From positions 1 through 64,000 of the forward strand of contig NZ_FNEY01000010.1 of the NCBI RefSeq assembly GCF_900100305.1: a stretch of DNA of 64,000 nucleotides. The letters are read 5' to 3'. This DNA is from Paracidovorax citrulli (GTDB lineage Bacteria > Pseudomonadota > Gammaproteobacteria > Burkholderiales > Burkholderiaceae_C). The position numbers were made by a program, and so were the translations under genes. The notes beneath the pieces are model-generated. The model saw only the letters and a program-made list of their open reading frames with translations. It was not told the origin of the DNA and ran no database searches. Shown one piece after another: positions 1 through 64,000 of the stretch (position 1 is its first letter; each line of letters starts with the position of its first letter).

Positions 1-281
1 TGCGCCACGCGGATGATCGAGCGCAGGTCCGACACCATCGCCTCGAAGCAGCCCGCTTCCAGCCAGCGTCGGGTTTGCTGGTAGACCGCCTCCCAAGGAG
101 GTAGATCGTTGGGCAGCATCCGCCAAGGCGCGCCTGCGCGCACCAGCCAGCGCAGGGCGTTGAAGACTTCGCGCAGATCGTGCTCGCGCTGGGGCGCGCG
201 CTGGTCCATCAGGCTCAAGTAGGGCGCAGCGAAGCTCCATTCTTCATCGCTGACATCCGTCGGGTAGGGCTTGCGGGGCAT
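1..281 (-). mobile_element. IS5-family transposase, N-terminal fragment (runs off left edge)
   Basis: Reading minus from the ATG at 279-281, the frame is open to the window edge and encodes 93 residues starting MPRKPYPTDVSDEEWSF, followed by a LREVFNALRWLVRAG segment and WRMLPNDLPPWEAVYQQ. This is the typical N terminus (DUF4096-like, helix-turn-helix region) of IS5-family transposases of the type common in Acidovorax. The DDE catalytic part would lie outside the window, so I cannot say if the element is intact. The element end should lie just right of 281, because these insertion sequences have very short 5' leaders. No second terminal repeat is available to fix it. Confidence 0.85.
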
Positions 282-299
282 CCGCAGACTCTACCTTTG

Positions 300-710
300 A
301 CTTCCACTCCGAGGAGCAAAGTTCATAACACGCTCTACGTTGCGGTTGCCAACGGATTCTCGGCGGTTCGCGGGCACCGGCTCGATGTCATCGACAAGTT
401 TCTCTCGAACCCGACCTTGGGGAGCTATCATCTATTCGGCACTACCGGGAATGGCAGCAAGGCGATGGTTGCCAGCGTCGTCAACGGCGAACTGAGCATT
501 CATGACCCTCAGTTATACGAGGCCATTACAGATCCCCAAGGTGCCCGGGCAGGCGATAGCGGCGATCAGATCATTGACGCTGCGCTGATCGACCGGCTGA
601 CCAAAGGTATAGACGACCCAGCGCGAGCCATGGATGCCCGCACCGCATTGGAGCGGTACGCGGGCATGACGTGGTCGGACGCTCTGGCCGCCCATAGTTC
701 ACTGACTTGA
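300..710 (+). pseudogene. C-terminal remnant of an unknown protein next to the IS end
   Basis: An open frame continues out of the IS region and, from about 300, encodes about 136 residues ending TGA at 708-710. The composition looks like a real protein (segments such as HNTLYVAVANGFSAVRG, SYHLFGTTGNGSKAMV and ALERYAGMTWSDAL). No plausible start codon with a ribosome site is seen between the IS end and the body, so it is probably a gene whose 5' part was removed or displaced by the insertion element. Base composition is clearly lower in GC than the neighbours, which suggests acquired DNA. I do not recognise the family; an effector or polymorphic-toxin tail is possible but unproven. Confidence 0.45.
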
Positions 711-724
711 CCCCGAAAAATACC

Positions 725-1021
725 ATGACAGGCCTGAAAGGCGCAGATGCGCTCGACTTCCATAAGAAACTCAAGGAACGCAATGCTGCTTTACGCAATG
801 CGGAGTTGAACGCGGCGAAGGAACTGGCCGACAAAAATGGCAAGGAGCCTTTTGATCTCGTGAAACTGGAGAGGCTTTGCGATACCAGTCAAGCAGGCCG
901 CCTTGTTGAAGGGACCGAACGGCAAGCCATGTACGAATACATGTACTACGTCGAGTACAAGAATGTTGGCACGTTGCAGGATTTCGCCCGGGTGGTGACA
1001 ACGCTCGCGTCCTGGTCTTAA
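725..1021 (+). CDS. small orphan protein, 98 aa
   Basis: ATG at 725 (an in-frame TTG lies at 707) gives a charged, helical, soluble-looking protein with a KKLKERNAALRNAELNAAKE stretch and a Tyr-rich QAMYEYMYYVEYK segment near residue 75. There is no signal peptide or membrane segment. It follows the remnant ending at 710 by 14 nt on the same strand, so the two may be parts of one accessory operon, for example an effector or toxin tail with its partner. That is inference from arrangement only. Shine-Dalgarno is weak. Composition is lower in GC than the flanking core genes. Family not recognised. The 158 bases to the next gene hold nothing I can identify. Confidence 0.5.
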   Translation: MTGLKGADALDFHKKLKERNAALRNAELNAAKELADKNGKEPFDLVKLERLCDTSQAGRLVEGTERQAMYEYMYYVEYKNVGTLQDFARVVTTLASWS

Positions 1022-1179
1022 AGCGACCAACACGACCCTTCTGGCATCGTTGCCGCATCTTGTCGTACTACCCGTACTGCCTGCGATGCGGCGCCTAGCC
1101 AGAACCGCTTCGCTGGGTCGTGTCAGCCGCTCTCAAGTCAGACACTCCCGACGTTGTCTCCTGGCTCTGTCGGAACGGC

Positions 1180-2043
1180 TCAAGAGGCAGATTCCAGGCA
1201 GGCCACGGCATAGGGCACGTGGCCATGGCGCCCGCGGAATTCGTCCTCGAACCGGCGGTGCGCTTCGGAAAACAGGCCGAAGGGCCGGCATTCCTGCAGC
1301 ACGCGAAAGCCCGTGCCCCCCTCCACCAGCGCGGCGGCATCGCGGAAGCCGCTGACCACCGGCAACATGGCGGGGCCCGCCTGCCAGGCGGCGATCGGCA
1401 CGAAATCCGGATGCAGGTAATCCAGCACCACGCGGCAGCCGCAGCCTGCGCGCCGCGCACGCGCCGCGAGCCGCTCGAGCAGATGCCGGATGTCCGCCGG
1501 GGGCACATAGGGCGCCACGCCTTCGAGCAGCACGAGGAAGCTCCGGCCTTCCTGCCAGGGCATGGCCTCCAGCCAGGTGTCGTCCTGCAGGGTACCGGGA
1601 ACCAGCCGGCCCGAGCCCGGGGCCGCGACGGAAGGCAGGAGCAGGCGCCGCAGGGCGATGACTTCCGGCAGGTCGGCATCGATCCATTCGACGCCCGGCA
1701 AGGACGGCGCCAGCCGGCCCTGCCGGGTGCAGAGCCCCGCGCCCAGGCTGAGCACGGCGTGGACAGGCCGCTCGGCGCAGGCCTGCAGCACCAGGCGGTC
1801 GAAGACCAGGCCGCGCGCCACCACGGCCCGCACCAGCGCGGGGTCGTCCGCCGCGCGGCGCAGGTCCCAGGGGCACTGCGCCAGCAGCGGCGCGGCCCAG
1901 GGATCCACCCATGCGGCGTCGGCCTCGCGTGCCAGCGGGGAGGCCCGCGCGCTCAGGGTGAGCGCCAGGGTGGCGGAACTGCCGCGCAGGGCCTCCCAGG
2001 TCCCGGCGAGGCCGACCGGCCCTTCAGGTGGCACGGCAGGCAC
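1180..2043 (-). CDS. SAM-dependent carboxyl methyltransferase, LCMT/PPM1 (TcmP-like) family
   Basis: This 287-aa protein has the layout of leucine carboxyl methyltransferase-like enzymes. An N-terminal helix region carries SARASPLARE and WVDPWAAPLL, the SAM-binding loop is VLSLGAGLCTR (97-106), the acidic strand is DADLPEV (122-128), and the LEGVAPYVPP motif (173-182) is typical of the family. Family members methylate carboxylates (the PP2A C-terminal Leu; the tetracenomycin acid). Translation starts at a GTG immediately after the TGA of the precursor gene (TGAGTG), with no good ribosome site, so it should be translationally coupled. Position in the cassette suggests it tailors the neighbouring precursor product, possibly its C-terminal carboxylate; the substrate is inference. 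It is the last gene of the minus-strand cassette. Confidence 0.8.
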   Translation of the reverse strand: MPAVPPEGPVGLAGTWEALRGSSATLALTLSARASPLAREADAAWVDPWAAPLLAQCPWDLRRAADDPALVRAVVARGLVFDRLVLQACAERPVHAVLSLGAGLCTRQGRLAPSLPGVEWIDADLPEVIALRRLLLPSVAAPGSGRLVPGTLQDDTWLEAMPWQEGRSFLVLLEGVAPYVPPADIRHLLERLAARARRAGCGCRVVLDYLHPDFVPIAAWQAGPAMLPVVSGFRDAAALVEGGTGFRVLQECRPFGLFSEAHRRFEDEFRGRHGHVPYAVACLESAS

Positions 2044-2841
2044 TCAGCAGGTGAACGGATAGGCGCTGCCGGTGTTGTTGTACGACGTGAGCGAGATCGG
2101 CCAGAAATCCCGGGCCTCGGGCGCGTTGGGATAGTTCAGCACGATGCGGTTCTTGATCTTGCTGCCGTCCGGATTGAGCTGGTTCCAGCAACCCTTGCCG
2201 GCATCCCAGGTCAGCGACTTGTTGGGCGTGAACCGGATGGAGAAGTTGAAGGGGTTGTTGTAGCCCAGCCATTGGCTCAACAGCGGCGCCGCATCGGCAC
2301 AGCCGGGGTTCAGCAGCTCGTCGCGGAACTCCTTCGACTGCCAGGCGAGCGCGATGGCCCGCAGCACCACGCCGCCGAAGGCCAGCAGGGAGCCGGGGTC
2401 CCCGCCCGGGATGCCCAGGCCCGTGGGCAGCGCGCCGCCCACCATGCCCGGCGGCACGTGCTCCTCGTCGCGGGCGTCGGCGGTCGCGCCCATGAGCGTG
2501 GGGAACAGCTGGTAATAGCTGGCCAGCGCCTCGGCGGCGCGGTCGGCGGGCGCTTCGGGGAAGACGATCTCGAAGGCATCGTCCAGGCCGATCCAGCCGG
2601 CGGTCAGTTCGGGCTTCCACAAGGTCTGGTCGAGCGGGTTGTCGCTGCGAAGGAGCGCCACGTCCAGCCAGGGCCACTGGGTCGTCATGCCGAAGTCCTT
2701 GGCGAGCAGGGGCTGGATGTCCTTTTGCCTGAGCAGGGTGTCGCGGTATTCGGGTTCGTACCAGGACTTGGCGATGGCACGCAGATAGGCCAGCCGGAAT
2801 TCCAGCAAGGGATCGCCGGGCTGCTGCTGAATGGAACTCAT
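2044..2841 (-). CDS. BMA_0021/BMA_0022-type TOMM precursor-like protein
   Basis: This 265-aa protein has no signal peptide. It resembles the large nitrile-hydratase-leader-like precursors annotated as BMA_0021/BMA_0022-family TOMM bacteriocins (recognised from memory). Two copies of a helical leader-like module are visible: residues 11-50, with LAYLRAIAKSW and EYRDTLL, and 151-194, with GVVLRAIALAW and EFRDELL. Between them lies a Gly/Pro-rich linker (128-150). The C terminus (195-265) is rich in Asn, Ser, Thr and Tyr and ends SYNNTGSAYPFTC; this would be the modified core. Ribosome site AGGGGAGG precedes the ATG. The kinase gene ends 27 bp upstream and the methyltransferase GTG follows directly. 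Core Cys content is low for a TOMM (few Cys), so modification may involve Ser/Thr or be limited. Confidence 0.7.
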   Translation of the reverse strand: MSSIQQQPGDPLLEFRLAYLRAIAKSWYEPEYRDTLLRQKDIQPLLAKDFGMTTQWPWLDVALLRSDNPLDQTLWKPELTAGWIGLDDAFEIVFPEAPADRAAEALASYYQLFPTLMGATADARDEEHVPPGMVGGALPTGLGIPGGDPGSLLAFGGVVLRAIALAWQSKEFRDELLNPGCADAAPLLSQWLGYNNPFNFSIRFTPNKSLTWDAGKGCWNQLNPDGSKIKNRIVLNYPNAPEARDFWPISLTSYNNTGSAYPFTC

Positions 2842-2868
2842 TGGAATCCTCCCCTCATCATCATCGGA

Positions 2869-5800
2869 TCAACACACGAATGCCCCGAGCCCGGGGCGCA
2901 TACCCAGCAAGGACTGCAGCCGCTCTTCGTCGCTGGCAGTGCAGGATGCGGGATCCACATGGCGCAGGCGTGACAGGGCCTGCACTTCTATCCGGTACTT
3001 GCCGCCTTCCCGGGCGGTCTGGACGGCCTGGCGCAGGCAGGCGGCGGCCTCTGTGGCGCGCGCGCCGTCCTGCAGCAGGCAGTGGGCCTTCTGCAGCCAC
3101 AGTTCCGCAGTGTATATGCCCTCGTCCAGTTCGCGCGCGAGTTCGATGCAGTGTTCCAGGCGGCCGGCGGCGTCGGCCCAGCGGCCCTGCCGCGCCAGGA
3201 TCTCCGCGCAGAAGGCCCGGTAGTAGGTCTGGCAATATTTGCAGCCGATGCCCCAGAGGGCCTCGATCATTCCGTCGGCACCGGCGAGGTCGCCCACCAC
3301 CCAGCAGCGGATGACCTCGGCATACCCGCGGAAGGCCGGCAGGCCATAGCGCCCGGACAGCTCGATCAGCTCGTCCACCACCTGGCGGGCGCGTTCGACG
3401 TCCTGCCGCCCCAGGTAGCCCAGGGCCTGGTAGAGCATGGTGATGCCCATCGAGGGAATGTGCGCGAGGGCCCGGGCGCGTTCCACCGCGCGCACGCCAT
3501 CGTCGTGCGCCAGCGCGTCGTGGCCGGCGCCCCACCGGACCAGGGACCGCGCGGCCAGCGCCCACGACACGGTGTCGAAGCCCAGTTGCGCGGCATGGTG
3601 CCTGGAGGCATCGCCATGGCGCTCGTCGATGGCTTCGGAGAGGTAGCGCTCCGCTTCCTCGAAGCGCCCTTCGGAATAGAACGCGAGCCCGATCCAGGTG
3701 CAGGCCGCCACCAGGATGCCCGCGTCCCCCTGCCGGCGCGCCAGCTCTTCGAGCTGCAGGCTCAGGCGCATGACCTCGGCACGGTGGCTCGCCACGTGGT
3801 GGTAGGTGAGCATGAGCCAGATGTGCTGCACCCGCAGGTCCACGGAGATGTCGCGCTCCACCAGCCCCCGGGACTGCTCGATGCGCTGCTCCACCTGGGG
3901 ATGCGCCCAGCCGTACTTGTTCATCAGCGCCTGCAGCACGTAGCCGTCCAGCGCGAGCCGGGGCTCCCAGCGGTCGGCCTCCTCCAGGCGGTCGATCCAC
4001 TCCTCCACCGTGCGCGAATAGGTGATGGTCTCGTCGTTCAGCGAACGGTGCTGGGTCATGCGCAACTGGGCGAGTCCCGCCGGCACCGCGTTCGCGAAAT
4101 CCCGCGCCAGCGCATAGTGGTGCGCCAGCAGGCCGGGCTCTTCGTCGCGCACACGGGGGCGCCGCTTCAATATCACCGTGGCGGCCACGCCGTGCATATG
4201 CGAGCGCTGCGTCGTCAGCATGCTGTCGTAGGCGGCGTCGCGGATCAGCGCATGCCGAAACAGGTAGTGGCCCGCGGCATCCGCCGGCATGAGCAGCCCC
4301 ACGTCCACCAGGGACCGCAGGCTGTCCTCCACGTCCTGCATGCCGCAGTCCGGCAGCCACTCGGCATCGAAACGCCGTCCCCAGATCGAGGCCCAGCGCA
4401 GCACCTCGCGCGCCGGGCCGAGCTGCATGAAGCGGCTTTCCAGCGAGTCGCGCAGGGTGATCGGAATGCCCTTCAGGTCGGCCTGGTCCTGGAAATCCCA
4501 CACGCCGTCGCGCTCGACCAGGCAGGTTTCCAGCAGCGTGCGCGCGAGCTCCTGGATGAACAGCGCGACGCCGTCCGTGCGGGCGACGACGTGGTCGATG
4601 ACCGCCTGCGACACCCGGCGCGGCGCCAGCACGTGCCGCACCATGGACGCGGCCTCGGCCGGCCCCAGCCGGCCCACCTCCAGCCGCTGCAGCGCACCGG
4701 CCATGGGCAGGGGCGGCTCCCATTCGGGCCGGGCCGTGAGCAGCAGCATCCAGCGCTGCTCCGCCATGGCGCCCGCGAGCGCCGCCAGCCATTCCAGCGT
4801 CGCGGAATCCGCCCAGTGCAGGTCCTCGACGAACAGCAGCACCGGAGCGGAACGCGCCTGCGTCTGCAGCCAGCGCTGCGCGGCTTCCATCAGCAGCGCC
4901 TTCTGCAGCGCGGGGGCGATGTCCACCACCTGGTGCCGGCCGACCTGCAGCGACAGCCAGACGCAGAAGATCGGCAGCACGCGCTCCACGTCGCAGCCGG
5001 CCGCGGACAGCAGGGCCGACAGGCGCTCGACGACGGCGTCGTCGGGGGCTTCCGGATCGCCGCATTGCGCGCGCACCAGGGCCAGCATGGGCGCGAGGGC
5101 GCTGTTTTCCTGCTCGGGCCAGCAGGCGGTGCGCAGCACCAGCCCCTCGCGCCCCTCCACCTGCGACAGGAAGGTTTCGCTCAGGCAGGATTTGCCGATG
5201 CCGGCCTCGCCGCGCACCAGCACCGCGCGGCCCCGCCCTGCGACCGCGTCCCGCCAGCGGCGGCGCAGCGCCAGCAGCTCGCGCCACCGGCCCACGGCCT
5301 CGCGCAGCGGTTGCCGCGCTGCCTCTTCGGGCAGCATGCCGAAGGCAGGTATTTCCGAGGTGGCGCCCGGCAGGCGCACGCCGCCCTGCGGCACGAAGCG
5401 GGCATGGTGGCGCAGGCGCTGGCGCGCCGCCTCGCTCACGACCACCTGGCCGTCGGACGCCGCGGCTTCCATCCGCATCGCGATGTCCAGCGCGCGGCAC
5501 GGCACGACCGAACCGCTCTCGATCAGGACGGAGCCCGTGTGCAGGCCGATGCGGACCTGCCAGCGCACCTCCGGGCCCGCATCCTCTGCCGAACGCACCA
5601 GCTCGCGGGAGATCCGGGCGGCCAGGCGGGCATCGGCTTCGGCGTGGGAGGAGTAGCCGAGCGTGACCAGGAAATGCGTGCCCAGGGTACCGCCCAGCGT
5701 GCCGCCGCGCTGCACGGCGACGTCGATGAGGCGGCGCAGCACGCTGCGCTGGGCCATCTCCTGCCGCTCCGCGACCTCCTCGTCCGCCGGCTCGGGCGGC

Positions 5801-6804
5801 TGCGAGAAATAGACGCCGCAGTACAGCAGCGTGAGCTGCCGCTTCTCTTCGTGCGGCGTGCCGAAGGCCACGGTGGGCGCGATGGCGCTCGGGCCGGCGC
5901 CCGGGCGCGTCCGCAGGATGCCTACCAGGTCGTCCAGGCGCACGGCGGCCGAGCGCTCCCAGAGCTGGCGCGCCGAGGCGGCCCGGTCCTGGCAGCGCTT
6001 GCGCAGGGCGCTGCGCAGCACCTCGGCCAGCGGATGGCCCTGGATCGCCTGGGGCAGGCTGAATTCCTGGGGCGACAACTGCCGCTGGTAGATCTCGGCG
6101 GTGGATTCGCCCGTGACCACCTTGCCGGTGAGGCACTCCAGGAAGATCAGGCCCCAGGCATAGAGGTCGGCCTGGGGGGTCACGGCTTCGCCGCGCAACT
6201 GCTCCGGCGAGCTGTAGGCGGGCGTGCCGACGTATTCCCCCTCGCGCGTGAGCTGGGTTGCCAGCGCATCGCCGAAGCCGGGCAGCAGCGTGCTGATGCC
6301 GAAATCCAGCACCTTGGCATGCGAGGTCAGCCCCGAGGCGCTGACCATGATGTTCTCGGGCTTGAGGTCGCGGTGCGTGATGCCCGCGTCGTGCGCGCAG
6401 GCCATGGCGTCCAGCACCTGGAGCATGAGGCGGCCGGTTTCGGCCGCGGGCAGCGCGCCCTGGTTCTGCAGCACCTGCCGCAACGTCAGGCCCGGGACGA
6501 ACTCGAACACCGCGAAGACGAACGGGCCGCACACGCCCTCGTCGAGCAGTTGCACGATGTGCGGATGGTGGAGCCGGGCGCAGGCCGCGATCTCGCGCCG
6601 GAACCGCTTGAAAAGGCGCTCGTCCTCGTCGATGCGGACGAACTTCAGCACCACCTTCTGGCCGGTCTGGCGGTGGGCCGCGGAAAACACGATGCCGTAG
6701 GAGCCCGTGCCGATCACGTCCTGCAGTACGTAGCGCTGCACGAGCGCGTCCTGCGTGGAGAAGGCGTCCCGGATGTGCCCCGGGTCCGGAGCGCGGAGAC
6801 TCAT
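2869..6804 (-). CDS. Ser/Thr kinase / cyclase-like / STAND ATPase / TPR fusion (TOMM system kinase-cyclase type)
   Basis: This 1311-aa cytosolic regulator starts at the ATG at 6804, preceded by AGGGGGA. The Hanks-type kinase (about 25-290) has GTGSYG (32-37), Lys54, Glu71, HRDLKPEN (144-151), DFG (167-169) and SPE (199-201), so it looks active. A class III nucleotide cyclase-like domain (about 312-490) follows. It keeps RIGLHTGSV and RMEAAASDGQVVVSEA but lacks both metal Asp residues: the expected FxD is YCG at 328-330 and the expected GD is GT at 375-376. A STAND/AAA ATPase has Walker A GEAGIGKS (532-539) and Walker B LLFVEDLHWAD. The C-terminal third is TPR-like helical repeats. The architecture matches TOMM system kinase/cyclase fusion proteins, which accompany this precursor family. 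thiD ends only 31 bp upstream. Confidence 0.8.
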   Translation of the reverse strand: MSLRAPDPGHIRDAFSTQDALVQRYVLQDVIGTGSYGIVFSAAHRQTGQKVVLKFVRIDEDERLFKRFRREIAACARLHHPHIVQLLDEGVCGPFVFAVFEFVPGLTLRQVLQNQGALPAAETGRLMLQVLDAMACAHDAGITHRDLKPENIMVSASGLTSHAKVLDFGISTLLPGFGDALATQLTREGEYVGTPAYSSPEQLRGEAVTPQADLYAWGLIFLECLTGKVVTGESTAEIYQRQLSPQEFSLPQAIQGHPLAEVLRSALRKRCQDRAASARQLWERSAAVRLDDLVGILRTRPGAGPSAIAPTVAFGTPHEEKRQLTLLYCGVYFSQPPEPADEEVAERQEMAQRSVLRRLIDVAVQRGGTLGGTLGTHFLVTLGYSSHAEADARLAARISRELVRSAEDAGPEVRWQVRIGLHTGSVLIESGSVVPCRALDIAMRMEAAASDGQVVVSEAARQRLRHHARFVPQGGVRLPGATSEIPAFGMLPEEAARQPLREAVGRWRELLALRRRWRDAVAGRGRAVLVRGEAGIGKSCLSETFLSQVEGREGLVLRTACWPEQENSALAPMLALVRAQCGDPEAPDDAVVERLSALLSAAGCDVERVLPIFCVWLSLQVGRHQVVDIAPALQKALLMEAAQRWLQTQARSAPVLLFVEDLHWADSATLEWLAALAGAMAEQRWMLLLTARPEWEPPLPMAGALQRLEVGRLGPAEAASMVRHVLAPRRVSQAVIDHVVARTDGVALFIQELARTLLETCLVERDGVWDFQDQADLKGIPITLRDSLESRFMQLGPAREVLRWASIWGRRFDAEWLPDCGMQDVEDSLRSLVDVGLLMPADAAGHYLFRHALIRDAAYDSMLTTQRSHMHGVAATVILKRRPRVRDEEPGLLAHHYALARDFANAVPAGLAQLRMTQHRSLNDETITYSRTVEEWIDRLEEADRWEPRLALDGYVLQALMNKYGWAHPQVEQRIEQSRGLVERDISVDLRVQHIWLMLTYHHVASHRAEVMRLSLQLEELARRQGDAGILVAACTWIGLAFYSEGRFEEAERYLSEAIDERHGDASRHHAAQLGFDTVSWALAARSLVRWGAGHDALAHDDGVRAVERARALAHIPSMGITMLYQALGYLGRQDVERARQVVDELIELSGRYGLPAFRGYAEVIRCWVVGDLAGADGMIEALWGIGCKYCQTYYRAFCAEILARQGRWADAAGRLEHCIELARELDEGIYTAELWLQKAHCLLQDGARATEAAACLRQAVQTAREGGKYRIEVQALSRLRHVDPASCTASDEERLQSLLGMRPGLGAFVC

Positions 6805-6835
6805 GCGGCTTCCCCCTGGCGCGGCGGGCGGCCGC

Positions 6836-7735
6836 TCACAGGGATCCCCCGGTCGCGGCCGGGTCGCGGTGGATGCGCTGCGCCACGGGCGCATGCCCAT
6901 GGTCGAGCGGACCTGCGCCGCGGCCCGTGCGCACCGGTGCCCCGGCGGCGATCGCCGCCTGGACGTAGGCATGCGCGGCGGCCACCGCTTCGCGCAGTCC
7001 GCTGCCCAGGGCCAGGTGGGCGGCGATCGCGGACGACAGCGTGCAGCCCGTGCCATGGCCGTTGCGCGTCGGGATGCGCGCGGACCGCAGGCGCAGGTGC
7101 TGCGCCACGCCCCGCACGGCCAGGACATCCACCAGCGCGTCGCCCGGCAGGTGGCCGCCCTTGAGCAGCACGGCCTGGGCGCCGAGGCCCAGCAGCTCCC
7201 GCGCCGCGGCGTCCATGGCGCTCTCGTCCTGGATGGCGCGGCCCAGCAGCATGCCCGCCTCGTCGAGGTTCGGCGTCACCACCGCAGCCAGCGGAAACAG
7301 CGCCTTCACCAGCACGCGCACGGTGTCCGGCGCGATGAGGCGATCGCCGCTGGTGGCCACCATGACGGGGTCGAGCACCACGTGGGGCAGCGCGTGCCGG
7401 CGGATCGCGTCGGCCACCACCTCGGCGACCTCCGGAGCATGCAGCATGCCGATCTTGACGGCATCCACGCCGATGTCTTCCACCACCGCGTCGATCTGGT
7501 CGCCCAGGATGGCGGCGGGCACTCCGTGGATGGAGCGTACGCCCTGCGTGTTCTGGGCGGTGATGGCCGTGATGGCGGTCATTCCGTAGCAGCCCAGGGC
7601 GGCGAAGGTCTTCAGGTCGGCCTGGATGCCCGCCCCGCCTCCGCTGTCGGACCCGGCGATGGACAGGACGCGCACGTATCGGGGTCCTTCCACGGCGCAT
7701 GCAGCCGGCCGTGGTTCGAGAGGCTTGGAATTCAT
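6836..7735 (-). CDS. thiD: hydroxymethylpyrimidine kinase / phosphomethylpyrimidine kinase
   Basis: This 299-aa enzyme performs the two phosphorylations of the HMP moiety of thiamine (HMP to HMP-P to HMP-PP). Diagnostic ribokinase-fold signatures are VLSIAGSDSGGGAGIQADLK near the N terminus, VLDPVMVATSG in the middle and the anion-hole motif RNGHGTGCTLSSA near residue 225. The last about 20 residues are a variable tail. It is divergent from the riboswitch-controlled thiO operon, sharing the 240-bp spacer 7736-7974. A CATAAT hexamer lies 7 nt before its ATG with no Shine-Dalgarno. The kinase gene of the TOMM cassette follows after 31 bp on the same strand, so read-through from thiD is likely. 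Confidence 0.95.
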   Translation of the reverse strand: MNSKPLEPRPAACAVEGPRYVRVLSIAGSDSGGGAGIQADLKTFAALGCYGMTAITAITAQNTQGVRSIHGVPAAILGDQIDAVVEDIGVDAVKIGMLHAPEVAEVVADAIRRHALPHVVLDPVMVATSGDRLIAPDTVRVLVKALFPLAAVVTPNLDEAGMLLGRAIQDESAMDAAARELLGLGAQAVLLKGGHLPGDALVDVLAVRGVAQHLRLRSARIPTRNGHGTGCTLSSAIAAHLALGSGLREAVAAAHAYVQAAIAAGAPVRTGRGAGPLDHGHAPVAQRIHRDPAATGGSL

Positions 7736-7742
7736 GGCAAAA

Positions 7743-7748
7743 ATTATG
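7743..7748 (-). promoter_or_regulatory. -10-like CATAAT of thiD, probably leaderless
   Basis: On the minus strand CATAAT is followed by 7 nt (TTTTGCC) and then the thiD ATG. With the usual 6-7 nt from the -10 box to +1, the transcript would start at or next to the start codon. There is no Shine-Dalgarno, which fits. No convincing -35 was identified. Confidence 0.45.
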
Positions 7749-7807
7749 GCGCATGCGCGATATCAAATACGCCTTCCGCAGCGCTGTGCTGTAATTCAGG
7801 GAACGGA

Positions 7808-7892
7808 CGAAACAGGGGTGCCGCGCCCGCCGGGCGCGGCTGAGAAAGACCCTCGGCACCCGATCCAGGTCATGCTGGCGTGGGGAGTTTCG
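7808..7892 (+). promoter_or_regulatory. TPP riboswitch (THI box)
   Basis: The conserved thiamine-pyrophosphate aptamer is readable. P1 closes with CGAAAC (7808-7813) against GTTTCG (7887-7892). GGGGTGCC and the CTGAGA box (near 7839) form the pyrimidine-sensing arm, with ACCC, CGATCCAGGTCATGCTGG and GTGGGGA in the 3' half. The P3 arm is a GC-rich hairpin (CGCGCCCG/CGGGCGCG). The thiO start lies 82 nt downstream, and the segment between should hold the expression platform. It regulates thiO-thiS-thiG-thiE by TPP feedback. This orientation is plus; it does not read into thiD. Confidence 0.95.
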
Positions 7893-7974
7893 ACGGTGGA
7901 CCGCCGCCTGTTCTCCGTGCCGCGCCTTCGCGCGCAAGCGCCCGACCGACGAGAACCGCATCCACCGCCCGCCC

Positions 7975-9093
7975 ATGACCGCCCTGCTGTCCCCGCATTC
8001 CTCCATCGCCATCCTGGGCGCCGGCCTCATGGGCCGGCTGCTGGCCGCCGAGCTGGCGCGGCAGGGGCACGCCGTGGAGGTGTACGAGGCCCAGGGCCCC
8101 GACGCCCAGGGCGCGGCCGCCCGCATCGCCGCCGCCATGCTCGCGCCGCTGGCGGAATCCGCCATCACCGAAGCCGGCGTGGTCCGCATGGGGCACCATG
8201 CCCTGTCGCGCTGGCCCCAGCTGCTGGCCGGCCTCGAGTGGCCCGTGTTCTTCCAGCAGGAGGGCACCCTCATCCTCTGGCACCGCCAGGATGCCGCCGA
8301 GGCCGCGCGGCTGCGCGGCGTGCTGGAGCGCACGGCCCGCACCGTTCCCGAACTGCCGGCCCTCCAGGTGCTGGACGGCAGGGAACTGCAGGAGGCCGAG
8401 CCCGCCCTCCAGGGACAGCGCTTCCACCAGGGCCTGTACCTGCCCGGAGAGGGCCAGCTCGACAATCGCCAGTTGCTCGCGGCGCTGGAGCACGCCATGC
8501 GCGCACGCGGCGTCCGGGTGCACTGGCACCACCCGCGCACGCCGGAAGATTTCACGCCGGGCATGCCCGGCCAGCCCGACTGGGTGCTGGACTGCCGGGG
8601 CCTGGGCGCCCTGGCCCAGTGGTCCGAACTGCGCGGGGTGCGCGGCGAGGTGGTCCGCCTGCACGCGCCCGGCGTGGCGCTGCGCCGGCCCACCCGGCTG
8701 GTGCATCCGCGCTACCCCATCTACATCGCCCCCAAGCAGGACCACGTCTTCGTGATCGGCGCCACCGAGATCGAATCGGACGACCTCTCGCCCGCGAGCG
8801 TGCGCTCCACCCTGGAACTGTTGAGCGCGGCCTATGCCGTGCATCCCGGATTCGCCGAGGCCCGCATCCTCGAGATCGCCACCCAGTGCCGTCCCACCCT
8901 GCCCGACAACCTGCCCGCGGTGCGGCGCACCGCGCCGCGCGTTCTGCAGGTGAACGGCCTGTACCGGCACGGCTTCATGATTTCCCCGGCCATCCTGGAC
9001 GTGGTGATGGAATGCCTGAACGAAGGACAATCACCCCTCGCCTCCCGCTTCGACCTGGCGCTGGACCTCGAGTCCGCCGCCGCACTGCCATGA
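7975..9093 (+). CDS. thiO: glycine oxidase ThiO (FAD-dependent)
   Basis: This 372-aa DAO-type flavoenzyme oxidises glycine to iminoglycine for thiazole formation. The N-terminal Rossmann dinucleotide site is IAILGAGLMGRLLAAELA (10-27), followed by the acidic strand ending VEVYEA. RIAAAMLAPLAE and, near the C terminus, NGLYRHGFMISPA are typical ThiO signatures. It is the first gene behind the TPP riboswitch. The ATG at 7975 is chosen because the flavin motif starts about 10 residues later; no strong Shine-Dalgarno is present. The 3' end overlaps thiS by ATGA at 9090-9093. Using ThiO rather than ThiH implies aerobic thiazole synthesis. Confidence 0.95.
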   Translation: MTALLSPHSSIAILGAGLMGRLLAAELARQGHAVEVYEAQGPDAQGAAARIAAAMLAPLAESAITEAGVVRMGHHALSRWPQLLAGLEWPVFFQQEGTLILWHRQDAAEAARLRGVLERTARTVPELPALQVLDGRELQEAEPALQGQRFHQGLYLPGEGQLDNRQLLAALEHAMRARGVRVHWHHPRTPEDFTPGMPGQPDWVLDCRGLGALAQWSELRGVRGEVVRLHAPGVALRRPTRLVHPRYPIYIAPKQDHVFVIGATEIESDDLSPASVRSTLELLSAAYAVHPGFAEARILEIATQCRPTLPDNLPAVRRTAPRVLQVNGLYRHGFMISPAILDVVMECLNEGQSPLASRFDLALDLESAAALP

Positions 9094-9287
9094 ACGTCGT
9101 CATCAACCAGAAAGCCACCGAGCTGCCCGAGGGCGCCACCGTGGCCCATGCCATCGCGGCGATCGCCGCCCGCCCGCCCTTCGCGGTGGCCGTCAACACC
9201 GTGTTCGTCCCCCAGGCCCGCCATGCCCAGCATGCGCTGCAGTCCGGCGACCGGGTCGAGATCATCGCGCCGGTGACGGGCGGCTGA
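9090..9287 (+). CDS. thiS: sulfur carrier protein ThiS
   Basis: This 65-aa ubiquitin-like protein ends VTGG, the C-terminal Gly-Gly that is adenylated and thiocarboxylated to deliver sulfur to ThiG. The beta-grasp pattern is visible (MNVVINQKA, then [10 protein letters not shown], then [13 protein letters not shown]). Length is normal. The start overlaps the thiO stop. No thiF is in the window, so the adenylating partner (ThiF or MoeB) must be elsewhere. Confidence 0.95.
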
Positions 9288-9348
9288 CGCCCCTGCCCGG
9301 CAGCCTGCCGACGCAGGCCGCCCAGCCCTTCCCTTTCCGACATCCGCC

Positions 9349-10158
9349 ATGCCCGACACCGCATCCGATGACGCCCTGGTCCTCTACGGCCAGCGCTTCG
9401 CCAGCCGGCTCCTGCTGGGAACCGCCCGCTATCCCTCGCCCAGCGTGCTGGAGGCCGCCGTGCGGCGCGCCCGCCCGGCCATGGTGACCGCCTCGCTGCG
9501 GCGCCAGGGCAGCAACCCCGCGGAAGCCGGCAGCGGCTTCTGGGAACTGCTGCGCCGGCTGGACGTGCCGGTGCTGCCGAACACCGCCGGCTGCCACAGC
9601 ATCCAGGAAGCCGTCACCACCGCCCAGATGGCCCGCGAGGTCTTCGGCACGCCCTGGATCAAGCTGGAGCTGATCGGCGACGACTACACGCTGCAGCCCG
9701 ACACGCTGAACCTCGTGGAGGCCGCCTCCCAGCTGGTACGCGACGGCTTCCACGTGCTGCCCTACTGCACCGAAGACCTCGTGCTCTGCCAGCGCCTGGT
9801 GGACGTGGGCTGCCAGGCCGTCATGCCCTGGGCCGCGCCCATCGGCACCGGCCGTGGCCCCGTCAATCCGTACGCGCTGCGCACGCTGCGCGAGCGGCTG
9901 GACGTACCCCTGCTCGTGGATGCGGGCCTGGGCCTGCCCTCGCATGCCTGCCAGGTCATGGAATGGGGCTACGACGGGGTGCTGCTCAACACGGCCGTGG
10001 CCCTGGCGCAGGACCCGGTGGCCATGGCCGGCGCCTTCGCCGACGCGGTGCAGGCCGGACGCACCGCCCGGCAGGCCGGCGCCATGTCCGCGCAGGACGC
10101 CGCCCAGCCGAGCACGCCCGTGCTCGGCACCCCTTTCTGGCACCACGACCATGGCTGA
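9349..10158 (+). CDS. thiG: thiazole synthase ThiG
   Basis: This 269-aa TIM-barrel enzyme builds thiazole phosphate carboxylate from DXP, iminoglycine (ThiO) and ThiS-thiocarboxylate. Recognisable motifs are [16 protein letters not shown] near residue 19, [10 protein letters not shown] (the Lys forming the imine with DXP), [17 protein letters not shown] and [21 protein letters not shown] 61-bp gap separates it from thiS. Its last 8 nt overlap the start of thiE, giving translational coupling. Confidence 0.95.
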
Positions 10159-11059
10159 AGATTCCACCCTCCAGGCGATGGCCGAGGCCATCGTGCAGGC
10201 CCACGCGGCGGCCTTCGCCGGCTTTCCCGCCCAGCCCGCGCCGGCCCCTGCGCACGGTGGAGCGGCCTATGGCGCCGCCCTGCGCGCCTGCAGCCAGCTC
10301 GGCTTCATCGCCGTGGACGCCGACTGCCTCGCGCGCGCCTGGCAGGCCCGGACGGACCGCACGGGCCATTTCGACGCATCGCATTGGCCCGACGAGCCCG
10401 TGGACTTCGGCCTGCAGCCCCGGCCCCACGCCCGCCCCTTCGCGACCTGCCCGGACAGGCTCGGCCTGTACGCCGTGCTGCCCGATGCCCACTGGGTGGG
10501 CCGCATGGCCCGGGCCGGCGTGCCGACGGTGCAGCTGCGCTTCAAGTCGGAAGACGGCGCGGCCGTCGAGCGCGAAGTGCGGGCCGCAGTAGAGGCGGTG
10601 CGGGGCACCTCCGCCCTGCTCTTCATCAACGACCACTGGCAGGCCGCCATCGGGGCCGGTGCCTATGGCGTCCACCTGGGGCAGGAAGACCTCGATGCCC
10701 TGCCCCCCGGCTCGCTGGAGACGCTGCGCGCCTCCGGATTGCGGCTCGGGGTGAGCACGCACGGGTACGCCGAGATGGTGCGCGCCGACGCGGCGGCTCC
10801 CAGCTACGTGGCCATGGGCGCGGTCTTCCCCACCACGCTCAAGAAGATGGCGACCGTGCCCCAGGGGCTGGCCCGCCTCGCGGGCTATGCGCGGCTCATG
10901 CGCGGCTACCCGCAGGTGGCGATCGGCGGGATCGGCGCGGAACAGTTCGCCGATGTGCTCGCGACCGGCGTCGGGTCCATCGCCGTGGTGCGCGCGCTGG
11001 TGAACGCCCCCGATCCGGAAGCCGCGGCGCGCGACCTCATGCAGCGCATGGGGCGGTAG
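10151..11059 (+). CDS. thiE: thiamine phosphate synthase with an N-terminal extension
   Basis: This 302-aa protein is longer than usual for ThiE (about 210). The catalytic TIM barrel occupies roughly residues 98-302, with [62 protein letters not shown] and [11 protein letters not shown]. These bind HMP-PP and thiazole phosphate. The first about 95 residues are Ala/Pro-rich then amphipathic and match no domain I know. The ATG at 10151 lies inside the thiG 3' end and is in frame with the whole extension, so the extension should be translated. It ends the riboswitch operon and faces the FimV-like gene convergently. Confidence 0.9.
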
Positions 11060-11125
11060 CCCTCGTCCGCCGGCCGGCGGACCCCGGGCATGCCCGCCGA
11101 GGCCCGCGCCGCCGCCGGCACCGCA

Positions 11126-13450
11126 TCAGCCCTTGGGCGTGCGGTTCTTGCGATCGAACTCGTCCAGTTCCAGGCGCAGTTCCATCTTCTCGTCCATCCC
11201 GAAACCCACCGACTGGCCGGGCGCGGGCGGCGGCGTCACCGGCACCGGCGGCAGGTCGCTGAGCGTGAGGTGGGGCGGCTCGGACAGGTCGATGTCGAGC
11301 ATCGCGTCCGGATCTTCGTGCAGGGGAGACGGCGCGGTGGACGGGGCCCGCGGCAGCGGCGCGGGCAGCGATTCCCAGGTCAGGCCGGCCGAAAGCGTGT
11401 CGAACGAACGCAGCTCCTCCTCGGGCTCGGCGCTGGCGGCCCGGACCGGCGCAGCGGCAGCCTGCACTTCGTCGGCGGGGATCTCGTTCGGCGTGGTGCG
11501 CGGTCGCGGAGGCGCCGGGCCGCGGGCGCTGGCCGGCGTCGTCTGGGCGATGGCCAGCAGCAGCAGCAGGTCGTCGAAAGCCGCCAGGTCGAACTGCGCG
11601 GCCTTGGGCGCGTCGGCCTGCCGGAACAGGAATCCCTCGATCACCCCGAGCACGGCCGGCGAAGACCATTCGGCCTCGATCGCCGCCAGGGCGTCGGGAA
11701 AGCCCTGCAGGGTCTTGCCGCTGCGGTGGAAATTGCCGAACTCGGGAACCGAGACGTTGAACTGCGCGCAGAACTGCTCGCGCAGCTGGTGGAAGCCTTC
11801 CACGCGGCCGAGGGTGTGGTAGAGACGCAGCAGCTCCAGGTAGGCGAATGCCGAGGTATCTCCATGGGCGGCGATGTGCTGCCGGAGCACGGCGATGGCC
11901 TGGTCGTGCTCGCCCACCGACACGAAGAATTCCGCCTGCTGCTGGATGTCGAACAGGTCTTCGGGCTGCGGGCCCGCCATGCGGGGCACCGCGGCGGGCG
12001 CGGGCGCCGCCATCGGCGCCGGTGCCATGAAGGGCGCAGGGGCCGGCGCAGCCGGCGCGGGCGCAGGCGCACGCCCGGGAACCAGCGGCGCGTTGCGCGT
12101 CATCACCGGCCCCTCGACCAGCACCGCGCCGGAAAGAGAGTCCGCGAACGCGGGAAGGTGGAAGCTGTCCCGCGCGGCCGGGGCGGCAGCCGGCAGGGGC
12201 GCCGGAGGTTCGGCCGGCACCGGAGGCACCCTGGCCGCGGAAGCCGACGCCCGGCTGGGCATCACGGGCTGGCGCTTCGGACGCTCTGCGGGCGCCTCGG
12301 CCTGCGGCCGGGTCGCCTGCGCGGAGCTTTCCGGCGCCAGCGGCTCGCCGCCGGGCTCCCGGGGCTGGCTGCTGGCAGCGACGGCTTCGGTCCAGGCGGA
12401 GGCCGCCGCCCTGCGGGCGCGGCCCCACAGCCAGGCAGCCAGCAAGGCCAGCGCCACCACCAGGCCCACCAGCGCATAGACCACCACGGAGGGGAAGCGA
12501 TCGGACTCGGCATCGTCCAGGCGTTGCCGCAGATCGGCTGCCGCAGCGCGCTCGGATGCGGCGCGCGCACGCTCGGTCGCCACGGCACCCTCGAGCTGCG
12601 CGGCCTGGCCGGCCGCGCGCTGCACGTCCTCCACAGGGGTGTTGAGCGCCTTCCACAGGGCCGCGGCCCGCGCGCGCTGCTCGGGAGAAGCGGTCCCCCC
12701 GGTGTCGGCCAGTTCGGGCGACTGGCGCAGCGGCAACGGTCCGTCCAGCCAGACGTCCAGCGGCTCCATCACCAGCCGGGCGCGTTCGGCCGCGGGCGAC
12801 GCGGCGGCCGTGGGTGCCGGCTTCGGAGCGCGGCTCGGCGGCCGGGGTGCGGAAGGCGCCGCAGCGGCAGCCTGGCGGCCGGCCCGCGGCGCCGGGGAGG
12901 GCGCGGCGCCGGAAGCGGCTGCCCGCGGGCCCCGGCCGCCCATGCCCTGGGCGGCACCGGCAGATGCCCCCGCCGCCGAAGCCCCCGCTCCGGCCAGCCG
13001 GCCGATGTCCACCGGTCCGGACGGTGACGCCGCAGCCACCGCTTCGGGCAACTGCGCGAGGAAGGTGTAGCGGCGGGTCACCCCGCCACTGCAGCCGGCG
13101 GAGACCGTCGCGGTGACGACCGGCTCGTCCGCCGTGATGTATGCGCGCACGCGCACGGCCGGGCTGCGCCCGCCGGCCGCAGGAACCGGAGTGACCTGCA
13201 CCTTGGAGTCCGGCACGGCCGTATCCCCGGACATCAGGCGCACGCGCACGCAGGAAGCCTCGATGTCGCTGCCCGAATCGGGTTGCACGTCGAACACGAG
13301 GTCCACCGGCGCGCCCAGCACCACCGTGCCATGGCTGGCGCCCAGCGACAGCGCCGACGCCCCCGTGGCCAGGGCGGAAAGGCTCGCTCCGAGTATCGCG
13401 TTACTTAACTTCACAATAGTTACATTCTTATTCGGTTCATTCTTGCACAT
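11126..13450 (-). CDS. FimV/HubP-like inner-membrane protein with TPR-like domain
   Basis: This 774-aa protein starts at the ATG at 13450 (GGGAG about 12 nt upstream). It has an N-terminal signal (hydrophobic ILGASLSALATGASALSLG), a periplasmic region to about 160 resembling the FimV N domain (VVLGAPVDLVFDV), an Ala/Pro-rich linker, a short coiled coil (ATERARAASERAAAADLRQR), one membrane segment about 319-342 and a cytosolic Ala/Pro-rich arm. That arm contains a TPR-like helical part (QQAEFFVSVGEHDQAIAVL). An acidic C-terminal region (MLDIDLSEPP) follows. FimV-family proteins organise the cell pole and type IV pili/twitching. The assignment rests on architecture; no LysM motif was found. Convergent with thiE. 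Confidence 0.65.
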   Translation of the reverse strand: MCKNEPNKNVTIVKLSNAILGASLSALATGASALSLGASHGTVVLGAPVDLVFDVQPDSGSDIEASCVRVRLMSGDTAVPDSKVQVTPVPAAGGRSPAVRVRAYITADEPVVTATVSAGCSGGVTRRYTFLAQLPEAVAAASPSGPVDIGRLAGAGASAAGASAGAAQGMGGRGPRAAASGAAPSPAPRAGRQAAAAAPSAPRPPSRAPKPAPTAAASPAAERARLVMEPLDVWLDGPLPLRQSPELADTGGTASPEQRARAAALWKALNTPVEDVQRAAGQAAQLEGAVATERARAASERAAAADLRQRLDDAESDRFPSVVVYALVGLVVALALLAAWLWGRARRAAASAWTEAVAASSQPREPGGEPLAPESSAQATRPQAEAPAERPKRQPVMPSRASASAARVPPVPAEPPAPLPAAAPAARDSFHLPAFADSLSGAVLVEGPVMTRNAPLVPGRAPAPAPAAPAPAPFMAPAPMAAPAPAAVPRMAGPQPEDLFDIQQQAEFFVSVGEHDQAIAVLRQHIAAHGDTSAFAYLELLRLYHTLGRVEGFHQLREQFCAQFNVSVPEFGNFHRSGKTLQGFPDALAAIEAEWSSPAVLGVIEGFLFRQADAPKAAQFDLAAFDDLLLLLAIAQTTPASARGPAPPRPRTTPNEIPADEVQAAAAPVRAASAEPEEELRSFDTLSAGLTWESLPAPLPRAPSTAPSPLHEDPDAMLDIDLSEPPHLTLSDLPPVPVTPPPAPGQSVGFGMDEKMELRLELDEFDRKNRTPKG

Positions 13451-13473
13451 AAAGCCGCCTGCTCCCTCACCGC

Positions 13474-13479
13474 CATAAT
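13474..13479 (+). promoter_or_regulatory. -10-like CATAAT 8 nt before the dehydrogenase ATG
   Basis: CATAAT is followed by CGCGCTCC and then ATG at 13488. There is no Shine-Dalgarno in the 8-nt spacer. The predicted +1 falls at the start codon, suggesting a leaderless message. Confidence 0.4.
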
Positions 13480-13487
13480 CGCGCTCC

Positions 13488-15008
13488 ATGACCAACCCCT
13501 TCCCTATCGTAGGCATCATAGGCACGGGCGCCATGGGCCAGGGCATCGCCCAGGTGGCGGCGCAGGCCGGCAGCCAGGTGCTGCTGCTCGACAACCGGCC
13601 AGGCGCCGCCGAGGCCGCGCAAGGCAACATCCGGCAGCAGTGGGAACGCCTCGCCGCCAAGGGCCGCATCTCCGGCGACGAGGCCACGGCCCTGGCCGGC
13701 CGGCTGGCTCCGGCCGCTGCGCTGCAGGATCTCGCCGGGTGCCACCTCATCATAGAAGCGATCGTGGAGCGCCTGGACGCCAAACAGGCGCTTTTTCGCG
13801 AACTCGAAGACATCGTCGCGCAGGCGACGGTGCTTGCCACCAACACTTCCTCGCTGTCCGTGACAGCCATCGGCGCGGCGCTGCGGCATCCGGAACGCCT
13901 CGCGGGCTTCCACTTCTTCAATCCCGTCCCGCTCATGAAGGTGGTCGAGGTGATCGCCGGACTGAAGACCGACACGGCCGTGTGCGACCGCCTCGCCGGC
14001 CTCGCGCGCGCCATGGGCCACACCCCGGTACGCGCGCAGGACACGCCCGGATTCATCGTCAACCACGCCGGGCGCGGATTCGGTACCGAAGCGCTGCGCA
14101 TCGTCAGCGAGGGCGTGGCCGATTTCGCCACGGTGGACCGCATCCTGCGCGACCAGGTCGGATTCCGGCTGGGCCCGTTCGAGCTGATGGACCTGACCGC
14201 GCTCGACGTGTCGCAGCCGGTCATGGAGTCCGTTTATCGACAGTATTACGAAGAGCCGCGGTATCGCCCCAGCGCCCTGGCCGCGCAGCGTCTGGCCGCC
14301 GGCCTGCTCGGCCGCAAGACCGGCGAAGGCTTCTACCGCTACGTGGACGGGCAGGCGCAGGTGCCGGCCGAGCCGCCCGCGCCCACGGTCGCGGAAATCC
14401 CTCCGGTGTGGGTGTCGTCGCGCGCCGCGCGGCGCGCCGAGGTGTTCCAGCTGCTCAAGGACCTGGGCGCCCGGATCGAGACCGGCACGTCCCCGTCGCC
14501 GCAGGCGATCTCCCTCGTGGCGCCCCTGGGCTTCGACGTCACCACCGTGGCCGTGGTCGAACGGCTGGACCCGGCCCGCACCATCGGCATCGACATGCTG
14601 GTGGAGGACGCCGCCACCCGCCGCCGCGTGCTGGCCACCAACCCGGCCACGCGCATCGACATCCGCGACGCCGCGCACGCCCTCTTCGCGCGCGACGGCA
14701 AGGCCGTGAGCGTGATCCGCGACAGCGGCGGCTTCGTGACGCAGCGCGTGGTGGCAACCATCGTGAACATCGCCAGCGACATCTGCCAGCAGGGCATCTG
14801 CAGCCCGGCCGACCTGGAATCCGCCGTCACGCTGGGCCTGGGCTATCCCCTGGGCCCGCTGGCCATGGGCAACCGCTGGGGGCCGGCGAACATGCTGGAG
14901 GTGCTGTTCAACCTGCAGACGGTGTACGGCGATCCGCGCTACCGCCCCAGCCCCTGGCTGCGACGCCGCGGCGCGATCGGACTGAGCCTGCTCCACGAGG
15001 AGGCCTGA
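13488..15008 (+). CDS. 3-hydroxyacyl-CoA dehydrogenase
   Basis: This 506-aa enzyme oxidises L-3-hydroxyacyl-CoA to 3-ketoacyl-CoA with NAD. The Rossmann motif is VGIIGTGAMGQGIAQVAA (8-25). FHFFNPVPLMKVVEVI carries the catalytic His, and TPGFIVNHAGRGF begins the C-terminal domain. A second, partial C-terminal helical domain follows from about 400 (GFVTQRVVATIVN), so the length equals PaaH/PaaC-type enzymes with duplicated C domains rather than the 280-300-aa single-domain FadB-like forms. It is followed after 49 bp by an enoyl-CoA hydratase gene on the same strand, so both serve beta-oxidation or phenylacetate-type ring degradation. The substrate is not decided by sequence. Confidence 0.88.
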   Translation: MTNPFPIVGIIGTGAMGQGIAQVAAQAGSQVLLLDNRPGAAEAAQGNIRQQWERLAAKGRISGDEATALAGRLAPAAALQDLAGCHLIIEAIVERLDAKQALFRELEDIVAQATVLATNTSSLSVTAIGAALRHPERLAGFHFFNPVPLMKVVEVIAGLKTDTAVCDRLAGLARAMGHTPVRAQDTPGFIVNHAGRGFGTEALRIVSEGVADFATVDRILRDQVGFRLGPFELMDLTALDVSQPVMESVYRQYYEEPRYRPSALAAQRLAAGLLGRKTGEGFYRYVDGQAQVPAEPPAPTVAEIPPVWVSSRAARRAEVFQLLKDLGARIETGTSPSPQAISLVAPLGFDVTTVAVVERLDPARTIGIDMLVEDAATRRRVLATNPATRIDIRDAAHALFARDGKAVSVIRDSGGFVTQRVVATIVNIASDICQQGICSPADLESAVTLGLGYPLGPLAMGNRWGPANMLEVLFNLQTVYGDPRYRPSPWLRRRGAIGLSLLHEEA

Positions 15009-15057
15009 CGGCCGCCCCTCCCTCCCCTCCACCGCCCGCAGCCCGGAACCGCCTCAC

Positions 15058-15837
15058 ATGCCCGCAAGACTCGAGAGCACCAGCCACGGCCAGACCCTCG
15101 TGCTGACCATCCACAACCCGGAGATGCGCAACGCGCTCGATCCGGCCATCTACGCGGCCGGCGTGGAGGCGCTCAACGGCGCCGAGCGCACGGCCGAAGT
15201 GCGTTCGGTCGTCATCACGGGCGCCGGAGGGCACTTCTGCGCAGGCGGCGACCTGAAAGGCCTGCAGGCGCTCCGGCAGCAGGGCGCCGAGGCGCAGGGG
15301 CGTGCCGTGGAAGGGCTGCACCACTGGATCGAGGCCATCCGCACCTATCCCAAGCCGGTCATCGCCGCGGTGGAGGGTGCCGCCGCGGGCGCCGGATTCT
15401 CGCTGGCGCTGGCCTGCGACATGGTGGTGGCCGCGCGCGATGCCGTCTTCGTGATGGCCTACGCGGGCATCGGCCTGTCGCCGGACGGCGGCGCGAGCTG
15501 GAGCCTCGCGCAGGCGCTGCCGCGCCAGCTCGCCGCCGAACTGCTGCTGTGCGGCGAGCGCATCGGCGCGGAACGCCTGCATGCGCTGGGCGTGGTCAAC
15601 CGGCTGGCGCGCCCCCAGGAAGCGCTGGCCTGCGCGCTCGCCCTGGCCGAGACGCTCAATGCCCGCGCGCCCAATGCGCTGGCCGGCACCAAGGAACTGC
15701 TCTCGGAAGCGCCCCTGCACACGCTGGCCCGGCAGCTGGAGAAAGAGCGCGACCAGTTCGTGCGCAACCTGCAGCACCCGAACGCGGGCGAAGGCATCGC
15801 CGCCTTCCTCGAAAAGCGCACGCCGCGCTATCGCTGA
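15058..15837 (+). CDS. enoyl-CoA hydratase/isomerase family protein
   Basis: This 259-aa crotonase-fold protein shows NPEMRNALDPAIYAAGVEAL, the first oxyanion-hole segment GAGGHFCAGGDLKGLQ, and AAVEGAAAGAGFSLALACD with the second oxyanion strand. MAYAGIGLSPDGGASW replaces the usual second catalytic Glu region (GLSPDGG instead of GLxPExG), a pattern seen in isomerase or hydrolase-type members. In Comamonadaceae such proteins are often named oxepin-CoA hydrolase, alternative type. With the upstream dehydrogenase this could be phenylacetate-related, but no paa genes are nearby, so I keep the general call. Confidence 0.85.
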   Translation: MPARLESTSHGQTLVLTIHNPEMRNALDPAIYAAGVEALNGAERTAEVRSVVITGAGGHFCAGGDLKGLQALRQQGAEAQGRAVEGLHHWIEAIRTYPKPVIAAVEGAAAGAGFSLALACDMVVAARDAVFVMAYAGIGLSPDGGASWSLAQALPRQLAAELLLCGERIGAERLHALGVVNRLARPQEALACALALAETLNARAPNALAGTKELLSEAPLHTLARQLEKERDQFVRNLQHPNAGEGIAAFLEKRTPRYR

Positions 15838-16011
15838 GCGCGCCCCGGCCGGTCGCCGTAGCCTTCCTTTGCCGTAGCCTTCGCCGTTGTCCCGCGCCGC
15901 ACGCGCGGGCGTGCACAGACACGCGCGCGACATCCGCAGGCCCGCGGCCGCCGGGGGACCCGGTCCCGCGGGCGACAATGCTCCCGCCACCAGTCACGCA
16001 AAAGACAGACC

Positions 16012-16731
16012 ATGGACGACCCCATTCTTACCATCGAAGAACGAGAGGCGATCAATACCGGTCGCTGGTTTTCCTCCCTTTCCCCTTCGCTGCGGCACGA
16101 CATACTCCGATGCGCCTACGTCAAACGCTTCAAGGATGGCGGCCTGATCGCCGCCCGCGGCGATCCGCCCGAGGAATGGATCGCCTGCGCGAAGGGCGCG
16201 GTGCGCGTGAGCTCCACGTCGATCTCCGGCAAGCAGATCACGCTGACCTACGTGGAGCCGGGCATCTGGTTCGGCGACGTGGCGATCTTCGACGGCGACC
16301 GTCGCACGCACGATGCCTACGCGCACGGGGACACCACCATCCTCTGCGTGGCCAAGGCGGATTTCCGCAAGATCCTGGCCACGCACGTGGAGTTCTACGA
16401 AGCGATGCTGCGCCTGCATGCGCGGCGCATCCGCCAGCTCTACGGCCTGGTGGAGGATCTCAACACCCTGCCCTTGCGCGCGCGCCTGGCCAAGCAGCTG
16501 CTGCACCTCGTGCGCAGCTACGGCATCCCCAGCCTGTCGCAGGGCGACGAGATCCGCATCGGCCTGCAGCTGGCGCAGGAAGAACTGGCGCAGCTGCTGG
16601 GCGCATCGCGCCAGCGCGTGAACCAGGAACTGAAGGCCATGGAGCGCGAGGACGCCATCCGCATCGAGCCGGGCGGCCTGGTCGTGCGCGACCGTGACGT
16701 CCTGATGCGCATCGCCGAAGCCGACCACTGA
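16012..16731 (+). CDS. Crp/Fnr-family transcriptional regulator
   Basis: This 239-aa regulator has a cyclic-nucleotide-binding-type beta roll (about 38-130; GDPPEEWIACAKGAVRV, PGIWFGDVAIFDG), a long dimer helix and a C-terminal winged helix-turn-helix (LAQEELAQLLGASRQRVNQEL). There are no N-terminal Cys for an Fe-S cluster, so it is Crp-like rather than Fnr. The residues expected to bind cAMP phosphate (RxS after GE) are not clearly present, so the ligand is unknown. It lies 49 bp before the phosphotransferase gene on the same strand and may control the following pair. The 174-bp upstream spacer holds a 12-bp direct repeat (GCCGTAGCCTTC twice, near 15856-15890). Confidence 0.88.
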   Translation: MDDPILTIEEREAINTGRWFSSLSPSLRHDILRCAYVKRFKDGGLIAARGDPPEEWIACAKGAVRVSSTSISGKQITLTYVEPGIWFGDVAIFDGDRRTHDAYAHGDTTILCVAKADFRKILATHVEFYEAMLRLHARRIRQLYGLVEDLNTLPLRARLAKQLLHLVRSYGIPSLSQGDEIRIGLQLAQEELAQLLGASRQRVNQELKAMEREDAIRIEPGGLVVRDRDVLMRIAEADH

Positions 16732-16780
16732 CGCCGACCTCCCTGCCGCCCACGCACCACCTGCCACGGAACCACCGCCC

Positions 16781-17866
16781 ATGCCCTCTTACGAACACTT
16801 CACCGGCACCCGCCCCGTTTCCGAGCAGCATGCATTCGACACGGATGCCCTCTCGGCCTGGATGGCGGAGCATGTGGAAGGCTTCGAGGGCCCGCTGGCG
16901 GTGGAGATGTTCAAGGGCGGGCAGTCCAACCCCACCTTCAAGCTGAACACGCCGTCGCGCAGCTACGTGATGCGGGCCAAGCCCGGGCCGGTGGCCAGGC
17001 TGCTGCCCTCCGCCCATGCGGTGGAGCGCGAGTTCCAGGTGATGGGCGGGCTGGCCGGCACCGGCGTGCCGGTGCCGCGCATGTACGCGCTGTGCGAGGA
17101 CGAATCCGTGATCGGGCGCGCGTTCTACATCATGGAGTTCCTGCAGGGCCGCGTGATGTGGGACCAGGCCCTGCCGGACATGGACCCTGCCGCGCGCGGG
17201 GCCATCTACGACGAGATGAACCGCGTGATCGCGGCACTGCACACCGTGCCCTTCGCCGAGCGCGGCCTCGCGGGCTACGGCAAGCCGGGCAACTACTTCG
17301 AGCGCCAGATCGGCCGCTGGAGCAAGCAGTACGTGGCCTCCATCACGCAGCCCATCGAGGCCATGGACCGGCTCATGGAATGGCTGCCCGCCCACATGCC
17401 CGCGAGCGCGCGCGACGAAAGCCGCGTCTCCATCGTGCACGGCGACTTCCGGCTCGACAACCTGATGTTCCACCCCACCGAGCCGCGCGTGATCGCCGTG
17501 CTCGACTGGGAGCTTTCCACCCTCGGGCATCCGCTCGCGGATTTCAGCTACCACTGCATGGCATGGCACATCCCGCCCGGCATGTTCCGCGGCATCGGCG
17601 GCCTGGACCACGCCGCGCTGGGCATCCCCACCGAAGACGAGTACATCCGCCGCTACTGCGAGCGCACCGGCTTCGGCACGCCCGAGGCGCTGCGCGCGGA
17701 CTGGAACTTCTACCTCGCCTACAACCTGTTCCGCCTCGCCTCCATCCTGCAGGGCATCGCCAAGCGCGTGGAGGACGGCACCGCGTCCAGCGCGCAGGCG
17801 CGCGCCTCTGGCGAAGGCGCCCGGCCCCTGGCCGAGATGGCCTGGGGCTTCGCGCAGCGCATGTAG
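16781..17866 (+). CDS. APH-type phosphotransferase, ACAD10/LvaA-like
   Basis: This 361-aa kinase-fold protein belongs to the aminoglycoside phosphotransferase (APH) superfamily. The N lobe has FKGGQSNPTFKL and YVMRAKP with the ATP Lys, the catalytic loop is IVHGDFRLDNLMF, and the metal-binding Asp is in AVLDWELSTLGHPLAD. Enzymes of this subfamily phosphorylate the hydroxyl of hydroxyacyl-CoA so that a partner acyl-CoA dehydrogenase-fold protein can eliminate phosphate. An acyl-CoA dehydrogenase gene follows after 72 bp, supporting that role rather than drug resistance. A very weak Shine-Dalgarno (ACGGAA) is present. Confidence 0.85.
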   Translation: MPSYEHFTGTRPVSEQHAFDTDALSAWMAEHVEGFEGPLAVEMFKGGQSNPTFKLNTPSRSYVMRAKPGPVARLLPSAHAVEREFQVMGGLAGTGVPVPRMYALCEDESVIGRAFYIMEFLQGRVMWDQALPDMDPAARGAIYDEMNRVIAALHTVPFAERGLAGYGKPGNYFERQIGRWSKQYVASITQPIEAMDRLMEWLPAHMPASARDESRVSIVHGDFRLDNLMFHPTEPRVIAVLDWELSTLGHPLADFSYHCMAWHIPPGMFRGIGGLDHAALGIPTEDEYIRRYCERTGFGTPEALRADWNFYLAYNLFRLASILQGIAKRVEDGTASSAQARASGEGARPLAEMAWGFAQRM

Positions 17867-17938
17867 GCGCCGGCAGGCCCGTTCCGCAGCCCTCTTTCCG
17901 CGCACCCGCGCGGCCCGATTTCAACCGGAGACACCGCG

Positions 17939-19213
17939 ATGGATTTCGACTACTCCCCCAAGACCAAGGACCTGCAGGCGCGCCTGCTGAAGTTCATGGA
18001 CGAGCACATCTACCCGTCCGAAGCCGCCTACACCGCGGAACTGGCGGCCAACACGGCCGCGGGCCGGCGCTGGACGGCGCTCGACACCATCGAGAAGCTG
18101 AAACCCAAAGCCCGCGCGGCCGGCCTCTGGAACCTGTTCCTGCCGGTGGATTCCGCCGCGGCCTCGGGCTATGAAGGCGCCGGGCTCACCAACCAGGAAT
18201 ACGCACCGCTCGCCGAGATCATGGGCCGCGTGCCCTGGGCCAGCGAAGTGTTCAACTGCTCCGCGCCCGACACGGGCAATATGGAAACCATCGCCCGCTA
18301 CGGCAGCGAGGAGAACAAGGCCCGCTGGCTGCGCCCGCTGCTGGAAGGCGAGATCCGCTCGGCGTTCGCGATGACCGAACCCGACGTGGCCTCCAGCGAT
18401 GCGACCAACATCTCCACCCGCATCGAGCGCCAGGGCGACGAGTACGTCATCAACGGCCGCAAGTGGTGGATCTCCGGCGCGGCCGACCCGCGCTGCAAGG
18501 TCTTCATCACCATGGGCAAGAGCGATCCCGAGGCACCCAGGCACTCGCAGCAGAGCATGGTCCTGGTGCCCGCGGACACGCCCGGCATCCGCATCCTGCG
18601 CCCGCTCAACGTGCTGGGCTACGACGACGCGCCCCACGGCCACGTCGAGATGGTATTCGAGAACGTGCGCGTGCCGGCCAGCAACATCCTGCTGGGCGAA
18701 GGCCGCGGCTTCGAGATCGCCCAGGGGCGCCTGGGCCCCGGCCGCATCCACCACTGCATGCGCCTGATCGGCCTGGCCGAGCGCGCACTGGAGCTGATGT
18801 GCCGCCGCGCGTCCTCGCGCGTCGCCTTCGGCAAGACCGTGGCCCAGCAGACCGTGACGCAGGAGCGCATCGCCGAGGCCCGCTGCAAGATCGACATGGC
18901 CCGCCTGCTCACGCTCAAGGCCGCCTGGCTCATGGACGTGGCCGGCAACAAGGTCGCCAAGACCGAGATCGCGATGATCAAGGTGGTGGCCCCCAGCATG
19001 GCCTGCCAGGTGATCGACTGGGCCATGCAGGTGCATGGCGGCGGCGGCATGTGCGACGACTTCCCGCTCGCCTATGCCTATGCCGGCGCGCGCACCCTGC
19101 GCTTCGCGGACGGCCCGGACGAGGTGCACCGCAACGCCATCGCGAAGTGGGAGCTGGGCAAGTACTCGGCCTATGGGCGGGGGGTCGAGGTGCCGGTCAC
19201 GCGCGGCTGCTGA
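17939..19213 (+). CDS. acyl-CoA dehydrogenase family protein (ACAD10/11 or LvaC-like)
   Basis: This 424-aa flavoprotein has an all-alpha N domain ([21 protein letters not shown]), [16 protein letters not shown] as the FAD/substrate strand, [13 protein letters not shown], the acyl-CoA segment [21 protein letters not shown] and, near the C terminus, [15 protein letters not shown]. The length and Gly-rich MQVHGGGG region fit the ACAD10/11 clade. Ribosome site CGGAGA precedes the ATG. It is encoded directly after the APH-type kinase. Together they should convert hydroxyacyl-CoA to enoyl-CoA via a phosphoacyl intermediate. The natural substrate (for example 4- or 5-hydroxy acids) is unknown. Confidence 0.88.
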
Positions 19214-19267
19214 GTTGCCGCGGGGGATGACCGCGCCCCCCGCGCCCGCGGGAAGCGCACCGCAGCG

Positions 19268-21838
19268 TCAAGGCAGCAGCGTCAGTGCGTGCGACCACCG
19301 CTCCGGCCGCAATTGCAACGCTCGATATCCCCCCTCCACCCACTCCCCCCGCATATCCCGGTACCGCGGCGAGAACACCAGCCCGCTCTGCCCCGTCTGG
19401 TAAATGAAGCGCGAGGCCTCCAGGTCCGACAGGTCATAGACCGCCCGCAGCGACGCGGCATGCCGGTTCACGAAGGGCCCGTCCTTCTTGCCGGCGTCGT
19501 ACTGCCCCACGTTGACCGTATAGGCATCGCCCGGGGACGGCACCTGCACGTCGAAGAACCGGGCCAGCGCCGGCACGCTGCCGAAAGGCCGGTGCACGCT
19601 CAGGGCCGGGTGGGCGCGGCCCCACTGCCAGCGGGCGGGGTCGGGCCCCTGCTCCGCGGCCAGGCGGTCCAGCGCGCGGCCCAGGGCGTCGGCGGACTGC
19701 CGCTCGCAGCCGGCCGGCTGGCACCACCATGCGTCGTTGCGCTCGAGGATGCCCTCCAGGCCCGCACGGTAGTCGCGGCGGCCGTAGGTGGCGGTGAAGC
19801 GCTCGACGCCGATGCGCGCGGCGATGGTGCCGCGGGCCAGTTCGTCCACCCAGGCGGCGAAGACCAGCGGGGTGGCCCGGTCGGCGCGCATGGCGCCGTC
19901 GAATCCCTGCAATTGCGCGGCAGCAGCGCCGGCCAGCGGATGGGGGTGCCCCGCCAGCGCGCGCTGCAGGTAGGGCAGCAGGCGGAGGGTGGCGAGCGAG
20001 ACGACATCGCCCTGCAGGCGCTGCATGCCGGCCATGTCGATCTTTTCGGCGGCTTCGAGCTGCTGCGCGATGCGGTCGTGCCGGTAGGGCAGTGCCCAGT
20101 CCTGGGTCAGGAAATGCGGATAGCCCTCGGGCGTGATGCGCTGGTTGGCGGTGGCGATCCAGCCGCGGGCCGCGCCGTCGTCCTGAGGCGTCTCGGCATA
20201 GGGCAGCCAGCCCTGCCAGTCGTAGCGCGCCTCCCAGCCGGGGGCCGGCGCAACGCCGTTCAGGTCGTTGCCCGGGGCGCGCACGGGCACGCGCCCGACG
20301 GCCTTGAAGGCGATGCGGCCCGCGGTGTCGGCGGCTACCACGTTCTGCATGGGTGAGTGGTAGTCCGACAGGGCATCGAAAAGCTCTGCCACATTGCGCG
20401 CATGGTTCAGGCGCAGGCCCGCCAGCACGGTGCGGTTGTCGGCATCCAGGGCGCTCCAGCGCAGCGCGAGCACGGCGCGATGCAGGTCCAGCACGCGGCC
20501 ATGGGATTCGACCACGTCGCTCAGCACCGGGCCGTGCCGGGTGGCGCGCAGCGTCACCGCCACGTCGGGCTGGCCCTTGACGCGGATGGTCTCCTGGCGC
20601 TCCGTGAACTCCGCCCAGCCGTCGGGCGTGCGGTAGCGGCGCGGGTTGCCAGGATCGATCCGTTCGATGTAGAGGTCCTGCACGTCGGGGCTGGTGTTGG
20701 TGAAGCCCCAGGCCACGCCTGCGGTGCGGCCCAGCACCACGAAGGGCAGGCCCGGCAGGGTCGCCCCCACCACCTCCAGGGGAGGGATGCGCGAGCCGTC
20801 GGCGGCGCGGCCTTCCGGTGCATGCAGGGCGGCGTAGTACCAGATGGCGGGCGCCGAGAGGCCCAGGTGGGGGTCGTTGGCCAGCAGCGGCTTGCCGCTC
20901 GCGGTGCGCGAGCCGGCCACCACCCAGTTGTTGCTGCCCTTGCCTTCGTTGGTGCCCGCGTCGCTCACCAGCGCGCGCGACCATTCCAGCCATTGCCGCG
21001 TGCCGTCGCCCGCCAGGGCCGTCACAACGCCGGGCACGGCGGTGGAGGCCGCGGCGGATGTGCCTGGGGAAGCGGCCGTCGCGGCAGCGCCCTGCCCCGC
21101 GCCGCGGTAGATGCCCATGCCCCGGTAGAGCGCCGCCAGGTCCACGCGGGTGGCTGGCGGCTCGCCGGGGTAAGGGGGCAGCAGCTGCCACAGGCGGTCG
21201 GTGTCCAGCGCCTGGGCGAGCGAGAGGCGCGTGAATTCCTGGCCCCAGTTGCCGCCCATGTCCAGCGCCATCATCAGCGCCCAGCCCACGCTGTCCTCGG
21301 GGGTCCAGGCGTCGCGGCCGTCCTTTCCGTCCAGGGGCGGCACGCCCAGCAGCAGGAATTCCGGCGGCAGCGCCCGGCCGCTGCGGTGGAAGCTGCCGAT
21401 GCCGCGGGCATAGGCCTGGAGCGCCTCCTTCGCCGGGGCCGGCAGGCCGGCGTACTGGCGCCGTGCGGTGCCCATGATGTCCAGGGCGCGCATCAGCTTG
21501 TCGGTGTCCAGCGCGGCGGGGCCGAACAGTTCGGACAGTTGCCCGCGCATGAGGCGCCGGTTGAACTCCAGCTGCCATGCGCGCTCCTGCGCATGCACAT
21601 AGCCCATGGCGAACCAGGCATCCTGCGCGGAGGCGGCATGGATGTGGGTCACGTCGGAGGGGTCGCGCCGCACCTGCACGGGCGCCACGAGCCCGGGCGC
21701 GGAAAGCCGTCCGTCGAGCGCCGGGAAGCGGCTGTGCACATAGCACGCCACCACCGCGCCGCCGAGCAACGTGAGCGCCACCGCCGCGACGGCGCCCCAA
21801 CGCATCCAGGATCCTGCTTTCCACTGTCGCAACCGCAT
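19268..21838 (-). CDS. penicillin acylase family amidohydrolase (Ntn hydrolase)
   Basis: This 856-aa precursor of the S45 family matures by self-cleavage into alpha and beta chains with an N-terminal nucleophile. The predicted cleavage is before Ser302 in EGKGSNNWVVAGS. The N-terminal membrane/signal segment (16-33, VAAVALTLLGGAVVACYV) suggests periplasmic export or anchoring. Upstream pieces DPSDVTHIHAASAQDAWFAMGY and ERAWQLEFNRR are typical of the alpha chain. ATG at 21838 is preceded by GAGAGG. Members cleave penicillins, acyl-homoserine lactones or other amides; sequence alone does not decide. It is the last gene of a minus-strand cluster, 73 bp after the cyclase gene, and converges with the acyl-CoA dehydrogenase. 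Confidence 0.88.
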   Translation of the reverse strand: MRLRQWKAGSWMRWGAVAAVALTLLGGAVVACYVHSRFPALDGRLSAPGLVAPVQVRRDPSDVTHIHAASAQDAWFAMGYVHAQERAWQLEFNRRLMRGQLSELFGPAALDTDKLMRALDIMGTARRQYAGLPAPAKEALQAYARGIGSFHRSGRALPPEFLLLGVPPLDGKDGRDAWTPEDSVGWALMMALDMGGNWGQEFTRLSLAQALDTDRLWQLLPPYPGEPPATRVDLAALYRGMGIYRGAGQGAAATAASPGTSAAASTAVPGVVTALAGDGTRQWLEWSRALVSDAGTNEGKGSNNWVVAGSRTASGKPLLANDPHLGLSAPAIWYYAALHAPEGRAADGSRIPPLEVVGATLPGLPFVVLGRTAGVAWGFTNTSPDVQDLYIERIDPGNPRRYRTPDGWAEFTERQETIRVKGQPDVAVTLRATRHGPVLSDVVESHGRVLDLHRAVLALRWSALDADNRTVLAGLRLNHARNVAELFDALSDYHSPMQNVVAADTAGRIAFKAVGRVPVRAPGNDLNGVAPAPGWEARYDWQGWLPYAETPQDDGAARGWIATANQRITPEGYPHFLTQDWALPYRHDRIAQQLEAAEKIDMAGMQRLQGDVVSLATLRLLPYLQRALAGHPHPLAGAAAAQLQGFDGAMRADRATPLVFAAWVDELARGTIAARIGVERFTATYGRRDYRAGLEGILERNDAWWCQPAGCERQSADALGRALDRLAAEQGPDPARWQWGRAHPALSVHRPFGSVPALARFFDVQVPSPGDAYTVNVGQYDAGKKDGPFVNRHAASLRAVYDLSDLEASRFIYQTGQSGLVFSPRYRDMRGEWVEGGYRALQLRPERWSHALTLLP

Positions 21839-21911
21839 GGCTTCGCACCTCTCGAAATGGAGCACGATTGTCGTGCAGCGACGCGGCCGTGGGCGGACCC
21901 TGCTCGGGAAA

Positions 21912-22859
21912 TCAGTAAGGAGGGAGCGTGTCCCAGGTTTCCGGCAGCTCGGTGTCGGTGACGCCGAACCCCAGCGTGGGCGTGTCCGTGCGGCCGAAAG
22001 GCACGCCGAGCGCGATCTGCCCGCTGCCATGCAGCAGGCAGGCGGAGCGGCGCAGCGCCACGACGGTTTCGCTGCCGTCGAACCGCACCCAGCTGCCGTA
22101 GCTGCTGAGGTCGGTGAACACCACGGTGCCGCCGCGCCATTCGATGCGCGCGTGCAGGCGCGACACGCGCGGATCGGCGACCCGGACCGGCGCCTGCGAG
22201 CCCCGGCCCACGTGCAGCGGGCTGTCCGCCGCGCCGAAGGTGCGGATGGAGCCGGACCAGGCCAGCTCGATCCAGGTGTTGGGCTGCTGGATCGGCGCCA
22301 GCTCGCTCGCCAGGCCGGCGCGCTGCGTCAACGGGCCGTGCTCCTCGCCCACCCGCCAGTCCACCTGGTACACCAGCAACGGCTCGGCCCGGCCGCGCAG
22401 TTCCAGCGCGCCCATGCGCACGTAGCCCGCGCCGTCCACGCTGCCCGCCAGTTCCACGGTGGCGGCATCGGCGAGGATCTCGCGGGCGCCGGCGCGCTCG
22501 CACAGGCGGGAGGCGATGTTCACCGCATCGCCATAGGTATCCCCGTCCACCTCCACCAGCTCGCCGTAGGCCATGCCGACGCGCAGGTCCATCACGCCAT
22601 CCGGCTTGCCGGGCCGCTCGTGGTGGCGCCGGGCCATGTCCGCCACCGCGGTGACGGCGGAGGCTGGCTCGCCGAACACGGCCAGCACGCCGTCGCCCAG
22701 CGTCTTCACCACCCGGCCGCCATGGTGGCCGAGCGCGGCCGCCATCCATTCGGTCAACCCCGTCACCGCCGTGGTGGCCAGGGTGTTGCCCTGCGCCTCG
22801 AACAGCGCCGTGGTGCCGACGATGTCGGAAAACACGACGGTGTGCCGGACGGTTCTCAT
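21912..22859 (-). CDS. class III adenylate/guanylate cyclase with C-terminal FHA domain
   Basis: In this 315-aa protein the cyclase domain (1-170) keeps the catalytic set: metal Asp12 in VVFSDIVGTT, Asp56 in VKTLGDGVLAVF with the base-binding Lys just before, and GDAVNIASRL carrying the Asn and Arg needed for transition-state binding. It should therefore be active, unlike the cyclase-like domain of the kinase fusion at 2869-6804. The C-terminal FHA domain (about 215-305) has LHVGRGSQ, DPRVSRLHARI and SSYGSWVRF, and would bind a phosphothreonine peptide. No membrane segment. The LD-carboxypeptidase gene ends 9 bp upstream, so they are co-transcribed. Confidence 0.9.
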   Translation of the reverse strand: MRTVRHTVVFSDIVGTTALFEAQGNTLATTAVTGLTEWMAAALGHHGGRVVKTLGDGVLAVFGEPASAVTAVADMARRHHERPGKPDGVMDLRVGMAYGELVEVDGDTYGDAVNIASRLCERAGAREILADAATVELAGSVDGAGYVRMGALELRGRAEPLLVYQVDWRVGEEHGPLTQRAGLASELAPIQQPNTWIELAWSGSIRTFGAADSPLHVGRGSQAPVRVADPRVSRLHARIEWRGGTVVFTDLSSYGSWVRFDGSETVVALRRSACLLHGSGQIALGVPFGRTDTPTLGFGVTDTELPETWDTLPPY

Positions 22860-22868
22860 GGGCGGTGC

Positions 22869-25697
<2,829 letters not shown>

Positions 25698-25748
25698 ACC
25701 GTCGCTCCTCGTTCATCATCACTGCACGGGCGGCATGGCCGCCCTTCC

Positions 25749-25791
25749 CAAAACAGGCGTGCCGCGCCCGGAGACCCGGGCGCGGCACGCC
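25749..25791 (-). terminator. intrinsic terminator after the binding-protein gene
   Basis: A 15-bp GC-rich stem (25756-25770 with 25777-25791) and a 6-nt loop are followed on the minus strand by TGTTTTGGG. It lies 64 nt past the stop of the 25856-27016 gene and so separates it from the tadA cluster. Confidence 0.75.
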
Positions 25792-25855
25792 ACTGTATCG
25801 GAACCGGCGCCGCCGGCGGCGATGCCGCGGCGTGCCGGAGTCAGGCAGCACCGGC

Positions 25856-27016
25856 TCAGTTCAGCGCGACGCGCGCGTTGGCCGGGTAGTGGTAGAGCGT
25901 CACGGCGGGCGCCGTCAGCTCGCCCTTGGGCGTGAAGGACACGTTGGCGGTCACGCCCTTGTATTGGGTCTTGGCGATGAAGGGGGTATAGACCTTCGGA
26001 TCCACCGAGTCGGCGCGCTTCATGGCGTCCACCAGCACCATGGTGGCGTCGTAGGCGTAGGGGCTGTAGATCTGGAACTGGCCGGGGAACTTGGCGTCGT
26101 AGCGCTTCTTCCACTCCGCGCCGCCCTGCATTTTGGCGACGGACGCGCCGCCGGTGGCGCAGGTCACGTTCTTGAGTGCCGCCGACTTGGCGGACAGGTC
26201 GGGCAGTTTCTCGGTGCAGAGCGCATCGCCGCCGAAGAACTTCACGTCGCCCATGCCGAGTTGCTCCATCTGGCGCAGCATCGGGCCGGCCTGGGCATCG
26301 AGGCCGCCGTAGAAGACCGCATCGGGCTTCTTCGGCTTGATGGAGGTCAGGATGGCCATGAAATCGGTGGCCTTGTCGTTGGTGAACTCCTCGGCCACCA
26401 CCTTCAGGCCCTTCTGCATCGCCGTGGCCTTGAACACCTGGGCCACGCCCTGGCCGTAGGCCGTGCGGTCGTCGATGACGGCGACGGTCTTGAGCTTGAG
26501 GTGGTCGGCCGCGTAGATGGCCAGGGCGGCGCCCAGGGCGCTGTCGTTGGCGATCAGGCGGAACGTGGTCTTGTAGCCCGGCTTGGTCAGGTCGGGGTTG
26601 GTGGCGGCGGCCGTGATGTGGGGCAGGCCGCACTTGTCGTAGAGCGAGGACGCCGGGATGGAGGTGCCCGACTGCAGGTGGCCGACCACGCCAGCCACCT
26701 TCAGGTCGCAGAACTTCTGCGCGATGGCCGTGGCATGGCGCGGGTCGCCGGCATCGTCTTCCGCGGCGATCTCGAAGCGGATCTTCCTGCCGCCGATGAC
26801 GAGGTTCTGCGCGTTGAGGTCGTCCACCGCCATGCGCACGCCGTTTTCGGTGTCCTTGCCGATGTGCGCGATGCCACCGGAGACGGGGCCGGCATGGCCG
26901 ATCTTGACGGTCTGCACGTCCTGCGCGCCCGCGGGCGCAACGGCGAAGGCGGACAGCACGGCGGCAGCGGCCGCGGCACGGGGCAGCGAGGGGAGGAAGC
27001 GGAAAACGGAAGGCAC
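25856..27016 (-). CDS. branched-chain amino-acid-type ABC transporter substrate-binding protein
   Basis: This 386-aa periplasmic protein starts at GTG 27016 (AGGAG upstream), chosen because it gives a clean Sec signal peptide (FLPSLPRAAAAAAVLSAFAV, cleavage near APAGA-QD). The mature part is a type I periplasmic-binding fold: VKIGHAGPVSGGIAHIGKD, FEIAAEDDAGDPRHA, GVVGHLQSGTSIPAS and AVIDDRTAYGQGVA are LivJ/LivK-like. It should bind Leu/Ile/Val or a related small ligand. No permease or ATPase genes are adjacent, so it is an orphan component. A strong terminator follows. Confidence 0.9.
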   Translation of the reverse strand: MPSVFRFLPSLPRAAAAAAVLSAFAVAPAGAQDVQTVKIGHAGPVSGGIAHIGKDTENGVRMAVDDLNAQNLVIGGRKIRFEIAAEDDAGDPRHATAIAQKFCDLKVAGVVGHLQSGTSIPASSLYDKCGLPHITAAATNPDLTKPGYKTTFRLIANDSALGAALAIYAADHLKLKTVAVIDDRTAYGQGVAQVFKATAMQKGLKVVAEEFTNDKATDFMAILTSIKPKKPDAVFYGGLDAQAGPMLRQMEQLGMGDVKFFGGDALCTEKLPDLSAKSAALKNVTCATGGASVAKMQGGAEWKKRYDAKFPGQFQIYSPYAYDATMVLVDAMKRADSVDPKVYTPFIAKTQYKGVTANVSFTPKGELTAPAVTLYHYPANARVALN

Positions 27017-27048
27017 TTCGGAGGTCTCCTGACAGTCTCGGGAATGGC

Positions 27049-27070
27049 AAAAAAAGGCCCCGCTCGGGGC
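27049..27070 (-). terminator. intrinsic terminator after the candidate effector gene
   Basis: On the minus strand a GC-rich hairpin (GCCCC/GGGGC arms at 27057-27061 and 27066-27070) is followed by TTTTTTTGCC. It lies 90 nt past the stop at 27160 and just upstream of the binding-protein start, insulating that gene. Confidence 0.65.
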
Positions 27071-27159
27071 GGCGCCGGGGCTATCGTACCGGCAGTCGCA
27101 CCATTGCGGAGCGAACCGGCGCCAAATCGGTGCGGCCGGGTGATGCAGCCGCCAGCCGC

Positions 27160-28188
27160 TCACCCCGGAGCGCGCGGCGCCGGACGGGCCAGGGGGATGG
27201 GTGCCTTCGGCATCCAATCCACGGCCACGGGCAGGCCGAGCCGCGCGAACATGTCCGCCACCGATTTCAGATGCGCGAGCACGCGGTCTTCGTATTCGCT
27301 GAAGCGGCCGGAATCGTTGTCGATGCACAGCGTGCCGTCCGGGCGGGCATACAGCGTCCCGCTGATGTGCGCCTGCGGCAGGCCACGCGTGGCCTGCCAC
27401 GGCTCGGCGATGAGCGCGCCGCCCACCAGCGTCACGTGGCCCAGCATGAACTGGCGTGGATCGGGGTCCGCATTCCTGGTGGCGTCCTTCTCCTTCTTTT
27501 CCTTCTTTTCCTTCTTCTGTTTTTTCTCCTTCATGGCCGCCGGCGGCCGCGAGGCATCCTCCGCCTTCTTCCGGAGACCGGCCGCGACCTGTTCGCGCAC
27601 ACTCTCGGGAGCGCCGACCAGCACTTCACCGATGACCAGCGAACCGTTGGCGGAGATGTCCCACTTGTACTGGATGCGTTGGGCGCGCAGGTCGTCCAGG
27701 CGGAGCAGATCCTGCAGCGGGCCCGCGCCCGTGCGTGCGGCTTCCGCCGGCCTATCGACGCGCCGCACCGCCTCCAGGTCGGCCTGGCGGCGGATGAAGA
27801 ATGTGCTGGTTTCAGGACCCTGGTGCTCGGCGATGAGCACCCGCGTCGGGTTCACGCGCACCCGGCGATAGCCGTGCTGCGCCGGTTCGAGTTCCTGCTT
27901 CTGTATCGGGCTGCGGTGGCTCACCTGGCCATCCGCGCCGGTCTTTGCCTTGCCCCGCGCGGGCTGGCAACTGCCGAACCGCGCCGCCAAGGCGGCCTCC
28001 CGGCGCATCCCGGCCTCTCGATCGCGCTCCGCAAGCGGGCTCAGGTGCGGCGACGACAGCGAGCGCAGCAAGGGCGCCGCGGCGGGCGCGGACCGGCCCT
28101 GCGCCGCGAGGCGGCCCTCCGCATCCGCACTTCGCAGCAATGCTGTGGGCGCAGAGGAACTGGACGATCGGACGGCTGAAAGAGGCAT
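27160..28188 (-). CDS. unknown protein, candidate secreted effector, with Lys/Glu tract
   Basis: This 342-aa protein has no Sec signal. The first 50 residues are Ser/Ala/Leu-rich and poor in acidic residues (MPLSAVRSSSSSAPTALLRS...), as in type III effector N termini. A basic middle (110-200) is followed by a Lys/Glu tract (220-235, KEKKQKKEKKEKKEK) that could act as a nuclear localisation-like or disordered segment. The C-terminal domain (246-300) contains FMLGHVTLVGGALI and CIDNDSGRFSEY, which reminds me of the GH..L.GG...NxSGHY pattern in some toxin C-terminal domains. That resemblance is from memory and weak. It is transcribed divergently from rlhA. An imperfect PIP/hrpII-like element lies upstream. 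Confidence 0.55.
   Translation of the reverse strand: MPLSAVRSSSSSAPTALLRSADAEGRLAAQGRSAPAAAPLLRSLSSPHLSPLAERDREAGMRREAALAARFGSCQPARGKAKTGADGQVSHRSPIQKQELEPAQHGYRRVRVNPTRVLIAEHQGPETSTFFIRRQADLEAVRRVDRPAEAARTGAGPLQDLLRLDDLRAQRIQYKWDISANGSLVIGEVLVGAPESVREQVAAGLRKKAEDASRPPAAMKEKKQKKEKKEKKEKDATRNADPDPRQFMLGHVTLVGGALIAEPWQATRGLPQAHISGTLYARPDGTLCIDNDSGRFSEYEDRVLAHLKSVADMFARLGLPVAVDWMPKAPIPLARPAPRAPG
27492..27518. repeat. 9-bp in-frame tandem repeat encoding the Lys/Glu tract
   Basis: On plus, CCTTCTTTT occurs twice in tandem, then CCTTCTTCT, within a longer pyrimidine run (27486-27533). The unit is a multiple of three, so slippage would change the length of the Lys/Glu tract of the effector candidate without a frameshift. 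Confidence 0.7.
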
Positions 28189-28223
28189 TGGACTGGCTTG
28201 TGAAAGAGTTATGGAGGGTATGC

Positions 28224-28286
28224 AGGCTAGGGCATGCCGCGGGATTCGGGCAGGGCCGAGGCGAAGACGGGCGGCCCCGGGCCGAA
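28224..28286 (-). promoter_or_regulatory. imperfect hrp/PIP-like element with -10, upstream of the effector candidate
   Basis: On the minus strand TTCGG (28286-28282) and TTCGC (28265-28261) are directly repeated, 17 nt apart between the TTCG cores. The PIP/hrpII consensus has 16, so the spacing is off by one. TAGCCT (28229-28224), matching YANNNT, starts 32 nt after the second core, the usual distance to -10. It lies 36 nt before the ATG. Candidate only. Confidence 0.3.
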
Positions 28287-28327
28287 GTGCCGCGATGGCC
28301 CGGAGCGCCCCGGCGCCGGCCTCCTGG

Positions 28328-28333
28328 GATAAT
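28328..28333 (+). promoter_or_regulatory. extended -10 (TGGGATAAT), 8 nt before the rlhA ATG
   Basis: GATAAT with the TG extension at 28325-28326 is followed by CGCGCCCC and ATG at 28342. No Shine-Dalgarno is present; the predicted start of transcription is at the ATG. The identical nonamer precedes map. Confidence 0.5.
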
Positions 28334-28341
28334 CGCGCCCC

Positions 28342-30351
28342 ATGTCCCTCCTGCCCCACCAGCTCGAACTTCTCTCCCCCGCCCGCGACGCCGACATCGG
28401 CATCGAGGCGGTCAACCATGGCGCGGACGCGGTCTATATCGGCGGACCGGCCTTCGGCGCGCGGGCCAGCGCGGGCAACGAACTGCGCGACCTGGAGCGG
28501 CTCATCCGCCATGCGCACCGCTTCCACAGCCGCATCTTCGTCACGCTCAACACCATCCTGCGCGACGACGAACTCGAAGGCGCCCGCCGCATGGCCTGGC
28601 AGGTGTACGAGGCCGGCGCCGACGCGCTCATCATCCAGGACATGGGCCTGCTGGAAATCGACCTGCCCCCCATCCAGCTGCACGCGAGCACACAGACGGA
28701 CATCCGCACGCCCGAGAAGGCTCGCTTCCTGCAGGACGCCGGGCTGTCGCAGATCGTGCTGGCGCGCGAGCTCACGGTGCAGGAGATCGCGGCCATCCGC
28801 GCTGCGACCGACCCGGAGCGCTGCACGATCGAGTTCTTCATCCACGGCGCACTCTGCGTGGCCTACAGCGGCCAGTGCTACATCAGCCACGCGCATACCG
28901 GCCGCAGCGCCAACCGCGGCGACTGCAGCCAGGCCTGCCGCCTGCCCTACCAGGTGACGGACGACGCCGGCCGCTTCATCGCGCACGACAAGCACGTGCT
29001 CTCGATGAAGGACAACAACCAGTCGGCCAACCTGCGCCCCCTCATCGACGCGGGGGTGCGCAGCTTCAAGATCGAAGGGCGGTACAAGGACATGGCCTAC
29101 GTGAAGAACGTCACGGCCCACTACCGCCGGCTGCTCGACGAGATCATCGAGGAGCGCGAGACCTCCGCCGCGCCCCTGGCCCGCTCTTCCAGCGGCCAGA
29201 CGCGCTTCACCTTCACGCCCGACCCGAACCAGAACTTCAACCGCGAGTTCACCGACTATTTCGTGAACGGCCGCAAGGAAGACATCGGCGCGTTCGACAC
29301 GCCCAAGAACCCCGGCCAGGCGATCGGCTGGGTCACGCAGGTGGGCCCGAACTGGGTCGAGCTGGAAACCCATGCGCCCGACACCGTGCTGCACAACGGC
29401 GACGGCTTGTGCTACTGGGACCTGCAGAAGGAACTCGTGGGCGTGGCGATCAACCGCGCCGAGGCGGCGCCCGGCAAGTCACGCAACCACTGGCGCGTGT
29501 TCCCGAAGGACCCGATGGAGGGTTTCAGGGACCTGCGCCGCGGCACCGAGATCAACCGCAACCGGGACATGGACTGGGTGCGCACGCTCGAGAAGAAATC
29601 CAGCGAGCGGCGCATCGGCCTGTGGGCGCATTTCACGGACACCGACGCCGGCTTCGCCCTCACGCTGACCGACGAGGACGGCTTCACCGGCACCGCCGAG
29701 GTGGCGCATGCGCACGAGCCGGCCACCGATGCGGGGCGCGCGGAAGCCGCCCTGCGCGAACAGCTCGGCCGCTTCGGCGCCACGATCTTCCACGCGCACG
29801 ACATCGCCGTCGCGATGCGGCAGCCGTGGTTCGTGCCCGCCTCCGTGCTGAACCCGCTGCGCCGCGATGCCGTGGCCGCCCTGGAGGCGGCGCGCACCGA
29901 GGGCCTGCGGCGCCTGCCCCGCGCGCAACCCGTGGAGCCGCCGGCGCCCTTCCCCGAGGACACCCTCACCTACCTGGCCAACGTGTTCAACCAGAAGGCG
30001 CATGACTTCTACATGAAGCACGGCGTGAAGGTGATCGACGCCGCCTACGAAAGCCAGGAAGAGGACGGCGAGGTGAGCCTGATGATCACCAAGCACTGCG
30101 TGCGCTTTTCCATGAGCCTGTGCCCCAAGCAGGCCAAGGGCGTGATCGGGGTCAAGGGCACCATCAAGGCCGAACCCCTGCACCTGATCAACGGCAAGGA
30201 AAAGCTCACGCTGCGCTTCGACTGCAAGCCCTGCGAGATGCACGTGGTGGGCCGGATCAAGAAATCGGTGCAGAACCAGCAGGCGCGCGAGGCGCAGGCG
30301 GTACCGATGCAGTTCTACCGCACGCGGCCCGTGCCCGGCGCGCCGCACTGA
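28342..30351 (+). CDS. rlhA: U32-family protein, RlhA-type 23S rRNA C2501 hydroxylase
   Basis: This 669-aa protein has the U32 core (ELLSPARDADIGIEAVNHGADAVYIGG; LHASTQTDI; IEGRYKDMAYVKNVTAHYR). A Cys set probably holds an Fe-S cluster (HGALCVAYSGQC and RGDCSQACRLPY, with two more Cys in DCKPCEM near the C terminus). The total length with the long C-terminal extension matches E. coli RlhA/YdcP (about 650 aa), which makes 5-hydroxycytidine in 23S rRNA, rather than TrhP/YegQ (about 450 aa). Family members use prephenate-linked hydroxylation. Monocistronic on plus, convergent with a small gene at 30379. Confidence 0.78.
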   Translation: MSLLPHQLELLSPARDADIGIEAVNHGADAVYIGGPAFGARASAGNELRDLERLIRHAHRFHSRIFVTLNTILRDDELEGARRMAWQVYEAGADALIIQDMGLLEIDLPPIQLHASTQTDIRTPEKARFLQDAGLSQIVLARELTVQEIAAIRAATDPERCTIEFFIHGALCVAYSGQCYISHAHTGRSANRGDCSQACRLPYQVTDDAGRFIAHDKHVLSMKDNNQSANLRPLIDAGVRSFKIEGRYKDMAYVKNVTAHYRRLLDEIIEERETSAAPLARSSSGQTRFTFTPDPNQNFNREFTDYFVNGRKEDIGAFDTPKNPGQAIGWVTQVGPNWVELETHAPDTVLHNGDGLCYWDLQKELVGVAINRAEAAPGKSRNHWRVFPKDPMEGFRDLRRGTEINRNRDMDWVRTLEKKSSERRIGLWAHFTDTDAGFALTLTDEDGFTGTAEVAHAHEPATDAGRAEAALREQLGRFGATIFHAHDIAVAMRQPWFVPASVLNPLRRDAVAALEAARTEGLRRLPRAQPVEPPAPFPEDTLTYLANVFNQKAHDFYMKHGVKVIDAAYESQEEDGEVSLMITKHCVRFSMSLCPKQAKGVIGVKGTIKAEPLHLINGKEKLTLRFDCKPCEMHVVGRIKKSVQNQQAREAQAVPMQFYRTRPVPGAPH

Positions 30352-30378
30352 AGCGGAGCGCGGCTCGCGCCGCGCGCG

Positions 30379-30594
30379 TCAGGTCCGCCGTACCGCTCCT
30401 GCAGCGGCGCTTTTCTCCGGTCCGCGTACCGGCCCCGATCCGGCGTTCTCCGGCAGGCACCCCTGCGCGGCCTCATGCTCATGCGCGCTCGGCGCCACGT
30501 TCGGTCCGTCGGGCAGCGCCTCGGGCGCCTGGGCGAGATCGCTCTTGCCGGGGCTGCCGGCAGCCGGCAGGGGTGCGGGAAAAAGAATGGCCAT
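30379..30594 (-). CDS. small orphan protein, 71 aa
   Basis: ATG at 30594 has a strong Shine-Dalgarno (GAAGGAG, 6 nt spacing), the main support for this being a gene. The product is Ala/Pro/Gly-rich with no membrane segment (MAILFPAPLPAAGSPGKSDL at the start, GPEKSAAAGAVRRT at the end) and looks disordered. It is divergent from the Gln-rich small protein at 30771, with 176 bp between them. No family recognised. Confidence 0.5.
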   Translation of the reverse strand: MAILFPAPLPAAGSPGKSDLAQAPEALPDGPNVAPSAHEHEAAQGCLPENAGSGPVRGPEKSAAAGAVRRT

Positions 30595-30770
30595 GTCGTG
30601 CTCCTTCAGGCAACCGGAGGGCACGGTGTGCGCCCTCCATGCCGACCACAGGGCAACCGCCGTGCCCGCTGGACCTTTTACGCACGGCAAGAGGGTGGGC
30701 ACGCGCGTTGCCAGTCCTCCAGGGCGGTGGCATCCCGCCGCCGCTCCACGCCACACCCCAGGAGGCCACC

Positions 30771-30926
30771 ATGGCACAGCAGCAGAATGAACCGCAACGC
30801 GACCAGCAGCCGAACGCGCAGCCGCAGGAAACCGAGCAGCAGCGCAACCAGCAGCAGCAGGAGCGCGAGCAGAACACCGGCGGCAGCCTGAACCAGGACC
30901 GCGGGACCCCGCAGGCCCGCCGCTGA
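30771..30926 (+). CDS. Gln/Asn-rich disordered microprotein, 51 aa
   Basis: ATG at 30771 follows a perfect CAGGAGG with 5-6 nt spacing. The 51 residues are about one third Gln with Asn, Glu and Arg and almost no hydrophobic residues (pieces QQQNEPQRDQQ, TEQQRNQQQQEREQ), ending SLNQDRGTPQARR. It is predicted fully disordered. The Gln run could form a low-complexity aggregate or mimic stress-related hydrophilins; function unknown. A run of 10 G (30952-30961) lies shortly downstream, next to the stop of the convergent peptidase gene. Confidence 0.65.
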   Translation: MAQQQNEPQRDQQPNAQPQETEQQRNQQQQEREQNTGGSLNQDRGTPQARR

Positions 30927-30961
30927 CCCGTCCAGCGCGTGCCGGCCCCACGGGGGGGGGG

Positions 30962-32947
30962 TCAGGGCGCGCGCTGCGGCCGCACCGGAGGCTCCGTCCA
31001 GCGCGCCAGCCACTCCACGATACGCCGCACCGCATCCTCGCGCACCGAAGGCGTCCCCGCCGAGGTGAACGCATGACCTTCGCCCGGATAGATCACCAGT
31101 TCGCACGGTGGATTCGCCCCGCGCTTGAGCGCGCAGAACAGCGCCTCGCTCTGCCCGACCGGGCAGCGCTCATCGTCTTCTCCCTGCAGGATGAGCGTGG
31201 GCGTGCGGGCCCGAGCCGCGCCGGGCAGCGTGGAGCGCTGCAGGTAGGCCTGCGGGACGCTCCAGGGCGTGCCTCCGAAATCGAAGGGGTCCGCGTAGTA
31301 GCCGCTGTCGGAGGTGCCATAGTGCCCGCGGGCGTCGGCGACCGGCGCCATCACGACCGCGGCGCGGAAGCGGTCCGTGTGGCCGATGGCCCAGGCGCTC
31401 AGGAAGCCGCCGTAAGATTTTCCGCAAACGGCAACTCTTTCATCCGCAAGGCCTTCGCGCTGCAGCGTCTCCAGCGCCGCGAGCACCTCGGGCAGGTCCC
31501 GCTCGCCCCAGCAGCCTCGCAGGCGTTCGGCGAAATCCCGGCCGTATCCGGCCGAGCCCGAGGGGTTGAGCGCCAGGATCGACCAGCCGCGGGACCACAG
31601 TACCGGCCAGTACGCGGTGGCCTGGTAGTCGAAAAGTGCATGGGACGCCGGACCGCCGTGCAGATCGACCAGCAGCGGCCCGGGGCCCGCGGCGCCGGCC
31701 GGGCGCAGCAGCCAGCCATCGATGGCATGCGTTCCGCCTTCGCCGTCGGGAACGGTGAAGCATCGCCGCTCGACGGTCGCGCCAGGGTGGCCCCTGCACC
31801 ATGCCGCGTTGAACGCAGTGACCGTGTGTGCGCCGCTTCCGTCCCGGCCGCACGCCTGGATTTCCATGGGCTCCGACGGCGTGTGGGCGACGAACGCCAG
31901 GCGCGAGCGCGTATGGGCCAGCGCCAGCCGCTGGCGGTCGTCCTCCACGATCACGCGGACCTCGCCGCCCGGCACCGCGATCGAAGCGACTGCATGCACT
32001 CCCCGACGCATCAAAAGGGCCAGCACCCGCCCCGGGTCACCGTCCACGAAACGAACGCTGGAGGTTTCGGTCCCGATCTCGATCGAAGGATCACCCAGCG
32101 GCTCGACACGGCCGCCTTCGGCATCGCACTGCCACAGCCGCACCAGGGCGTCGCCTTCGTCCCGCGACCCGGAGACGACGATGGTGCGCCCGTCCGGCGA
32201 CCACACGGGCGACAGCACCTGGGCCAGGCCGTCCGTCAGCTGGCGCGCGTCACCGCCGTCGGCCCGCAGCGTCCAGAGGTCGGTGCGGTGCCCTTCGGTA
32301 TCGCTGTCGCGCGTGCGGACCATCGCGATCGTGCGGCCGTCGGGCGACCACGCAGCGGCGCGCACGTTGAATGCGCCATCGGTCAGGCGCCTGCACTGGC
32401 CGTCGGAGACGCGCAGCACGAACAGGTGGGTCTCCTGGCCCAGCACATAACCCAGCCCGTCCGACTTGTAGGGCAGGCGCCAGACGATCCGCGGGCCACC
32501 CGTGCGCGGGGGTGGCGCGTCCGGGCCCGGGCGGCGGCCCCGCAGTTCGGGATCGACCGCCACGGTACACAGCACCGCGAGGCTGCAGCCGTCGGGCGAC
32601 CACTCGGCCGAGAGCGCGGTACCGTCCAGGGCACCGACCTGGCGGGCTTCGCCGCCATGGCGCGCGATCACGAACACCTGGCTGCTGCCGGTACGCATCG
32701 AGATGAAGGCCACCTGCTTGCCATCGGGGGACCAGCGGGGATTGTTGTCCGTGGAGGTGCCGCCCGTCAGGGGCCACGGCGCCCCTCCTTCCAGCGGCAC
32801 GCACCACAGGGAACTCTCGGAGCGGTCGGCGGCGCGATTGACGCGCTCCACGGTACAGACCAGCAGTTCCTCGGTGGGCGAGCCCTGCACCCCGGCGATC
32901 GAGTGGTGGCCCGCGATATCCTCCGCCGTCCACGGCGCGGCGCTCAC
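30962..32947 (-). CDS. S9-family prolyl oligopeptidase / acylaminoacyl peptidase
   Basis: This 661-aa protein starts at GTG 32947 with a very strong AGGAGGGAGG. The N-terminal beta-propeller has repeated WSPDG motifs (PRWSPDGKQVAF, AEWSPDGCSLAV, AAWSPDGRTIAM, PVWSPDGRTIVV). The C-terminal alpha/beta hydrolase has nucleophile Ser511 in GKSYGG, Asp near 591 in LQGEDDERCPV and His625 in GEGHAF. DLHGGP supplies the oxyanion hole. No signal peptide, so cytosolic. It should cleave short peptides or N-acylated amino acids. Divergent from metY across 263 bp. Confidence 0.9.
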   Translation of the reverse strand: MSAAPWTAEDIAGHHSIAGVQGSPTEELLVCTVERVNRAADRSESSLWCVPLEGGAPWPLTGGTSTDNNPRWSPDGKQVAFISMRTGSSQVFVIARHGGEARQVGALDGTALSAEWSPDGCSLAVLCTVAVDPELRGRRPGPDAPPPRTGGPRIVWRLPYKSDGLGYVLGQETHLFVLRVSDGQCRRLTDGAFNVRAAAWSPDGRTIAMVRTRDSDTEGHRTDLWTLRADGGDARQLTDGLAQVLSPVWSPDGRTIVVSGSRDEGDALVRLWQCDAEGGRVEPLGDPSIEIGTETSSVRFVDGDPGRVLALLMRRGVHAVASIAVPGGEVRVIVEDDRQRLALAHTRSRLAFVAHTPSEPMEIQACGRDGSGAHTVTAFNAAWCRGHPGATVERRCFTVPDGEGGTHAIDGWLLRPAGAAGPGPLLVDLHGGPASHALFDYQATAYWPVLWSRGWSILALNPSGSAGYGRDFAERLRGCWGERDLPEVLAALETLQREGLADERVAVCGKSYGGFLSAWAIGHTDRFRAAVVMAPVADARGHYGTSDSGYYADPFDFGGTPWSVPQAYLQRSTLPGAARARTPTLILQGEDDERCPVGQSEALFCALKRGANPPCELVIYPGEGHAFTSAGTPSVREDAVRRIVEWLARWTEPPVRPQRAP

Positions 32948-33210
32948 GCCCCTCCCTCCTGCGACCTGCGGCAGCCTGACGGCGGTTCGGTGGCCATGGC
33001 GGCCCGGCGTGGCAGCGAAACGATAGTGTGATGGTGGATCATGGGCAATGGATGCAGGTGGTTGTCGGGGCTCCTGCGGCAAACCGCGTGCCGGATGAGG
33101 CATAAGCACATAGCGATCGGTTCGTTCCGCGTGGCGGTGCGACCCGACACAATGGGCCGCACGCACCGGGCGATGCCGGCGCGCCACTGCTTCCGAGGAG
33201 ACAGCCCAGC

Positions 33211-34497
33211 ATGAAGATCGAGACCCTCGCCGTCCACGCCGGACAGGCACCCGACCCCACCACCCGCGCCGTGGCGGTGCCCATCTACCAGACGGCGGCC
33301 TACGCCTTCGACAGCGCCCGGCACGGCGCGGACCTGTTCGACCTGAAGGTGCCGGGCAACATCTACACCCGCATCATGAATCCCACCAACGACGTGCTCG
33401 AAAAGCGCGTCGCGGCGCTCGAAGGCGGCATCGCCGCGCTGGCGCTGGCCTCGGGCATGGCGGCCATCACCTACGCGATCCAGACGATCGCCGAGGCCGG
33501 CGACAACATCGTCTCGGCCAGCACGCTCTATGGCGGCACCTACAACCTGTTCGCGCACACGCTGCCGCGCCAGGGCATCATCACCCGCTTCGCGGACCCG
33601 CGCGACCCGGCCAGCTTCGCGCGGCACATCGACGGCCGCACCAAGGCCGTGTTCGTCGAATCCATCGGCAACCCGCTGGGCAACGTGACCGACATCGCCG
33701 CGCTGGCACGGGTGGCCCATGACCACGGCGTGCCGCTGATCGTGGACAACACCGTGCCCAGCCCCTACCTGCTGCGGCCCATCGAGCACGGAGCGGACAT
33801 CGTCGTCCACTCGCTCACCAAGTACCTGGGCGGCCATGGCAACAGCATCGGCGGCGCCATCGTGGACAGCGGCAAATTCCCTTGGGGCGAGCACAAGGAG
33901 CGTTTCGCCTGCCTCAACACCCCCGACCCCAGCTACCACGGCGTGGTGTACACCGAAGCCCTGGGCGAGGCGGCCTTCATCGGCCGCGCGCGCGTCGTCC
34001 CGCTGCGCAACACCGGCGCCACGCTCTCCCCGCACAACGCCTTCCTGATCCTGCAGGGCATCGAAACCCTGGCCCTGCGCATGGACCGCATCTGCGACAA
34101 CACCCTGGCTGTCGCGCAGTACCTGCAGCAGCACCCCAAGGTGGCACAGGTGCGTTATGCCGCCCTGCCCGGCCACCCCGACCATGCGATCACGCAGCGC
34201 CTGCTCGGCGGCAGGGCCTCCGGCATCCTCTCCTTCGAGCTGCGGTCCTCGCAGGGCGAGGATCCCCGGGCGGCCGGCGCGCGCTTCCTCGATGCCTTGC
34301 AGCTCTTCACGCGGCTCGTGAACATCGGCGACGCGCGCTCGCTGGCCACGCACCCCGCTTCCACCACCCACCGCCAGTTGGGGCCGGAAGAACTGCAGCA
34401 GGCCGGCGTGGCCGAGGGCATGGTGCGCCTGTCGGTGGGCATCGAGCACATCGACGACCTCACCGCCGACCTCGCCCAGGCACTGGACGCCGTGTGA
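33211..34497 (+). CDS. metY: O-acetylhomoserine sulfhydrylase (aminocarboxypropyltransferase)
   Basis: This 428-aa PLP enzyme makes homocysteine from O-acetylhomoserine and sulfide (direct sulfhydrylation). Motifs: [20 protein letters not shown] at the N terminus, [23 protein letters not shown], the PLP Lys in [16 protein letters not shown], and [20 protein letters not shown] near the C terminus. It starts shortly after GGAGACAGCCC. The length and N-terminal pattern separate it from cystathionine gamma-synthase (about 380 aa). Convergent with egtB with 16 bp between stops. Confidence 0.95.
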
Positions 34498-34513
34498 CGC
34501 GATGCCGCGCGGA

Positions 34514-35926
34514 TCAGGCGCTCTCCAGGTCGCGCGCGAGGCGCAGGCCGGAGAACTGCCACCGCGCGGTGGCCGGGAAGAAATTCCGGTAGCTGGCGCG
34601 GACATGGCCCGGCGGCGTCGCGCAGGACCCTCCCCGGAGCACGTACTGGTTCACCATGAACTTGCCGTTGTATTCGCCCACGGCGCCGTCCGCCACGCGA
34701 AAGCCCGGATAGGCCGCGTAGCTGGACTGCGTCCATTCCCAGACGTCGCCGAACAACTGCTCCAGCGGCGGCTGCCCGTCCGGGCCCGGCCGGGCCGTGC
34801 CGGGTGCAGCGCGGGGATGCAGGACGCCGCTGTCGGCGAAATGCCCTTCCGAGGCCGGCATGCCCGATGCCGCCGCGGCGGCCTCCCATTCCGCCTCGGT
34901 GGGCAGGCGGGCGCCGGCCCAGCGCGCGTACGCATCCGCTTCGTAGTAGGACAGATGCACGGCAGGAGCCGCCAGCTTGAGCGGCCGGGGACCGGCCAGC
35001 GTGAATTCGTGCCAGCCGGCATCGCCGCCGCCCGCGCCCTCTTCCACCGGGCCCCGGCGCCAGTAAAGGGGGTGCCCGATCTTCATGGCCTGGATCCAGT
35101 CCCAGCCCTCCGCCAGCCAGAGCGAGGCGTCGCGGTAGCCGCCGGCCTCGACGAAGGCCAGGTACTCGCCCGTGCTGACCGGCCTGCAGGCCAGCGCATA
35201 GGGCTGCAGGTACACGCGGTGCCGGGGCGATTCGTTGTCGAAGGCGAAACCGGCGCCCTCGGCCCGCGCGTCGTGGCCGATCTCCGCGACGCCGCCCGGG
35301 AACCGCAGCCACCGCAGGGTGGATGCCCCGGAAGGTTCGGCCTGCCGCTCCCGCGGCCCCGCCGGCGCGCCGCCAGCGCTCTGCAGCCGGTAGGCCGGCC
35401 ACAGCGGGCTGCACGACAGCAGGTGCTTCACGTCGGTGAGGATCAGTTCCTGGTGCTGTTGCTCGTGCTGCAGCCCGAGTTCCACCAGGGCCTCCAGGTC
35501 CGGGTCGGGGTCGCCCTGCAGGCCGGCCATGAGCCGCTCCATGCGGGCATCGACGTCCTGCCGGTACTCCAGCACCTGCGCCATCGCCGGGCGGGTGAGC
35601 AGCCCGCGCTGCGGCCGCGGATGCTTGTCTCCGACGCCGTTGTAGTAGGAATTGAACAGCACGCGGAACGCGGGGTGGAACGGGGCGAAACCGCGCTCGC
35701 GCGGCTCGAGCACGAAAGTCTCGAAGAACCACGTGGTGTGCGCGAGATGCCATTTGACGGGGCTCGCGTCGGGCATGGACTGCGCACAGCAGTCTTCGTC
35801 GGACAGCGGCAGGGCCAGCGCCAGCGAGGCCCTGCGCACTTCGGCATAGCGCTCCTGCAATGCTGCCGCTGCGGTGGGCGTACCGCCCGGCGCCATCCGG
35901 CGCACCAGGCTCAGGGGAGGGGTCAT
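34514..35926 (-). CDS. egtB: ergothioneine biosynthesis sulfoxide synthase EgtB
   Basis: This 470-aa iron enzyme couples trimethylhistidine (hercynine) with a thiol donor. The N-terminal DinB-like part carries the iron His set: the His of WHLAHTTWFFE and the HxxxHxE-type EQQHQEL. The C-terminal formylglycine-generating-enzyme-like lectin fold shows LPTEAEWEAAAAAS, FGDVWEWTQSSY and YVLRGGSCATPP. It follows egtD by 18 bp on the same strand, so they form an operon. No egtA/egtC/egtE was found here, so the thiol donor (Cys or gamma-Glu-Cys) and the lyase are not shown. Confidence 0.92.
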   Translation of the reverse strand: MTPPLSLVRRMAPGGTPTAAAALQERYAEVRRASLALALPLSDEDCCAQSMPDASPVKWHLAHTTWFFETFVLEPRERGFAPFHPAFRVLFNSYYNGVGDKHPRPQRGLLTRPAMAQVLEYRQDVDARMERLMAGLQGDPDPDLEALVELGLQHEQQHQELILTDVKHLLSCSPLWPAYRLQSAGGAPAGPRERQAEPSGASTLRWLRFPGGVAEIGHDARAEGAGFAFDNESPRHRVYLQPYALACRPVSTGEYLAFVEAGGYRDASLWLAEGWDWIQAMKIGHPLYWRRGPVEEGAGGGDAGWHEFTLAGPRPLKLAAPAVHLSYYEADAYARWAGARLPTEAEWEAAAAASGMPASEGHFADSGVLHPRAAPGTARPGPDGQPPLEQLFGDVWEWTQSSYAAYPGFRVADGAVGEYNGKFMVNQYVLRGGSCATPPGHVRASYRNFFPATARWQFSGLRLARDLESA

Positions 35927-35944
35927 GGCAGGGGTCTCCGGGGA

Positions 35945-36883
35945 TCAGGGCCGCGCGTAGGCCACGGCGAACCAGCCGCGCTCGTCGGTCCAGACCCGCG
36001 CGCGCGAGAAACCCGCCCGCGCCAGCAGGGCCTGGAAGGCCGGCAGCGTGTACTTGTAGCTGTTTTCGGTGTGGATGCGCTCGCCGGGCGCGAAGACGCG
36101 GCCGCCGCCGGGCCAGCGCACATGGGCGCCACGGGACGTCTCCAGGTGCATCTCGATGCGCGACAGCCGCCGGTCGAAAAAGGCGCGGTGCTCCCAGTCC
36201 TGCGCCACGAAATCGCTGCCGATGAGCCGGTTCACGTGTTCCAGCGCATTGCGGTTGAACGCGGCCGTCACGCCCGCCGCATCGTCGTACGCGGCCTCGA
36301 GCACGGCCACGTCCTTGGGCAGGTCGAATCCGATGAGCACGCCGCCGTCGCGGTCCACCAGGCCGCGCATGCGCGAGAGCAGCGCCAGCGCCTGGGGCGG
36401 ATCGAAGTTGCCGATGGAGGAGCCCGGGTAGAACACCAGCCGCCCGGCGCGGGGAACGTCCTGCGGCAGCATCACGGGCCGCGTGAGGTCGCCCGCCACG
36501 GCCTGCGCCTGCAGCCAGGGAAGAGCCTCCTGCAGCCGTGCCACCGCTCCACGCAGGAAATCCGCGGAAATATCCACGCCCACGAAGCGCTGCGGCCGCA
36601 GCAGGCGGCACAGCGGCTGCACCTTTTCGCAATTGCCGGCGCCTAGCTCGATCACCGTCTCGACCGCGCCCACCGCCTCGGCGATGTCCTCGCCATGGCG
36701 CGCCATCACGGCCTGCTCGGTGCGGGTGGGGTAATACTCGGGCAGCCGGGTGATTTCCTCGAACAGCTCCGATCCCCGCTCATCGTAGAAATACTTCGGG
36801 GAAATGCTGGCCGGGTGCCGCAGCAACCCGGGAACGATGTCGGAATGGGCGGATTCGGACCGCTGGAGGGCATGGGCATTCAT
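35945..36883 (-). CDS. egtD: L-histidine N-alpha-methyltransferase EgtD
   Basis: This 312-aa SAM enzyme trimethylates histidine to hercynine, the first ergothioneine step. Motifs: PKYFYDERGSELFEEIT, LPEYYPTRTE, VIELGAGNCEKV (SAM loop), FYPGSSIGNFDP and ENSYKYTLPAF. Length and motif order match EgtD. ATG at 36883 is chosen because the conserved body begins about 30 residues later; the ribosome site is weak (AGAGAT). It is transcribed first, before egtB. Confidence 0.93.
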   Translation of the reverse strand: MNAHALQRSESAHSDIVPGLLRHPASISPKYFYDERGSELFEEITRLPEYYPTRTEQAVMARHGEDIAEAVGAVETVIELGAGNCEKVQPLCRLLRPQRFVGVDISADFLRGAVARLQEALPWLQAQAVAGDLTRPVMLPQDVPRAGRLVFYPGSSIGNFDPPQALALLSRMRGLVDRDGGVLIGFDLPKDVAVLEAAYDDAAGVTAAFNRNALEHVNRLIGSDFVAQDWEHRAFFDRRLSRIEMHLETSRGAHVRWPGGGRVFAPGERIHTENSYKYTLPAFQALLARAGFSRARVWTDERGWFAVAYARP

Positions 36884-37191
36884 CGGGATCTCTTTTCCTG
36901 AAGGGGAAAGGGCCACCAGCGCCGCAGGGCGACCGGCGGAGTTCACAAGGCCATGCCGGGCGGCGGCTGCGGCGCCTGGGCGCGATGGCCGGTGCCCAGC
37001 ATTGCAGAGAGCTTCCGCCGGGCTTGTAGGACGCCTGCCCATCGTTCAGGACGGGCACCAGATGCCCCGCACCAGCGCGACGGGTACTGCCGCGCCCTAG
37101 AATGCGGCCGCAGCGGCGACCCCGCCCAAGCCATATCCGCCGCATGCACGGCAGTTCCCTCTCCTCATCGCCCGACGCTCGCCGCCATCGC
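36884..37191. other. 308-bp intergenic region between egtD and the DUF457-like gene
   Basis: Divergent spacer. A TAGAAT hexamer at 37098-37103 could be the -10 for the plus-strand gene. No hairpin, repeat or small gene with a convincing ribosome site was seen. In-frame extension of the plus-strand gene back to 37102 is possible but less likely than a start at 37192. Confidence 0.5.
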
Positions 37192-38220
37192 ATGGATTCC
37201 CTGACCCAGATCGCCCTCGGCTCCGCCGTTTCCCTGGCCGCCATGGGCCGGCGCACCGCCGCGTGGAAAGCAGTGCTGTGGGGGGCCGTGGCGGGCACGC
37301 TGCCCGACCTGGATGCCCTCATCGACCGTGGCGACCCCATCGCCAACATGGTCCAGCACCGCGCCGACACCCACGCCCTGCTCTACCTTTCCCTGCTCGC
37401 ACCATTGCTGGGCGCGCTGGCGGCCCGGCTCCACGGGGAAGGTTTCCAGTGGAAGCGATGGTGGCTGGCCCTGTGGCTCGCGCTCGCCACGCATCCGCTG
37501 CTCGACTGGATGACGGTGTACGGCACGCAACTGCTGCGCCCGTTCACCGACCACCCCTACGGGCTCGGCAGCATCTTCATCATCGATCCGCTCTACACCG
37601 TGCCGCTCATCGTGGGCGTGGTCGCGGCGCTCGCGATTTCCGACCAGCGCGGGCTGCGCTGGAACGCAGCGGGACTGTGGTTGAGCACCGCCTACCTGGC
37701 ATGGGGCTTCGCGGTCCAGCAGCACGTCGCCGCGGTCGCCCGGGCATCGCTCGAAGCCATCGGCTGGCCCGCCGGCCAGGTGCTCGTGACGCCCACGCCA
37801 TTCAACACCCTCGCCTGGCGGGTGGTCGCCGTGGCGCCCGGGCAGTATGCGGAAGGCTTCTATGCACTCGCCGACCGGGGCCGGCCCATCCGCTTCACGC
37901 TGCACGACCGAGGCGAGGCGCTCATCGCGCAGTTCGCTGCGCAGCCGCCGGTGCGGCAGGTGGCGGCTTTCAGCCACGGCTTCTACCGCATGCGTGAACA
38001 CGGCGGCCACGTCCAGATCACGGACCTGCGCATGGGCCAGGAACCCGCATACACCTTCCACTTCGACCTGGGCACCCCCGCGGACCTCGCGGCGGGCCGC
38101 GGGAACGTGGTCCAGCGCTGGCAGCGCCCGGACGCAGCCACCGCCCTGCCCGCCCTGGGGCGCCGCATCCTCGGGCACGGCGGCGGAAATGGCATGTTCG
38201 GCACGCCGTCGCCCCCCTGA
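37192..38220 (+). CDS. membrane-bound metal-dependent hydrolase (DUF457/YdjM-like)
   Basis: This 342-aa protein starts at ATG 37192, giving the family-typical MDSLTQIALGSAV. His and Asp motifs of the family are visible: GTLPDLDALID, HRADTHALLY and LALATHPLLDWMTVYGTQLL. Several hydrophobic helices (about 11-30, 62-78, 85-103, 140-156, 170-186) mark an inner-membrane protein. The C-terminal 150 residues are soluble, periplasmic or cytosolic, beta-rich. Function of the family is unclear (YdjM is LexA-regulated). The sensor kinase gene follows 39 bp downstream. Confidence 0.82.
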   Translation: MDSLTQIALGSAVSLAAMGRRTAAWKAVLWGAVAGTLPDLDALIDRGDPIANMVQHRADTHALLYLSLLAPLLGALAARLHGEGFQWKRWWLALWLALATHPLLDWMTVYGTQLLRPFTDHPYGLGSIFIIDPLYTVPLIVGVVAALAISDQRGLRWNAAGLWLSTAYLAWGFAVQQHVAAVARASLEAIGWPAGQVLVTPTPFNTLAWRVVAVAPGQYAEGFYALADRGRPIRFTLHDRGEALIAQFAAQPPVRQVAAFSHGFYRMREHGGHVQITDLRMGQEPAYTFHFDLGTPADLAAGRGNVVQRWQRPDAATALPALGRRILGHGGGNGMFGTPSPP

Positions 38221-38259
38221 GGCGTTCCCCACCGCACAGGAACGTGGCAAGCTAGCCGC

Positions 38260-40047
38260 ATGCACCAGACATCCCTCCCCAGCACCACCGCAGAGCAGTC
38301 CCCGGCCCTGCCCGTGCACGGCGCGCATGGCAGCCGGCGGCTGCGCGTTCTGGTGGTCGGCACCCTGCTGCTGACGCTCACGGTCACGTGGCTCCTGGTC
38401 GCCGTCTTGCTGAACACCAAATGGCAGGACGCTGTGCGCTCCCAGGAGCGGCAGAACGCCAACCTGGCCCGGGTGCTGGAAGAGCAGACGCTCCGCGTCC
38501 TGGCGGCCGCCGACCAGGCCACACTGCGCGTGGCGGCGGAAGTCCGCAGCGGCGAATTCAGCGAGCAGGACTACGCGCTGTTCGCCAACGAGACCGGGCT
38601 GGCACCCGACATCCTCACCCAGTTGTCCATCGTGGGCCCCGACGGCCGTTTCGTCGGCAGCAACCTCGATCCCTCGGCGGCCCGCAACCAGGACACCGAC
38701 CTGAGCGAGCGCGAACATATCCGGGTGCACCTGGAGCCCGGCAAGGAACCCAGGGCGCGGACGCGGATGTCCGCATCGGGACTGTTCGTCGGCAGGCCCG
38801 TGACCGGGCGGGTCTCCGGCCGCCGGACCATGCAGTTGAGCCGGCCCATCGTCGGCAGCAACCGCTACCTGCACGGCGTGGTGGTCGCCTCGCTCAATCC
38901 GGGCTACTTCGAGCAGGTGTACGGGAGCGTGGACATCGGCGCGCAGGGCGCGGTCGCGCTCATGGGCGCGGACTTCAACGTGCTGGCCCGGGTGATCGGA
39001 GCCCAGGCGGAAAGCATCGACAAGACCATCGAATTCCCGCCAGGCCATCCCCTCACCGACACCACCCGGACGCAGGGCACCTACCAGCGCGTCAGCCATA
39101 TCGACGGACTGGGCCGCATCACCGCCTTCCATCGCGTGCCGGGGTATCCGCTGACCGTCCTCGTCTCCACCACCGACGACGAGGCCCTGGCGGAATGGAA
39201 GACCATGCGGACCTTCACCGTGGTGTTCGCCGGGCTTTTTTCCGCGACGCTGATCGCCCTCGGCGCGGGATTCCTGCGGGGGCTGCACCAGCTGGAGCAG
39301 AAGAACCTGGCGCTAGCTGCGAGCGAGGCCCAGGCCCGTTCCGCCAACCGGGCCAAGAGCGAATTCCTGACGGCCATCTCGCACGAACTGCGCACCCCCC
39401 TCACCAGCATCCACGGGTTCGCCGAACTCATGGAGCAGCGCCTGGAACAGCCGTCCTACCGCGAGGCCGCCGGCCTCATCCGCAGCGCGGCGGAACATCT
39501 CAACACGCTGCTGTCCGAGATCCTGGATCTGGCCAAGGTCCAGGCCGGCGCCATGCCCATCGTGCCCGGGGACCATGCCGTGCGCGAACTCGTCGGCACC
39601 ACCGTCGATCTCTTCGCCATCTCGGCAGTGCAGAAAGGGCTCACGCTGGAAATGCACATCGCTCCCGGCGTCCCGCAGGTACTGCGGTGCGACGGCCTGC
39701 GGCTGAAGCAGATCCTCAACAACCTGCTGAGCAACGCGCTCAAGTTCACGCGGGAGGGGGGCGTGCGACTGGAGACGGACACCGCCGACGGCCACAGCGT
39801 GCGCTTCCGGGTCACCGATACCGGCCCCGGCATCCCCGCCGATCTGCACGAGGTCATCTTCGAGAAATTCAGCCAGGGCAGCGCCGACGTGAGCACGCAG
39901 CACGGCGGCACCGGCCTGGGACTGGCGCTCTCGCGCGGACTGGCCGAGCTCATGGGCGGCCGCCTGACCGTGGCCTCGGAGCCGGGCCAGGGCGCCTGCT
40001 TCACGCTGGAGCTGCCGATGCACCCGCCGGCCGCCGACGGGGCCTGA
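38260..40047 (+). CDS. membrane sensor histidine kinase with periplasmic PDC-type domain
   Basis: This 595-aa protein has TM1 at about 29-52, a periplasmic double-Cache/PDC-like domain (53-316; SIVGPDGRFVGSN, LSEREHIRVHLE, LSRPIVG) and TM2 at about 318-340. A short coiled coil precedes HisKA with phospho-acceptor His375 in SEFLTAISHELRTPLTS. HATPase_c follows, with N box LKQILNNLLSNALKF, G1 DTGPGIP and G2 GGTGLGLALS. There is no receiver domain and no response-regulator gene next to it, so its partner is elsewhere. Possibly transcribed with the preceding gene. The ligand is unknown; PDC domains often bind amino acids or carboxylates. Confidence 0.92.
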   Translation: MHQTSLPSTTAEQSPALPVHGAHGSRRLRVLVVGTLLLTLTVTWLLVAVLLNTKWQDAVRSQERQNANLARVLEEQTLRVLAAADQATLRVAAEVRSGEFSEQDYALFANETGLAPDILTQLSIVGPDGRFVGSNLDPSAARNQDTDLSEREHIRVHLEPGKEPRARTRMSASGLFVGRPVTGRVSGRRTMQLSRPIVGSNRYLHGVVVASLNPGYFEQVYGSVDIGAQGAVALMGADFNVLARVIGAQAESIDKTIEFPPGHPLTDTTRTQGTYQRVSHIDGLGRITAFHRVPGYPLTVLVSTTDDEALAEWKTMRTFTVVFAGLFSATLIALGAGFLRGLHQLEQKNLALAASEAQARSANRAKSEFLTAISHELRTPLTSIHGFAELMEQRLEQPSYREAAGLIRSAAEHLNTLLSEILDLAKVQAGAMPIVPGDHAVRELVGTTVDLFAISAVQKGLTLEMHIAPGVPQVLRCDGLRLKQILNNLLSNALKFTREGGVRLETDTADGHSVRFRVTDTGPGIPADLHEVIFEKFSQGSADVSTQHGGTGLGLALSRGLAELMGGRLTVASEPGQGACFTLELPMHPPAADGA

Positions 40048-40104
40048 CGCCTCCGCACCTGCCCGCCCCCCCGGCCATGGCCGACCCCTTTTTCCTGGAC
40101 GTCC

Positions 40105-40140
40105 CGGAAACAGAAAGGGCCGGCGCATGCGCGCCGGCCC
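40105..40140 (-). terminator. intrinsic terminator after ompW
   Basis: A 10-bp stem GGGCCGGCGC / GCGCCGGCCC (40117-40126 and 40131-40140, loop ATGC) is followed on the minus strand by TTTCTGTTTCC. It lies 48 nt past the ompW stop and may also stop plus-strand reading from the sensor kinase. Confidence 0.75.
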
Positions 40141-40188
40141 CCGGACGGTCCCACCAGGACAGAAAGCCCCCAGGAGCCTCCCTCCCGG

Positions 40189-40791
40189 TCAGAAGCGCCA
40201 GCCCAGGCCCACGCCGGCAAGCACCGGATCGATCTTGAGCGTGCCCAGCTTGGCGCCATTGGCAGCCACGTCCGTGCGGATATACACCTTCTTGATGTCG
40301 AAGTTCAGCGACAGGTTCTTGGTGAGCGGAATGTCCACGCCGACCTGCAGGGCGCCGCCCCAGCTGCTCTTGTCGATGCTCACGCCGGCGGGCAGGCGCA
40401 CGCTGGAAAATCGCGTGTAGTTGATGCCGGCGCCCACATAGGGCCGGAAGCCGGGCGCGTCGAAGTGGTACTGCACCATCAGCGACGGCGGCAGGTGCTT
40501 CAGCGTGCCGATCTGGGCGCCCAGGGCACTGGAGCGCACATCCTGCTTCTGGGGCACGGTCAGCACCAGCTCCGCGGCGATGTTCTTGTCGAAAAAGTAC
40601 GAGATATCGACTTCAGGAATGGTCTTGTTGTTGATCGACAGGCCCAGGCCGGTGCTGTCCTTGTTGGCACTGTCCAGGTGCACCGCGCGGGCGCGGACCA
40701 TCCAGGGGCCTTGGCCGTCGGCAGCCTGCGCATGGGCAGCGCCGGAAGTCAGAACGCACAGGGCAGCCAGGGCGAGGAGATTCTTTTTCAT
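40189..40791 (-). CDS. ompW: OmpW-family outer membrane beta-barrel protein
   Basis: This 200-aa precursor has a signal peptide (KKNLLALAALCVLTSGAAHA, cleavage before QAADG). The mature part shows OmpW features: WMVRARAVHL at the start, an IPEVDISYFFDKNIAAELVL strand pair, LPPSLMVQYHF, FRPYVGAGINYTRF, and a C-terminal aromatic GVGLGWRF. It forms an 8-stranded barrel with a hydrophobic channel. ATG at 40791 lacks a Shine-Dalgarno (CTCCT precedes), so the start rests on the signal peptide. A terminator follows. Confidence 0.92.
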   Translation of the reverse strand: MKKNLLALAALCVLTSGAAHAQAADGQGPWMVRARAVHLDSANKDSTGLGLSINNKTIPEVDISYFFDKNIAAELVLTVPQKQDVRSSALGAQIGTLKHLPPSLMVQYHFDAPGFRPYVGAGINYTRFSSVRLPAGVSIDKSSWGGALQVGVDIPLTKNLSLNFDIKKVYIRTDVAANGAKLGTLKIDPVLAGVGLGWRF

Positions 40792-40893
40792 AGGAGAACT
40801 CGATGCGGTTGAACGGGGACGGCCCCCGTGGACGCATTGGGCTTGCAAAACGCCCTGCCCGCCTTGCCACAGATCAAAAGGCCATGCGGGGTC

Positions 40894-41880
40894 TCAATGC
40901 GTCCCGGCCTTGCGCCCGCGCCAGCGTTGCACGAGCGTCACGCCGGCCAGCACCAGCGCGCCGGCCACGATGCCGCTCGCGGCATTGAGCAGGTTGAGCA
41001 CCACCACGTGCAGGAGCCCGCCCTGCACAGCAGCGGAGGCCCATCCTTCCACCGCGTGGTGCAGCGGAGGCAGGCCGTGCACCAGGATGCCTCCACCGAC
41101 CAGGAACATGGCGGCGGTCCCCGCGACGGAAAGCGCCTTCATCAGCCAGGGCGCCGTCGCCACGATGCCGCGACCCAGCACGCGCAGGGCGCCGAAGGAG
41201 CGGTGGCTGAGCCAGAGACCGGCGTCATCGAGCTTCACGATGCCGGCGACCAGCCCGTACACCCCGGCGGTCATGACCAGCGCGATTCCCGACAGCACCG
41301 CCACCTGCTGGCTGAAAGGCGCGCCGGCCACCGTGCCCAGCGTGATCGCGATGATCTCCGCGGACAGGATGAAATCCGTACGGACCGCTCCGCGCACCTT
41401 GTCCTTCTCGAAGGCTGCCATGTCCACGGCGGCGTTCGCGGCGGCCTGGGCGTGGGCCTCGCGGTCCGCTTCCTTTCCCGCGCCGTCATGGTGCAGGAAC
41501 CGGTGCGCCAGCTTCTCCGCGCCTTCGAAGCACAGGAACGCCCCTCCCAGCATCAGCAAAGGCGTGACGGCCCAGGGAATGAACGCGCTGATCAACAGCG
41601 CCGCGGGCACCAGGATGGCCTTGTTCACGAGCGAACCCTTGGCCACCGCCCAGACCACCGGCAGTTCGCGCTCGGCGCGCACGCCGGTCACCTGCTGCGC
41701 GTTCAGCGCGAGGTCGTCGCCGAGCACACCGGCGGTCTTCTGCGCGGCCGCCTTGGTCATCACCGACACATCGTCGGCCATCGCGACGCTCTTCTTCGCC
41801 GCCACTTTGGTCATCAGGGCGACGTCGTCGAGCACCGCGGCGATATCGTCGAGCAGGGTGAGAAGGCTGGCGCCGGCCAT
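40894..41880 (-). CDS. DUF808 family inner-membrane protein
   Basis: This 328-aa protein begins [20 protein letters not shown], the DUF808 (YedI-like) signature, followed by two AAxKT repeats ([27 protein letters not shown]). Four to five hydrophobic segments (about 83-115, 178-215, 243-262, 288-318) mark a multi-pass membrane protein. A conserved LAHRFLHH and [14 protein letters not shown] lie between them. Function unknown in the family. It precedes ompW on the same strand by 102 bp. Confidence 0.88.
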
Positions 41881-42062
41881 GCGAAGCTCCGTGGTTGAGA
41901 GGCGCCGATTATGGGGGCCATGCCGGGTACGCCGCCGGCATGCACGAGAGGAAACACCCTTGCAAAAGCCAAGGTTGAGAAAATTGAATATGCTCTACTG
42001 TGGGCATCGTCCAGCTCTCTCTTCCGACGGGCAGCCTCCTCCTCACGTATTTCCACCCCTCC

Positions 42063-43850
42063 ATGACGCTCCCGATCAGCGCAGAACAGCAACGGCTGAC
42101 GGCCCTGCGGGCCACCGGTCTGCTGGACACTCCGCCGACCGAGGAGTTCGACCGCATCACCCGGCTGGCCAGCCGCCTTTTCGACGTTCCCATCGCGCTC
42201 GTCAGCCTGGTGGACGCGGACCGCCAATGGTTCAAGTCGCAGATCGGGTTGCCGGTCCGCGAAACCTGCCGCGAGGATGCCTTCTGCGATCACACCATCC
42301 GAACCTCCGAGGTCATGGTCGTGGAAGACGCGCTGCAGGATCCACGTTTCGCCGCCAATCCGCTCGTCCAGGGGCCACCGCACATCCGCTTCTATGCCGG
42401 CGCGCCCCTGATCCTGCGGGGCCACCACCACCTGGGCAGCCTGTGCCTCATCGACTCCGTGCCCCGTGCGTTCGATACCGCACAGCAGCGGCAACTGGCA
42501 GACCTGGCCGCGCTGGTGATGGCCCAGATCGACCTGCAGTGCGCCGCCGCGCGCCTGGACGAATCCACCCTGCTGCCGAACCGGACGCAACTGCTGCAGG
42601 ACCTCCATGGGCTGTGCCTGGCGGCGCCCGGCGAGCAGCGCGTGCTGGTCCTGCTCGAACTCCTGCCGCACGACGGCATCATGGATGCCGCCCGCGCCAT
42701 CGGCATGCAGCCCATCGAACAGCTGACCTACGAGGCGGGCAGGCGGCTGGCCGGCTTCGTCGGCAGCCAGTCCCGCGTGTACCACACCGGCGTTGCCCGG
42801 CTGGCCCTCGTGCTGCGGGACACCGACGGACAGACCGTGGCGCAATTCACGCAGCAATTGCTGGACACCCTGGCCGCGCCGCTGTCCACGGGCTCGGGCA
42901 TCGTCATCAACCAGCGGCGACGCATCGGCCTGGCCCCCTTCACGCTGGAGCCGGCGGACGCCGTCGATTCCCTGCGGCGCGCCAACGCCGCGCTCTACCA
43001 CCAGCCGATGTCCGGCACGGCGGTCTGCAGCTACGACGCCGCGGTGGACCTCAGCTACCGCCGCTCCTACGAGCTGATGGCCAGCATCCCCCGTGCGCTG
43101 ATGGCGGGAGAATTCCGGCTCGTGTACCAGCCCCAGTTCGAGCGTGCTTCCACGCGCTACACCTGCATGGAGGCCCTGCTGCGCTGGGACCATCCCCAAC
43201 TGGGTACGGTGTCACCCGGCGACTTCATTCCCCTGCTGGAAAAGACCACCTACATCCAGGCCGTCACCGAATGGGTGCTGCACACGGCGCTGGCGCAGGT
43301 CCGCGCGTGGGAAGACGCCGGCCTGGAGGTGGACGTGGCGATCAACGTGTCGCCGCGCAACCTCGAGCAGCCCGGGTTCGCCGGCATGCTCCGGGATGCC
43401 TTCGCCCGGCACAGGCTCGCCCCATCGCGCCTCGAGATCGAGTGCACCGAAAACGCCGTGCTGACGGAAGGCCCCACGCTGGAAGGCATCAAGGCGGCCC
43501 GCGCAATGGGCGTGCGCGTGGCGCTCGACGATTTCGGCACCGGCTACTGCAATTTCGGGTGCCTCTACGACCTCTCGGCCGAGGTACTCAAGCTCGACCA
43601 GGCCCTGATCCGGCCCATCGGGACCGATGCCCGCGCGCTCGATGTCGTGCGCGGCATGGTCCAGCTCGGCCACACCCTGGGCTACCGCCTCCTGGCCGAA
43701 GGCGTGGAAACCGCCGAAGTGTTCGACCAGCTCATGGAGCTCGGCTGCGACCAGGTGCAGGGCTATTACCTGAGCCGCCCCCTGCCGCCCGCCGAGGCCT
43801 TCGCCTTCGTGCATCGCTGGAACCGGCTCGTCACGCTCGAGCAGGGCTGA
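42063..43850 (+). CDS. GAF / degenerate GGDEF / EAL cyclic-di-GMP phosphodiesterase
   Basis: This 595-aa protein is taken from ATG 42063 (GTG 42000 also in frame). The N-terminal GAF domain (about 20-165) begins LRATGLLDTPPTEEFDRITR. A remnant GGDEF region (170-330; DESTLLPNRTQLLQDL) lacks a GGDEF motif. The C-terminal EAL domain (about 345-590) has MEALLRWDHP, NVSPRNL, EIECTEN, LDDFGTGYCNF, VLKLDQALI and LAEGVET, so the metal and catalytic Glu/Asp/Lys residues are present and it should hydrolyse c-di-GMP. No membrane segments; cytosolic sensor. The preceding spacer (41881-42062) is AT-richer. Confidence 0.88.
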   Translation: MTLPISAEQQRLTALRATGLLDTPPTEEFDRITRLASRLFDVPIALVSLVDADRQWFKSQIGLPVRETCREDAFCDHTIRTSEVMVVEDALQDPRFAANPLVQGPPHIRFYAGAPLILRGHHHLGSLCLIDSVPRAFDTAQQRQLADLAALVMAQIDLQCAAARLDESTLLPNRTQLLQDLHGLCLAAPGEQRVLVLLELLPHDGIMDAARAIGMQPIEQLTYEAGRRLAGFVGSQSRVYHTGVARLALVLRDTDGQTVAQFTQQLLDTLAAPLSTGSGIVINQRRRIGLAPFTLEPADAVDSLRRANAALYHQPMSGTAVCSYDAAVDLSYRRSYELMASIPRALMAGEFRLVYQPQFERASTRYTCMEALLRWDHPQLGTVSPGDFIPLLEKTTYIQAVTEWVLHTALAQVRAWEDAGLEVDVAINVSPRNLEQPGFAGMLRDAFARHRLAPSRLEIECTENAVLTEGPTLEGIKAARAMGVRVALDDFGTGYCNFGCLYDLSAEVLKLDQALIRPIGTDARALDVVRGMVQLGHTLGYRLLAEGVETAEVFDQLMELGCDQVQGYYLSRPLPPAEAFAFVHRWNRLVTLEQG

Positions 43851-43895
43851 GCGGGCGGGAACAACGCCGCGTTTCCGGCCGCGCCGTGGCGGCAG

Positions 43896-44351
43896 CTAAC
43901 GCTCCGCGTCGGACGGCCTGCGCTTCGGATCGAAGGGAAAGTCCGGCTGCAGGATATCCACGCACGCCTCGCAGGCCAGGAACCGGGACCGCTGCCCACG
44001 GCTCACCGCACCCCATCCCGTTCCGCTGTCGATGGATACCGTCACGGTCCGGCCATCCGAAAAGACCACGGTGGCATCCGCCGAGCAATCGTCCAGGATG
44101 GCATTGCGCCGGTACGAGCCGCTGTCCGTCAGGGCGGCATGCTGCAGGAAAAATTTCACCCGCCTGGCATCCAGCGCCAGACCACGGCAATCCACTTCCG
44201 GAGCGAATCGCGCCTGGGCCGCAGGGCGTTCGATGGAGATTTTCTGAATTTTCGCGTGCGCGAAGGGAAGGTTTTCTGTTCCCGCGTTGGCGCCAACAGC
44301 CCAGAGGGCCGACAACACAAGCCAAAGCGAACATATGTATGACGACCTCAT
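43896..44351 (-). CDS. periplasmic Cys-rich protein, candidate immunity to the adjacent amidase
   Basis: This 151-aa protein has a clear Sec signal (SLWLVLSALWAVGANA, cleavage near residue 23). The mature protein has four Cys (VDCRG, DDCSA, ACEAC), consistent with two disulfides in the periplasm, and a beta-rich pattern. Its ATG overlaps the TGA of the amidase gene (ATGA at 44348-44351), so the two are co-translated. A secreted inhibitor encoded directly after a peptidoglycan amidase is the usual order of type VI effector-immunity pairs; that role is inference. It is not similar to a family I know. Confidence 0.6.
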   Translation of the reverse strand: MRSSYICSLWLVLSALWAVGANAGTENLPFAHAKIQKISIERPAAQARFAPEVDCRGLALDARRVKFFLQHAALTDSGSYRRNAILDDCSADATVVFSDGRTVTVSIDSGTGWGAVSRGQRSRFLACEACVDILQPDFPFDPKRRPSDAER

Positions 44352-45040
44352 TTCAGAACAGCAGTAGCAGCCTCGGTTCTCTGCTTATAGCTGACATCAG
44401 GATGTCGATGAATCTCTTCCAATGGCACGTGCAGAGTACTGACCAATCCCCTCAATAAATACTGCAAAGCTCCTTGCTGCGCAGTAGTGAGCGGATCATA
44501 GACACCAAATTTTTCGATAAAGGAGTTCTTTTCAATATCCGTGAGTCCTGCGGGCATGCGAACGTGGGCTGGCAGCCGGCATTTTCCGACAATTTCTATT
44601 CCCACGCTATCCAAGTTGGAAGGATAGCGCTGCGGAACAGTCTTCACCATCTCCAGCCGGTTGGTCGCATCTGGCGAGAACTTCCGGTACCTGATGATTT
44701 CCGAGGGTGTGCATCGGTGTTCAGCCATGCAGCGGGCCTTTATTTTTCCTACGTGCCTCGTAGTTCGAAACAGAGAGGCCGTTTGGTAAATGCACCCATT
44801 TTTTGCAACAAGAAAATGGGCGCCATTCGCATTTGCCCGAGCATAGCTGGCAAACACTGCAAATTCATCCTCCGAATCCGTTTGATGAATTACCAATCCG
44901 CGCACAAGCGCCATTGAAGATCGCTCAATGGCTGGGAAACGCCTTTCCTTGACACGCGAATCTCCCACGATGATTCCCATATCGTTTACATTGAACATCA
45001 AAAAATAAATTTCCAAGTCGCACTGGTTCCCAATTTTCAT
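44348..45040 (-). CDS. N-acetylmuramoyl-L-alanine amidase-like (Amidase_2) protein
   Basis: This 230-aa protein lacks a Sec signal. The Amidase_2/PGRP fold is indicated by the first Zn ligand His52 in GLVIHQTDS, AHFLVAKNG (73-82), TRHVGKI, SVGIEIVG (145-152) and the last ligand region IHRHPDVSYKQRTEA (His213). It would cut between MurNAc and L-Ala. Base composition is strikingly AT-rich compared with neighbours, with AAT/ATT codons, a sign of recent acquisition. Lack of a leader plus a periplasmic partner gene fits a type VI effector, but no T6SS gene is nearby. It lies 76 bp after purL on the same strand. A palindrome CGAAAATTTTCG (45091-45102) is in the spacer. Confidence 0.78.
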   Translation of the reverse strand: MKIGNQCDLEIYFLMFNVNDMGIIVGDSRVKERRFPAIERSSMALVRGLVIHQTDSEDEFAVFASYARANANGAHFLVAKNGCIYQTASLFRTTRHVGKIKARCMAEHRCTPSEIIRYRKFSPDATNRLEMVKTVPQRYPSNLDSVGIEIVGKCRLPAHVRMPAGLTDIEKNSFIEKFGVYDPLTTAQQGALQYLLRGLVSTLHVPLEEIHRHPDVSYKQRTEAATAVLK

Positions 45041-45116
45041 CAGGAATATTGCTCCCGGACATTAATTTAATAAATACCCAACATAAACAACGAAAATTTT
45101 CGCGAGCAGAACCGTC

Positions 45117-48100
45117 TCACCCCACCCACTTGCGCGCGTTGCGCCAGATGCGCATCCACGGGCTCAGCGCGCTGCGGTCGCCGCTGGTCCAGCTCATCTG
45201 GATGTTGCGGAACACGCGCTCGGGGTGCGGCATCATGGCCGTGAAGCGGCCGTCCGCCGTGGTCACCGCCGTGAGCCCGCCCGCGCTGCCGTTGGGGTTG
45301 AACGGATACTGTTCGGTGGCGGCACCATGGTGGTCCACGAAGCGCATCGCCGCGATCGCCTGGGCGGCATTGCCGCGGCGCGCGAAGTTCGCATAGCCTT
45401 CGCCATGCGCCACGGCGATCGGCAGCCGGCTGCCGGCCATGCCTGCGAAGAACAGGCTGGGGGACTCCAGCACCTCCACCAGCGACAGGCGGGCCTCGAA
45501 GCGCTCGCTCTGGTTTGTGGTGAAGCGCGGCCAGGCGGCAGCGCCAGGGATGATGCCGGCCAGTTCGGCGAACATCTGGCAGCCGTTGCACACGCCCAGG
45601 CCGAAGGTGTCGGCGCGGCCGAAGAAGCCCTGGAACTGCTCCGCCAGCACCGGGTTGAACGTGATCGAGCGCGCCCAGCCGATCCCCGCGCCCAGGGTGT
45701 CGCCGTAGCTGAAGCCGCCGCAGGCGACCACGCCCTTGAAGTCGGCCAGCTTCGCGCGGCCGGCCTGCAGGTCGGTCATGTGCACGTCGTAGGCATCGAA
45801 GCCCGCTTCCGAGAAGGCGTAGGCCATCTCGATGTGCGAGTTCACCCCCTGCTCGCGCAGGATCGCGACCTTCGGCCGCGCGAGGTTCAGGAACGGGGCC
45901 GCCACATCCTCGGCCGGATCGAACGTCAGCGCCACGTGCAGGCCCGGATCGTCGGGCGCACCCGCCGCCGCATGCTCGGCATCGGCACACGCGGGGTTGT
46001 CGCGCTGCTGGCAGATCTTCCAGCTCACGGCATCCCACACCTGGTGCAGGTCGGACAGCGATGCGCTGAACACCGCCTTCACGTCGCGCCAGACCTGCAG
46101 CTCACCCTTGCCCACATCCATGGCGGACGCCGCGGGACGCGTCTTGCCGACGAAGTGGCTGAACTTCGAGAGGCCGTGCTCGCGCAGGGTCTGCATCACC
46201 TCGTTGCGCTCGGCGGTGCGCACCTGCAGCACCACGCCCAGCTCTTCGTTGAACAGCGCCTTGAGCGTCAGCTCCTCGCGGCGCGCGCTCACCTGCTGCG
46301 CCCAGTTCTTGGCGTCGCCCGTTTCCATGCGGCTGTCGGCGATGCCGTCGCCTTCCGTCACCAGCAGGTCGACGTTCAGCGCCACACCCACGTGTCCAGC
46401 GAAGGCCATCTCGGCCACCGCGGCCAGCAGGCCGCCGTCGCTGCGGTCATGGTAGGCCAGGATGCGGCCCTGCGCGCGCAGCGCGTTCACGGCATCCACC
46501 AGCCTCACGAGATCCTGCGCGTCGTCCAGGTCGGGCACCTCGCCGCCCTCCTGGCCCAGCACCTGCGCCAGGATGCTGCCGCCCATGCGGCAACGCCCCT
46601 TGCCCAGGTCGACCAGCACCAGCGTGGTGTCCTCCTCCATGGCGTCAAGCTGCGGCGTCAGCGTGCCGCGCACGTCGGACAGCGTGGCGAACGCGCTCAC
46701 GATCAGGCTCACCGGCGAGGTGACCTTCTGCGCGGCGCCGCCGTCATCCTTCCCGCTACCGGAGGGGCTCGTCCATACGGTGCGCATGGACAGCGAATCC
46801 TTGCCCACCGGAATGCTGATGCCCAGCTGCGGGCACAGCTCCATGCCCACGGTCTTCACGGTGGCGTACAGGTCGGCGTCCTCGCCGGGCTCGCCGCAGG
46901 CCGCCATCCAGTTGGCCGACAGCTTCACGCGCGGCAGCTCGATCGGTGCCGCCAGCAGGTTGGTGATCGCCTCGGCCACGGCCATGCGGCCCGAAGCCGG
47001 CGCGTCGATCGCGGCCAGCGGCGTGCGCTCGCCCATGGACATCGCCTCGCCCGCGAAGCCGCGGTAGTCGGCCAGGGTCACGGCGCAATCGGCCACGGGC
47101 ACCTGCCACGGGCCCACCATCTGGTCGCGGTGCGACAGCCCGCCCACCGTGCGGTCGCCGATGGTGATCAGGAAACGCTTGGAAGCCACCGTGGGGTGCG
47201 CCAGCACGTCGATCACCGCCTTCTGCAGCGACACGCCGGTGAGCTCGATCGGCGCGGCCTCGCGTCGCACCGTCTTGACGTCGCGGTGCATCTTGGGCGG
47301 CTTGCCCAGCAGCACGTCCATGGGCATGTCCACGGGGAATTTCTGGTCGCCGCTCTCCACGGACGTGTCTTCCAGCACCAGCTGGCGCTCGCCCGTGGCC
47401 GTGCCGATCACGGCGAAGGGGCAGCGCTCGCGCTCGCAGAACGCGCGGAAGGTCTCCAGCGACTCGGGCGCGATCGCCAGCACGTAACGCTCCTGGCTCT
47501 CGTTGGACCAGATCTCCTTGGGCGCCAGGCCGGACTCTTCCAGCTGCACGGCCCGCAGGTCGAAGCGCGCGCCGCGGCCGGCGTCGTTGGTCAGTTCGGG
47601 GAAAGCGTTCGAGAGCCCGCCCGCGCCCACGTCGTGGATCGCCAGGATCGGGTTCTGCGCGCCCTGCGCCCAGCAATGGTTGATGACCTCCTGCGCGCGC
47701 CGCTCGATCTCGGGGTTGCCGCGCTGCACCGAGTCGAAATCCAGTTCTGCCGCGTTCGTGCCCGTGGCCATGGAACTGGCCGCGCCGCCCCCCATGCCGA
47801 TGCGCATGCCCGGGCCGCCCAGCTGGATCAGCAGCGTGCCCGCCGGGAATTCGATCTTCGTGGTCAGGCCCGCGTCGATCACGCCCAGGCCGCCCGCGAT
47901 CATGATCGGCTTGTGGTAGCCGCGCCGCACGCCCGCCACGTCCTGCTCGTATTCGCGGAAGTAGCCCAGCAGGTTCGGCCGGCCGAATTCGTTGTTGAAG
48001 GCCGCGCCCCCCAGCGGGCCCTCGACCATGATCTGCAGCGGGCTCGCGATGTGCTCCGGCTTGCCGCCCGCCTCGTCGCTCCAGCCGCCCCAGAGCTTCG

Positions 48101-49160
48101 ATACCGTGAAGCCCGTGAGGCCGGCCTTGGGCTTGGAACCGCGCCCCGTGGCGCCCTCGTCGCGGATCTCGCCGCCCGCGCCCGTGGAAGCGCCGGGAAA
48201 CGGAGAGATCGCCGTCGGGTGGTTGTGCGTTTCCACCTTCATGAGCACGTGGTGCGTGGCCTCGCTCTTGCGGTAGGCGGGCACGTCCTGCGCCGCGCGG
48301 CCCGTGGCGGCCGGCGCGATGAAGCGCTCGACGGTGCTGCCTTCCATGATGGAGGCGTTGTCCGAGTACGCGACGATGGTGTGCTGCGGCGCGAGCTGGT
48401 GGGTGTTGCGGATCATCGCGAACAGGCTCTTGTCCTGTTCCTGGCCGTCGATGGTGAACCGCGCATTGAAGATCTTGTGGCGGCAGTGCTCGCTGTTGGC
48501 CTGCGCGAACATCATCAGCTCGACGTCGGTGGGATTGCGGCGCAGCGACGTGAAGGCATTGACGAGGTAGTCGATCTCGTCGTCCGCCAGGGCCAGGCCC
48601 CAGCGGGTGTTCGCCCCCTCCAGCGCGGCGCGTCCGCCGCCCAGCACGTCCACGAATTCCATGGGCGCCGCGGGCAGTTCGGTGAACAGGTCGGCCGCGC
48701 CGGCACGGTCCCAGAGCACGGATTCCGTCATGCGGTCGTGCAGCAGCGCGGCCACGGCCTGCTTCTGCGCCTCGGTGAGCGCGGGCACGCCGCCCAGCAG
48801 GCCCGGGCGCAGCGACAGCCGGTATTCGGTCACCCGCTCCACGCGGCGCACGTGCAGGCCGCAGTTGCGCACGATGTCGGTGGCCTTGGAGGCCCACGGC
48901 GACACGGTGCCGATGCGCGGCGTGACCACGATGGCGGGGCCGGAATCCGGGCCGGCATAGGGGTCGCCGTAGGTGAGCAGGGCCGCCAGGCGCTCGCGGT
49001 CGGCGGGCGTCGGCTCCGCGTCGGTGGCCACCAGGTGCACGAACCGGGCCGCGATCCCCCCGATGCGGTCGTGGATGGCCTGCAGGCGGGGCAGGAGCTG
49101 CTGGACGCGGAAGGGGCTGAGGGCATTGCTGCCCTCGAACGAGGTAAGGTGCAGGGTCAC
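45117..49160 (-). CDS. purL: phosphoribosylformylglycinamidine synthase (large, single-chain)
   Basis: This 1347-aa ATP-dependent enzyme of purine synthesis starts at GTG 49160 ([14 protein letters not shown]). The order is the N-terminal PurS-like part, linker, two AIRS-like domains ([18 protein letters not shown] with catalytic His; [19 protein letters not shown]; later [20 protein letters not shown]) and the C-terminal glutaminase ([19 protein letters not shown]; nucleophile Cys in [30 protein letters not shown]). Length is the normal size for proteobacterial FGAR-AT. Divergent from map over 205 bp. Confidence 0.97.
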
Positions 49161-49353
49161 TTTGGCGGCCTGTTGCGGGAGATGGGATAGGGCTCGGAGC
49201 GGGAGGCCGCGGCCGGCGGGCGGGGCCGCTGAATGGGGCCTTCCTCCTGGGCGTCGCGGCGCGTTCGGCGCAGCCCGCCATTTTACCGGGCCGGCGGCTT
49301 CGGCTGGCCACCGTTGCCATCGCCCCGTTGAGGCGCCGGACGGCCCCCGATGG

Positions 49354-49359
49354 GATAAT
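49354..49359 (+). promoter_or_regulatory. extended -10 (TGGGATAAT), 6 nt before the map ATG
   Basis: GATAAT with TG at 49351-49352 is followed by CCCGCC and ATG at 49366. The same nonamer precedes rlhA. No Shine-Dalgarno; leaderless start predicted. Confidence 0.5.
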
Positions 49360-49365
49360 CCCGCC

Positions 49366-50181
49366 ATGAGCATCACCATCAAGTCCGCCGAGGAAATCGC
49401 CGGCATGCGCGAAGCCTGCCGCCTGGCTTCGGAAGTGCTGGACTACATCACGCCCCACATCCGTCCCGGCATCACCACGAACGACGTGGACCGGCTCGCC
49501 GCCGAGTGCATGGCCGCGCAGGGCACCATCTCGGCCACCATCGGCTACCAGCCGCCGGGCTACCCGCCCTACCCCAAGTCGCTCTGCACCTCGCTCAACC
49601 ACGTGGTCTGCCACGGGATACCGAACGACAAGCCCCTCAAGAAGGGCGACATCATGAACGTGGACGTCACCGTCATCACCAAGGACGGCTGGTACGGCGA
49701 CAACAGCCGCATGTACCTGATCGGCGACGTCTCCATCGCCGCGAAGCGCCTGTGCCAGCTCACCTTCGAGGCGATGTGGCTGGGCATCCTGCAGGTGAAG
49801 CCGGGAGCGCGCCTGGGCGACATCGGCCACGCCATCCAGAAATTCGCCGAAGGCCACGGCCTGTCTGTCGTGCGCGAATTCTGCGGCCACGGCATCGGCA
49901 AGAAATTCCACGAAGAGCCCCAGGTGCTGCACTACGGCCGCCCCGGCACGCTCGAGGAACTGGTGCCGGGCATGACCTTCACCATCGAGCCCATGCTCAA
50001 CGCCGGCCGCCGCGAGGTCAAGGAGCACGGCAACGACGGCTGGACCATCGTCACCAAGGACCACAGCCTGTCCGCCCAGTGGGAGCACACGGTGCTCGTG
50101 ACCGAAACGGGCTACGAAGTCCTCACCCTGTCGGCCGGTTCTCCCCCGCTGCCTCCGTTCGTCACCGCCGTGAAGACCTGA
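49366..50181 (+). CDS. map: type I methionine aminopeptidase
   Basis: This 271-aa dinuclear metal enzyme removes N-terminal Met from nascent proteins. Motifs: [16 protein letters not shown] (His), DIMNVDVTV and GDNSRMY (metal Asp pair), [14 protein letters not shown] (His), MTFTIEPML and WEHTVLVTE (metal Glu pair). Length is typical. ATG at 49366 sits directly after an extended -10. The glnD gene follows on the same strand. def, which acts before Map on nascent chains, is nearby at 52928 on the other strand. Confidence 0.96.
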
Positions 50182-50284
50182 CGGCTGCGCCGGCGCGCAC
50201 AGGCGCAGCATGGTTCTTGCTTGCGGTGCGGCCATGTCCGCCCACCGCTCCACGACGCCCCCATCGCCCCTTTCCCCGCCCGCC

Positions 50285-52891
50285 ATGCCGCCCACGCTTT
50301 CGGAACTCCAGCCCCTGCGCGACGCCTACCGGCAGGACAAGGCCACCCTGCTGGCCAGCCTGCAGTCCAGGGGGGCGTCCACCCGCAGCGTGCGCCCCCT
50401 GCTCGGCAAGCTCTCCGCCCTCGCCGACCGGTTGCTGCGCACCCTGTGGCAAAGGGCCGGCCTGCCGGACACCCTGGCGCTGCTGGCCGTGGGCGGCTAC
50501 GGCCGCGCCCAGTTGTTCCCCTATTCCGACGTGGACGTGCTCGTGCTGCTGCCCGACGGCTTCGAGGCCGCCTGCGAAGGCCCGCTGCGCCCGGCCATCG
50601 AGGCCTTCATCGGCAGCTGCTGGGACGCCGGCCTGGAAATCGGCTCCAGCGTGCGCACCGTGGCCGAATGCCTGACCGAGGCCGCCGCCGACGTGACCGT
50701 GCAGACCTCCCTGCTGGAGGCCCGCCGCATCGTCGGCAGCGCCGCCCTGGTCGCGGATTTCCAGCAGCGCTACGACGCGCAGGTGGACCCGGAGGCCTTC
50801 CTGGTCGCCAAGACCCTGGAAATGCGGCAGCGGCACAACAAATACGAGAACACGCCCTACGCGCTGGAACCCAACTGCAAGGAGTCGCCCGGCGGCCTGC
50901 GCGACCTGCAGACGGTGCTCTGGGTGGCACGGGCCAGCGGCCTGGGCCGCAACTGGAAGGAACTCGCTTCCCACGGCCTCGCCACCGCCTTCGAGGTACG
51001 GCAGATCGAGCGCAACGAAGCCCTGCTGTTCCTCATCCGCGCGCACCTGCATGCCATCGCCGGCCGGCACGAAGACCGGCTCGTCTTCGATCTGCAGACC
51101 GCCGTGGCCGAATCCTTCGGCTACCGCAACCAGGCCGCCGCCGAAGGGCAGCGGCAGCGCCTGCGGGCAAGCGAAAGCCTCATGCGCCGCTACTACTGGG
51201 CGGCCAAGGCCGTCTCGCAGCTCAGCCAGATCCTGCTGCTCAACATCGAGGAACGCATCTCGCCGCCCTCCCACGAACTGCGGCCCATCAACGAGCGCTT
51301 CTACGACAAATCCGGCCTCATCGAGATCGCCAGCGACGACCTCTACCACCGCGAGCCCCACGCCATCCTGGAAACCTTCCTGCTCTACGAAACCGAGGAA
51401 GGACTGAAGGACCTGTCGGTGCGCACGCTGCGCGCGCTCTACAACGCCCGCGGCGTCATGGACGCCGCCTTCCGGCGCGACCCCGTCAACCGGCAGCAGT
51501 TCCTGCGCATACTCCAGCAGCCCGTGGGCATCACCCACGCCATGCGGCTCATGAACCAGACGTCGGTGCTGGGCCGCTACCTCTGGCCCTTCCGGCGCAT
51601 CGTCGGGCAGATGCAGCACGACCTCTTCCACGTCTACACCGTGGACCAGCACATCCTCATGGTGCTGCGCAACGTGCGTCGCTTCTTCATGCCCGAGCAT
51701 GCGCACGAATACCCCTTCTGCTCGCAGCTCGCCGGCGGCTGGGACAAGCCCTGGCTGCTGTACCTCGCGGCCCTCTTCCACGACATCGGCAAGGGCCGCG
51801 GCGGCGACCACTCGCGCATCGGCGCCGAGGAAGTGCGCCACTTCTGCCGCCAGCACGGCGTGGCCGCGGAAGACGCCGCGCTGGTCGAATTCCTGGTCGC
51901 CGAGCACCTCGCCATGAGCCAGGTGGCGCAGAAGCAGGACCTCACCGACCCCGACGTCATCGCCGCCTTCGCCCGCCGCGTGGGCAGCGAGCGCCGGCTG
52001 ACCGCCCTGTACCTGCTCACCGTCGCGGACATCCGCGGCACCAGCCCGAAGGTCTGGAACGCCTGGAAAGGCAAGCTGCTGGAGGACCTCTATCGCGCCA
52101 CGCTGCGCACGCTGGGCGGGCGCGCGCCGGACGCCGCCGCCGAGGTCGAGGCCCGCAAGCGCGAAGCGCTGGTCCTGCTCGCGCTCAACGCCCAGCCCTT
52201 CGAGGGCCACAAGAAGCTCTGGGACACGCTGGATGTCGGCTACTTCATGCGGCACGAGGCGGCAGACATCGCTTGGCACGCGCGCCACATGGCCCGCCAC
52301 GTGGGCGCGGGACGCTCGGTCGTCCGCGCCCGGCAGTCCCTGGCCGGCGAAGGCCTGCAGGTGGCCGTGTACGCCCCCGACCAGCCGGATCTCTTCGCGC
52401 GCATCTGCGGCTATTTCGACCGCGCGGGATTCAGCATCCTGGACGCGCGCGTGCACACCGCCAGCAACGGCCACGCGCTCGACACCTTCCAGATCGTCGC
52501 ACCGGAGCAGGCCGGCCACTACCGCGAACTCACCCACATGGTCGAGAGCGAACTCGCGCGCACTATCGAGGAAGGCGGAGCGCTGCCCGAACCCGGCCGC
52601 AAGCGCGTCTCGCGCCGGGTCAAGAGCTTTCCCATCACCCCGCGCGTGGCCCTGCGGCCGGACGAGAAGGCCCAGCGCTGGATCCTGCACATCTCCGCCA
52701 GCGACCGCGCCGGCCTGCTCTACCTGGTCGCGCGCGTGCTCTCGCGCCACCACCTCAACGTGCAACTCGCCAAGGTGAGCACGCTGGGCGAGCGCGTGGA
52801 AGACACCTTCCTCATCCAGGGCCCGGAACTGCAGCACAACGCGCGGCAGATCCAGATCGAGACCGAACTGCTGGAAGCGCTGTCGGGCTGA
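50285..52891 (+). CDS. glnD: bifunctional uridylyltransferase/uridylyl-removing enzyme GlnD
   Basis: This 868-aa nitrogen sensor modifies PII protein. The N-terminal nucleotidyltransferase has [18 protein letters not shown] (GG..R..L.P.SDxD). The HD domain has [20 protein letters not shown]. Two ACT domains are at the C terminus ([19 protein letters not shown] and [19 protein letters not shown]), which sense glutamine. The start is uncertain: in-frame ATG codons at 50210, 50234 and 50285 all lack a strong ribosome site; 50285 gives the most conserved length. It converges with def. Confidence 0.95.
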
Positions 52892-52927
52892 GCCACCGCC
52901 CGGCAGCCGGGGAGGCGACCCAGCGCG

Positions 52928-53467
52928 TCAGTCGTCCTCGTGCTCCGCGATGTCCGGGAACAGCACGTCCGCATAGCCGAAGCGCGAGAAGTCGCGGATG
53001 CGCATCGGGTACAGCTTGCCCACTAGGTGGTCGCACTCGTGCTGCACCACCCGGGCATGGAAGCCTTCCACCGTGCGGTCGATCGGCGCGCCGTGCTCGT
53101 CGAAGCCCCTGTAGTGGATGCGTGACCAGCGCGGCACCACGCCCCGCAGCCCCGGCACGGACAGGCACCCCTCCCAGTCTTCCTCCTCCTCGCCGCCCAG
53201 CGGCGTGATCCGCGGGTTCACCAGCACCGTGGGCGGCACCAGCGGCCGGTCGGGGTAGCGCGGATTGCGCTCCTCCGATCCGAAGATCACCACCTGCAGG
53301 TCCACCCCGATCTGCGGCGCGGCGAGGCCCGCGCCGTTCACCGCGCGCATGGTGTCCCGCATGTCCTGCACCAGTTGCAGCAGCGAAGGCGTGCCGAATT
53401 CGGCGACGGGCCGGGCGGTGCGCAGAAGACGCTCGTCGCCCATCTTGAGGATGTCGTGGATGGCCAT
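52928..53467 (-). CDS. def: peptide deformylase
   Basis: This 179-aa metalloenzyme removes the formyl group from N-terminal formyl-Met. All three signature motifs are seen: [10 protein letters not shown] (motif 1), EGCLSVPG with the metal Cys (motif 2) and QHECDHLVG with the metal His pair and catalytic Glu (motif 3; HECDH instead of the more common HEFDH). A four-Glu insertion ([11 protein letters not shown]) precedes motif 2. Divergent from the DUF454 gene. Confidence 0.96.
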
Positions 53468-53564
53468 GTAGAAAGCTCGCGAAGTGGGCGGCGGCGCGGA
53501 TCGCCGCCGGTCGGGGGGGACGCGCAGCATATCGCCCCTGCCCATCGGCAGGCACAATCGCCCC

Positions 53565-53978
53565 ATGCCCGCACCGCCGACGGATCCCCTGCCCCCGCCT
53601 CCCGCGCATGCGCCGCTGCCGGCGCCGGTGCGCTGGCTGCTGCTGGCGTTCGCGGCGTTCAGCCTGGGCCTGGGCATCGTCGGCATCTTCGTGCCCGGCC
53701 TGCCCACCACGGTTTTCGTCCTCATGGCCGGCTGGGCGGCCGCGCGCAGTTCGCCGCGGCTGCATGCCTGGCTGTGGCGGCATCCGCTCTTCGGCTCCAT
53801 GCTGCGCAACTGGGCCGATGGCGGCCGCGTCAGCCGCCGCGCGAAATGGAGCGCCACGGCCATGATGGCGCTTTGCGGCGCCGTGCTCGTGGTCAGCTCC
53901 GCGCCGCGGTGGGTGGCCATCGGCGCATCGGCTTGCATGGCCGGCGTGCTGGTCTGGCTCTGGTGCCGCCCCGAGTGA
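53565..53978 (+). CDS. DUF454 (YbaN-like) small membrane protein
   Basis: This 137-aa protein has a Pro-rich N terminus (about 25 residues), then [32 protein letters not shown], the DUF454 signature LGxxGIxxPGLPTTPF, followed by [15 protein letters not shown] and a second hydrophobic region at the C terminus. Family function is unknown. CACAAT lies 6 nt before the ATG at 53565, without a Shine-Dalgarno. The tRNA-Asn genes follow downstream. Confidence 0.85.
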
Positions 53979-54029
53979 ACTCTTTTGTCGTGGACATGCG
54001 AGTTTCCCGATCTGGCCGTTTTTTGTGTA

Positions 54030-54035
54030 TATAAT
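54030..54035 (+). promoter_or_regulatory. -10 box (TATAAT) of the tRNA-Asn pair
   Basis: A perfect TATAAT within GTATATAATCTAAG lies 11 nt before the first tRNA, in an AT-rich patch. No clear -35 at 17 nt spacing was identified. Confidence 0.6.
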
Positions 54036-54046
54036 CTAAGTCTTGT

Positions 54047-54122
54047 TCCTCGATAGCTCAGTCGGTAGAGCGCCGGACTGTTAATCCGTAGGTCCCTGGT
54101 TCGAGCCCAGGTCGAGGAGCCA
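54047..54122 (+). tRNA. tRNA-Asn (GTT), copy 1
   Basis: 76 nt including encoded CCA. The acceptor stem TCCTCGA pairs with TCGAGGA; the D arm contains AGCTCAGTCGGTAGAGC; the anticodon loop CTGTTAATC reads GTT (Asn); the T arm has GGTTCGAGCC. The cloverleaf is complete. Confidence 0.97.
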
Positions 54123-54181
54123 AGAAGTTTTTGCAGCGGGCACTGCAACCGGACAAGGCCCGCTTACATTCGAAAAGTCAT

Positions 54182-54257
54182 TCCTCGATAGCTCAGTCGG
54201 TAGAGCGCCGGACTGTTAATCCGTAGGTCCCTGGTTCGAGCCCAGGTCGAGGAGCCA
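54182..54257 (+). tRNA. tRNA-Asn (GTT), copy 2, identical
   Basis: Identical over all 76 nt to the copy 59 nt upstream, also with encoded CCA. The same promoter probably serves both; a hairpin with T-run follows directly. Confidence 0.97.
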
Positions 54258-54262
54258 CATCA

Positions 54263-54294
54263 AAGGCCACCCCCAGGGGTGGCCTTTTTATTTT
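54263..54294 (+). terminator. intrinsic terminator of the tRNA-Asn operon
   Basis: The stem AGGCCACCCC / GGGGTGGCCT is followed by TTTTATTTT on plus, 6 nt after the second tRNA. Confidence 0.85.
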
Positions 54295-54355
54295 CCGTGC
54301 CAACGGCCTCCCCGGCATCGGCAGTACGCGGCGCGACCTGGCGCTGGAGCGCACA

Positions 54356-55153
54356 ATGGCACTCCAGCATCCCGCCGCCCATCTGCACGCCATGCCCTCG
54401 CCCGCCCCGCTCGCCTGGCTCGAACCCGACGACCCCTTCCCGCCCGCCGAACACGCATGGGGGCCGGAGGATCCTGCCCCCGGCCTGCTCGCGGCCGGCG
54501 GGGCGCTCGATACGGCGCACCTGCGCCAGGCCTATGCCCAGGGCATCTTCCCGTGGTTCAGCGCGGGGCAGCCCATCCTCTGGTGGAGCCCGGACCCGCG
54601 CATGGTCCTCGCGGTGGAATCGTTCCGCCTGCACCGGTCGCTGCGGCGCACCCTGCAGCGCTTCCGCACGTCTCCCGGCTGCGAGATCCGCGTGGACCAC
54701 AGCTTCCCGGACGTGATCCGCGCCTGCGCGCAAACGCCGCGCGGCGGCCAGCACGGCACCTGGATCGTGCCGGACATGATCGCCGCCTACGAGGAGTTCC
54801 ACCGCGCGGGCCATGCCCACAGCATCGAGACCTGGCAGGACGGCCGGCTGGTGGGCGGCCTCTACTGCATCGGCATCGGCCGGGCGGTCTTCGGCGAGTC
54901 CATGTTCGCCCATGCCACCGATGCCTCCAAGATCGCCCTGGCGGCGCTCGTCTGCCTGTGCCGCCGCCACGGGGCGGAATGGATCGACTGCCAGCAGAAC
55001 ACCGCCCACCTCGCCTCGCTGGGCGCCCGGGAAATCCCGCGCGAGCGCTTCCTGCGCAACGTGCAAGCCGCCACCGCCCTGGCACCGATCACCTGGCGCT
55101 TCGAATCCTTATACTGGGACGCATTGCTGCCCCCTTCGCCCGGCCCGCAATGA
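54356..55153 (+). CDS. aat: leucyl/phenylalanyl-tRNA-protein transferase
   Basis: This 265-aa N-end rule enzyme transfers Leu or Phe to N-terminal Arg/Lys of substrates for ClpAP. Typical pieces: [60 protein letters not shown] and [20 protein letters not shown] at 54356 has GGAG 6 nt upstream; a second ATG at 54392 would give 253 aa. The 3' end overlaps the bpt ATG (ATGA at 55150-55153). Confidence 0.96.
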
Positions 55154-55887
55154 CGCAACTCAACGACCTTCCGCTGCAGACCCTGCAGTTCTACGCGACG
55201 GCCCCCTACCCGTGCAGCTACCTGCCGGACCGGCAGGCCCGGTCCCAGGTCGCCACGCCCAGCCACCTGATCCAGAGCGACGTGTATTCCGACCTGGTGG
55301 CGCGCGGATTCCGCCGCAGCGGCATGTTCACCTACCGCCCCTATTGCGACGGCTGCCAGGCCTGCACCCCGCTGCGCGTACTGGCGGGCGAGTTCCGGCC
55401 CGACCGCAGCCAGCGCCGGGCCTGGAAACAGCACAGCATCCTGCAGACCCGCGTGCTGCGACTGTGCTACGAGCCGGAGCACTACCAGCTCTATCTCCAC
55501 TACCAGCGCGCCCGCCATTCCGGCGGCGGCATGGACCACGACAGCATCGACCAGTACACGCAGTTCCTGCTGCAGAGCCGGGTGAATTCGCGCCTCGTCG
55601 AATTCCGCGATCCGGCGCCCGACGGCGAAACCGGCACGCTGCGCATGGTGTCCATCCTCGACGTGCTGGACGACGGCCTTTCGGCCGTCTATACCTTCTA
55701 CGACCCCGATCCGGACTGCAGCTACGGCACCTTCAACGTGCTCTGGCAGATCGAGCAGGCCCGCACGCTCGGCCTGGCACACGTCTATCTGGGCTACTGG
55801 ATCGCCGAGAGCGCCAAGATGAACTACAAGTCGCGCTTCCACCCGCACGAACTGCGGGTGCACGGCGAGTGGCAGCGCGGCACCTGA
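55150..55887 (+). CDS. bpt: aspartate/glutamate leucyltransferase (Bpt/Ate1-like)
   Basis: This 245-aa protein of the arginyltransferase fold adds Leu to N-terminal Asp or Glu (bacterial Bpt). The N-terminal [20 protein letters not shown] and the Cys cluster [16 protein letters not shown] are diagnostic. The C-terminal [18 protein letters not shown] is the conserved catalytic segment. It is translationally coupled to aat, so both arms of the N-end rule are encoded together. Confidence 0.95.
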
Positions 55888-55950
55888 GCTTCCGCGCCGC
55901 GGCTGAATTTCATAGGATAAAATTCCCGGACATTGCCTTGGCCGAGAACC

Positions 55951-56763
55951 ATGAAAAAAGACGACGCAGGCGCCTCCTCCAAACCCAGTGTCCAGGTGCT
56001 GGAGCGCATGTTCACCCTCATCGACGTGCTCGCCTCGCGGGAAGAAGCCATTCCCCTGAAGGAAATCAGCGAGAAGACGGGGCTGCATCCCTCCACCGCG
56101 CACCGCATCCTCAACGACCTGTCCCTCGGCCGCTTCGTGGACCGGCCCGAATCGGGCAGCTACCGGCTCGGCATGCGGCTCCTGGAACTGGGCAACCTCG
56201 TCAAGGCCCGGTTGAACGTGCGGGACGCCGCGCTCCTGCCCATGCGCAGCCTGCACAAGCTGACCCAGCAGCCTGTCAACCTCAGCATGCGCCAGGGCGA
56301 CGAGATCGTCTATGTCGAGCGGGCCTACAGCGAGCGCTCCGGCATGCAGGTGGTCCGCGCCATAGGCGGCCGCGCGCCCCTGCACCTGACATCCACCGGC
56401 AAGCTGTTCCTGGCTGTGGACGATCCGCAGCGCGTGCGCGCCTATGCCGTGCGCACCGGGCTGGCAGGCCACACGCGCAACAGCATCACCCAGTTGCCCC
56501 AGCTGGAGCGTGAACTGGGCCAGGCCCGGCAGTACGGCATCGCCCGCGACAACGAGGAACTGGAACTGGGCGTGCGCTGCATGGCGGCCGGCGTGTTCGA
56601 CGACCAGGGCCAGCTCGTCGCCGGCCTGTCCATTTCCGCCCCGGCCGACCGCCTGGACGAGAACTGGCTGCCCAAGCTGCAGGCCACCGCGGACGAGATC
56701 TCCGCGGCACTGGGCTATGACCGCGACCGGGCCCGGAAGGCCGCCGGCTCGTCGCACCGGTAG
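55951..56763 (+). CDS. IclR-family transcriptional regulator
   Basis: This 270-aa regulator has an N-terminal winged helix-turn-helix (VQVLERMFTLIDVLASR; IPLKEISEKTGLHPSTAHRIL) and a C-terminal effector domain (VNLSMRQGDEIVYVERAYS; RAPLHLTSTGKLFLA; GVRCMAAGVFDDQGQLVAGLSIS). ATG at 55951 is used. A GATAAA hexamer at 55914-55919 may be its -10. The regulon is unknown; no catabolic genes are adjacent. Confidence 0.92.
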   Translation: MKKDDAGASSKPSVQVLERMFTLIDVLASREEAIPLKEISEKTGLHPSTAHRILNDLSLGRFVDRPESGSYRLGMRLLELGNLVKARLNVRDAALLPMRSLHKLTQQPVNLSMRQGDEIVYVERAYSERSGMQVVRAIGGRAPLHLTSTGKLFLAVDDPQRVRAYAVRTGLAGHTRNSITQLPQLERELGQARQYGIARDNEELELGVRCMAAGVFDDQGQLVAGLSISAPADRLDENWLPKLQATADEISAALGYDRDRARKAAGSSHR

Positions 56764-56776
56764 AGCCTCGATGACA

Positions 56777-56805
56777 AAGGCCATGCGCCGGTGAGCGCAT
56801 GGCCT
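56777..56805. terminator. hairpin between convergent iclR-type and PBP7-type genes
   Basis: The stem AGGCCATGCGC / GCGCATGGCCT has a 6-nt loop. On minus it is followed by TTTGTCATC, so it mainly serves the endopeptidase gene; on plus no T-run follows. Confidence 0.5.
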
Positions 56806-56852
56806 GGGGATGCCGGGAGTTTCCCGCCGTGCAAGGCGGAATCCCGCGGGGG

Positions 56853-57968
56853 TCAGTCCAGCTTCGCGCTCGCCGTGGCGCCCGAGGCGTGCAGCGTGCT
56901 GGCGGAGCCGAGCGCCGGCAGCTTCTCCACCCAGTGGCGGACGCGCTCGGCGTCGCCCAGGCGGCTGAACTTGCCGGCGGAGTCCAGGAACACCATGATG
57001 AGCTTGCGGCCCGCGATATGGGCCTGCATCACGAGGCAGCGGCCCGCCTCGGAGATGTAGCCCGTCTTCTGCAGGCCGATGTCCCACGCGGGGTTCTTCA
57101 CCAGGCGGTTGGTGTTGTTGAAGTGCAGCGTGCGGCGGCCCACCGCCACCTCGTAGCCCGGCGACGTGGTGAGTTCACGCAGCAGCGGATCGGCATGGGC
57201 GACGTTCACCAGCGTGGCGAGATCGCGCGCGCTCGACTGGTTGTGGCTGGACAGCCCCGTGGGCTCCACATAGCGCGTTTCGGTCATGCCGATCAGGCGG
57301 GCCTTGGCATTCATGCGGGCCACGAAGGCCTCCAGGCCGCCGGGAAACGTGCGGCCCAGGGCATGGGCGGCACGGTTTTCGCTGGACATGAGGGCCAGGT
57401 GCAGCATTTCTCCGCGCGTGAGCGTGGTGCCCACGGCCAGGCGGGAGCTGCTGAACTTCTCGGTATCGACGTCGTCCTGGGTGATGGTGATCGGCTCATC
57501 CATGGGCAGCTTGGCTTCGGAGATCAGCAGGCCCGTCATGAGCTTGGTGAGCGAAGCGATGGGCAGCACCGCATGGTCGTTCTTGCTGAGCAGCACCTCC
57601 TGCGTGTCCTGGTCGATCACCAGCGCCACGCTGGACTTCAGGTCGAGGGGGTCGGTCACCGAGTGCAGGCCGGCGACCTGGCCGAAGGACTGGCGCTCCG
57701 GCACCACGGCCGCCACGCGGGGGGCCAGCCGGGCGCTTCCGGAAACGGAGCGCGTGGCCTTGACCCGCGTCACGGCCCTGCGGGGCACGGCTTTGGTGGA
57801 CCGCGACGCCGTGCGCTGCTGCTTGGCGGTGGCCGTGGCGGCCGGCTTCTTCGCTCCCGCTTTCTTGCGCTCGGCCGCGTGCGCTCCGGGAACGGCCAGT
57901 GCGAGGCTCAATGCGCAAAAGGCCAGCGCATGGATGAGCCGGGGGACGATGCGGCAGCGTTCTTGCAT
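56853..57968 (-). CDS. pbpG: D-alanyl-D-alanine endopeptidase, PBP7/8-like
   Basis: This 371-aa S11 penicillin-binding protein starts at ATG 57968. It has a signal peptide (IHALAFCALSLALAVPGAHA) and a basic Ala/Lys-rich linker (30-75), then the three active-site motifs SLTK (in PIASLTKLMTGLL), SEN (in LMSSENRAAHALG) and KTG (in GLQKTGYISEAG). It cuts D-Ala-mDAP cross-links in periplasmic murein. The long basic linker before the catalytic domain is unusual and may bind peptidoglycan or nucleic-acid-like polymers. Confidence 0.9.
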   Translation of the reverse strand: MQERCRIVPRLIHALAFCALSLALAVPGAHAAERKKAGAKKPAATATAKQQRTASRSTKAVPRRAVTRVKATRSVSGSARLAPRVAAVVPERQSFGQVAGLHSVTDPLDLKSSVALVIDQDTQEVLLSKNDHAVLPIASLTKLMTGLLISEAKLPMDEPITITQDDVDTEKFSSSRLAVGTTLTRGEMLHLALMSSENRAAHALGRTFPGGLEAFVARMNAKARLIGMTETRYVEPTGLSSHNQSSARDLATLVNVAHADPLLRELTTSPGYEVAVGRRTLHFNNTNRLVKNPAWDIGLQKTGYISEAGRCLVMQAHIAGRKLIMVFLDSAGKFSRLGDAERVRHWVEKLPALGSASTLHASGATASAKLD

Positions 57969-58010
57969 CAGATGCTCCAAGCGGCAAAATTGTGTGACAG
58001 TGTATGTGAG

Positions 58011-58046
58011 CAAAAAAAGTCGCGCAAGATCAACATCTTGCGCGAC
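58011..58046 (-). terminator. intrinsic terminator after leuA
   Basis: A perfect 12-bp stem GTCGCGCAAGAT / ATCTTGCGCGAC with a CAAC loop is followed on minus by TTTTTTTGCTC. It lies 37 nt after the leuA stop. Confidence 0.9.
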
Positions 58047-58082
58047 CTTCTCAATGAAGTGGCTGAATTATAAATTCCAGTT

Positions 58083-59621
58083 TCAGCCTTGCGCAGCCAC
58101 GCGCTCGGCTTTGCTTTGCAATTTGTTCAACGCGCTCAGGTAGGCTTTGGCTGACGCGACGACGATGTCCGGGTCCGCCCCCACCCCGTTGACGACCCGC
58201 CCGCTGTCCTGCAGGCGCACGGTCACCTCGCCCTGGCTCTCCGTGGAGCCGCTGATCGCGTTCACTGAATACAGCACCATCTCGGCGCCGCTGTGCACAT
58301 GCGACTCGATGGCCTTGAGCGATGCATCGACCGGGCCGTTGCCTTCCGATGCGCCATGCACCTCCTTGCCGTCCACGGTGAAGACCACCGCGGCATGGGG
58401 CCGCTCGCCGGTCTCGCTGCGCTGCGACAGGGACACGAAGCCGTAGCGCTCGCCGGCGCCGGCCGTGGCGTCGCCGCTGACCAGCGCGAGGATGTCCTCG
58501 TCGAAGATCTCGCTCTTGCGGTCCGCGAGTTCCTTGAAGCGCAGGAAAGCGGCGTTCACGTCCGCCTCGCTCTCCAGCTGCACGCCGAGGTCCTGCAGCC
58601 GCTGCTTGAAGGCGTTGCGCCCGCTCAGCTTGCCCAGCACGATCTTGTTGGCGGTCCAGCCCACGTCCTCCGCGCGCATGATCTCGTAGGTATCGCGGGC
58701 CTTGAGCACGCCGTCCTGGTGGATGCCGCTGGCATGGGCGAAGGCGTTGGCGCCCACCACGGCCTTGTTCGGCTGCACGACGAAGCCCGTGGTCTGGCTC
58801 ACCATGCGGCTGGCGGCCACGATGTGCTGCGTATCGATGCCCAGTTCCAGGCCGAAGTAGTCGCGCCGCGTCTTCACGGCCATGACGATCTCCTCCAGCG
58901 AGCAGTTGCCCGCCCGCTCGCCCAGGCCATTGATGGTGCATTCGACCTGACGGGCGCCGCCGATCTTCACGCCGGCCAGGGAGTTGGCCACCGCCATGCC
59001 GAGGTCGTTGTGGCAATGCACCGACCAAACGGCCTTGTCGCTGTTGGGGATGCGCTCGCGCAGGTTCCTGATGAAATTGCCGTAGAGCTCGGGAATGGCA
59101 TAGCCCACCGTGTCCGGCACGTTGATCGTCGTGGCCCCCTCGGCGATCACGGCCTCCAGCACGCGGCAGAGGAAGTCGGGCTCGCTGCGGTAGCCGTCTT
59201 CCGGGCTGAATTCGATGTCGGCCACGAGATTGCGCGCGAAACGCACGGACTGCTTCGCCTGCTCCAGCACCTGCTCCGGCGTCATGCGAAGCTTCTTTTC
59301 CATGTGCAGCGGGCTGGTGGCGATGAAGGTGTGGATGCGCGCGCGCTGCGCGTCCTTGAGCGCCTCCGCCGCGCGGGCGATGTCGCGGTCGTTCGCGCGG
59401 GACAGCGAGCACACCGTCGAATCCTTGATGGCCTGGGCGATCGCCTGCACGGCCTCGAAATCCCCGTTCGAGCTGGCGGCGAAGCCGGCCTCGATCACGT
59501 CCACCCTGAGGCGCTCGAGCTGGCGGGCGATGCGCAGCTTCTCGTCGCGGGTCATCGAGGCGCCGGGAGACTGCTCGCCGTCGCGCAGGGTGGTGTCGAA
59601 GATGATGAGTTTGTCGGACAT
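58083..59621 (-). CDS. leuA: 2-isopropylmalate synthase
   Basis: This 512-aa enzyme starts leucine synthesis (acetyl-CoA plus 2-ketoisovalerate). Motifs: [53 protein letters not shown] (metal His pair) and [14 protein letters not shown]. The C-terminal regulatory domain (about 390-512) for leucine feedback is present. ATG at 59621 follows AAGGAG. It is transcribed after the pssA terminator, so probably from its own promoter in 59622-59680; no leucine-rich leader peptide was found. Confidence 0.97.
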
Positions 59622-59681
59622 CGTGTGCTCCTTGTCGTTGGTGGGCCGGCGCCCCGCCCCGCAGGGCGCGAGGGCCCGCAA

Positions 59682-59715
59682 GAAAAAGGCCCGCTGCCAT
59701 GTGCATGCGGGCCTT
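59682..59715 (-). terminator. intrinsic terminator after pssA
   Basis: The stem AAGGCCCGC / GCGGGCCTT (59686-59694 and 59707-59715, 12-nt loop) is followed on minus by TTTCTTGC. It lies about 90 nt past the pssA stop and before leuA, so it could also act as a leuA leader element, but no antiterminator partner is obvious. Confidence 0.7.
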
Positions 59716-59802
59716 CGTCGGTATGCCTTGCGGTGCCTTGCCGCGGGAAGGTGGGCACTCCACGGGCAATGTAGCACAAGCCCGGCAGGCGCCGTGCCCG
59801 CG

Positions 59803-60636
59803 TCACTTGTGCAGGCCGCGCTCGTCCGGCTCGTCCGTGGAGATGCTGATGACGCTGCTGTGCTGGCCCTTGGCCTTGCGCCAGGCATAGACGCCGTAGC
59901 CGCTCAACCCGTAGAGCACGAACACGCCGAAGAGCACCGTGGGTGGATGGATGTTCACCACCGCGATGCCCAGCGCGATCAGCACGATGGTGGCGAACGG
60001 CACGCTGCGCTTCATCTGGATGTCCTTGAAGCTGTAGAACGGCACGTTGGTCACCATGGTGAGGCCCGCATACAGGGTCACGGCGAACATCAGCCAGCAG
60101 ATGTGGATCCAGGCCACCCAGGCATCCACGCCGCGCTGCACGCCCAGCTCCGTCATCAGCCAGATGAAGCCCGCCACCAGGGCCGCGGCCGCCGGGGACG
60201 GCAGCCCCTGGAAGTACCGCTTGTCCACCACGCCGGTGTTGACGTTGAAGCGGGCGAGCCGCAGCGCCGCGCATGCGCAATAGACGAAGGCGGCGATCCA
60301 GCCCCAGCGCCCGAGGCCCTTGAGCGCCCATTCGTAGGCGATCAGCGCGGGGGCCGCGCCGAACGACACCATGTCGGACAGCGAATCCATCTGCTCGCCG
60401 AAGGCGCTCTGGGTGTTGGTCATGCGGGCCACGCGGCCGTCGAGGCTGTCGAGCACCATCGCGCAGAACACGCCGACCGCCGCGAGGTCGAAACGGCCGT
60501 TCATGGCCATCACGATGGCGTAGAAGCCGCCGAACAGCGCCGCCAGCGTGAAGAGATTGGGCAGGATGTAGATGCCCTTGCGGCGCTTGCGCGTCATCAC
60601 GCCCGGGGTGCCCGCCGCTTCCTTGCCATCGTGCAT
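59803..60636 (-). CDS. pssA: CDP-diacylglycerol-serine O-phosphatidyltransferase
   Basis: This 277-aa inner-membrane enzyme makes phosphatidylserine. The CDP-alcohol phosphotransferase motif DG..AR.(8)G...D...D is complete ([20 protein letters not shown] then DSLSD). It has several hydrophobic helices ([20 protein letters not shown] first). ATG at 60636 has GGAGGG upstream; ATG at 60672 would add 12 residues. It is downstream of ilvC on the same strand but separated by a terminator. Confidence 0.94.
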
Positions 60637-60756
60637 CAGACGGCCCTCCGGCCCGCTGCTGCGGCAGTGCATTCAACCAGTGGATTCATGGACATGGGAT
60701 AAGTGGCTGGGGCGAATGAAACCGTGGAGTGTAGAACGCTCCGAACCGGCCCCCGA

Positions 60757-60789
60757 AAAGAAAGAAAGGCCACCCGGGCGGGTGGCCTT
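60757..60789 (-). terminator. intrinsic terminator after ilvC
   Basis: The stem AAGGCCACCC / GGGTGGCCTT (60766-60775 and 60780-60789, loop GGGC) is followed on minus by TCTTTCTTTTCGG, 34 nt past the ilvC stop. Confidence 0.85.
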
Positions 60790-60823
60790 GCAGGACCGCG
60801 TGGCGCGCCACGGCGGACAAAGA

Positions 60824-62515
<1,692 letters not shown>

Positions 62516-62523
62516 TCAAAGGC

Positions 62524-64000
62524 TCAGAGATCCTCCGAGCCGAGCAGCATTTCCGTGATGCCCTTGCCGGCCTGCACCATCGGGAACACGTTCTCCGTGG
62601 GATCGGTGCGGAAGTCGAGGAAGACGGTCCGGTCCTTGAGCCTGCGGGCCTCGCGCAGCGCGGGCTCCACGTCCTGCGGGCGCTCGATGAGCATGCCGAC
62701 GTGACCGTAGGCCTCGGCGAGCTTCACGAAGTTCGGCAGCGCATCCATGTAGCTGTGGCTGTAGCGGCCGGAATACTCGATCTCCTGCCACTGCCGCACC
62801 ATGCCGAGGTAGCGGTTGTTGAGCGAGCAGATCTTGATCGGCGTGTTGTACTGCAGGCAGGTCGAGAGTTCCTGGATGTTCATCTGCACCGAGCCTTCGC
62901 CCGTGATGCAGAACACCTCGCTCTGCGGCTTCGCCAGCTTGATGCCCATGGCATAGGGGATGCCCACGCCCATCGTGCCCAGCCCGCCGGAATTGATCCA
63001 GCGGCGCGGCTCGTCGAAGCGGTAATACTGGGCGGCCCACATCTGGTGCTGGCCGACGTCGGACGTGATGTAGGTGTCCGCGTCCCGGGTCATGTTCCAG
63101 AGGGTCTCGACCACGAACTGCGGCTTGATGACCTCCTGGTTGCCCCGGTCGTACTTGAGGCAGTCGCGGCGGCGCCAGCCTTCGATCGTGTCCCACCAGG
63201 ACGCCAGCGCGCCAGCATCGGGCCGCACCGTGGATTCGCGGATCATCGAGATCAGCTCGGTGAGCACGTCCTTGACGTCGCCCACGATCGGCACGTCCAC
63301 CTTCACGCGCTTGGAGATGCTCGACGGGTCGATGTCCACGTGGATGATCTTGCGGTCGTTCTGCGCGAAGTGCCTGGGGTTGCCGATCACGCGGTCGTCG
63401 AAGCGCGCGCCCACGGCCAGCAGCACGTCGCAGTTCTGCATGGCGTTGTTGGCCTCGATCGTGCCGTGCATGCCCAGCATGCCCAGGAACTTGGGCGAAC
63501 TCGCCGGATAGGCGCCCAGCCCCATGAGCGTGTTGGTGACCGGATAGCCCAGCATGTCCACCAGCGTGCGCAGCTCCTGCGTGGCGTTGCCCAGCAGCAC
63601 GCCGCCGCCGGTATAGATGTAGGGGCGCTTGGCGGACAGCAGCAGTTGCAGCGCCTTGCGGATCTGTCCGCCATGCCCGCGGCGGACCGGGTTGTACGAG
63701 CGCATTTCCACGCTCTGCGGATAGCCGTGGTAGGGAACCTTCTTGAAAGACACATCCTTCGGGATGTCCACCACCACGGGACCGGGACGGCCGGTGCGGG
63801 CGATGTGGAAGGCCTTCTTCAGGGTCTCAGCCAGGTCGCGCGTGTCCTTGACCAGGAAGTTGTGCTTGACGATGGGCCGCGTGATGCCCACGGTGTCGCA
63901 TTCCTGGAAGGCATCCAGGCCGATCGCCGGCGTGGGCACCTGGCCGGAGATGATGACCATGGGAATCGAATCCATGTAGGCCGTCGCGATGCCGGTCACC
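62524..64000 (-). CDS. ilvI: acetolactate synthase large subunit, truncated by right window edge
   Basis: About 492 C-terminal codons are present; the first about 80-100 residues lie outside. The ThDP enzyme has GRPGPVVVDIPKDVS, DDRVIGNPRHFAQN (FAD region), WAAQYYRFDEPRRWINSGGLGTMG, and a ThDP-Mg site that reads GEGSVQMN with LNNRYLGMVRQWQ downstream. The motif usually starts GDG; here Glu replaces Asp. It condenses pyruvates or pyruvate with 2-ketobutyrate. It is co-directional with ilvH and ilvC. Confidence 0.95.
   Translation of the reverse strand, partial: VTGIATAYMDSIPMVIISGQVPTPAIGLDAFQECDTVGITRPIVKHNFLVKDTRDLAETLKKAFHIARTGRPGPVVVDIPKDVSFKKVPYHGYPQSVEMRSYNPVRRGHGGQIRKALQLLLSAKRPYIYTGGGVLLGNATQELRTLVDMLGYPVTNTLMGLGAYPASSPKFLGMLGMHGTIEANNAMQNCDVLLAVGARFDDRVIGNPRHFAQNDRKIIHVDIDPSSISKRVKVDVPIVGDVKDVLTELISMIRESTVRPDAGALASWWDTIEGWRRRDCLKYDRGNQEVIKPQFVVETLWNMTRDADTYITSDVGQHQMWAAQYYRFDEPRRWINSGGLGTMGVGIPYAMGIKLAKPQSEVFCITGEGSVQMNIQELSTCLQYNTPIKICSLNNRYLGMVRQWQEIEYSGRYSHSYMDALPNFVKLAEAYGHVGMLIERPQDVEPALREARRLKDRTVFLDFRTDPTENVFPMVQAGKGITEMLLGSEDL

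What the first reader, a model, noticed from the sequence alone, without database searches (positions are those of the whole stretch)
1180..6804. Minimal TOMM-like cassette: giant kinase fusion, NHLP-like precursor and carboxyl methyltransferase, without a visible cyclodehydratase
Three tightly coupled minus-strand genes (27-bp gap, then stop/start adjacency TGAGTG) pair a kinase/cyclase-like/STAND/TPR regulator with a BMA_0021/BMA_0022-type precursor and an LCMT-family methyltransferase. Known TOMM loci of this kind include YcaO-type cyclodehydratase and often a dehydrogenase. None is in the window, and an IS fragment lies just beyond. Either the modifying genes are elsewhere, the locus is decaying, or the kinase and methyltransferase are the only modifiers.
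Basis: partly seen in the sequence, partly recalled or inferred. Interest (0 to 1): 0.88.

Follow-up and report, generated by a model that had tools for sequence, protein, structure and literature searches.

The report
Peptide-modifying operon split by assembly gap
Three genes that looked like a peptide-modifying kit without its key enzyme belong to a known kind of operon whose key enzyme is in the same genome on another assembly piece, likely cut off at a repeated mobile element, and the kit is predicted to build a ring at the tail end of a small protein.

Summary
In detail: three adjacent minus-strand genes encode a TIGR03903 kinase fusion (1969 bits), a double TIGR03795 precursor (199 bits) and an LCM-family methyltransferase (53 bits). 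The premise that no cyclodehydratase accompanies them does not. The genome holds one YcaO protein (fused, TruD/LynD-like) plus an FHA gene near the end of contig C36; the window is the start of contig C34. In five of seven same-genus carriers the order kinase-precursor-methyltransferase-YcaO-FHA is contiguous. In the sixth (G008), and in two pieces here, an AvrRxo1-type effector module lies between methyltransferase and YcaO; here an IS5-family copy interrupts the effector gene, at both contig ends. All five genes are open, with dN/dS below 0.4, so decay is not supported. Haft et al. 2010 already described this cluster kind in Acidovorax avenae, and a 2016 paper tabulated the effector's neighbours. 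What I add: the precursor ends YPFTC in 27 of 27 named loci; loci without the methyltransferase (13 of 13 examined) end in Cys-Cys; one Variovorax lacks kinase and FHA at the locus but keeps precursor, methyltransferase and YcaO. The kinase is therefore likely a regulator, and YcaO plus methyltransferase the modifiers.

The parts
2869..6804 (-). Ser/Thr kinase - cyclase-like - AAA/STAND - TPR fusion (TIGR03903); likely regulator
   Evidence: TIGR03903 1969.2 bits; PF00069 151.5, PF13191 68.8, PF00211 27.3 bits; Lys, HRD, DFG and Walker A motifs present
2044..2841 (-). Fused double NHLP-Burk precursor; predicted folded halves plus low-confidence C-terminal tail (residues 247-265) ending YPFTC
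   Evidence: TIGR03795 199.2 bits, two stretches; tail identical in the 7 genus carriers and YPFTC in 27 named loci; AlphaFold2 pLDDT under 50 for 247-265
1180..2043 (-). LCM-family SAM methyltransferase
   Evidence: PF04072 53.4 bits
707..1021 (+). ORF2 (Arc1-like antitoxin/chaperone) of the effector module inserted between methyltransferase and YcaO; probable start at 725 (98 aa)
   Evidence: 96% identical to the ORF in the same place in G008; named by analogy with PMC4938570; no NCBIfam hit and no Pfam hit above cut-off
336..710 (+). C-terminal piece of a XopAJ/AvrRxo1-family effector gene interrupted by an IS
   Evidence: NF041405 174.9 bits, model positions 204-324; the N-terminal piece is at the end of contig C36
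1..335 (-). End of an IS5-family element with the N-terminal part of its transposase (3-281); repeat at which the assembly breaks (right edge of the IS approximate)
   Evidence: NF033580 78.3 bits, below cut-off 110 as a fragment, DUF4096 85.3 bits; five other 100% identical stretches of 240-298 bases in the genome

Best explanation
The window's kinase, precursor and methyltransferase genes are three of the five core genes of a known TOMM operon type (NHLP-Burk) whose fused YcaO cyclodehydratase and FHA genes are in the same genome on contig C36, most likely the adjoining stretch, cut off in the assembly by a repeated IS5-family element inside an AvrRxo1-type effector gene that sits between the two halves. 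Shown by sequence: the five genes, their contiguous order in relatives, the effector module at the same place in relative G008, and the IS. Inferred mechanism: the TruD/LynD-like cyclodehydratase, through its TIGR03882 leader-binding domain, would bind the folded nitrile-hydratase-like halves of the precursor and close the C-terminal Thr-Cys of the invariant tail to a thiazoline (-18 Da). No SagB-type dehydrogenase was found, so the ring would stay unoxidised. The LCM-family methyltransferase would then methylate the tail, most simply its terminal carboxylate (+14 Da). The kinase fusion is likely a sensor-regulator whose phosphothreonine mark is read by the FHA protein (FHA domain plus a predicted winged-helix-like C-terminus), so these two would control the pathway and not modify the peptide.
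Against: TIGR03604 scores 197.1, below its cut-off of 219.25. The MT has no match among solved structures, so carboxyl methylation rests on the family name. The MT/terminal-Cys link is one evolutionary split. The kinase-FHA link by loss rests on one genome, and FHA absence there was tested only in its 20-kb locus. The winged-helix reading of the FHA C-terminus comes from predicted secondary structure of the P. oryzae protein (pTM 0.50) and was not confirmed by fold search (matches lie within about residues 1-153). dN/dS for MT and FHA is somewhat higher in pairs with G000 than among its relatives. No product was observed.
Confidence: 0.72

Rival explanations
1. A truly minimal cassette in which the kinase and methyltransferase are the only modifiers and no cyclodehydratase takes part.
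For: No YcaO among the ORFs next to the cassette in the window.
Against: YcaO is in the genome and in the same locus in all six other same-genus carriers; one Variovorax keeps YcaO and methyltransferase and lacks the kinase.
Confidence: 0.02
2. A decaying locus: the effector insertion broke the operon, YcaO is no longer co-expressed, and the pathway is dying in this genome.
For: The effector module runs antisense between methyltransferase and YcaO, in place of their short spacer, in G000 and G008; it may separate YcaO and FHA from the upstream promoter. In pairs with G000, dN/dS of MT (0.30-0.37) and FHA (0.11-0.15) is higher than among the other four genomes (0.15-0.25 and 0.03-0.11).
Against: All five ORFs intact; kinase 0.08-0.13 and YcaO 0.27-0.29 in pairs with G000 are no higher than among relatives (0.06-0.14 and 0.27-0.32); the tail is unchanged.
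Confidence: 0.15
3. Exported bacteriocin: the tail is cleaved from the leader and secreted as a (two-)peptide microcin, as the family name says.
For: Family annotation and Haft 2010; general TOMM biology (recalled).
Against: Among 11 representative loci no flank ORF was shared by more than four; the widest is a small gene whose L083 copy has no Pfam hit, and the other matches link single pairs of loci, so no transporter or protease gene appears to travel with the operon. The flanks were not scanned for such domains by profile. The tail is invariant in its last five residues, unlike the hypervariable cores that PMC4603692 describes for NHLP and Nif11 precursors.
Confidence: 0.35
4. The kinase itself modifies the peptide (phospho-TOMM), comparable to the kinase domains of class III/IV lanthipeptide synthetases.
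For: Weak kinase-domain matches to lanthi_synth_IV 81.9 and lanthi_synth_III 47.7 bits, far below their cut-offs; Thr and Ser residues in the tail.
Against: Several ordinary kinase families match better (PknB_PASTA 206.2, MAD6 127.5, StpK7 102.6 bits, also below their cut-offs); the kinase is absent while tail and YcaO persist in L092.
Confidence: 0.08

Closest known systems
NHLP-Burk TOMM clusters (Haft, Basu and Mitchell 2010, PMC2887384; TIGR03795, TIGR03882; kinase later modelled as TIGR03903)
   Same: Large Ser/Thr kinase, tandem or fused TIGR03795 precursors with C-terminal Cys, fused cyclodehydratase; the paper names Acidovorax avenae and Delftia with fused precursors (passages and section 8 seen)
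   Different: In this assembly the cluster is cut by a contig break and carries an effector module between methyltransferase and YcaO. FHA and methyltransferase genes of the cluster are not discussed in what I saw.
Cyanobactin cyclodehydratases TruD / LynD
   Same: The YcaO profile aligns to TruD over positions 126-737, 345.6 bits: fused leader-binding plus YcaO architecture
   Different: Different precursor (NHase-like, 265 aa). Whether a PatA/PatG-like protease is encoded was not searched; none was seen among the recurrent genes.
avrRxo1:arc1 toxin-antitoxin/effector module of Acidovorax avenae and A. citrulli (PMC4938570)
   Same: Flanked there by 'bacteriocin biosynthesis protein' and 'polyketide biosynthesis protein', evidently the YcaO and methyltransferase here (Table 1); transposon inactivation of avrRxo1 reported in A. 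citrulli
   Different: Here the gene is in two pieces at two contig ends
EmbR (FHA plus winged-helix regulator downstream of Ser/Thr kinases; function recalled)
   Different: Only the FHA domain was matched; the rest is untested; EmbR has its FHA domain at the C-terminal end (residues 289-382), here it is N-terminal

Membership tests
NHLP-Burk TOMM cluster | Precursor above the TIGR03795 cut-off | tested here: met
   199.2 bits against 41
NHLP-Burk TOMM cluster | Tandem or fused precursor pair with C-terminal Cys | tested here: met
   Two stretches in one ORF, ends FTC
NHLP-Burk TOMM cluster | TIGR03903 kinase fusion | tested here: met
   1969.2 bits against 705.75
NHLP-Burk TOMM cluster | Fused cyclodehydratase (TIGR03882 plus YcaO) encoded in the genome | tested here: met
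   TIGR03882 62.4 against 36.9; PF02624 253.2 against 25.7; TIGR03604 197.1, below 219.25
NHLP-Burk TOMM cluster | Cyclodehydratase clustered with the precursor in this genome | tested here: inconclusive
   On different contigs; relatives' order and the split effector and IS argue for adjacency
NHLP-Burk TOMM cluster | Azole or azoline in the product | not testable with these tools
   Needs mass spectrometry
TOMM with oxidised azoles | SagB-type dehydrogenase (TIGR03605) | tested here: not met
   0 matches at E <= 0.001 in the genome; the same search rings in 8 of 14 controls, over the cut-off in 4
LCM-family methyltransferase | PF04072 above gathering score | tested here: met
   53.4 against 22.3
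TIGR00027 methyltransferase subfamily | TIGR00027 above cut-off | tested here: not met
   44.9 against 93.55
LCM-family methyltransferase | Methylation of a C-terminal carboxylate | not testable with these tools
   Inferred from the family name and from the MT/terminal-Cys pattern
XopAJ/AvrRxo1 effector | NF041405 above cut-off | tested here: met
   N-terminal piece 336.8 against 300; C-terminal piece 174.9 (below, partial); the pieces were searched apart
FHA phosphothreonine reader | Conserved pThr-binding residues (GR, SxxH, NG) | tested here: met
   G22, R23, S38, H41, N59, G60 invariant in 30 of 30 rows; their role as pThr-binding residues is recalled

The most novel reading that the evidence does not exclude
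The NHLP-Burk product is not an exported, fast-evolving microcin but an intracellular, folded, double-domain protein whose invariant C-terminal tail carries a terminal thiazoline capped by a methyl ester, switched by a dedicated kinase-to-FHA phosphorelay; in the sister lineage a Cys-Cys end replaces the methyltransferase-capped single Cys.
Probability: 0.25. Interest if true: 0.72.

Novelty: already known. Interest (0 to 1): 0.34.

Why it matters
It removes a false lead (a TOMM without a cyclodehydratase) and explains it by a contig break at an IS repeat, a trap for any genome scan of draft assemblies. It also gives an uncharacterised 2010 family clear, testable handles: an invariant tail, a methyltransferase found here only where the tail ends in one Cys, and a natural kinase/FHA-less locus that separates regulators from modifiers.

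Tried and rejected

Considered and dropped: long antisense ORFs such as 3082-7164 (+) are high-GC shadow frames of the kinase gene (judged).
Full report
1. Observation. The three minus-strand ORFs are real and as described. Curated models confirm them: TIGR03903 1969.2 bits against a cut-off of 705.75, TIGR03795 199.2 against 41, PF04072 53.4 against 22.3. TIGR00027 for the methyltransferase is below cut-off (44.9 against 93.55). The kinase keeps its catalytic Lys, HRD, DFG and a Walker A motif; the cyclase-like part matches only positions 56-172 of 183 in PF00211 with 27.3 bits, so an active cyclase is doubtful.

2. Where the cyclodehydratase is. The window is C34:1-64000 of a 71-contig draft; its left edge is a contig end. 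The genome has one YcaO match, at C36:228130-229074, close to the 231673-base end of C36. It lies in a 765-aa ORF: PF02624 253.2 bits, TIGR03882 62.4 (cut-off 36.9), TIGR03604 197.1 (below 219.25). A seven-sequence profile of it matches the solved cyclodehydratases TruD, LynD and MusD at 345.6, 341.2 and 299.5 bits. Downstream of it lies an FHA-domain gene (PF00498 50.2 bits).

3. Relatives. Exactly the same 7 of 17 genomes of the genus have a TIGR03903 protein over cut-off, a TIGR03795 precursor and a YcaO. In five (G002, G010, G012, G013, G015) the order thiD - kinase - precursor - MT - YcaO - FHA is unbroken, with 59-121 bp from the MT stop to the ATG of the conserved MDWF start of YcaO. 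In G008 that distance is 1972 bp and an AvrRxo1-like gene and its small ORF2 lie there antisense. In G000 the same module is present in two pieces: the N-terminal piece beside YcaO at the end of C36 (NF041405 336.8 bits, model 1-203) and the C-terminal piece plus ORF2 beside the MT at the start of the window (174.9 bits, model 204-324). Between them is an IS5-family element: the transposase N-terminus at window 3-281 (NF033580 78.3 bits, below its cut-off of 110 as a fragment) and, by eye, its C-terminus at the end of C36. Stretches of 240-298 of the first 298 window bases occur with 100% identity at six places, at base 1-18 of contigs C34, C33 and C19. This is best read as a repeat-induced contig break.

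4. Names. A genome-contig scan with a nine-sequence precursor alignment gave 27 named loci in Paracidovorax, Acidovorax (MAG), Delftia, Variovorax, Xylophilus and Curvibacter. Contig lengths identify G015, G012, G010, G002 and G168 with five of them, so the window's genus is Paracidovorax (formerly Acidovorax; recalled). The species of G000 was not established. The contig of G008 is 5482170 bases, the size I recall for A. avenae ATCC 19860; no call checked this.

5. Is it decaying? All five genes are open in the five genomes compared (G000, G008, G012, G013, G015). dN/dS of G000 against the other four, with the range among those four in brackets: kinase 0.08-0.13 (0.06-0.14), precursor 0.20-0.27 (0.06-0.24), MT 0.30-0.37 (0.15-0.25), YcaO 0.27-0.29 (0.27-0.32), FHA 0.11-0.15 (0.03-0.11). 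This is purifying selection overall. The higher MT and FHA values leave room for some relaxation in this genome, and the values average over the whole history, most of it perhaps before the insertion. In the YcaO tree G000 falls outside P. oryzae, P. cattleyae and G008 (one of those branches is weak, 88/68), so the module's presence in G000 and G008 only would imply transfer or loss within the genus.

6. Conserved anatomy. In the 27 named loci the order kinase - precursor - MT - YcaO - FHA recurs: kinase in 26 of 27, MT in 27 of 27, YcaO in 25 of 27 (the two misses are contig ends; one further hit is cut by a contig end), FHA in 23 of 27 (three misses are contig ends). The effector module is in none of the 27. 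The true exception is L092, Variovorax sp. EL159: precursor, MT and YcaO are there, kinase and FHA are not, and its whole genome has no TIGR03903 match above 64.8 bits. It nests within Variovorax and Delftia relatives that have both genes, so this is most simply a loss. FHA absence was tested only in its 20-kb locus. Kinase and FHA thus look like one dispensable unit, and YcaO plus MT look like the modifiers.

7. The tail. All 27 named precursors end in YPFTC, within a tail of the form YN[NH]TG[SD][AP]YPFTC; the patterns that found these loci lie upstream of the tail. In the AlphaFold2 model (mean pLDDT 74.3) two similar folded halves are predicted and residues 247-265, the tail, have pLDDT under 50, as do three other stretches (1-8, 76-82, 128-148). 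A nearly invariant tail is unlike the hypervariable cores described for NHLP and Nif11 precursors in PMC4603692 (passages).

8. A two-way split. In Burkholderiaceae, 20 of 299 sampled genomes carry TIGR03795. In 12 of these 20 that I fetched, and in G093 from another family, the order is FHA - kinase - precursor - precursor - YcaO, no MT is found by tblastn at E <= 0.001 with two MT queries, and the second precursor ends in Cys-Cys: 13 of 13 (G093). In L139 the best kinase match covers only 228 residues. Haft et al. reported Cys-Cys or single Cys ends. On a YcaO tree the 17 MT/single-Cys rows and the 13 no-MT/Cys-Cys rows are two sides of one branch (support 100/100; the program warns of long branches), so this is one event and a suggestion, not a statistical link. 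Reading: the MT acts on the tail's end.

10. Known or new. Haft et al. 2010 (PMC2887384; passages and section 8 seen) describe this cluster kind, with the large kinase, in Acidovorax avenae and Delftia, including the fused precursor. PMC4938570 (passages and section 6 part 1 seen) lists 'bacteriocin biosynthesis protein' and 'polyketide biosynthesis protein' as neighbours of avrRxo1:arc1 in A. avenae and A. citrulli and reports transposon inactivation of avrRxo1 in A. citrulli. The system and the insertion are therefore already in print. The FHA gene, the small sixth gene, the MT/terminal-Cys split and the kinase/FHA-less locus I did not find described in searches (listings) or in the passages seen.

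Noticed in passing
L002:14701-15048 (-); L058:16631-16987 (+): A small gene (about 110-119 aa) downstream of FHA is conserved in 21 of 27 named loci (four of the six misses are contig ends; L087 and L092 lack it) and in G000, G008 and G013; not found in the 13 Burkholderia-type loci or G239. The L083 copy has no Pfam hit. A possible sixth operon member.
   Followed up: partly
L084:14508-15164 (+): A 218-aa gene follows FHA in Variovorax loci (13 other loci hold a relative); no Pfam hit.
   Followed up: partly
L078:14717-15235 (+) and L084:15154-16248 (+): Delftia and Variovorax loci share a further ORF between FHA and the small gene (53% identity over 145 aa); whether it is a gene was not tested.
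   Followed up: no
L092:9500-13450: Variovorax sp. EL159 carries precursor, methyltransferase and YcaO without kinase and FHA at the locus.
   Followed up: yes
window 1-1021; L055:13571-15123: AvrRxo1-type effector module lodged antisense between methyltransferase and YcaO, with G+C of about 57-63% (in G000) against 66-75% for the operon genes.
   Followed up: yes
window 6836-11059: thiD (TIGR00097 306.3 bits) directly upstream of the kinase, followed by ORFs that read like thiO, thiS, thiG and thiE (by eye only): the operon sits beside the thiamine genes.
   Followed up: no
L063-L067 (G051, G139, G298, G335, G095): Partial TIGR03795 matches below cut-off over the leader region only (21-29 bits); perhaps other NHLP-type precursors.
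   Followed up: no
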